Both the position numbers and the translations under genes were made by a program. The notes below the pieces were generated by a model, which searched no databases, had not been told where the DNA came from, and saw nothing but the letters and a program-made list of their open reading frames with translations. From Lachnospiraceae bacterium (GTDB lineage Bacteria > Bacillota > Clostridia > Lachnospirales > Lachnospiraceae), in NCBI GenBank assembly GCA_024403435.1, contig JAKSRV010000014.1:1-32681 (forward strand): a DNA stretch of 32,681 bases. The letters are read 5' to 3'. Positions 1 through 32,681 of this stretch are shown here, piece by piece. Positions within the stretch are counted from its first letter, which is position 1; every line of letters begins with the position of its first letter.

Positions 1-2
1 AT

Positions 3-110
3 TTGAGTTTTTCGGATATGACGTTTCCACATCAACTCATGAGAGTTGTTCTTTTGGAACAGATATACAGAGCTGAGAGAATAATATACAATGAACCGTA
101 CCACAAATAA
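3..110 (+). CDS. C-terminal fragment of an unidentified protein, cut by the window start
   Basis: Frame 3 is open from the first base to a TAA at 108-110 and reads about 35 residues ending in YNEPYHK. The composition ([20 protein letters not shown]) is protein-like, with an amphipathic helical stretch. A second open frame ends at 76, so the frame choice is not certain. An intrinsic terminator begins 36 bases after the stop at 110, which supports this as the end of a transcribed gene. I do not recognise the family and assign no function. Confidence 0.3.
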
Positions 111-145
111 TGGATTTCAAAAATCCAACATATTGAAAAACAAGG

Positions 146-175
146 AAAGGATGGCAGTTTTGTCATCCTTTTAAT
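146..175 (+). terminator. Intrinsic terminator after the partial upstream gene
   Basis: An 8-bp perfect stem pairs AAAGGATG (146-153) with CATCCTTT (164-171) around a 10-base loop, followed by a short T-rich stretch. The U-tract is short, so termination may be leaky. Confidence 0.6.
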
Positions 176-222
176 TATTGGAACAGACACGGCAAGTCGA
201 TAGTTGCCAGATGACTTATAGG

Positions 223-228
223 TATAAT
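223..228 (+). promoter_or_regulatory. Possible -10 element for the small transcription unit at 291
   Basis: A perfect TATAAT lies at 223-228. The only good -35 candidate, TTGCCA (204-209), is 13 bp away, which is too close for a standard sigma-A promoter. The predicted transcription start near 235 would give a leader of about 56 bases before the ATG at 291. Confidence 0.25.
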
Positions 229-290
229 AATCATTGAAGGATGTATTAGGGTCGTATCAAAGAATGCAGTTTTTTGTGCAGGAATGTGTT

Positions 291-422
291 ATGGCATTTT
301 TATTTGGAAACTGGTCTGAAATTGCAGAGGGATACGTTCCACAACAACCAACAAAAGGAAATTGGGAAGATAATAAATCATTATGGGATACAACATATGG
401 AGCATTCTATTCGAATTATTAG
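291..422 (+). CDS. Possible small protein of 43 residues, function unknown
   Basis: The ATG at 291 follows AGGA (280-283) at a 7-base spacing. The frame runs to a TAG at 420-422, directly before a terminator. The same frame opens earlier (TTG at 234, 62 aa), but that start has no ribosome site and would lie at the predicted transcription start. The peptide is rich in aromatics, with a repeated G-N-W (MAFLFGNWSE... and KGNWEDNKSLW) and a C-terminal FYSNY. No transmembrane segment or known motif is visible. The -10-like box, ribosome site, frame and terminator together suggest a discrete small transcription unit. It could equally be a remnant of a larger gene or a small RNA. Confidence 0.35.
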   Translation: MAFLFGNWSEIAEGYVPQQPTKGNWEDNKSLWDTTYGAFYSNY

Positions 423-432
423 TGACAGAAAA

Positions 433-465
433 AGAAGAAGCCCGAAAGCTTCTTCTTTTTCTATA
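433..465 (+). terminator. Intrinsic terminator after the small ORF
   Basis: AAGAAGAAGC pairs with GCTTCTTCTT around a short CCGAAA-type loop and is followed by a run of T. This is a strong 10-bp hairpin with a U-tract, 12 bases past the stop at 422. Confidence 0.75.
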
Positions 466-540
466 TGAATATTTCTATTGTTGATATATATTGAATAGAA
501 CAACTATGTCATAAAAATTATGGAAAAAATGCGTTCGATG

Positions 541-569
541 TTGTAAAATATACTCTGTATATTTATATA
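541..569 (+). promoter_or_regulatory. Putative sigma-A promoter for nth
   Basis: TTGTAA (541-546), a 17-bp spacer and TATATA (564-569) lie 34 bases before the nth ATG. The surroundings are very AT-rich, so chance matches are likely. The 180 bases between the terminator at 465 and nth hold nothing else I can see. Confidence 0.4.
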
Positions 570-602
570 TTTTTTTGAATTGCTAAGTACAAATAAAATA
601 GT

Positions 603-1238
603 ATGAATAAAAAAGAATTAGCACTAAATGTAATAGATTTATTAAAAGAAGAATATCCTGATTCGGGATGCTCGTTAGAGTATACTGAGCCTTGGAAATT
701 GCTTGTCAGTGTAAGGCTTGCGGCACAATGTACCGATGCGCGAGTTAATGTTGTCGTTCAGAATTTGTACGCTAAGTATCCTGATATTGATTCGTTGGCC
801 AATGCAGGTGCGGATGCTATTGAAGAAATAGTAAGGCCATGCGGATTGGGACGAAGCAAAGCAAAGGATATATATGCCTGTATGACAATGCTTAGAGATG
901 TTTATGGTGGTGTTGTGCCGGATACAATGGAAGAACTTTTGAAGCTTCCGGGCGTGGGAAGAAAAAGTGCCAATCTTGTATTAGGAGATATATACGGCAA
1001 GCCTGCAATAGTGACTGATACGCATTGCATCAGACTGGTTAATCGTATTGGATTGGTTGATGGTGAAAAGGACCCATATAAGGTTGAAAAGGCCTTATGG
1101 AAGCTGATCCCTGCGGAGGAAGGTAATTCATTTTGCCATAGACTGGTTGATCATGGTCGCGCTGTTTGCACTGCCAGAACTAAGCCCTATTGTGACAAGT
1201 GTTGTCTAAAAGATATTTGCAAAAAATGTGGTGTGTGA
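603..1238 (+). CDS. nth: Endonuclease III, bifunctional DNA glycosylase/AP lyase
   Basis: Base-excision repair enzyme that removes oxidised pyrimidines and cleaves the abasic site; 211 residues, normal for the family. The helix-hairpin-helix LPGVGRKSANLVLGD (residues 115-129) carries the catalytic lysine K121, and the conserved aspartate is D139 in VTDTHCIRLVNR. A C-terminal [4Fe-4S] loop has C189, C197, C200 and C206. The spacing is C-x7-C-x2-C-x5-C, one residue longer in the first gap than the usual C-x6-C-x2-C-x5-C. The ATG at 603 lacks an obvious Shine-Dalgarno, but the homology begins right at this start. pdp follows 31 bases downstream, probably on the same transcript. Confidence 0.93.
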   Translation: MNKKELALNVIDLLKEEYPDSGCSLEYTEPWKLLVSVRLAAQCTDARVNVVVQNLYAKYPDIDSLANAGADAIEEIVRPCGLGRSKAKDIYACMTMLRDVYGGVVPDTMEELLKLPGVGRKSANLVLGDIYGKPAIVTDTHCIRLVNRIGLVDGEKDPYKVEKALWKLIPAEEGNSFCHRLVDHGRAVCTARTKPYCDKCCLKDICKKCGV

Positions 1239-1269
1239 TAGGTATTCCATAAACGTGGAGGGTAGCACT

Positions 1270-2571
1270 ATGAGAATGTACGATATCATTATGAATAAGA
1301 GAAATGGTAAAGAACTGACCGATGAGGAAATAAGGTTTTTTATCGAAGGTTATACAAAGGGCGAGATTCCTGATTATCAGGTGAGTAGCTTGATGATGGC
1401 TATTTATTTCAGAAAGATGACTGCGCGTGAGACGCTGACTTTGACACTGGCAATGGCAGACAGCGGTGAGAAGCTTGATTTATCGGCTATATATGGCATT
1501 AAGGTAGATAAACACAGCACAGGTGGTGTTGGTGATAAAACATCGCTTGCATTGACACCTATAGTTGCTTCATTGGGTGTTCCTGTTGCAAAAATGAGTG
1601 GACGTGGCCTTGGACATACAGGCGGAACTATTGATAAGCTTGAAAGCTTTGATGGTTTTTCTACCGCAATATCAAATGATACATTTATTAATAATGTTAA
1701 TACTATCGGTATCGCTATAATGGGACAGACTGCAGATCTTGCACCTGCGGATAAGAAACTCTATGCACTTAGAGATGTAACCGCGACAGTTGATAATATG
1801 TCTTTAATAGCATCTTCAATAATGAGCAAAAAACTTGCAGCCGGTGCGGATTCAATAGTTCTCGATGTTAAGACAGGTAGCGGTGCATTTATGAAGACTG
1901 AGGAAGATTCATTTGCATTGGCTCGTGAGATGGTTGAAATCGGAAGAAATGCAGGCCGTAAAATGTCAGCGGTAATATCTGACATGGATCAGCCGCTTGG
2001 TAATGCTGTTGGAAATGCTATAGAAGTTATCGAGGCCATAGATACACTTAAAGGAAAAGGACCGGCTGATTTTACAGAACTGGTATATACTCTTGGCGCC
2101 CAGATGCTTATCAACGGAGGTGTTGCACCTGATGTTGATACTGCGAATAAGATGATTAAGGAAACAATTTCGAGCGGTAAGGCGCTTGATAAACTTGCAG
2201 AGTTTGTAAAGGCGCAGGGAGGTAATCCGGAGCAGGTTTATAACACGGACTTGCTTAAGCTTGCAGATAATTGCATTGAGGTCAAGTCACCAGAGGCGGG
2301 ATATGTTGAACATATTGATTGCGATGAGATAGGTATATGTTCATTAATCCTTGGAGGCGGTAGAGAGACTAAGGAGAGCGAAATAGATCTTTCTGTAGGA
2401 ATTATGCTTAAGAAAAAGGTCGGCGATTGTGTTGAAAAAGGCGAAACCATTGCTTTGATATATGCTAATGATTTAAAGAAGGCTGATGTGGCAATGGAAA
2501 GATTTATCAAGGCATATCATTTCTCGGGAAATGAGGTTACAGTGCCTGCTTTGATTAAGGGAATTATTTAA
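1270..2571 (+). CDS. pdp: Pyrimidine-nucleoside phosphorylase
   Basis: Phosphorolysis of uridine, thymidine and deoxyuridine to base plus (deoxy)ribose-1-phosphate, in nucleoside salvage. It has 433 residues, the usual length. The family signature SGRGLGHTGGTIDKLE lies near residues 110-125, the phosphate-binding KHSTGGVGDKTSL near 80, and the substrate-site stretch YALRDVTATVDN...SIMSKK near 165-190. The start is ATG 1270, preceded by GGAGGG (1257-1262) at 7-base spacing and matching the family N-terminus MRMYDII; an earlier in-frame GTG at 1228 overlaps nth and is unlikely. The stop shares its last A with the phoH start (TAATG), so phoH is translationally coupled. Pdp and thymidine phosphorylase (DeoA) are hard to tell apart by eye. 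Confidence 0.92.
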   Translation: MRMYDIIMNKRNGKELTDEEIRFFIEGYTKGEIPDYQVSSLMMAIYFRKMTARETLTLTLAMADSGEKLDLSAIYGIKVDKHSTGGVGDKTSLALTPIVASLGVPVAKMSGRGLGHTGGTIDKLESFDGFSTAISNDTFINNVNTIGIAIMGQTADLAPADKKLYALRDVTATVDNMSLIASSIMSKKLAAGADSIVLDVKTGSGAFMKTEEDSFALAREMVEIGRNAGRKMSAVISDMDQPLGNAVGNAIEVIEAIDTLKGKGPADFTELVYTLGAQMLINGGVAPDVDTANKMIKETISSGKALDKLAEFVKAQGGNPEQVYNTDLLKLADNCIEVKSPEAGYVEHIDCDEIGICSLILGGGRETKESEIDLSVGIMLKKKVGDCVEKGETIALIYANDLKKADVAMERFIKAYHFSGNEVTVPALIKGII

Positions 2572-3548
2572 TGGAAGAGTATTCAGAGAGTATTGTTTTG
2601 ACAACAGAAAATATGCAGAATTTGTTTGGCAGTAATGATGCATACATACGTAAGCTTGAGAATGATTATTCTGTATATGTAATTGACAGAAACGGCAAAC
2701 TTACCGTAAAAGGCAATGAATCAAATGTTCGTCGTGCCATTAGTGTACTTAAGGAACTGAATGCTATTTCGGATGGTGGAAACATGATAGAAGAACAGAA
2801 TGTAAATTATGCGATATCGATGGAAAAGGCAAATGAGCTTGAGTCGATGAAAGATATAGATGGTGATGTTATTTGCCATACTATAAATGGCAAACCGATT
2901 AAGCCTAAGACTGTAGGCCAGAAAAAATACATTGATGCTATTCGTAAAAATATGGTTACCTTCGGTCTTGGACCCGCAGGAACCGGTAAAACATACCTTG
3001 CAATGGCAATGGCTATTACCGCTTTCAAAAATGAAGAGGTAGAGAGAATTATACTTACCAGACCTGCTATTGAAGCCGGTGAGAAGTTAGGATTTTTACC
3101 GGGTGACTTGCAGAGCAAGGTTGATCCGTATTTGAGACCTTTGTATGACGCTTTGTATCAGATTATGGGTGCTGAAAGCTTTACTAAGAATATGGAAAAG
3201 GGACTTATTGAAGTTGCTCCCTTGGCTTATATGAGAGGTCGTACATTGGACAGCTCATTTATTATCCTCGATGAGGCACAGAATACCACTCCGGCACAGA
3301 TGAAGATGTTTCTTACAAGAATAGGCTTCGGATCTAAAGTGGTAGTTACGGGTGATGCCACACAGAAAGATTTACCTGTTGGTACCAAGTCGGGACTTGA
3401 TATTGCAAGCAAAGTGCTTTCCAATATTGAGGGAATATCATTTTGTAAGCTCACCAATAAGGACGTTGTGAGACATCCTTTGGTACAGAGAATTGTAGAG
3501 GCATATGACAAGTTCGAGGCTAATGAACAGCGTCGTACACGTAAGTAA
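2571..3548 (+). CDS. phoH: PhoH-family ATPase
   Basis: Cytoplasmic P-loop ATPase of the PhoH/YbeZ family, associated with RNA metabolism alongside YbeY. An N-terminal KH-like RNA-binding region covers about residues 1-65. The ATPase core has Walker A GPAGTGKT at 134-141 and Walker B IILDEAQN at 231-238. It has 325 residues, normal. It overlaps pdp by one base and is followed 33 bases later by ybeY, the widespread phoH-ybeY pairing that supports a joint role in rRNA processing and quality control. An AAGGG ribosome site lies 9 bases before the start. Biochemical activity in this lineage is not shown by the sequence. Confidence 0.93.
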   Translation: MEEYSESIVLTTENMQNLFGSNDAYIRKLENDYSVYVIDRNGKLTVKGNESNVRRAISVLKELNAISDGGNMIEEQNVNYAISMEKANELESMKDIDGDVICHTINGKPIKPKTVGQKKYIDAIRKNMVTFGLGPAGTGKTYLAMAMAITAFKNEEVERIILTRPAIEAGEKLGFLPGDLQSKVDPYLRPLYDALYQIMGAESFTKNMEKGLIEVAPLAYMRGRTLDSSFIILDEAQNTTPAQMKMFLTRIGFGSKVVVTGDATQKDLPVGTKSGLDIASKVLSNIEGISFCKLTNKDVVRHPLVQRIVEAYDKFEANEQRRTRK

Positions 3549-3581
3549 AAGAATTATTAACTAATAAAGGGGATTTGAAAA

Positions 3582-4091
3582 ATGACTTTTTATGTTGAGA
3601 ATGAAACAGAAAAAGATTTCCCGTTTGATATAGAAGAGGTTGCAAGAAGTGTGGGTGAGCAGGTTTTGAAAAATGAGAGCTGTCCCTATGAGAACCTTGC
3701 AATTAATGTCCTTGTTACCGACAATGAAGGTATCAGGGAATATAACAATCAGTTTAGAGGAATTGATAAGGAAACAGATGTATTATCATTTCCTAATCTA
3801 TTATTTGATACACCGGGCGAATACTATATTCCTGAGGGTGAAGAGGCGGATTATTTGGATCCGGAGACCGATGAATTGATTCTTGGTGATATTATTCTTT
3901 CTGTAGACAGAATATATTCACAGGCAGAGGATTACGGACATTCCGTAAAAAGAGAGTTTGCTTTTCTTGTGGCACACAGTATGCTCCATTTGTCCGGTTA
4001 TGATCATATGACCGAGGATGAGGCAAAGGTGATGGAAGCCAGACAGGAGAAAGCGTTGGAAGATTTAGGTATTACACGAGATATAAGGTAG
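3582..4091 (+). CDS. ybeY: Endoribonuclease YbeY (16S rRNA maturation)
   Basis: Zinc-dependent single-strand endoribonuclease involved in 16S rRNA 3'-end maturation and ribosome quality control. The metal site HSMLHLSGYDH is visible with H132, H136 and H142; the family form is HGxLHLxGYDH. 169 residues is typical. The stretch TDVLSFP near 66-71 is another family hallmark. The ATG at 3582 follows an AAAGGGG ribosome site. The flippase gene starts four bases after the stop, suggesting one transcript. Confidence 0.95.
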   Translation: MTFYVENETEKDFPFDIEEVARSVGEQVLKNESCPYENLAINVLVTDNEGIREYNNQFRGIDKETDVLSFPNLLFDTPGEYYIPEGEEADYLDPETDELILGDIILSVDRIYSQAEDYGHSVKREFAFLVAHSMLHLSGYDHMTEDEAKVMEARQEKALEDLGITRDIR

Positions 4092-4095
4092 ATTA

Positions 4096-5700
4096 ATGAA
4101 CCAGTCAATAGTTAAAAAATTACAAATGGAATACTTTTCGCTGGTTATTCTTTTCTTCTCGTGTATTATTTTCAGAATGCAGGTTGGAGATATCGGTATT
4201 GGATACCTTATCACGGTGACCTTACTCTATGAGCTTATATGGGTTGTCTTTGGTAAGAATTTTTCGGATATCGTTGGCCGAATAATCAAAGGAAAGTATC
4301 ATAAGGGTAAAAGCAAATCCGCAAGATTGGTTTGGAAATACAGTTTTTCCATGCAACTGGTTACTGGACTGGCTGTTGGAATTATTATTTCGATAGTCGG
4401 TGCCGTGCTTTTGAACAGATGCCTTGGATTTACTCATTCATATTTTCTTGCATGGATGATGGGACCTATATTTTTTATCAGAATGATTTCCGAAGGCTTC
4501 GCAGGTTACTTGTCGGGTAAGAATTATGAACTTGCGGCAGGTTTTGGTGCGATAATCAGAAATACTATCATTTTTGTGATGGGCGTTATGCTTTCATCGG
4601 CTGTAAAAGAATACGGCAAAAAAGTTGCCGCATTGCTTAAACAGGAAGATTTTGCTTCTGTATACGGTAATTTGGGTATTCTAATCTCTGCTTTGGTGGC
4701 TGAAATAGTTGTACTCGTGTTCCTTATGATTATTCGCCTGGGTGTAAAAAGAAGGACAAGTGAATTCGAGGATGACTATTATCAGAAAAATGATAACAGC
4801 GGAAATGTATTTACCATCGTCTGGAAGAGAAGATTTGTTGAAGGAATAAATTATTTCTTTATGTTTGTTCCTCTGATTATTTTGTTTGTGGTTTTAAGTA
4901 AAAAAATCGAGTCCGGTTTTGAGTTGGCAACTGTTGTAGGTCTGATGACCGGTACAATAGCAGCACCGTGTGCATTGTTTATAATGCTTGGTTTTTTGAT
5001 TGCTTTGCCTTTGGCGTCTAAGACATTAAGATTTGCTAAACGTAAAGAAATGCGTCATGCAAGAGTGGTATTCCAGACAGGTTTTCATTTGTCTGTCATA
5101 TACAGTGTGTTCGGTGCCGCATTGTTAATTGCTCAAGGGAACATTTTATCTTTGCTTTTGACCGAAGAACATGCTGTTGAGATTAATAATCTATATGTAT
5201 ATGCAGGTTTTATTATAGTTACGGCCACACTGTCTATTTATATGCTGAGAGTGCTAATAATGAATGGACAGGCGCTGCTTGGATTAATCGTTGAATTGGT
5301 AAGTTCCGTACTATTTGGTATACTTCTGAATGCATTTATCGGCGGCGGAATGAATATTATGATGGCTGTAATGGTTTCTATACTTATTTACTTTGTGTTG
5401 CAGACTCTTGCATATACAGCACTGGTCATTGTGAGATTGGATATGCAGATTGATCCATTGAACAGTTTCTTTATTCCTGTTTTGGTAGGAGCAATTTGTT
5501 GTGCATTGACGATGCTTTTGTCAAAGCTTATAGCACCTCATTTGGGTAATATATTTACTTTGGTATTCTGTAGCTTGCTGATGATAGTAGCATATATAGT
5601 TATGCTTCTTTTGTTTAGAAACTTTAAGGAAAACGAAATGGAGAATATCCCGGGTAACAAGTTGATATATGCCCTGGGACAGATGCTTCATGTATTGTAA
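4096..5700 (+). CDS. Polytopic membrane protein, MOP/MATE-superfamily flippase-like
   Basis: A 534-residue, highly hydrophobic protein with roughly 12-14 predicted membrane segments in paired hairpins separated by short basic loops (for example KGKYHKGKSKSARLVWK and RFAKRKEMRHAR). Length and pattern fit the polysaccharide-export branch of the MOP superfamily (Wzx / SpoVB-like lipid-linked glycan flippases), and a substrate-translocating role is inferred from that alone. No signature motif makes this decisive. AAGG (4085-4088) precedes the ATG at 7-base spacing. It starts 4 bases after ybeY and ends 13 bases before the next gene, so it is embedded in an rRNA-processing/flavoprotein operon with no glycan genes beside it. 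Confidence 0.6.
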   Translation: MNQSIVKKLQMEYFSLVILFFSCIIFRMQVGDIGIGYLITVTLLYELIWVVFGKNFSDIVGRIIKGKYHKGKSKSARLVWKYSFSMQLVTGLAVGIIISIVGAVLLNRCLGFTHSYFLAWMMGPIFFIRMISEGFAGYLSGKNYELAAGFGAIIRNTIIFVMGVMLSSAVKEYGKKVAALLKQEDFASVYGNLGILISALVAEIVVLVFLMIIRLGVKRRTSEFEDDYYQKNDNSGNVFTIVWKRRFVEGINYFFMFVPLIILFVVLSKKIESGFELATVVGLMTGTIAAPCALFIMLGFLIALPLASKTLRFAKRKEMRHARVVFQTGFHLSVIYSVFGAALLIAQGNILSLLLTEEHAVEINNLYVYAGFIIVTATLSIYMLRVLIMNGQALLGLIVELVSSVLFGILLNAFIGGGMNIMMAVMVSILIYFVLQTLAYTALVIVRLDMQIDPLNSFFIPVLVGAICCALTMLLSKLIAPHLGNIFTLVFCSLLMIVAYIVMLLLFRNFKENEMENIPGNKLIYALGQMLHVL

Positions 5701-5713
5701 TTGAGGTAGTGTT

Positions 5714-7057
5714 TTGAAAATAGCTGTTATTGGCGGTGGAGCATCGGGACTGACTGCAGCGATTGCTGCGGCAAGAAACGGTGCTCAGGTAACTGTGTTT
5801 GAGCGAAATGACAAGGTTGGAAAGAAAATCCTTGTTACAGGCAACGGAAAATGCAATATAAGTAACGTATCCCTTTCCGAAGAATTTTATTATTCCGAGG
5901 ATAGGGATTTTGTTGTGTCTGCTTTTAATAAATTTGGCTTTGATGAAACTATGAGTTATTTCAAAGGCCTGGGATTGCTTCTGACTGAAAAGCGTGGAGG
6001 AATTTATCCTTACAGTGAGCAGGCATCTGCGGTACTTGATGCGTTGAGATTTGAAGCGGAGTCATTAAATGTAGTAGTTAATACAGACTGTATGGTCACT
6101 TGTATTGAACATACAAATAAGAATGATTACAGAATAGATTACGAGCATTTTATTAGGATCGAAGAAGATAAAAATAAATCGTCATCAAAAGAAAAGAATA
6201 AATCGACAAAAAATTTAGATGTAAAAAATAAAGATGTAAAAAATAAAGACATAAAAAACAAAACTGTTGTTTCTGTTGAAAATAAAAAAATGTATTTTGA
6301 CAGAGTAATAATTTCAACCGGAGGAAAGGCTGCGCCCAAGACAGGCTCTGACGGTAACGGGTATAAGCTTGTAGAAAAACTCGGAATCAATGTCACGAAG
6401 ACTTATCCGGCTTTGATAGGATTAAGATGCAGTGGTGACTTCTGGAAAAGTATATCCGGTGTCAGATGTAATGCACAGGTAATAGTTGCTGCTGATGGTA
6501 AAGTGCTTGCTAAAGACCGTGGTGAACTTCAGCTGACTGATTACGGAGTGTCCGGTATTCCTGTGTTTCAGGTAAGCAGAACCGCATCTAAGGCTCTTGA
6601 TGAAAAAAGAAAAGTAAGTGTAACAATAGATTTTATGCCTGATATCAGTGCTGATGAATTGATTTCAGAATGCAATTTCAGATTGCTTCTTGTCAGCGAC
6701 AGAACAAAGGAACAATTCTTCAATGGATTTTTTAATAAAAAACTTGTGATTATGTTTTTGAAAACTTTGGGTCTCAATCCTAATGACAGAATCACTATTG
6801 AGGATATTGAACGAGTTGTTGGTTTGGTTAAGGCATTTAAGGCAAATGTAGTGGCTGATAATGGATTTGATCAGGCTCAGGTAACTGCAGGTGGTGTTCC
6901 TTTGCATGAAATAAACGAGAATTTTGAGTCAAAGAAGCATAAAGGTCTTTTCCTGACAGGTGAGATTCTGGATGTTGACGGTAAATGCGGCGGTTATAAT
7001 TTACAGTGGGCGTGGACCTGTGGATATATAGCGGGGGAGGCAGCTGCAAAATGTTAA
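5714..7057 (+). CDS. NAD(P)/FAD-dependent oxidoreductase, HI0933/BaiN-like family
   Basis: Flavoprotein with an N-terminal dinucleotide-binding fold (GGGASGLTAAIAAARNG, residues 7-23), the family motif KVGKKILVTGNGKCNISN near 36-53, and the C-terminal FAD-contact block GEILDVDGKCGGYNLQWAW near 417-435. Family members are widespread and mostly of unknown substrate; some reduce bile-acid intermediates, but that cannot be assumed here. The start is TTG 5714 with GAGG (5703-5706) at 7-base spacing. It has 447 residues, longer than typical, because of a lysine/asparagine-rich insertion at about residues 150-195 built partly from 15-bp tandem repeats. It overlaps the next flavoprotein gene by 7 bases. 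Confidence 0.85.
   Translation: MKIAVIGGGASGLTAAIAAARNGAQVTVFERNDKVGKKILVTGNGKCNISNVSLSEEFYYSEDRDFVVSAFNKFGFDETMSYFKGLGLLLTEKRGGIYPYSEQASAVLDALRFEAESLNVVVNTDCMVTCIEHTNKNDYRIDYEHFIRIEEDKNKSSSKEKNKSTKNLDVKNKDVKNKDIKNKTVVSVENKKMYFDRVIISTGGKAAPKTGSDGNGYKLVEKLGINVTKTYPALIGLRCSGDFWKSISGVRCNAQVIVAADGKVLAKDRGELQLTDYGVSGIPVFQVSRTASKALDEKRKVSVTIDFMPDISADELISECNFRLLLVSDRTKEQFFNGFFNKKLVIMFLKTLGLNPNDRITIEDIERVVGLVKAFKANVVADNGFDQAQVTAGGVPLHEINENFESKKHKGLFLTGEILDVDGKCGGYNLQWAWTCGYIAGEAAAKC
6218..6262 (+). repeat. Three tandem 15-bp units encoding D-V/I-K-N-K
   Basis: Units at 6218-6232 and 6233-6247 are identical (GATGTAAAAAATAAA), and 6248-6262 is a three-base variant. They keep the reading frame and encode DVKNK, DVKNK, DIKNK inside the low-complexity insertion of the HI0933-like flavoprotein. 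Their near identity suggests recent slippage expansion. Confidence 0.85.
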
Positions 7058-8691
7058 GAATTAATCAGATAAAATTGAATGCGGATACGCCTCAGCAAAA
7101 TTATGAAGAGAAGCTTAGAGATGCTATAGCCAAGGCGTTGCGAGTAGGAAAAGAAGAGATCTCGGATATTCAAATAATTCGACGCAGTCTTGATGCCAGA
7201 AAGAAACCGGAACTATTCTACAGCTTTCTTGTTGATTTTAATGTGAAAAATGAATCTACGGTTATGAAGAAGGCAAAAGGAAATAAAGTGCTTTCAAATA
7301 ATTTGAAGATTTCTGATGGTGTTGAATACAAATTCCCTTATACAGGTGATTCCGATGAAAAGATTGTAATTATCGGTAGTGGACCGGCCGGTTTGTTTTG
7401 TGGATTATATTTGGCACGAGCAGGTTTTAAGCCAATTATTCTTGAACGCGGAGAAGACGTAGATAAGCGAACCGAAACAGTATCCGAATTTTGGAAGACG
7501 GGAAAGCTTAATACGGCTTCCAATGTACAGTTTGGTGAAGGCGGTGCCGGTACATTTTCTGATGGAAAACTAAATACTCTGATAAAAGATACGTACGGCT
7601 TAAACCGTGTTGTCATGAGTACGTTTACAGAGTTTGGTGCGGATTCGAGCATTTTGTACGATGCTAAGCCGCATATAGGAACCGATGTCCTTAAAAACGT
7701 AGTTAAGAATATCAGAGAAGAAATCATTGCTTTGGGCGGTAAGGTTATATTTAATACCTGTGTGGATGATTTTGTTATTAATGATAACAAAATTACTTCA
7801 GTTAAATGTTCTGACGGTAATGAGTATGAATGTACTGCTCTTGTACTTGCGATAGGACACTCGGCAAGAGATACCTTTAAGGTATTGTATGATAAAAGCT
7901 TTTCTATGGAACAAAAGCCCTTTGCAGTCGGACTTCGTGTTCAGCATAAGCAGAGCATGATAAATAAGTCGCAATACGGAAGAACTGAGGCAGGTGACCT
8001 TGGCACTGCTGCCTATAAAGTAACGGCAAGGAGTGAATCGGGAAGAGGAGTATTTTCTTTCTGTATGTGTCCCGGCGGATATGTTGTCAATGCTTCGTCT
8101 GAGGATGGAATGACTGCTGTAAACGGCATGAGTTATAACGGCAGAGCAGGTGAAAATGCCAACAGTGCGATTATTATTTCTGTAAATCCTTCTGATTTTG
8201 AATCCGATCATCCTCTTGCGGGAATAGAGTTTCAAAGGAAGATGGAAAGAAAAGCTTTTGAGATTGCAGACGGATGTGTTCCCGTACAAAGATACGGAGC
8301 ATTCAAATCTTCTGTTATAGACGATGTACAGACAGACAATGAAATATATTGCAGTGAGTCGGAGCTTAAGCCTGAGATTAAGGGATTATATAAATGGTGC
8401 GAACTTTCGAAAGTAATGCCTCAAGAATTTAATCATGCATTCGTGGAAGGCATGGAGAGCTTTGACAGGTCTATACATGGTTTTGCAAATGATGATGTTA
8501 TATTAGCCGGTATTGAAAGCAGAACATCTTCACCTGTTCGTATTGTCAGGGATGAGAGATATATCAGTAATATTGAAGGTGTATTTCCGTGCGGAGAAGG
8601 TGCCGGATATGCCGGAGGTATTACTTCTGCAGCAATCGACGGAATCAAGGTTGCTGAGGCTGTAGCCGCATTTGTTAATCAGTTAAATTAA
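7051..8691 (+). CDS. FAD-dependent dehydrogenase-like protein (COG2509 type)
   Basis: A 546-residue flavoprotein with an N-terminal extension of about 100 residues and then a dinucleotide-binding motif VIIGSGPAGLFCGLYLARAG (about 107-126). The block SNVQFGEGGAGTFSDGKLNT and the C-terminal GVFPCGEGAGYAGGITSAAIDG are typical of this large uncharacterised family. The start is ATG 7051: MLRINQIKL matches the family beginning, and GGGGGAGG lies at 7033-7040. The in-frame sequence from 7006 is inside the previous gene. The 7-base overlap with the upstream flavoprotein implies coupling. The reaction is unknown. It is the last gene before a promoter-bearing gap. Confidence 0.85.
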   Translation: MLRINQIKLNADTPQQNYEEKLRDAIAKALRVGKEEISDIQIIRRSLDARKKPELFYSFLVDFNVKNESTVMKKAKGNKVLSNNLKISDGVEYKFPYTGDSDEKIVIIGSGPAGLFCGLYLARAGFKPIILERGEDVDKRTETVSEFWKTGKLNTASNVQFGEGGAGTFSDGKLNTLIKDTYGLNRVVMSTFTEFGADSSILYDAKPHIGTDVLKNVVKNIREEIIALGGKVIFNTCVDDFVINDNKITSVKCSDGNEYECTALVLAIGHSARDTFKVLYDKSFSMEQKPFAVGLRVQHKQSMINKSQYGRTEAGDLGTAAYKVTARSESGRGVFSFCMCPGGYVVNASSEDGMTAVNGMSYNGRAGENANSAIIISVNPSDFESDHPLAGIEFQRKMERKAFEIADGCVPVQRYGAFKSSVIDDVQTDNEIYCSESELKPEIKGLYKWCELSKVMPQEFNHAFVEGMESFDRSIHGFANDDVILAGIESRTSSPVRIVRDERYISNIEGVFPCGEGAGYAGGITSAAIDGIKVAEAVAAFVNQLN

Positions 8692-8723
8692 TTATAAATT
8701 CGTGAATTCTAAGTTTTACTTAT

Positions 8724-8753
8724 TTGACATAATATAAGTACTGAATTTATAAT
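8724..8753 (+). promoter_or_regulatory. Near-consensus sigma-A promoter for the proB operon
   Basis: TTGACA (8724-8729), an 18-bp spacer and TATAAT (8748-8753): both hexamers are perfect. The predicted transcription start is near 8760, giving a leader of about 16 or 37 bases depending on the proB start. This is the best promoter match in the window. Confidence 0.85.
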
Positions 8754-8796
8754 AAAATTTGGCTTTTTTGAAAAAATGATTAAGGACTATGAAGAA

Positions 8797-9669
8797 ATGA
8801 CTGAAGAATTAAGAAATGCTATTAGAGACAAGCAGAGAATAGTAATTAAGATTGGATCGTCTTCATTGCAGCATTCTCAGACCGGAGATATGGATTATAT
8901 TCGTATTGAAAAGCTTGTAAGAGAACTTTGTGATATCAGAAACCAGGGTAAAGATGTAATTCTTGTTACCAGTGGTGCTATTGCTGCAGGTAAAAAAGCG
9001 GTTCATATCAGTGAGATTAAGGGATCTAAGGTTCCGCTTACTACCGCTGAAAAGCAGGCATGCTCAGCTATAGGACAGGCCAGACTGATGATGACTTATC
9101 AGAAACTTTTTGGTGAGTATAATCAGGTTGCTGCTCAGATTCTGATGACCAAGAATACAATTGTAGACAATCTTAACAGATATAATGCGACAAATACCTT
9201 TTCTGAACTTCTCAAGATGGGTGTTATTCCTGTCGTTAATGAAAATGATACCGTAGCTACATACGAAATTGAAATCGGAGACAACGACACACTTTCAGCT
9301 ATTGTTGCGGCCATGGTAAATGCTGATTTACTTATTCTTTTGTCTGATATAGACGGACTTTATACAGATGATCCGAGAACAAATCCCAATGCTGAATTTA
9401 TAGAAGTTGTTGATGAACTTAACGATACTTACATGAATATGGGCAAGGGATCAACCGGAAGCAGTGTAGGTACAGGCGGAATGAATACCAAGCTTATTGC
9501 TGCTACTATATCTACGAAGGCCGGAGCGGATATGATTATCTGCAACAGTAAGGATATAGAGATACTTCACAGAATTATGGACGGTTCTAATGAAGGCACA
9601 CTTTTCGTAGCTCACAAGGATGAGAATTTTGATCTGCCTGAATTTGTAAGTAACCTTCATAAGAATTAA
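8797..9669 (+). CDS. proB: Glutamate 5-kinase
   Basis: First step of proline synthesis: ATP-dependent phosphorylation of glutamate to glutamyl-5-phosphate. The amino-acid kinase fold is clear: VIKIGSSSL at the N-terminus, VTSGAIAAGKK, PVVNENDTVA, the ATP-site LLILLSDIDGLYTDDPR and GTGGMNTKLIAA. It ends at the kinase domain and lacks the C-terminal PUA domain of longer ProB proteins; this short form occurs in some Firmicutes. I prefer ATG 8797 because AAGGA (8782-8786) lies 10 bases upstream and the N-terminus then has normal length. ATG 8776 (297 aa) is in frame but has no ribosome site. It is followed by a folate enzyme gene and then proA. Confidence 0.92.
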   Translation: MTEELRNAIRDKQRIVIKIGSSSLQHSQTGDMDYIRIEKLVRELCDIRNQGKDVILVTSGAIAAGKKAVHISEIKGSKVPLTTAEKQACSAIGQARLMMTYQKLFGEYNQVAAQILMTKNTIVDNLNRYNATNTFSELLKMGVIPVVNENDTVATYEIEIGDNDTLSAIVAAMVNADLLILLSDIDGLYTDDPRTNPNAEFIEVVDELNDTYMNMGKGSTGSSVGTGGMNTKLIAATISTKAGADMIICNSKDIEILHRIMDGSNEGTLFVAHKDENFDLPEFVSNLHKN

Positions 9670-9682
9670 TATTTGCAATTAT

Positions 9683-10255
9683 ATGTATGATTATAAAAGC
9701 ATAAAACAAGGTATTAGAAAAGAAATCCTGGCAAAACGTAACTCATTGGATGAGAATACACTTATTGATGCGGGAAGTAGGTTAAGTAAAATATTATCTT
9801 CTGAAGATATATATCTTCAGTCGGATATAGTTCTTGCTTATGCCTCCTATGGTTCTGAGATTTCTACTTATAAATTTATAAATAAAGCTTTGGATGATAA
9901 AAAATCTGTTTTTTTGCCTAAGGTTGTAGGAAAAGACATGATTTTTTACAGAATCAGCTCTACAGAAGAATTGGTTTTGGGTTATAAAAATATACCGGAA
10001 CCTACCGGCGATTCCGAGGCATATAAATATGATGAGGATAAAGTAATCAGGGCAATGATATTGATGCCCGGAGTAGCTTTCGATCGATGCGGCAACAGAA
10101 TGGGTTACGGCGGTGGATTTTATGACAGATTCCTTGAGGATAAACCCGAACTACAAAAAAGAAGTATTGCTTTTGGTTTTGGATTTCAAATGATTGATAC
10201 ACTTCCTTGTGAAGTGTTTGATATTAAACCTGCAAAGATTGTTTGCGTGGATTAA
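9683..10255 (+). CDS. fau: 5-formyltetrahydrofolate cyclo-ligase
   Basis: Converts 5-formyl-THF plus ATP to 5,10-methenyl-THF, returning a storage or inhibitory folate to the one-carbon pool. The 190-residue length is typical. Visible family blocks are IRKEILAKRNSL at the N-terminus, FLPKVVGKDMIFYRI in the middle and the ATP/Mg site MPGVAFDRCGNRMGYGGGFYDRFL near 130-153. The start at 9683 has no clear Shine-Dalgarno and lies 13 bases after proB, so it may depend on coupling. It separates proB from proA, which are usually adjacent. Confidence 0.9.
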   Translation: MYDYKSIKQGIRKEILAKRNSLDENTLIDAGSRLSKILSSEDIYLQSDIVLAYASYGSEISTYKFINKALDDKKSVFLPKVVGKDMIFYRISSTEELVLGYKNIPEPTGDSEAYKYDEDKVIRAMILMPGVAFDRCGNRMGYGGGFYDRFLEDKPELQKRSIAFGFGFQMIDTLPCEVFDIKPAKIVCVD

Positions 10256-10321
10256 TATTTTTCAAACGGTATTGATGTTTTCATTTCGGCAAGCTGATTT
10301 GAATACATTTGGAGGCATATT

Positions 10322-11569
10322 ATGGAATTGAATGAGATGGGAATGCGCGCATGCGAAGCAAAGTATGAAGCAGCGGCATTGAGTGAAGAAAAAAAGAACA
10401 GTGTACTTCGTTTGTGTGCAAAAGCACTGGTTGATTGCAGTGCTGAAATTATAGCAGCCAATGATATCGATCTTCAGTCTGCATCTGATAACGGTATCAG
10501 CGAAGGTATGCAGGACAGACTCAGACTGAATGAGAAAAGAATTGCCGCTATGGCTGAAGGACTTGAACAGATTGCAGAGCTTCCGGATCCTATCGGAGAG
10601 TCTATAGAAGAATTTGACAGACCTAACGGTCTTCATCTTAAAAAGGTTCGTGTTCCTCTCGGTGTAATAGGCATAATATTTGAATCAAGACCCAATGTAA
10701 CAGCAGATGCTTTCGGACTTACCTTTAAGACCGGTAATGCGGTTATATTAAAGGGCGGCAAGGAAGCAATCAATTCCAATAAAGCAATTGTTGACGTCCT
10801 CAGAAGAGTGCTTTCGGCTGAAGGACTTAATCCCGATATTTTACAGCTTATTGAGGCAACTGACAGAGAGACTACTGTTAGCTTCATGAAGCTCAAGAAG
10901 TATGTTGATGTACTGATTCCAAGAGGCGGTGCCGGACTAATCAGAGCGGTTGTTGAGAATTCCAATATTCCGGTTATCGAAACAGGCACAGGTAATTGCC
11001 ATGTATATATCGATAAGGATGCAGACATCGAGAAGGCTGTTCCAATTTTGATTAATGCCAAGACTCAGCGTATCAGTGTATGTAATGCTGCTGAATCATT
11101 GGTTATCCATGAGGCTGTAGCTGAAAAGTTCCTTCCTGTGCTCAAAAAGGCATTGGATGAGAAAAATGTCGAGCTTCGCGGTGATGAAAACGTTGTAAGA
11201 ATTCTCGGAGACAGTGTAATTCCTGCTACTGAGGAGGATTATGGTACAGAGTATCTTGATTATATCCTTTCAATGAAAACAGTTGCATCTGTTGAGGAAG
11301 CCGTAGCACATATCAACAAGTACAATACACATCATTCAGAGTGTATTGTTACCGAGAATATGGATACTGCAGAGATTTTCCTCAATGGTGTGGATGCAGC
11401 TTGTGTTTATGTGAATGCTTCAACCAGATTTACCGATGGCTTTGAGTTCGGATTCGGTGCTGAAATCGGTATCAGTACTCAGAAGCTTCATGCAAGAGGA
11501 CCTATGGGTCTTAAGGAACTTACTTCATACAAATATAAGATTTATGGCAACGGACAGGTTAGAGGTTAA
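10322..11569 (+). CDS. proA: Glutamate-5-semialdehyde dehydrogenase (gamma-glutamyl phosphate reductase)
   Basis: Second step of proline synthesis: NADPH-dependent reduction of glutamyl-5-phosphate to glutamate-5-semialdehyde. It has 415 residues, the normal length. The aldehyde-dehydrogenase-like fold shows LGVIGIIFESRPNVTADAFGL, ETGTGNCHVYID and the catalytic-cysteine region SVCNAAESLVIH, with C-terminal GFGAEIGISTQKLHARGPMGL. GGAGG (10310-10314) sits before the ATG. The stop at 11567-11569 is separated by one base from the pyrophosphatase start. Confidence 0.96.
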   Translation: MELNEMGMRACEAKYEAAALSEEKKNSVLRLCAKALVDCSAEIIAANDIDLQSASDNGISEGMQDRLRLNEKRIAAMAEGLEQIAELPDPIGESIEEFDRPNGLHLKKVRVPLGVIGIIFESRPNVTADAFGLTFKTGNAVILKGGKEAINSNKAIVDVLRRVLSAEGLNPDILQLIEATDRETTVSFMKLKKYVDVLIPRGGAGLIRAVVENSNIPVIETGTGNCHVYIDKDADIEKAVPILINAKTQRISVCNAAESLVIHEAVAEKFLPVLKKALDEKNVELRGDENVVRILGDSVIPATEEDYGTEYLDYILSMKTVASVEEAVAHINKYNTHHSECIVTENMDTAEIFLNGVDAACVYVNASTRFTDGFEFGFGAEIGISTQKLHARGPMGLKELTSYKYKIYGNGQVRG

Positions 11570-11570
11570 T

Positions 11571-12125
11571 ATGAAAGAAATAAACGGAAGTATTTGGCAT
11601 TCAATCAGTTCATCTCGTGTAACACCGACTGATTTTATGTGTGTAATTGAGATTTCAAAAGGAAGTAAAAATAAGTATGAATTGGATAAAGAGACGGGTT
11701 TTCTGGTATTAGACAGAATACTGCATACATCGACTCATTATCCTGCTAACTATGGATTCATCCCAAGAACTTACGGTGATGACGGCGACCCTTTGGATGT
11801 TCTTCTTTTGTGTTCCGAACCTGTTCAGCCGCTTACACTTGTAAGGGCATATCCTATCGGAGTTATGCGCATGCTTGATAACGGCAAGGGCGATGAGAAG
11901 ATAATTGCTGTACCTTTTAACGATCCTTACTACAATTGTTATCATGATATTAATGATCTTCCAAAACATGTGATGGATGAGATGGAGCATTTCTTCAGCG
12001 TATACAAAGCTTTGGAAAACAAGACTACTGTAGTAGAGAAGGAAGTGGGCGACAGAGCTGCTGCGATAGAAGTTATTAAGCATTGCTTAAATCAGTATAT
12101 TGATACATTTGTTAAGAGCTGGTAA
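11571..12125 (+). CDS. ppa: Inorganic pyrophosphatase, family I
   Basis: Cytoplasmic Mg-dependent hydrolysis of pyrophosphate, which pulls biosynthetic reactions forward. The signature DGDPLDVLLL carries the metal-binding aspartates; YELDKETG, HYPANYGFIP and VAVPFNDP match the family active-site blocks. 184 residues is normal. I start at ATG 11571, one base past the proA stop, with AGAGG (11561-11565) as ribosome site; the open frame extending back to 11415 is only shadow inside proA. Placement at the end of the proline operon may simply be co-transcription. Confidence 0.9.
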   Translation: MKEINGSIWHSISSSRVTPTDFMCVIEISKGSKNKYELDKETGFLVLDRILHTSTHYPANYGFIPRTYGDDGDPLDVLLLCSEPVQPLTLVRAYPIGVMRMLDNGKGDEKIIAVPFNDPYYNCYHDINDLPKHVMDEMEHFFSVYKALENKTTVVEKEVGDRAAAIEVIKHCLNQYIDTFVKSW

Positions 12126-12171
12126 ATAGACGATGTGATTGTTGTTTGTTTTAGAGTGAGAGGTATACTTT

Positions 12172-13665
12172 ATGAGTGATATGCGTGGAATTGACACCCC
12201 GGTTAGACAGAGCAGACGCAGAGTATTCAAAGAAGTTGCAAATTTGGCATTTAACTCAACTAATCTTAAAGATGATTGTGAAGCATTGCCTTATAAGATT
12301 GTTGATTATGAAGTTTCTGATTATTGGGAAAATGTATACAGAGACAGAGCGATTATCCGAGAACGTATTCGTCTTGCTATGGGTATGAGTCTCAGACCTG
12401 AAAATCGTGAACATCCAGGACATTTGACTGAAGGAATTGAGGAAAGTGATATTGCAGAAAAATATTATGAGCCTCCGCTTATGCAGGTAATTCCTTCTGC
12501 TTGTAATGCGTGTCCTGAGAATAAGTACATTGTTACAAATGAGTGTATGGGCTGTGTGGCACATCCTTGTCAGGAGGTATGTCCTAAGGGAGCTATCTCT
12601 TTTGTAAACGGTAAATCTGTAATTGATCAGGAAAAGTGTATTAAATGCGGTAAATGTTATCAGATTTGTCCTTATGATGCTATATGCCACAAGGAAAGAC
12701 CATGTAAGGCTGCTTGCGGTATTCAGGCTATTGAATCGGACAAACATGGTCGTGCCAAGATTAATAATGATAAATGTGTATCATGCGGTATGTGCATGGT
12801 AAGCTGTCCTTTCGGTGCAATTGCCGATAAATCACAGATTTTCCAGCTTATCAGAGCTATGCAGTCCGGTAAAACGATTATTGCTCAGGTTGCGCCCGCT
12901 TTTGTTGGTCAGTTTGGTTCAAAGGTAACTCCCGAGATGTTTAAGACAGCATTGAAGGATTTGGGATTTGCAGACGTATACGAGACTGCAATAGGAGCCG
13001 ATCTTGGATGTATTGCCGAGGCAGAGCATTATGTAAGAGAAGTTGCTACGGGAAAACAGTCATTTGCTCTGACATCATGCTGCCCGTCATGGTCTGTAAT
13101 GGCGAAGAATCTTTTCCCGGAGACTATTGATAAGATAAGCAATGAGCTGACTCCTATGGTGGCTACAGCAAGAATTATTAAGCAGGAGCATCCTGATGCA
13201 AAGGTGGTGTTTATCGGACCTTGTGCTTCCAAAAAGCTTGAGGCGAGCAGAAGAACGGTTCGTTCGGATGTGGATTTTGTAATCACCTTCGAGGAATTGG
13301 TCGGCATGTTTGAGGCCAAGGGACTGCTGCTTGAAGAGATTAAGGCAATGGATGAGATGGTCGGAGCTACATCTGCGGGTAGAGGATACGGTGTTGCAGG
13401 TGGTGTTGCGAGTGCAATTGCCGATTGTATAGATGCATATTATCCCGGCACCCCCATTCATATTGAACATGCGGAAGGTCTTGCTGAATGTAAGAAGGTA
13501 TTGATGCTTGCAAAAGCCGGTAAGATGAACGGATGTCTGATTGAAGGAATGGCTTGTCCCGGAGGATGTGTTGCCGGTGCGGGTACCAACCTGCCAATAC
13601 TTACAGCGCAGCGTGAGGTAGCTAAGTTTAAGGCTACTTCTGTTAAGAAAGTACCTGAGAATTGA
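12172..13665 (+). CDS. [FeFe] hydrogenase, monomeric, group B-like
   Basis: Iron-only hydrogenase predicted to couple ferredoxin-type electrons to H2. The H-cluster motifs are L1 TSCCPSW (301-307), L2 GPCASKKLE (349-357) and L3 EGMACPGGC (458-466), giving the four cluster cysteines C303, C351, C462, C466 plus the proton-relay cysteine C304. L2 has Gly where the well-studied group A enzymes have Met, which with TSCCPSW points to group B. An N-terminal electron-relay region holds many cysteines (111-137, 156-182, 202-212), including CIKCGKC and CVSCGMC ferredoxin motifs. 497 residues. A GAGAGG-like ribosome site precedes ATG 12172. The maturases HydE, HydF and HydG are not in this window. Catalytic H2 production is inferred from motifs. 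Confidence 0.9.
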   Translation: MSDMRGIDTPVRQSRRRVFKEVANLAFNSTNLKDDCEALPYKIVDYEVSDYWENVYRDRAIIRERIRLAMGMSLRPENREHPGHLTEGIEESDIAEKYYEPPLMQVIPSACNACPENKYIVTNECMGCVAHPCQEVCPKGAISFVNGKSVIDQEKCIKCGKCYQICPYDAICHKERPCKAACGIQAIESDKHGRAKINNDKCVSCGMCMVSCPFGAIADKSQIFQLIRAMQSGKTIIAQVAPAFVGQFGSKVTPEMFKTALKDLGFADVYETAIGADLGCIAEAEHYVREVATGKQSFALTSCCPSWSVMAKNLFPETIDKISNELTPMVATARIIKQEHPDAKVVFIGPCASKKLEASRRTVRSDVDFVITFEELVGMFEAKGLLLEEIKAMDEMVGATSAGRGYGVAGGVASAIADCIDAYYPGTPIHIEHAEGLAECKKVLMLAKAGKMNGCLIEGMACPGGCVAGAGTNLPILTAQREVAKFKATSVKKVPEN

Positions 13666-13667
13666 TA

Positions 13668-13691
13668 TCAATTATACTTTTAGTATATTGA
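13668..13691 (+). terminator. Weak AT-rich hairpin after the hydrogenase gene
   Basis: TCAATTATACT (13668-13678) pairs with AGTATATTGA (13682-13691) with one bulged base and a TTT loop. There is no GC-rich stem and no clear U-tract, so this is only a possible terminator or processing hairpin. Confidence 0.25.
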
Positions 13692-13715
13692 ATATAAATT
13701 TACGTGATTTAGAAT
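13688..13715 (+). promoter_or_regulatory. Putative promoter for gltX
   Basis: TTGAAT (13688-13693), 16-bp spacer, TAGAAT (13710-13715), about 55 bases before the gltX start. The region is very AT-rich and contains other weak matches, so the exact hexamers are uncertain. Confidence 0.35.
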
Positions 13716-13770
13716 ATTAATAATATTTGAATCACAAATAAACAAAATATTTAATTTGGAGACAGAAAAA

Positions 13771-15231
13771 ATGGAGAAAATTCGTACAAGATACGCACCA
13801 AGCCCTACAGGAAGAATGCATGTTGGAAACCTTCGTTCGGCATTGTATGAGTTCCTTGTTGCCAAGCATGACAACGGAACCTTTATGCTGAGAATAGAGG
13901 ATACCGATCAGGAGCGTTATGTAGAAGGTGCTGTTGATATTATTTACCGTACCATGGAGGCTACCGGACTTGTTCATGATGAAGGACCCGATAAAGACGG
14001 CGGATTCGGACCGTATGTTCAGAGCGAGAGAATGAAGACCGGCATTTATATGGATTATGCCAAGAAGCTTATTGATAAGGGTGAGGCATATTATTGCTTC
14101 TGTGATAAGGAGAGACTTGCTTCTCTTAAGACCGAGGTTGATGACGAAGGAAAGTCTATTACAATCTATGATAAGCATTGCCTTGGATTGTCAAAAGAAG
14201 AGATTGATGCAAATCTTGCTGCTGGCAAGCCTTTTGTAATCAGACAGAATATTCCCAATGAAGGTACCACTACATTCCATGATGAGCTTTACGGAGATAT
14301 TACTGTTGATAATGCAGAGCTTGATGATATGATTTTGATCAAGTCAGACGGATATCCTACATACAATTTTGCTAACGTTGTAGACGATCATACAATGAAT
14401 ATTACTCACGTAGTAAGAGGTAATGAGTATCTTTCTTCATCACCCAAATACGTAAGACTTTATGAGGCATTTGGATGGCAGGTTCCCGTATATATTCACC
14501 TTCCTCTAATTACCGATGAGAATCACAAGAAGCTTTCAAAGAGAAGCGGACATGCTTCATTTGAGGATCTTATTGAGCAGGGCTTTCTTACAGAGGCTGT
14601 TATCAATTATGTAGCACTTCTTGGTTGGTCACCTGAGGATAATCAAGAGATTTTCTCACTTCCCGAGTTGATTGAGAAGTTTGATTATCACAGAATCAGC
14701 AAGTCGCCTGCAGTATTTGATATTGTAAAACTTCGTTGGATGAACGGTGAGTACTTCAAGGCTATGGATGATGACAAGTTCTATGAGCTTGCAAAGCCTT
14801 ATCTTGAGAAGTCGCTTCCCGGAGATTTTGACTTGAAGAAGATTGCCAAGATGGTAAAGACTCGTATAGAGGTATTCCCTGATATTGAGGGACAGGTTGA
14901 TTTCTTCCGTGAGCTTCCCGAGTATGATATCGAAATGTATACTCACAAGAAGATGAAGACCAACAGTGAGACTTCACTTGAGGTTCTTAAGGACGTACTT
15001 CCTATTCTTGAGGCTCAGGATGAGTATACAAATGATGCTCTTTATCAGACTCTTCTTAAGTATGTAGAAGAGAAAGGCTATAAGAACGGCTATGTAATGT
15101 GGCCTATCAGAACTGCAGTATCAGGCAAGCAGATGACCCCTGCCGGAGCTACTGAGATTCTTGAGATTCTTGGAAAAGAGGAGTCCCTTAAGCGTATTCG
15201 CAAGGGTATTGAGCTTCTTTCACTTGCTTAA
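13771..15231 (+). CDS. gltX: Glutamyl-tRNA synthetase
   Basis: Class I aminoacyl-tRNA synthetase that charges tRNA-Glu. The HIGH-type motif is in [20 protein letters not shown] near the N-terminus and the KMSKS-type motif is [10 protein letters not shown]. 486 residues is normal. The start is ATG 13771, giving [14 protein letters not shown], with TTGGAG (13756-13761) as ribosome site; a TTG 15 bases upstream is part of that site, not the start. The stop overlaps the start region of the downstream helicase gene. Confidence 0.96.
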
Positions 15232-17125
15232 TCTTAACGCACTAAATGATAAACAGCTTGAAGCTGTAACATATGAGTCGGGTAACCTGCTGGTTTTGGC
15301 AGGCCCCGGCTCGGGTAAAACCTTTACGATTATTCAACGATTGTTTTATTTGATTGAAAAATTGAAGGTAAGTCCCGAACAAATTCTGGTCATCTCGTTT
15401 ACAAAAGATTCTGCTCTTGAAATGCAGAATCGATTTCTTTCACAAGCCGACAGGATTTATCCTGTGGTTTTCGGTACATTTCATTCGGTCTTTTATCATA
15501 TTCTCAGAGATTCATCAGTAAAATCACCGAATATAATCTCTATAAAGCAAAAAAGAAAAATTATTTCTGACTTAATTTCCCGATTTATTAATACAAATCA
15601 AAAACTGTCGGTTGATGATAGTAATAATCTATGTGACAGTATCATAAATGCAATTTCGTTTTATAAAAATACTTTAGACATTAAAAAATCTTGTGCTCGA
15701 ATTGATGAGCAATTCTCTGTATATTTCCAAGACATTTTAACTGAATATGAAAAATGCAGACAGGCAGATTGCTATATTGATTTTGATGATATGGTTTTTG
15801 ACTGTTTTAATTTGCTTGCCCATAACAGAAAAGTATATGAAAAGTGGAACGGACGCTTTGGTTATATACTTATAGATGAGTTTCAGGATATTAATCCGAT
15901 TCAATACAAAGTGGTACGTATGCTTATGGATGATACTACCAAGCTGTTCGCGGTGGGAGACGACGATCAGAGTATATATAATTTTAGAGGTTCTGAGCCG
16001 GGATGTATGAAAAAGGTCATAGATGAATGTGAGTGCAATATCATTAACTTAAAATATAACTATCGAAATACAGAAGAAGTACGTATAGCGGCCGAGAATA
16101 TAATCAAAGAAAACAACTCGCGTATACCTAAAGAATCTGTAAGTACAAGACCTCGAAATGATTCAGCGCATATTACGGTGTGCGGTTATGAAAATAAGGA
16201 GTCTCATTATGATGCTTTGGCTGATTTTTTGAGAGATAAAGTAAACAATGATTTTGCTGTGCTGTTCAGAACCAATATTGAAATGCAACGTTTGGCTGTG
16301 ATTTTGAGTAAAAAAGGTATTCCGTTTATATGCAAAGAGCGTAAACAGAATATATATGAGCATTTTATCGTAAAGGATATTATGGCATACCTTCAGCTTG
16401 CAAAATTGCAATCTGAGAATAATTTTAAAACAAATAATACATCTGGGAAGATGACGGAACTTGCTGCAAGAATCATAAATAAGCCTGTAAGATATATAAA
16501 TCGTGAGTCGTTGATAGGTGACGGTAAGCCTATAGATAATGTGATTGATTATTATAATAATGATGCGGAAAAAATTTTTTCAAAAAAAATTATATTAAGT
16601 GCAAATATTTTGAAAAAAGATCTGTCTTTTATAAATGAAAGGGCTATGTACCCTGCAATAACATATATTTTAAAGAAAATAGGATATCAGAATTATATTT
16701 TGGAAACTGCGGGAAACAATAAAGAAAAGCAGGAAGAATATAAAAAGATAATCGAATGGTTAACGACGGATTCCAAAAGATACGAGAGTTTGGAGGAATA
16801 CGAAGAAGCACAGAGGAGCTATTCGGAGGAAATGAAAGACGAAATAGAGTCTTCTGGAATACAACTTCTTACCGTTCATGCATCAAAAGGGCTCGAATTC
16901 AAAAATGTAGTTATATCCGAATGTAATGAAGGCAATTTCCCTCACGGAAGGATGCTTGATAAAGATACGGTCGAAGAAGAAAGGAGATTGTTTTATGTAG
17001 CGGTCACCAGAAGTTCCGAAAACCTGTTTATCTATTACATCAAAGGAACGAAAGAGAGAATTGCAATACCGTCTCGATTTATTAATTACTTTTTGGATAA
17101 ATATACTCTAAAGGCTACCGAATAA
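15224..17125 (+). CDS. ATP-dependent DNA helicase, UvrD/PcrA-like (SF1A)
   Basis: 3'-5' DNA helicase family acting in repair or replication-fork restart. All core motifs are visible: Walker [12 protein letters not shown] (about 25-35), DEFQD (motif II), [13 protein letters not shown] (III), YNYRNTEEV (IV), [15 protein letters not shown] (V) and [16 protein letters not shown] (VI). About 633 residues, shorter than typical PcrA (about 720), mostly from reduced inserts and C-terminus. No ATG exists near the true N-terminus; the homology LNDKQLEAV begins just past the gltX stop, so the best start is TTG 15224, overlapping gltX by 8 bases. Ribosome-site support is weak (GAG), suggesting translation coupled to gltX. 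The protein is more AT-rich in codons than gltX. Confidence 0.88.
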
Positions 17126-17127
17126 AG

Positions 17128-17151
17128 TATGTTAATGTGAAATGTAACATA
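17128..17151. promoter_or_regulatory. 7-bp inverted repeat upstream of the Bat-like operon
   Basis: TATGTTA (17128-17134) and TAACATA (17145-17151) form a perfect inverted repeat just before the -35 box. No T-run follows, so a regulator site is as likely as a weak terminator for the helicase gene. Confidence 0.3.
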
Positions 17152-17157
17152 GAACTT

Positions 17158-17186
17158 TTGAAAATATTATGATAAACTTTTATAGT
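17158..17186 (+). promoter_or_regulatory. Sigma-A-type promoter for the MoxR/VWA operon
   Basis: TTGAAA (17158-17163), 17-bp spacer and TATAGT (17181-17186), about 45 bases before the ATPase start. Good hexamers and ideal spacing make this the likely promoter of the six-gene operon. Confidence 0.7.
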
Positions 17187-17230
17187 GCCGTTTTAGGCAA
17201 TAAAGTATTTATGAGATTATGGAGGAAAAA

Positions 17231-18214
17231 ATGAATAACGAAATCACTCAGCAGGAACGCAATAAGGCGTTACTTATCGCGAACAATATCTTGAATTACT
17301 ACAAGACCAAGGTCGTAGGACAGCCCGGTCTCGGTTATTCGATATTACTTTCAATGATAACTAACGGACATATTCTTTTGGAGTCTGTTCCCGGCCTTGC
17401 AAAGACTACAGCTGCGAGAGTTGTAACCGAGTCTATCGGAGGTGAGTTCTCACGTATTCAGTGTACTCCCGACCTTCTCCCCGGAGATATTATCGGTACT
17501 CAGATTTATAATATGAACAATAATACATTCGAGAATAAATTTGGTCCCGTATTTGCCAACTTCGTTCTTCTTGATGAGATTAACAGATCAAGTGCCAAGA
17601 CTCAGTCAGCGATGCTTGAGGCCATGCAGGAGAGAACAGTAAGTATCGGTGGTACCACATTTAAGCTTCCGGATGTATTCGTAGTAATCGCTACTCAGAA
17701 CCCTATCGAGCAGGAAGGTACCTATGTACTTTCGGAAGCACAGCTCGATCGTTTCCTTCTCAAGGAAGTTATTACTTATCCCAATACTGAGGATGAGATG
17801 GAAATCCTTAACCGAGTTGAGGCAAATGTATTTGCAAGCAACGAGAAGGTTGCATCGATTGAAGATATTGTATTCCTTCAGGAACTTACCAAGAAGGTAT
17901 TTGTATCCGCTCAGGTTAAGAAATATATCGTAGATATTGTACAGGCTACCAGAAGAGCCGATGAGATTCTTCCTACAGAGCTTCGCGGCTATGTTGAGAT
18001 GGGTGCAAGTACACGTGCAGCTATCGCCTTGATGGAAGTTTCTAAGGCGGTAGCACTTCTCAGCGGAAGAAATTATGTAATTCCCGATGATGTTAAGGCA
18101 TTCCGTTACAGTATTCTCAGACACAGAATTTCACTTAACTTCTCAGCAGTTGCAGATAATGTATCAATCGAAAAGATTATTGACGGTATTATAGGAGCGG
18201 TAATTGTACCATGA
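17231..18214 (+). CDS. MoxR-family AAA+ ATPase
   Basis: Cytoplasmic AAA+ chaperone-like ATPase whose family members commonly act on VWA-domain proteins. Walker A is in LLESVPGLAKTTAARV (49-64) and Walker B is VLLDEINR (112-119); the family blocks QSAMLEAMQERTV and VIATQNPIEQEGTYVLSEAQLDRFLL follow. The lid domain contains the usual arginine-rich GYVEMGASTRA. The start is ATG 17231, with GGAGG at 17221-17225 and 5-base spacing; an ATG at 17219 overlaps that ribosome site and is unlikely. 327 residues is normal. The stop overlaps the DUF58 start as ATGA. First gene of the Bat-like operon. Confidence 0.92.
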   Translation: MNNEITQQERNKALLIANNILNYYKTKVVGQPGLGYSILLSMITNGHILLESVPGLAKTTAARVVTESIGGEFSRIQCTPDLLPGDIIGTQIYNMNNNTFENKFGPVFANFVLLDEINRSSAKTQSAMLEAMQERTVSIGGTTFKLPDVFVVIATQNPIEQEGTYVLSEAQLDRFLLKEVITYPNTEDEMEILNRVEANVFASNEKVASIEDIVFLQELTKKVFVSAQVKKYIVDIVQATRRADEILPTELRGYVEMGASTRAAIALMEVSKAVALLSGRNYVIPDDVKAFRYSILRHRISLNFSAVADNVSIEKIIDGIIGAVIVP

Positions 18215-19095
18215 ACTTGAAATATGTGTTTGAAATCCAGAGCGGATTGAAAAAATACAAATTCATACCGACAAGACTTGAAACCAGTAACATTTTGGAT
18301 GGTTCATATTCTTCAATATATAAAGGACGAAGCCTCAATTTTGATGAGCTGAGAGAGTATGTCGAGGGTGATGAACTTAAAGATGTTGATTGGAAAGCAT
18401 CTGCACGTTCAAGAAAACTTCTTGTAAGACAGTATGTTGCGGAAAAGAAGCATTCTTTCATGCTTATACTTGATACCAACAAGCGTATGCTTGCGGATGC
18501 TCCCAACGGTGGGTCTAAGGCAAATGCAGCAATCCATGCAGCGGGTACTTTTGCATATCTTGTAAACCTAAACGGTGACTATATCAGCAGTATGTATTCT
18601 GCCGACGGTAAGATTACCGGATCGCCTCTTAAATCGGGTGTATATAATATCGAAAGTATTCTATCCAATTACGATAAAGAGGTTCACAAGGCCAATAATA
18701 CCGATATTCACGGTGTACTTCGTTATGTGGCCACAACGGTTAAGAAGAAGCAGATGCTTTTGATGGTTACCGATTTTGAACAGTTTTCAACCATCGATGA
18801 GAAGACTCTGACCACACTTATGGCGAATCATGAGTTGATGGTTATTTTGGTTTCGGATGTCGATTTGAACGGTAAAAAGGTATTTAACAACGATAACGGT
18901 GAATATCTTCCTGCATATATTTCTGAAAGCCGCATCTTAAAGAAGCAGGAGCAGAAACGTAAGGAAGCTATTTACAGAAAAGCTAATCATTTGCTTGAGT
19001 GCCATGGTGTGGCACATATTGTTATTGACGGAACCAAAGATGTTGATATGAATATCATTAAGCTTCTGGAGATAAAGAAGGGTATTAAGAAATAG
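18211..19095 (+). CDS. DUF58 domain protein
   Basis: The DUF58 hallmark lies at residues 43-66 (FDELREYVEGDELKDVDWKASAR), followed by a vWA-like fold beginning SFMLILDTNKRM. Many DUF58 proteins carry N-terminal membrane helices; this 294-residue one does not and is predicted cytoplasmic, so it could bridge the ATPase to membrane partners. The DxSxS metal motif is degenerate (DTNKRM), as is common in DUF58. It starts by a 4-base ATGA overlap with the MoxR gene. Its function is not established beyond the recurrent moxR-DUF58-VWA gene order. Confidence 0.88.
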   Translation: MNLKYVFEIQSGLKKYKFIPTRLETSNILDGSYSSIYKGRSLNFDELREYVEGDELKDVDWKASARSRKLLVRQYVAEKKHSFMLILDTNKRMLADAPNGGSKANAAIHAAGTFAYLVNLNGDYISSMYSADGKITGSPLKSGVYNIESILSNYDKEVHKANNTDIHGVLRYVATTVKKKQMLLMVTDFEQFSTIDEKTLTTLMANHELMVILVSDVDLNGKKVFNNDNGEYLPAYISESRILKKQEQKRKEAIYRKANHLLECHGVAHIVIDGTKDVDMNIIKLLEIKKGIKK

Positions 19096-19130
19096 CGAAT
19101 AACATATTTTTATGTTAAGCGAGGAAAATC

Positions 19131-19628
19131 ATGAGTTATAGCGTTGATTTACAAAAGCCGATGTCTTTTGCTGTATGGCCGATAGTTCTGGTGGGAGTGT
19201 TACTTCTGGGAGCGGTTATAGCATTGATTGTGGTTAAGGTTATAGAGAACAATCGAAGAAAAGCTGCTGAAAGAAAGCGTCTTGAGGAGGAGAGAAAGAA
19301 GGAGCCTGTAGTGGTAAAACCGTCACTTCAGGAACTTAAGACTACATATCTTGAGAAACTTGCACAGCTTGAAGCACAGTTCCTCGGTGGTCAGATTGAG
19401 AGCAGAGAAGCTTATACAGAGCTCAGTAATCTGTTCAGAACCTTTGTTTATGATGCGACCGGAACACCTGCGCATAAGTATACTTTGTATGATATGAGAG
19501 GTCTTGATAAGCCGATTGTATATAATCTTGTAAATAACTATTATGCCCCTGAGTTCTCTAAGGATACTAAGGGTAATGTTCTTGAATCTATTGATTTTAC
19601 AAAGAGGGCTGTATTTGAATGGAACTAA
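19131..19628 (+). CDS. Small single-pass membrane protein of the Bat-like operon
   Basis: A 165-residue protein with one hydrophobic segment (about residues 12-35, FAVWPIVLVGVLLLGAVI...), then a basic, charged linker (NNRRKAAERKRLEEERKKE) and a C-terminal helical region, LSNLFRTFVYDATGTPAHKYTLYDM. Topology by the positive-inside rule puts most of it in the cytoplasm. Position between DUF58 and VWA genes, and the tail pattern, resemble the small DUF4381/BatD-C-type partners of such operons, but I do not recognise a family firmly. GAGG lies 7 bases before ATG 19131. Its 3' end overlaps the next gene by 10 bases. Confidence 0.7.
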   Translation: MSYSVDLQKPMSFAVWPIVLVGVLLLGAVIALIVVKVIENNRRKAAERKRLEEERKKEPVVVKPSLQELKTTYLEKLAQLEAQFLGGQIESREAYTELSNLFRTFVYDATGTPAHKYTLYDMRGLDKPIVYNLVNNYYAPEFSKDTKGNVLESIDFTKRAVFEWN

Positions 19629-20647
19629 GATATGATTTTATGATTTATATATGTATCGCTTTGGTGATACTTGTCTCTATGTTCTTTGTTCTCTTTAACA
19701 CCAAGAAAAAGGGATATAAGGACGGTAAAAAAATAGCCGGTCTTGATTATGTAAGAAAAACCGGTTATTTCAAATTTAAGATGGTTTCGTTCAGAATTCT
19801 TTCTGTTTTAAGCCTTGTATCATTGGTTGGTTGCATAGTCTTCAGCTGCTTTATGATAGCAAGACCTTATGAGAGATATACCATTGAAGAAGAAAAATAT
19901 AGCAGAGATATTATTCTTTGTATGGATATTTCTACTTCTGTAGATGAACTGAATCAGTCACTTATGGGTTCGTTAAAAGAGACTGTTAAGGATCTTAAAA
20001 ATGAAAGAATAGGTATTTTGATTTTTAACACAACACCTGTTTTGCTTTGTCCCCTTACAGATGACTATGAATATGTGCTGAGTGTATTGGACCAGGTTGA
20101 TGAAAGCCTTAGAGCCAGAAATACATATATGTATTCATTCTGGAATGATTATGACGATCTTGCGTATGATTATGATTATATTTCTGAAGGAACTATAATC
20201 GGTAATGAGGAGCGTGGTAGTTCGCTTATCGGAGACGGACTTGCTGCTGCAGCTTATTCGTTTACAAGCGATGATCCGGACAGATCAAAGGTTGTTATTT
20301 TTTCTACGGATAATTGCCTTGAAGGTATTCCGCTTGTTACCACACAGGAAGCGGCCGATATTTGTACCAAAAACAATGTCGTTGTATATGGCGTCGGAAC
20401 ATACATGATGTATGACGATGACGAAGAAGCTATGAAAAAGGCTGTTGAGTCTACGGGCGGTAAGTATTACAGAGAAGACTATTCAGGCTCAATGAAGATG
20501 ATTGTAGAAGATATCGAGCAGATGAGTGGTGCTTTGATCGGAGGTACTAAGGAAGTAAGAGATTACGATGTCCCCGAAGGCCTGTTCGGTTGGTTACTGG
20601 CAACTACTATTATATTTATTGTTTCAGCAAGAGTGTTAAAACTATGA
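19619..20647 (+). CDS. Membrane-anchored VWA protein, BatA-like
   Basis: 342 residues: two N-terminal membrane segments (about 8-27 and 58-80), a von Willebrand A domain and a final membrane helix at about 322-339. The MIDAS motif is intact, DISTS at 103-107 in LCMDISTSVDE, and NERIGILIFNTTPVLLCPLTDDY is a typical VWA core. Topology places the VWA domain outside the membrane, as in BatA. The start ATG 19619 overlaps the preceding gene and has an AGAGGG ribosome site. It ends by an ATGA overlap with the second VWA gene, so the two are likely made in equal amounts. Confidence 0.85.
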   Translation: MELRYDFMIYICIALVILVSMFFVLFNTKKKGYKDGKKIAGLDYVRKTGYFKFKMVSFRILSVLSLVSLVGCIVFSCFMIARPYERYTIEEEKYSRDIILCMDISTSVDELNQSLMGSLKETVKDLKNERIGILIFNTTPVLLCPLTDDYEYVLSVLDQVDESLRARNTYMYSFWNDYDDLAYDYDYISEGTIIGNEERGSSLIGDGLAAAAYSFTSDDPDRSKVVIFSTDNCLEGIPLVTTQEAADICTKNNVVVYGVGTYMMYDDDEEAMKKAVESTGGKYYREDYSGSMKMIVEDIEQMSGALIGGTKEVRDYDVPEGLFGWLLATTIIFIVSARVLKL

Positions 20648-21615
20648 CGATTAATCCATTTATACCGATTCCGGTTATGGCAGTTATTTGTGTACTGCTA
20701 CTGGCATGTAAAAGAAAAGGAATATGGCCATATATCAGACAGATTGTTATGGTCCTTCTTATATTTGCAATAAATCTTAGGATAATGGTACCTAACGATG
20801 AGATGAAGGTAACAACCTATGAAATGAAAGCAAATGTTATTTTTGTTATTGATGATACCATCAGTATGGTTGCAAATGATATGGGCGACGGTCAGACAAG
20901 ACTTGATGCTGTAAAATCGGATTGCTCATACATTATTGATAATATGGTTGGAGCTAGATTTGCTGTCATTGACTTCCATAATATTTCGAATATTATGTGT
21001 CCGTTCAACGATGATGTCACATTTATTAAGAGCATAATCAATTCAATCAGACCTCTTGAAGAATGGGCAGCCAGAGGTACAGATATTTCTGTATGTAAGA
21101 AGAATTTACTTACTGAACTTAAGAGCGCTGAAGATAACGGCGCTTATACGGTTGTATTCTTCATCAGTGACGGTGAAGACAATAAGTGTGAGGAAGATTA
21201 CGGCTTCAGAGAATTGGCACAGTATATAGATGATGGTGCTGTACTTGGATATGGAACTGCCAAGGGCGGAGAGATGTATGTAAACTCTTATTATGATGAT
21301 GAGGATACTGAGCCTACTCCAATTACCACATATGATTATTCTATGGGTGCATATATGAATGCTATATCTAAGATGGACGAAGAGAATTTGAAGGATATAG
21401 CAAAGGATCTTGGCGTTGAATATGTATACATGGACAATACAAGTAAGCTGGATTCCTTGATTGATCATGTCCTGGACAATATTGAGGTTGGTGAACAGCA
21501 GAAGGTTGAAGCCGGTAAGGATGATACATATTATTATTTTGTAATTGCTTTGTTGGTAATGGTGCTTGTTGAGTGCTTCTTTACCAAAAAGCAACTTAGT
21601 GAAAGAAAAGTTTAA
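20644..21615 (+). CDS. Membrane-anchored VWA protein, BatB-like
   Basis: 323 residues: two N-terminal hydrophobic segments (about 5-22 and 30-49), a VWA domain, and a C-terminal membrane helix near 298-314. The MIDAS motif is DDTISM (70-75), a DxTxS variant of DxSxS, with a downstream RGTDIS threonine site and FFISDGEDN aspartate. ATG 20644 is set by the ATGA overlap with the previous gene; the open frame upstream from 20590 has no support. Paired VWA proteins with opposed anchoring are characteristic of Bat operons, and they may form a hetero-complex that the MoxR ATPase acts on. Confidence 0.83.
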   Translation: MTINPFIPIPVMAVICVLLLACKRKGIWPYIRQIVMVLLIFAINLRIMVPNDEMKVTTYEMKANVIFVIDDTISMVANDMGDGQTRLDAVKSDCSYIIDNMVGARFAVIDFHNISNIMCPFNDDVTFIKSIINSIRPLEEWAARGTDISVCKKNLLTELKSAEDNGAYTVVFFISDGEDNKCEEDYGFRELAQYIDDGAVLGYGTAKGGEMYVNSYYDDEDTEPTPITTYDYSMGAYMNAISKMDEENLKDIAKDLGVEYVYMDNTSKLDSLIDHVLDNIEVGEQQKVEAGKDDTYYYFVIALLVMVLVECFFTKKQLSERKV

Positions 21616-21632
21616 GAGTATTCGGTGAAATT

Positions 21633-22829
21633 ATGAAGAAAAAAATTTGTATTTCGGTTTGGGTTTTGTTTTTCATATTCTTTCTGATTCTTCTTGTGAA
21701 TACAATCAGTAATGAAGTAATGATTAACAAATACAACAAGCATGTTTATGAATTTAATAAGCTTTGGTTTCTTGGTTTTACACAGCCATATATCAGTTCT
21801 TTTAATAAGGGTGATATCTTGTTCCAAAAGGGTGAATACGAGATGGCTATTGCGCAGTATGATGATGCGCTTAACAAAATGCCTACCAAAGCAGCTGAAT
21901 GTGATATTCGAGTAAATAAATCACTTGCGATGCTTAAACTCATTGATGTGACTGTTGATTCCAAGGATGATATCGATCCTATTATCGATCAGCTTCTTGA
22001 AGTTGAGGAAGTGCTTTTGGAAAAAGGATGCGCTAACGAAGATCAGGAAAGCGGTCATGATGAAGAAGCTCAGATTCTTTACAATGAAATTGAAAGTTAC
22101 ATTGAGTATTATGCCGATATAAAGGATACATTTACATTCTATGGAAATAAGTATCTTTATGACAGCAGAGGAAATCAGAGACAGTTAAGCGGTGGTGATT
22201 TTAATTTCTCATTTACCGAGGTGGCTGATGAGAACAAAACAGAATTGAGCGGAGCCGTAGAACATGTTTCTCAAAATGAATCTGACGGATTTATCAAGTT
22301 TACTACTATAACATACAAGGTTGAGGATGCCGGAACACATTATTATTATGTACATGAGATTGATGACGGCAACCCTATGATTAAGTATGCTGAAGAAGAG
22401 TATGTTGTACAGGTTGATCTGACAGTATCCTATAACGGTCGTACATTGGATGCTGTAGTAACTTTACATGCGGACGATCCTATAGCTACTGAACTTAGAT
22501 TTGCTAACTTTATCATGATAAATGAAGATCAGAGCGGCGGTGGCGGAGGAGATTCTGATGATCCTAATCAGGATCCTAACCAGGATCCCAACCAGGATCC
22601 CGGACAAGACCCCAATCAGGACCCTAATCAGGATCCAAACCAGAATCCTGACCAAGATCCTAATCAAGATCCCAACCAGGATCCTGCCAACGGTCAAGAG
22701 GAGCCTGAAGAAGTTGATCCCATTCAGCAGCAGCTTGAAGAATATATGAATCAGGCTAATCAGGACAGAGAAGATACGCTTAATCACGATCAGGCGGATT
22801 ATCATTATTATGACGGTGATTGTTGGTAA
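21633..22829 (+). CDS. Anchored TPR protein with a pilin-type isopeptide-like domain and DPNQ repeats
   Basis: 398 residues, with an order I do not know from a described protein. An uncleaved signal anchor (about 5-23) is followed by a TPR-like helix pair (54-85, NKGDILFQKGEYEMAIAQYDDALNKMP pattern). Residues about 165-296 form a beta-rich region resembling the FctA/Spy0128 pilin isopeptide domain: K173 in GNKYLY, FNFSFTEV (190-197), THYYYVHEID (235-244, E242) and RFANF (289-293, N292) match the usual Lys / Glu / Asn positions. A glycine-rich hinge leads into eleven DPNQ-type units (310-353), then a Q/N-rich tail ending YDGDCW. TPR proteins close BatABC-type operons, which fits. It starts 17 bases after the BatB-like gene. 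The isopeptide assignment is by eye. Confidence 0.7.
   Translation: MKKKICISVWVLFFIFFLILLVNTISNEVMINKYNKHVYEFNKLWFLGFTQPYISSFNKGDILFQKGEYEMAIAQYDDALNKMPTKAAECDIRVNKSLAMLKLIDVTVDSKDDIDPIIDQLLEVEEVLLEKGCANEDQESGHDEEAQILYNEIESYIEYYADIKDTFTFYGNKYLYDSRGNQRQLSGGDFNFSFTEVADENKTELSGAVEHVSQNESDGFIKFTTITYKVEDAGTHYYYVHEIDDGNPMIKYAEEEYVVQVDLTVSYNGRTLDAVVTLHADDPIATELRFANFIMINEDQSGGGGGDSDDPNQDPNQDPNQDPGQDPNQDPNQDPNQNPDQDPNQDPNQDPANGQEEPEEVDPIQQQLEEYMNQANQDREDTLNHDQADYHYYDGDCW
22560..22691 (+). repeat. Eleven 12-bp tandem units encoding DPNQ-like tetrapeptides
   Basis: Eleven consecutive 12-bp units (22560-22691) encode mostly D-P-N-Q, with variants DPGQ, NPDQ and a final DPAN. Codons vary between units (GAT/GAC, CCT/CCC/CCA, AAT/AAC, CAG/CAA) while the peptide is kept. 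Copy number could vary between strains. Confidence 0.95.
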
Positions 22830-22891
22830 GTGAATAAAAAGAAGATAATAAAAGAATCAATAAACTATAACATTAAATAAAGAATAAAAAT

Positions 22892-22936
22892 AAAACATCC
22901 TACTCGGTACTTGACCGGATAGGATGTTTTTGATTA
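22892..22936. terminator. Bidirectional intrinsic terminator between convergent genes
   Basis: AAAACATCCTA and TAGGATGTTTT form a long stem, extended inside by CGG/CCG around a TACTTGA loop. A T-run follows on the + strand and an A-rich stretch precedes it, so it can serve both the Bat-like operon and the DUF1292 gene. Confidence 0.85.
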
Positions 22937-22998
22937 TTGTGGATGTTTTTATTATTTGCAAATGTAGTTTTGACATATACTTAATTTATTAAGTGATA

Positions 22999-23313
22999 TT
23001 AATCGAGATCGTCATATTCAAGTTCATCGAGATACTCATCAAACGCATCTGCTACGATTTCATATTCTTCATCGCTGTCGATATATATGAGTTCGGGCTC
23101 TTCGTTAGGATCATTGGGATTCTCTTTGTAGCCGTAGAACCAAATCTCAGATTCATCATCTGAGGCTCCTTCGGGCTTATAAAGTAATACGATATAATCC
23201 TTGTCATCTATTGAAATTATAGTAATAACCTCGCATTCAACTGAACCGAGTTCATCGAGTTCAAGAGTTACGCTCATTTGCTCCTTGGGAGCCTCGAAAG
23301 TTTTTTTACTCAT
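22999..23313 (-). CDS. DUF1292 domain protein
   Basis: A 104-residue, very acidic protein with the DUF1292 pattern: LDELGSVECEVITIISIDDKDYIVLLYKPEG, then EIWFYGYKEN and a closing EEYEIVADAFDEYLDEL. This family of small cytoplasmic proteins is common in Firmicutes and has no established function. AAGGAG lies 6 bases before the start on the - strand. It is transcribed away from the GH13-like gene by a divergent, overlapping promoter pair, and has its own terminator downstream. Confidence 0.88.
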   Translation of the reverse strand: MSKKTFEAPKEQMSVTLELDELGSVECEVITIISIDDKDYIVLLYKPEGASDDESEIWFYGYKENPNDPNEEPELIYIDSDEEYEIVADAFDEYLDELEYDDLD

Positions 23314-23360
23314 TACATTCTCCTTTGTGTATTGTAAGTGCAGTTGTTTATATATGTAGG

Positions 23361-23389
23361 ATTATACCTTCTTGTTTATCCTTTAGCAA
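23361..23389 (-). promoter_or_regulatory. Promoter for the DUF1292 gene
   Basis: On the - strand: TTGCTA (23389-23384), 17-bp spacer, TATAAT (23366-23361). The spacer overlaps the -35 box of the divergent + promoter, so the two promoters probably interfere. Confidence 0.7.
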
Positions 23390-23400
23390 TAAGCTATAAT
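23372..23400 (+). promoter_or_regulatory. Promoter for the GH13-like gene, predicts a leaderless mRNA
   Basis: TTGTTT (23372-23377), 17-bp spacer, TATAAT (23395-23400). Standard geometry puts the transcription start near 23407, one base before the ATG at 23408. No Shine-Dalgarno precedes that ATG, which agrees with leaderless translation. Confidence 0.65.
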
Positions 23401-23407
23401 TTATGAC

Positions 23408-25318
23408 ATGAGTAAACATTTCAATTTTTATAACAATAATATATATAGTAATTCGCTGAAAGCTGTTCCTACTGATTCGGGATGCTTATTTTATATTGAT
23501 TGTATCGAGGCTAAGAAATCATATGAATCAAGCAAGGTGAATATGCACGCATGTGTATTACCTGCCGAGGAAGCATATAAAGAAGCGATGGTAAATATCG
23601 CAGTTTCAAGCTCTGACATGAATGCTGTGGGTTCTAATGACAATGTTGAAATCGGTGTTGCGGTATATGATATAAAAACAGGCTTGCCGGTTGGTAAGTA
23701 TTCTGCTCAAAATGCTTCATATACAGGTTCGATATATTCTGTATTTATTGCAGATTATAAGTATAACGAGTGGGCATATGCCTTTTATTATAATGAATAT
23801 GTATATACAGATATAAGAGCCGACAGATATATTGACAAACCTGCTTACGGAGACTTTGTAAATGCGCTTCCTCTGAAAGCTGTGATTGATGTTAATCAGG
23901 AATTTGGTGATGACAATAAACCACAGATTCGTTACGAGGATGCGTTTGTATATCAGCTTCATGTAAGAGGATTTACAAAACATTCATCATCAGGTACCAA
24001 ATATAAGGGAACCTTTAGAGGCGTAATTGATAAGCTTGGTTATTTGAAAGAATTAGGTGTTACCACGCTTGAGTTTCAGCCTGTGAATGAGTTTAACGAA
24101 TGTGATTCCAAGACCGGAAGACTCAATTATTGGGGATATTGTCCGGGATTTTATTATGCTCCAAAGTCAGCATACTCATATTCGAAAAATACATCAGCTG
24201 AGTTTATCGATATGGTAAGAGCAATTCATTCCAATGATCAGGAAATCATTTTGCAGATGTATTTTGCAAATGATTTTTCAAAACGGGAGATTGTTTCTAT
24301 CCTCGAATATTGGACTGTTAAATACCATATTGACGGTTTCCATTTGCTGAGCGAGAATGCACCGATTGATTTGATTGACAGCAGTTCTTTACTTAAAGGA
24401 AGTAAGATCTGGTGTGACAGACTTGACGGTGCAAATATAGATAATGCAATTACAGGTGTGGCGCGAGACAGACGTTATGCTCTTTACAGAGATGATTATA
24501 TGTATTCTATGCGCAGATTCTTGAAGGCTGATGAGTATTCAATAAATGATGCCATAGGAAAAATGCGTGAAAACCATGAAGGTTATGCCAATATAAATTA
24601 TTTTGGCGCATTTAATACGTTTACTCTTACCGATATGGTTTCTTATGAAAGAAAGAGAAACGAAGATAATGGTGAGGATAATCGCGACGGCAGTGATTAT
24701 AACTGCAGCTGGAATTGCGGTGAAGAGGGAGCTTCGAGAAAAACAAAGGTATTGGCTCTTCGAAAGAAGCAGGTTAAAAATGCATTGTTGATGTTAATGC
24801 TGAGCGCAGGTACCCCGATGATTTATATGGGTGATGAATTGGGACGTACACAGCTTGGTAATAATAACCCATATTGTTTAGATAATAAAATAACTTGGGT
24901 TGACTGGAATTTGGCTAAAAAGCAGAATAATCGCATTGATTTTATTAAGACTGCAATAGGCATCAGAAAATCAATGGATGTTTTACATTCCGCTCGTGAG
25001 TTGTCAATGGTGGATGTATGCGGTTGCGGATATCCTGAATTGTCATATCATGGTGAAAGTGCATGGAAATCACAGACTGAAGGACACAGACATGAATTTG
25101 GTGTAATGTTTTGCGATAACGGAAAGCTGCTGTATATGGCTATAAACATGCATTGGGAGTCTGCTGTTTTGTCTATGCCGAGACCACCGAAGGGTTATGA
25201 CTGGAAATTGATTCTTACTACATCCGATGAAAAGTCTGATGAAGAAGTAGCTGAGTTAAGTGTTAAACTTTCGGAACATACTATAGCATTGTATGAAATA
25301 TGTAAAAAAGTAAAGTGA
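23408..25318 (+). CDS. GH13-family GlgX/isoamylase-like protein, predicted catalytically inactive
   Basis: 636 residues: an N-terminal beta domain resembling CBM48 (about 20-145), then an alpha-amylase TIM-barrel scaffold (from about 176, DAFVYQLHVRGFTKH) and a C-terminal beta domain. Strong GlgX-type landmarks remain: YWGYCPGFYYAPKSAYS (241-257), NGEDNRDGSDYNCSWNCGEEG (421-441) and GTPMIYMGDELGRTQ (468-482). The four catalytic regions are degenerate. Region I has Q283, A287 and N288 where D, N and H are expected; region II reads GFHLLSE, with L314 at the nucleophile; region III has D337 for the acid/base Glu; region IV has F402 and N403 for His-Asp. I infer a glycan-binding or regulatory pseudoenzyme. 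No ribosome site precedes ATG 23408. The DUF5662 gene follows 15 bases later. Confidence 0.85.
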   Translation: MSKHFNFYNNNIYSNSLKAVPTDSGCLFYIDCIEAKKSYESSKVNMHACVLPAEEAYKEAMVNIAVSSSDMNAVGSNDNVEIGVAVYDIKTGLPVGKYSAQNASYTGSIYSVFIADYKYNEWAYAFYYNEYVYTDIRADRYIDKPAYGDFVNALPLKAVIDVNQEFGDDNKPQIRYEDAFVYQLHVRGFTKHSSSGTKYKGTFRGVIDKLGYLKELGVTTLEFQPVNEFNECDSKTGRLNYWGYCPGFYYAPKSAYSYSKNTSAEFIDMVRAIHSNDQEIILQMYFANDFSKREIVSILEYWTVKYHIDGFHLLSENAPIDLIDSSSLLKGSKIWCDRLDGANIDNAITGVARDRRYALYRDDYMYSMRRFLKADEYSINDAIGKMRENHEGYANINYFGAFNTFTLTDMVSYERKRNEDNGEDNRDGSDYNCSWNCGEEGASRKTKVLALRKKQVKNALLMLMLSAGTPMIYMGDELGRTQLGNNNPYCLDNKITWVDWNLAKKQNNRIDFIKTAIGIRKSMDVLHSARELSMVDVCGCGYPELSYHGESAWKSQTEGHRHEFGVMFCDNGKLLYMAINMHWESAVLSMPRPPKGYDWKLILTTSDEKSDEEVAELSVKLSEHTIALYEICKKVK

Positions 25319-25333
25319 TATAGGGAGATATAT

Positions 25334-25879
25334 ATGGGAAAAGCGTGGAAACATTTTTGTACCATTGCTCGCCATAGAAGACTCGTAAGAAAAGGTTGCT
25401 TTGCCATTGGTTTATATTGGCAGGGTTTGACTCATGATCTTTCAAAATTCAGTCCGAGTGAGTTTAATGTGGGAGCAAAATATTTCCAGGGTGACAGAAG
25501 TCCAAACAATGCAGAACGTGAAGATATAGGCTATTCATCTGCCTGGCTTCATCATAAGGGCAGAAATAAGCATCATTACGAATATTGGATAGATTACAAT
25601 TCTCACTATAGAAAAGGTGATTGTGAAGTGATGGTGCCGGTACCGATGCCTGACAGATATATAGCAGAAATGCTGATGGACAGAATTGCGGCAAGTAAGG
25701 TGTACAGAGGAGATAAGTATACGGATAAAGATCCTTTGGATTATTATTACAGCGGTACTCAAGATGCACCTTTGCATGAATATACAAGAAGCAAATTGCT
25801 TCATTATCTTGAAATGCTTGCTGAAAAAGGTGAAAAAGAAACCTTTGCGGCGATAAAAAAAGAGCTTGTTAAGAAGTGA
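25334..25879 (+). CDS. DUF5662 family protein
   Basis: 181 residues, full length. The family pattern is clear: WQGLTHDLSKFSPSEF (29-44), KYFQGDRSPNNAERED and SSAWLHHKGRNKHHYEYWID (68-87), then MPDRYIAEMLMDRIAASKVYRGDKYTD. Conserved H, D and HHxxxNxHH suggest a metal-binding helical fold, but no activity is known. GGGAG precedes the ATG. It is 15 bases downstream of the GH13-like gene and shares its promoter. The stop codon lies inside the downstream terminator hairpin. Confidence 0.85.
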   Translation: MGKAWKHFCTIARHRRLVRKGCFAIGLYWQGLTHDLSKFSPSEFNVGAKYFQGDRSPNNAEREDIGYSSAWLHHKGRNKHHYEYWIDYNSHYRKGDCEVMVPVPMPDRYIAEMLMDRIAASKVYRGDKYTDKDPLDYYYSGTQDAPLHEYTRSKLLHYLEMLAEKGEKETFAAIKKELVKK

Positions 25880-25904
25880 CAATCATTTCTTAGCAAGCTT
25901 TTTA
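25863..25904. terminator. Bidirectional intrinsic terminator between DUF5662 and aroC
   Basis: AGCTTGTTAAGAA (25863-25875) pairs with TTCTTAGCAAGCT (25887-25899), 13 bp with one wobble, followed by a T-run; an A-run flanks the other side. It overlaps the DUF5662 stop and also lies beyond the 3' end of the convergent aroC. Confidence 0.85.
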
Positions 25905-25954
25905 TATATGGTTATTTATGACTATTTAATCGAATCTTGAATTATGAATAAATT

Positions 25955-27052
25955 TTATGAATAGAACTTTTTGATTCCGTTCATTGTTGAACTCATATTG
26001 AGAAGTAAAGCGTCAAAAACTGTTATGGCTGTCATGCATTCAAATACAACGACAGCTCTGGGAACGATAATGGGATCATGACGACCTTTTATCTGAACAC
26101 TGATTTCTTCACCGGATTTATTAACAGTATCCTGAGACTTAAAAATTGAGGGAGTAGGCTTTACATATGCTCTGACCACAACGGGTGAACCGTCACTGAT
26201 TCCTCCGAGTATACCGCCGCTGTGATTGGTTTTCTTCGATACATTATCATCCTCTATGATAAATGAATCATTGTTTTCACTTCCGAGAGAAGTACTTACC
26301 TTGGTTCCGTCACCGATTTCAACAGCTTTTACCGCACCGATGCTCATGGTTGACTTGGCAAGGTTGGCATCGAGCTTTTCAAATACGGGATCACCCAAAC
26401 CTGCAGGCAATCCTGTGACTTTACATTCCATAACACCGCCTACAGAATCGTTTTCACTTCTCATCTGAGCAACATATTCAAGTGCCTTTTTATCTGCATC
26501 ATTGTCGGGCATAGCGGTTGCATTGTTGAGAACATTCTCCCTTGAATAATTCTCAAGAGATGCTTTCACGGGACCAATCGCAGTAGTATATGCTTCCACG
26601 GTTATTCCTAAAGATGCAAGAGCTTTGGCTGCAATGGCACCTGCGGCAACACGGCCGATGGTTTCTCTTCCGGAAGAACGTCCGCCGCCTCTGTAATCGC
26701 GGAACCCGTATTTTTCATCGAATGTATAATCGGCATGACCGGGACGATAGTATGACGCAATCTCACTGTAATCCTGTGAATGCTGAGAAGTATTTCTGAC
26801 AAGCATTGAAATGGGACAACCTGTTGTCTTGCCTTCAAAAATGCCGGATAAAATCTCTACCTTGTCATCCTCTTTTCTGGGAGTTGAGAGAGAGGAGGTT
26901 CCGGGCTTTCTTCTGTCTAAGAATTTCTGTATATCTTCCTCGCAGAGCTCGATTCCTGCAGGTACACCGTCGACGACCACTCCAAGAGCGGCACCGTGAG
27001 ATTCTCCCCATGTAGTAATTCTGAATATATTTCCAAATGATGAACCAGCCAT
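25955..27052 (-). CDS. aroC: Chorismate synthase
   Basis: Final shikimate-pathway step: EPSP to chorismate, needing reduced FMN. 365 residues, normal. Family landmarks: SSFGNIFRITTWGESHG at the N-terminus, RPGHADYTFDEKYG, YRGGGRSSGRETIGRVAAGAIA, NHSGGILGGISDG, and RHDPIIVPRAVVVFE at the C-terminal end. The start ATG at 27052 gives MAGSSFGN and has GAGG 5 bases upstream; a longer in-frame TTG start at 27085 falls in a leader hairpin and is unlikely. Monocistronic as seen here, with its own promoter and a shared terminator. Confidence 0.95.
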   Translation of the reverse strand: MAGSSFGNIFRITTWGESHGAALGVVVDGVPAGIELCEEDIQKFLDRRKPGTSSLSTPRKEDDKVEILSGIFEGKTTGCPISMLVRNTSQHSQDYSEIASYYRPGHADYTFDEKYGFRDYRGGGRSSGRETIGRVAAGAIAAKALASLGITVEAYTTAIGPVKASLENYSRENVLNNATAMPDNDADKKALEYVAQMRSENDSVGGVMECKVTGLPAGLGDPVFEKLDANLAKSTMSIGAVKAVEIGDGTKVSTSLGSENNDSFIIEDDNVSKKTNHSGGILGGISDGSPVVVRAYVKPTPSIFKSQDTVNKSGEEISVQIKGRHDPIIVPRAVVVFECMTAITVFDALLLNMSSTMNGIKKFYS

Positions 27053-27067
27053 ATTAACCTCATAAAG

Positions 27068-27088
27068 TGATTGATAAAGTATCAATCA
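27068..27088. promoter_or_regulatory. 8-bp perfect inverted repeat in the aroC leader
   Basis: TGATTGAT (27068-27075) and ATCAATCA (27081-27088) around a 5-base loop lie 16 bases before the aroC start. In mRNA this makes a hairpin just upstream of the ribosome site; as DNA it could be an operator. Confidence 0.5.
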
Positions 27089-27116
27089 GCTGTTTTATAT
27101 TTTTAAGTCAACAATA

Positions 27117-27145
27117 ATATTAACAGTATTAATTACATAAGTCAA
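27117..27145 (-). promoter_or_regulatory. Promoter for aroC
   Basis: On the - strand: TTGACT (27145-27140), 17-bp spacer, TAATAT (27122-27117). The predicted start near 27110 gives an aroC leader of about 58 bases that contains the 27068-27088 hairpin. Confidence 0.6.
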
Positions 27146-27196
27146 AACATCGTAATTTATATTATATTCAAAATTTTATTTATGTGTTAAAATATG

Positions 27197-27220
27197 TAAT
27201 ACACAAAAATACGTGTATTA
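27197..27220. promoter_or_regulatory. 8-bp inverted repeat upstream of the lactonase gene
   Basis: TAATACAC (27197-27204) and GTGTATTA (27213-27220) form a perfect inverted repeat with an 8-bp spacer, and a related TGTGTTA lies at 27183-27189. No T-run follows. The arrangement suggests a protein-binding site for the gene at 27264 or for divergent aroC. Confidence 0.4.
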
Positions 27221-27263
27221 GTCAGTTCATTTAAATCAGACATCAGATTGGAGTTCAACGGTT

Positions 27264-28310
27264 ATGGCTAAAAACAAATATGTAGCTTATGTATCTACCT
27301 ATACACAGGGAGATAATCACGGAATTCGTATTTATGACGTAGATATTGATCACGGAAGATTTATTGAGAAGGATAAAGTTGAAATCAGTAACTCTTCATA
27401 TCTTGCTGAGTCCCATAACAGAAAGTATCTGTATTCTATTACGGATATGGGCGTAGAATCATTCAAGATTCTTGCGGACGGAACTCTTGAATTTATTAAT
27501 GCTGCATCTATAAACGGTATGAGAGGTTGCTATGTATCTACCGATTATACAGATCGCTATCTGTTTGTAGCAGGTTATCATGACGGAAAACTTACTGTAC
27601 TTGAGCTTAATGACGACGGATCAATCGGTAAAATTACCGATGAAATTTACCACAAGGGAATGGGAAGTATGGCTAACCGTAACTTCCGTCCTCATATTAA
27701 CTGCGCAAGAATGACTCATGACAACAGATATCTGCTTGTGGCCGATCAGGGAATGGACCATGTAAATGTATATTCTCTTGATCTTGTGAGCGGTAAAATG
27801 CGTCTGGTTGATATCATCAGAAGCGAGCTTGAGTCGGCTCCCAGACACATCAAGATCTCAAAGGATGGCAAGTTCATCTATATTCTTCATGAGCAGAAGT
27901 GTTTTATTGATGTGTATGAGTATGAATTTAAGAATGGCCTGCCTTACTTTACCAAGGTTCAGTCTCAGCAGGTTCTTAAGTGGGAATACGGTACAAATGC
28001 AGTAAGCGCATTCAGTTTCTCTACCGATTACAATTACCTTTTGACTTCAATTGCAGGTGACAATTCGGTTGCTGTATACGATGTTGATCAGAAGACAGGT
28101 AAGCTCAAAAAGAACTTTATGCTTCCTATAGCAGGTGAGTATCCCAAGGATGCGGAGATTTTTCCCAATAATAAATTCCTTGTATCACTTAACCACGAGA
28201 CCAACAGCATGACTTTCTTTGCTATCGATCTTGATGCTCATACAATGGTTATGAACGGAAAACCTCTTAAGATACATACACCTAACTGTATTATGTTCCA
28301 CAAGCTTTAA
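27264..28310 (+). CDS. Lactonase-family beta-propeller (6-phosphogluconolactonase-like)
   Basis: 348 residues of repeated propeller blades (PF10282-type). Blocks such as NFRPHINCARMTHDNRYLLVADQGMDHVNVY and SAPRHIKISKDGKFIYILHE match the usual HpHs...D.GtD and GPRH...NE segments of this family, although the first His-rich block is only partly kept. Some members hydrolyse 6-phosphogluconolactone, but many have other or unknown substrates, and no zwf or gnd lies nearby, so I give only the family. Cytoplasmic; no signal peptide. GGAG (27250-27253) precedes the ATG at 10-base spacing. It is followed 23 bases later by a secreted peptidase gene. Confidence 0.82.
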   Translation: MAKNKYVAYVSTYTQGDNHGIRIYDVDIDHGRFIEKDKVEISNSSYLAESHNRKYLYSITDMGVESFKILADGTLEFINAASINGMRGCYVSTDYTDRYLFVAGYHDGKLTVLELNDDGSIGKITDEIYHKGMGSMANRNFRPHINCARMTHDNRYLLVADQGMDHVNVYSLDLVSGKMRLVDIIRSELESAPRHIKISKDGKFIYILHEQKCFIDVYEYEFKNGLPYFTKVQSQQVLKWEYGTNAVSAFSFSTDYNYLLTSIAGDNSVAVYDVDQKTGKLKKNFMLPIAGEYPKDAEIFPNNKFLVSLNHETNSMTFFAIDLDAHTMVMNGKPLKIHTPNCIMFHKL

Positions 28311-28333
28311 TTTATAAGTCAGATTGGATTTTT

Positions 28334-29266
28334 ATGAAAAACAATAATCCCACACGTTTGAGGGGGATGCTCAACGTTTTAAGAAAAGTATCAAAAAAAA
28401 TAGCCATTCCTATATGCACAGCATTGGTAATACCTTTGTTCGTAAGCTTTGCATCCGCAGAGGGTGAGGACGGATATGTGCCTGATAATCAGGCACCCGT
28501 TGTTGATCCTGCGGATCCGGCAAATCCTGAACAGCCTGTCGAGGCAGAAATAACCGAACAACCTACGGTTATTGAAGAAACCTCCGACTTGTATCTTACC
28601 GATGCTGTGCTTAATAGCGCGCTCGAAAGATACGGAATAGCAAATAAAGAAAATTTATACGATCCAAACACCAGTTATGACGGTTACAATTTTGACCCTA
28701 ATGACGGAAGATTGATTCTTATAAATAAGACTCACTCTATACCGGATGGTTACAAAGTCGAATTGGGTACCGTTTATGGTTCATGGCAGTGTGATAAAAG
28801 AGCTGTCGAGGATGTATTGTTGTTGATAAGAGATGCAAGAAAAGCCGGAACCGGTCTTTATATTGCATCGCCTTACAGAACATCATCAATGCAGGTATCT
28901 CTTTATAACAATAAGATTACCAAGTTTATGAATACAGGCATGAGCTATTTGGAGGCTTATAAGCTTGCAGGTCAGGCAGTTACAATACCCGGCACCAGTG
29001 AGCACGAGGCCGGTCTTTGCTTTGATTTCCTGTGCGATTCATACAAATCTCTCAGTGAGGGCTTTGAAAATACAAGCGCAGGCAAATGGCTTGCTGAAAA
29101 TGCACATAAATATGGATTTATTCTCAGATATCCTAAAGAGAAAGAATATATTACGACAATCGAGTATGAACCCTGGCATTTCAGATATGTAGGTGTGGAA
29201 GCAGCTACCGTTATGTACGAGCAGGGTATTACATTAGAAGAATTTTGGGAGATTTACCTTGACTGA
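28334..29266 (+). CDS. D-alanyl-D-alanine carboxypeptidase, VanY/M15B family
   Basis: Zinc peptidase expected to trim the terminal D-Ala of peptidoglycan stem peptides outside the membrane. A signal sequence covers residues 1-42 (basic start, hydrophobic core 23-38, ASA before the likely cleavage), followed by a proline/acidic linker (47-80). The catalytic domain shows SPYRTSSMQ (179-187), SEHEAGLCFDF (222-232: zinc ligands H224 and D231) and EYEPWHFRYVG (277-287: catalytic E279, zinc ligand H282). 310 residues. The start at 28334 has a weak GGA ribosome site. No vanR/S or other van genes are here, so a housekeeping wall role rather than resistance is likely. Its stop overlaps tgt by 8 bases. 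Confidence 0.9.
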   Translation: MKNNNPTRLRGMLNVLRKVSKKIAIPICTALVIPLFVSFASAEGEDGYVPDNQAPVVDPADPANPEQPVEAEITEQPTVIEETSDLYLTDAVLNSALERYGIANKENLYDPNTSYDGYNFDPNDGRLILINKTHSIPDGYKVELGTVYGSWQCDKRAVEDVLLLIRDARKAGTGLYIASPYRTSSMQVSLYNNKITKFMNTGMSYLEAYKLAGQAVTIPGTSEHEAGLCFDFLCDSYKSLSEGFENTSAGKWLAENAHKYGFILRYPKEKEYITTIEYEPWHFRYVGVEAATVMYEQGITLEEFWEIYLD

Positions 29267-30398
29267 ATATAAATTGTTAAAAACCGAAGGACGTGCAAAG
29301 AGAGCAGAGTTTACCACTGTTCACGGTACTGTTCAGACACCGCTTTTTATGAATGTCGGTACTGTCGGCGTAATTAAGGGAGCTGTATCTACAGAAGACT
29401 TGGAAAATATAGGATGCCAGGTGGAACTGTCAAATACATATCATCTTCATGTCAGACCGGGAGATCAGTTGATACATGATCTTGGCGGCTTGCATAAGTT
29501 TATGGTATGGAATAAACCGATACTTACAGATTCCGGCGGATTCCAGGTTTTTTCACTTGCCGGCCTCAGAAAAATAAAAGAGGAGGGAGTTACTTTTCAT
29601 TCACATGTTGACGGAAGACTTATTTTTATGGGTCCCGAGGAAAGCATGAGGATTCAGTCAAATCTTGCATCTACAATTGCAATGGCATTTGATGAATGTC
29701 CTCCCGCAAAGGCAGAACGTGCCTATGTTCAGCCTTCTGTAGACAGAACAACAAGATGGCTTGAGCGTTGTAAAAAGGAAATGGACAGACTTAACAGTCT
29801 GGATACAACTATAAATAAAGAACAGCTTTTGTTTGGAATTAACCAGGGAGCTGTATATGCGGATATCAGAATTGAACATGCAAAGAGAATCAGCGAACTG
29901 GATTTGCCCGGATATGCGGTTGGTGGTCTTGCTGTAGGTGAGACACATGAAGAAATGTACGATATTCTTGATAATGTAGTACCATATTTGCCTCAAAACA
30001 AGCCTACATATCTTATGGGCGTTGGTACGCCGGCCAATATTCTTGAAGGTGTTGAACGCGGTATTGATTTCTTTGATTGTGTATATCCTTCTAGAAACGG
30101 TCGCCATGGTCATGTATACACTGAACATGGCAAGCTGAATATGAAAAATGCCAAGTTCAAGAATGATATGAGGCCTATATCCGAGAAGTGCAAATGCCCC
30201 GCATGCAGCAGATATTCAAGAGCGTATATCAGACATCTTCTTTGCGCCGATGAGATGCTTGGTATGAGATTATGCGTGCTTCATAATCTCTACTTCTATA
30301 ATAATATGATGGCTGAAATCAGAACGGCATTGGATGAAGGCAGATTTGCCGCTTATAAGAAGGCAATGCTTGACAGTTTTGCTGCCGGAGAAGAGTAA
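29259..30398 (+). CDS. tgt: tRNA-guanine transglycosylase (queuine tRNA-ribosyltransferase)
   Basis: Exchanges guanine-34 for the queuosine precursor preQ1 in GUN-anticodon tRNAs. The general-base motif is TDSGGFQVFSL (D91), the nucleophile region is FFDCVYPSRNGRHG, and the C-terminal zinc site is CKCPACSRYSRAYIRHL. 379 residues is normal. The start is TTG 29259 with GGGAG (29247-29251) at 7-base spacing, giving MTEYKLLKTEGRAKRAEF; it overlaps the VanY gene by 8 bases. The following gene is yajC, a common tgt-yajC neighbourhood. Confidence 0.95.
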   Translation: MTEYKLLKTEGRAKRAEFTTVHGTVQTPLFMNVGTVGVIKGAVSTEDLENIGCQVELSNTYHLHVRPGDQLIHDLGGLHKFMVWNKPILTDSGGFQVFSLAGLRKIKEEGVTFHSHVDGRLIFMGPEESMRIQSNLASTIAMAFDECPPAKAERAYVQPSVDRTTRWLERCKKEMDRLNSLDTTINKEQLLFGINQGAVYADIRIEHAKRISELDLPGYAVGGLAVGETHEEMYDILDNVVPYLPQNKPTYLMGVGTPANILEGVERGIDFFDCVYPSRNGRHGHVYTEHGKLNMKNAKFKNDMRPISEKCKCPACSRYSRAYIRHLLCADEMLGMRLCVLHNLYFYNNMMAEIRTALDEGRFAAYKKAMLDSFAAGEE

Positions 30399-30416
30399 AA
30401 AAGATAATATTAACAC

Positions 30417-30445
30417 TTGCCCATAAGGGGATTTTTGTGTAATAT
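30417..30445 (+). promoter_or_regulatory. Putative promoter for yajC
   Basis: TTGCCC (30417-30422), 17-bp spacer, TAATAT (30440-30445), 43 bases before yajC. Reasonable hexamers; yajC may also receive read-through from tgt. Confidence 0.5.
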
Positions 30446-30487
30446 AAAGTCGTTGTACTTTTTTATAAATGCATTAGGAGGCTTACA

Positions 30488-30850
30488 ATGAATTACTTAG
30501 TTCTTTTGACTGAAACCGCTACTGAGGCCGCTGCTGAGGGTGAAGTATCAGCTGCAGGCGGATGGATGAGCGTTATTGGAATGGTTGCAATCTATGGTGT
30601 AATCATTTTTGGTATGTGGTTTTTCTTTATGAGACCCCAGAAGAAGGAACAGAAGCGTCTCAAGGAAATGCTCAATAATATGAGCGTTGGAGATTGCGTT
30701 CTTACTACATCCGGATTCTATGGAATCATTATCGACATCACAGATGATACCGTAATTGTAGAGTTTGGAAACAACCGTAACTGCCGTATTCCTATGGATA
30801 AGACAGCTATCAGCAGGGTTGAGAAATCTGAATCAAGTACAGAGGCATAA
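30488..30850 (+). CDS. yajC: Preprotein translocase subunit YajC
   Basis: Small accessory membrane subunit of the Sec translocon that associates with SecDF. One membrane helix (about residues 20-48, WMSVIGMVAIYGVIIFGMWFFF) is followed by the hallmark MRPQKKEQKRLKEMLNNMSVGDCVLTTSGFYGIIIDITDD. 120 residues, normal. GGAGG lies before the ATG. It sits after tgt as in many bacteria, but secD and secF do not follow; leuB does. Confidence 0.93.
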   Translation: MNYLVLLTETATEAAAEGEVSAAGGWMSVIGMVAIYGVIIFGMWFFFMRPQKKEQKRLKEMLNNMSVGDCVLTTSGFYGIIIDITDDTVIVEFGNNRNCRIPMDKTAISRVEKSESSTEA

Positions 30851-30864
30851 AATTAAAAAGATTC

Positions 30865-30888
30865 AGGGCAGCCATGGCTGCCCTTTTT
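30865..30888 (+). terminator. Strong intrinsic terminator after yajC
   Basis: GGGCAGCCATGGCTGCCC (30866-30883) is a perfect 18-base palindrome, giving a GC-rich 7-bp stem with a CATG loop and five T's. It ends only about 22 bases before the leuB ATG. Confidence 0.9.
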
Positions 30889-30910
30889 CTGCAAAAGGAG
30901 ATTAGAGAAA

Positions 30911-31993
30911 ATGGTTCTTAATATTACTTGTATTCCCGGCGACGGAATAGGTCCCGAAATTGTTGCACAGGCTAAAAAAGTCCTTGATGCAGTAGGTAAA
31001 AAGTTTGGTCATGAGATGAAGTATACCGATATCCTTATGGGCGGTGCTTCAATCGATGTTCATGGTATTCCTCTTACTGATGAGGCTATTGCTACCGCAA
31101 AGGCTGCAGATGCAGTACTTATGGGTTCAATCGGAGGAAATACCTCAACCTCACCTTGGTATAAACTTCCCCCCGAGAAGAGACCTGAGGCAGGTCTTCT
31201 TAAAATCAGAAAGGAACTTAATCTGTTCGCAAACTTGAGACCTGCATATCTTTACGAGGAACTTGCTGCTGCTTGCCCTCTTAAGGAGGAAATCAGTGCT
31301 GCGGGATTTGATATGCTTATTATGAGAGAGCTTACCGGTGGACTTTACTTTGGTGCAAGAAGCACTACTGAGGAGAACGGTGAACTTAAGGCTGTAGATA
31401 CTCTTACTTACTATGAGCATGAGATTAGAAGAATCGCTATTAAGGGATTCGAAATTGCTATGAAGAGACGTAAAAAGGTCACTTCTGTTGATAAGGCAAA
31501 TGTTCTTGATTCTTCAAGACTTTGGAGAAAAATTGTCAATGAAGTTGCTGCTGATTATCCCGAAGTAGAAGTAGAGCATATGCTTGTTGATAACTGTGCT
31601 ATGCAGCTCGTTAAGAATCCTGCACAGTTTGATGTAATTCTTACCGAGAATATGTTTGGCGATATTCTTTCTGATGAGGCAAGTATGGTTACCGGTTCTA
31701 TCGGTATGCTTTCGAGCGCGAGCCTTAATGATTCTAAGTTTGGTCTCTATGAGCCCAGCCACGGTTCAGCACCCGATATTGCGGGTCAGAACATTGCCAA
31801 TCCCATTGCAACAATTCTCAGCGCTGCAATGATGCTCAGATACAGCTTTGATCTTGATAAGGAAGCAGATGCTGTAGAAAATGCTGTTCGTCAGGTACTT
31901 AAGGATAATTACAGAACAGTTGATATCTACTCAGAGGGAACAACTAAGGTTTCATGCTCAGAAATGGGTGACCTTCTTTGCGAGAGAATATAA
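30911..31993 (+). CDS. leuB: 3-isopropylmalate dehydrogenase
   Basis: NAD-dependent oxidative decarboxylation of 3-isopropylmalate in leucine synthesis. Landmarks: [10 protein letters not shown] at the start, [29 protein letters not shown], the lysine/aspartate active-site stretch [28 protein letters not shown] and the NAD-loop [21 protein letters not shown]. 360 residues, normal. AAGGAG (30895-30900) precedes the ATG at 10-base spacing. Together with ilvD 45 bases downstream it begins a branched-chain amino-acid cluster. Confidence 0.96.
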
Positions 31994-32038
31994 TTAATTT
32001 GGAATAAGTATTTAACAATATATTTTGGAGGAATCACA

Positions 32039-32681
32039 ATGAGAAGTGATAACGCAAGAGCAGGCATGCAGCAGGCACCTGCAAGAAGTTTATTCAATGC
32101 ACTTGGATTTACAAAAGATGAAATGAAGAAACCTATGGTTGGTATCGTAAGCTCATACAATGAGATTGTACCCGGCCATATGAATATCGATAAGATTGTT
32201 GATGCAGTTAAGCTCGGCGTTGCTGAGGCCGGTGGTGTTCCTGTAGTGTTCCCCGCAATTGCTGTATGTGACGGTATTGCAATGGGTCATATCGGAATGA
32301 AGTATTCTCTTGTTACAAGAGATTTGATCGCCGATTCAACCGAATGCATGGCACTTGCTCATCAGTTTGATGCTCTTGTAATGGTTCCCAACTGCGATAA
32401 GAACGTTCCCGGTCTTTTGATGGCTGCAGCAAGACTTGACCTTCCTACAGTATTTGTTTCAGGCGGTCCTATGCTTGCCGGACATGTTGGCGGACAGAAG
32501 CGTTCACTTTCTTCTATGTTTGAGGCAGTAGGTTCATATGCTGCAGGAACCATGACAGAAGATGATGTTGAGAATTTTGTAGAAAATGTTTGCCCTACCT
32601 GCGGTTCTTGCTCAGGTATGTATACCGCTAACTCAATGAACTGCCTTACCGAGGCTCTTGGTATGGGACTTCGCGGAAACG
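32039..32681 (+). CDS. ilvD: Dihydroxy-acid dehydratase, 5' part (cut by window end)
   Basis: Iron-sulfur dehydratase of valine/isoleucine synthesis. The ATG at 32039-32041 has GGAGG 8 bases upstream; 214 of the roughly 555 residues expected are present. Visible: [40 protein letters not shown], the cluster-ligand motifs NCDKNVPG and [18 protein letters not shown], and [10 protein letters not shown]. No disruption is seen in this part. Confidence 0.95.

Follow-up and report, generated by a model that had tools for sequence, protein, structure and literature searches.

A GlgX/isoamylase-like protein without the GH13 catalytic triad is retained across Lachnospiraceae

We have found that a gene of a Lachnospiraceae bacterium, located at 23408..25318 on the forward strand of the window (the whole stretch of DNA analysed here, 32,681 nucleotides of contig JAKSRV010000014.1), encodes a 636-aa protein that, to judge from its sequence, is a member of the GlgX/isoamylase-like (GH13_11) lineage without the GH13 triad. 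We refer to this protein and its orthologues as dead GlgX. The initial annotation had described the gene as intact and the reading frame is indeed open over exactly 23408-25318. With the nucleophile loop deleted, and with the acid/base residue, the transition-state Asp and the residues of regions I and IV lost, the GH13 retaining mechanism would not be possible in the form in which it is known, and we consider it very probable that the protein is not a GH13 hydrolase. Its family-wide retention under strong selection points to a non-enzymatic, probably glycogen-binding, job that had previously gone unnoticed, and dead GlgX in this respect parallels what plants did with isoamylase 2 (ISA2).

The nearest sequence relatives of the protein are GlgX and isoamylase, and its top PDB matches are plant isoamylase 1, GlgX and TreX, with plant ISA2 also among the matches. 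It scores 263 bits against TIGR02100, the NCBIfam model for GlgX, which is below the cut-off of 641, and the Pfam alpha-amylase model PF00128 matches it in two pieces at 40 bits; it counts as a GH13_11/GlgX enzyme neither on the triad nor on the TIGR02100 cut-off. The CBM48 profile matches 8 of 61 dead GlgX members, and isoamylase C-terminal profiles match 21 and 17 of the same 61.

All of the residues that the initial annotation had named in the four catalytic regions (Q283, A287, N288, H312, L314, D337, F402 and N403) are found in the sequence. We aligned the protein and its short orthologues with 20 of the 22 intact, longer paralogues of the genus, which have frames of 732-821 aa. The region I remnant EIILQMYFAND (residues 279-289; 24242..24274, forward strand) lies where these paralogues have EVILDVVFNHT or near variants, and position 283 is E in 100 and Q in 88 of 217 dead sequences. 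In region II the loss of residues stands, but the simple change from D to L that had been proposed does not: compared with the intact genus paralogues, 14-15 residues that include the nucleophile loop are deleted at the remnant HIDGFHLLSENAPI (residues 307-320; 24326..24367, forward strand). The spacing between D309 and K333 is 23-24 in every one of the 217 distinct dead sequences that have data here, compared with 38 in all 30 intact GlgX, and the deletion is therefore common to all dead forms. The acid/base Glu is replaced by D337 in the region III remnant GSKIWCDRLDG (residues 331-341; 24398..24430, forward strand), as had been noted, but this is not a fixed E-to-D change, since position 337 varies across the dead sequences (D in 55, E in 36, Y in 27, T in 17 and others, of 218). 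The His-Asp pair of region IV has become F402-N403 in the remnant INYFGAFNTFTLTDM (residues 396-410; 24593..24637, forward strand), position 403 being N in 91, D in 40, R in 20 and others, of 217. The former catalytic positions of dead forms differ between genera. The intact genus paralogues keep DVVFNH, DGFRFDLA, AEAW and HDGFT, all four of which are lost in the short orthologues.

On a gap-free reading, a full Asp-Glu-Asp triad is present in 0 of 217 dead sequences, a result that supports the loss across the orthologues, and an Asp lies in the nucleophile register of just two of the 217 (L185 and L216), neither of which has the acid/base Glu. In 229 non-intact alignment rows (219 distinct sequences) there is a gap at the nucleophile column, a count that hinges on gap placement; two of the 219 are without data at the nucleophile register, giving the 217. 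The full triad is present in 30 of 30 intact GlgX controls. This contrast between dead and intact forms is partly one of definition, because the nucleophile column was used in sorting them; the loop spacing and the tree described below are independent of the sorting.

The same catalytic loss is shared by orthologues throughout the family. In a sample of 120 Lachnospiraceae genomes from 119 genera, a profile search gave a match in 102, three of which have intact GlgX only (G033, G072 and G076); in the remaining 99 genomes we read one sequence each (L072-L101, L182-L199 and L228-L278), all of them dead. Within the window's genus a dead orthologue was read in 30 of 31 genomes (those of L031, L034 and L035 being partial), and the 31st, G030, has intact GlgX and otherwise matches over just 73 C-terminal residues, within a frame of 140 aa. 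Among the best 80 of 590 relatives in a named collection, 77 are dead forms, nearly all of them from Lachnospiraceae and including those of Hungatella effluvii, Lachnospira multipara and Velocimicrobium porci, and three are intact GlgX. Outside the family, no dead form was found among the approximately 168 non-family genomes of the 196 in an order sample, none of which gave a match above 279 bits; complete dead forms score about 430 bits and up in one piece, or are split into two pieces. Thirteen of these order genomes gave a weaker match, four of which were read and are intact (L224-L227) and nine of which were judged by score alone. Neither was a dead form found among the approximately 393 non-family genomes of the 398 in a phylum sample, where no match went past E 1e-93, a limit at which fragmented dead forms would be missed. 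Both non-family totals come from kinship-sorted listings in which most matchless genomes are not itemised. The earlier remark that loss of the whole catalytic set is unusual in bacteria thus agrees with what we find outside the family but not with the Lachnospiraceae sample, in which it is the rule.

Close pairs of dead sequences have dN/dS values well below 1. With pairs of saturated dS set aside, and with some pairs being fragments or sharing a sequence, nearly all values lie at 0.03-0.11 (for example 0.042 for L010/L014, 0.062 for L205/L206 and 0.108 for L030/L028), the highest being 0.163 (L168/L169), which is similar to the range of 0.02-0.12 for pairs of intact GlgX. No decay is seen in the orthologues, in which frames are open and selection is purifying, and the earlier statement that the gene is not decaying is borne out. 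A protein whose catalytic residues are lost while its gene stays open and under purifying selection is, on these sequence grounds, what is called a pseudoenzyme. In a tree built on 557 columns, with the catalytic neighbourhoods left out, 29 intact and 212 dead sequences are split by a stem of 0.65 with a support of 1.0, the split being read from an unrooted tree; a value of 0.801 belongs to a rerooted version of it. Together, the shared loop deletion and this split suggest that the catalytic loss had a single origin, and the best reading is that dead GlgX was fixed early in Lachnospiraceae. At 43 alignment positions, 29 of them after region IV, the same residue is present in at least 95% of both dead and intact sequences. 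Dead GlgX is like the bacterial GlgX/TreX enzymes (GH13_11), its nearest relatives over most of its length, in its signature blocks and distal sugar-contact positions, and unlike them in its missing triad, its shorter nucleophile loop, its separate clade and its low TIGR02100 score.

A report on Streptomyces venezuelae GlgX in complex with acarbose gives Trp222, Tyr224, His271, Asp342, Glu378, Trp380 and His449 as contacts at the -1 subsite, and Arg212, Glu470, Asn534 and Tyr536 as other sugar contacts (PMC9530166). We mapped these positions by alignment to solved GlgX, using a numbering offset of +3 anchored on the nucleophile. Of the -1 contacts in that list, Trp222 and Tyr224 correspond to W242 and Y244, His271 to N288, Glu378 to D337, Trp380 to L339 and His449 to F402, and Asp342 is deleted; of the others, Glu470, Asn534 and Tyr536 correspond to E423, N487 and Y489, and Arg212 is not kept. 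The aromatic pair lies in W242-G243-Y244 (24131..24139, forward strand), where W is present in 217 of 217 dead sequences and the second position is Y in 180 or F in 37 of 217. E423 lies in a GlgX signature block with invariant columns (residues 418-441; 24659..24730, forward strand) and is E in 213 of 217, whereas 25 of 30 intact GlgX compared have W at this position. N487 and Y489 lie in the block GDELGRTQLGNNNPYCLD (residues 475-492; 24830..24883, forward strand), with N in 216 of 216 and with Y in 202 or W in 14 of 216. As a background, 92 of 498 positions are conserved at 85% or more, and Y244 falls just under this level. The equivalents of the catalytic set (His271, Glu378, His449 and Asp450) drift in dead forms, and only 51 of 202 dead sequences have W at the Trp380-equivalent position. 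This pattern fits a groove that would hold glucan without cutting it. Folding constraints could give a similar picture, as the kept contacts lie in well-conserved blocks of the fold and may be kept for folding.

We propose that dead GlgX is a non-catalytic alpha-glucan-binding regulator or scaffold, a proposal to which we give about an even chance. A non-catalytic member of the GlgX/isoamylase group, kept by strong purifying selection, would bind alpha-1,4-glucan chains in what was once its substrate groove, using the -1 aromatic pair and the distal sugar contacts, and would act on glycogen as a bound regulator or scaffold, either steering GlgP, GlgB or GlgA or shaping the polymer, as has been proposed for plant ISA2. 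A GlgX partner would not be required, as GlgX is not seen in about two thirds of carriers. The initial annotation had also favored glycan binding, glycogen regulation or scaffolding over hydrolysis; the part of this view that concerns hydrolysis agrees with our findings, in that the protein does not appear to be a GH13 hydrolase of the known kind, and the other part, which the kept contact positions support indirectly, is the best reading at about an even chance. That the gene is instead a decaying pseudogene or an assembly artefact might be suspected from its source assembly, which is 81% complete and in 168 contigs, but this reading has next to no probability and is refuted by the open frames (at least 560 aa in 97 of 99 carriers, with those of L194 and L278 cut by contig ends), by the purifying selection on close pairs and by the orthologues in named isolates such as H. 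effluvii and L. multipara. It is also quite unlikely that dead GlgX is an obligate non-catalytic subunit of genuine GlgX, as ISA2 is for isoamylase 1. The dead form is present in 32 of 35 family genomes with GlgX and in 67 of 85 without, which is in the direction expected of a subunit, but the association is weak (Fisher p = 0.12). Furthermore, genuine GlgX accompanies the dead form in 32 of 99 carriers and 65-67 carriers show none, among them the genome of the window, so that a pairing of the ISA2 type is not a general rule; these counts of intact GlgX in the family sample are based on match patterns, and G067 and G116 are uncertain.

Two further readings of dead GlgX were considered. The fold may have been put to a new use that has nothing to do with alpha-glucans, such as a structural partnership with the DUF5662 protein or a part in a cell-envelope or nucleotide-signalling process, with the GlgX blocks retained for folding only. 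The constant DUF5662 neighbour described below, the free drift of the old catalytic pocket, the lack of an adjacent glg gene in the window and the failure of PF08323 to track the presence of dead GlgX would all be accommodated by such a role, which we regard as possible though doubtful, given that the distal sugar-contact positions are among the best kept and include E423, which differs from most intact GlgX. Alternatively, the protein may still be an alpha-glucan enzyme, with a re-invented active site. Such a site would account for glycogen debranching in carriers that have neither GlgX nor type I pullulanase: 31 of 41 searched GlgX-less carriers are also without TIGR02104 above its cut-off, and all have PF08323, although this tally, made among 80 genomes of which some are incomplete, covers GlgX and TIGR02104 alone among debranching enzymes. 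Position D536, conserved at 98% in dead forms and mostly G in the intact forms compared, could be thought of as part of a new site. However, the triad is not replaced by any conserved acid, residues at the old catalytic positions change from genus to genus and just four positions are newly fixed in dead forms, and we therefore regard a re-invented site as very improbable.

PF08323, the GlgA-type family, is present in 80 of 80 family genomes searched, including all 21 searched non-carriers (18 matchless and three with intact GlgX only). As non-carriers have it too, there is no presence/absence link between dead GlgX and glycogen synthesis, and glycogen synthase as a presence/absence partner gave no signal. 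Of the 31 genomes of the genus, 30 have GlgP and 28 have GlgB scoring above the cut-off. The genome of the window, at its 81% completeness, has one PF08323 match, two GlgP matches and no GlgB match. No glg gene is adjacent to dead glgX in the window. We note that in 12 congeners a second, divergent branching-enzyme-like gene (frame of about 735-790 aa) lies some 14-18 kb from dead glgX on the same contig (for example G009:C17:24171-25517 and G002:C6:185039-186385); its equivalent in the window would fall beyond the contig end.

The gene that follows dead glgX by 15 bp (25334..25879, forward strand) encodes a DUF5662 protein of 181 aa (PF18907, 124.7 bits). Of 50 genomes with both genes, 30 have DUF5662 on the same strand no more than 1.5 kb downstream of dead glgX, and in 22 of these 30 the distance is no more than 150 bp; the number expected by chance is about 0.00025 per genome. 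It is the next gene in 45 of the 88 neighbourhoods in which a next gene is present (one genome being counted twice), overlapping by four bases in 13 of the 45, and in several genomes a TraX gene (PF05857) lies between the two. The DUF5662 gene is a probable operon partner of dead glgX, and its product probably works with dead GlgX. As a presence/absence partner DUF5662 is unsupported: 50 of the 59 carriers have it, but so do 14 of the 21 non-carriers (Fisher p = 0.11), and only its position is linked. Overall, 64 of 80 family genomes have DUF5662, compared with 0 of 14 control genomes. Strictly conserved His/Asp/Glu positions of DUF5662 include H34-D35, H73-H74, H80-H81 and D116. We take the invariant His and Asp residues to resemble those of an HD-type hydrolase, and the protein is possibly a metal-dependent hydrolase. 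A search of DUF5662 against solved structures gave no match up to E = 10, and no paper naming DUF5662 was found in the open-licence PMC literature. One could imagine a two-protein Lachnospiraceae module in which dead GlgX senses or docks onto glycogen via its old groove and controls the putative DUF5662 hydrolase, so that the state of glycogen would be converted into a small-molecule signal, but we consider this rather unlikely. Elsewhere in the window, 19619-22829 holds a pair of von Willebrand factor A genes along with a gene for a 398-aa protein that gives TPR-like and pilin isopeptide (FctA/TIGR03786) matches and ends in a long tail of DPNQ repeats, and 28334-29266 encodes a relative of VanY-like D,D-carboxypeptidases (153 bits, compared with a resistance-family cut-off of 400).

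A close parallel is known from plants. A study of ISA2 describes this protein as a GH13_11 paralogue that is non-catalytic and has persisted throughout Chloroplastida, with at least four of five conserved residues changed in every ISA2 examined, and multiple glucan-binding sites are proposed for complexes of ISA2 and isoamylase 1 (PMC12510319). Dead GlgX resembles ISA2, as described there, in being a GH13_11 protein whose catalytic residues are lost and which is kept by selection; unlike ISA2, it is bacterial and mostly without a GlgX partner. Isoamylase 1 scores 421 bits and ISA2 227 bits in profile searches, and from these scores the loss in dead GlgX was probably independent of that in ISA2. 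Our best reading is that ISA2 is a close functional analogue of dead GlgX, which would be its bacterial counterpart. The ectodomains of 4F2hc and rBAT are alpha-amylase-family relatives called 'fake or orphan' glucosidases in another report (PMC8537225); they have the GH13 fold, and by that description alone they too can be likened to dead GlgX. Those proteins differ in being membrane-anchored subunits of animal transporters. GlgC and GlgD belong to a different enzyme family and act in synthesis, not in debranching. Blautia obeum is a member of Lachnospiraceae. A review describes GlgC and GlgD as a catalytic and a regulatory subunit, which, like dead GlgX as we propose it, provides a regulatory homologue in a bacterial glycogen pathway, and lists two glgX homologues for B. 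obeum (PMC10395257).

No bacterial counterpart of ISA2 was found in the open-licence PMC literature, and in two thirds of the text of a 2024 review of prokaryotic alpha-glucan enzymes the terms 'pseudoenzyme' and 'catalytically inactive' are absent and 'non-catalytic' occurs twice. Judged against the open-licence PMC literature, dead GlgX would be the first bacterial GlgX pseudoenzyme reported to span a family. Surveys based on homology are likely to count the dead form as glgX, a possible case being the two homologues listed for B. obeum, and since it is the sole GlgX-like gene seen in 65-67 of the 99 carriers, the debranching capacity of this large gut and rumen family may have been over-counted. 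How many Lachnospiraceae debranch glycogen thus becomes a testable question.

Lastly, the gene appears to have its own promoter, as the initial annotation had stated. A generic promoter scan gave no signal (15 sites compared with 14.7 in shuffles, no excess), yet a 40-bp block at -47 to -8 (23361..23400, forward strand), containing TTGTTT, 17 nt and TATAAT, is conserved in ten genomes of the genus. These include that of the window, the proteins of the others being 48-64% identical to the window's, and 31 of the 40 positions are invariant among them, compared with none of the 63 positions upstream of the block in the same ten genomes. Searching 31 genus genomes with the pattern gave one match in each of the ten, at the dead-glgX gene, with 0 in a reversed control and no match in the other 21 that might have indicated a regulon; a conserved block with a single match places the claim of an own promoter on better evidence. 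Upstream lies a gene for a DUF1292-like protein of 104 aa (22999..23313, reverse strand; assigned from its translation, a similar L058 protein matching PF06949) that is divergent and so leaves room for a promoter, and 25 of 94 neighbourhoods, with some few genomes counted twice, contain this DUF1292-like cluster. The -10 box stops 7 nt short of the ATG at 23408 and no Shine-Dalgarno match precedes this ATG, so that dead-glgX transcripts are probably leaderless. No RNA element was detected in the window at the Rfam gathering score. Within 23361-23400 the spacer GCAATAAG is conserved too, and CTTGTT and AATAAG form an imperfect inverted repeat that is perhaps an operator.
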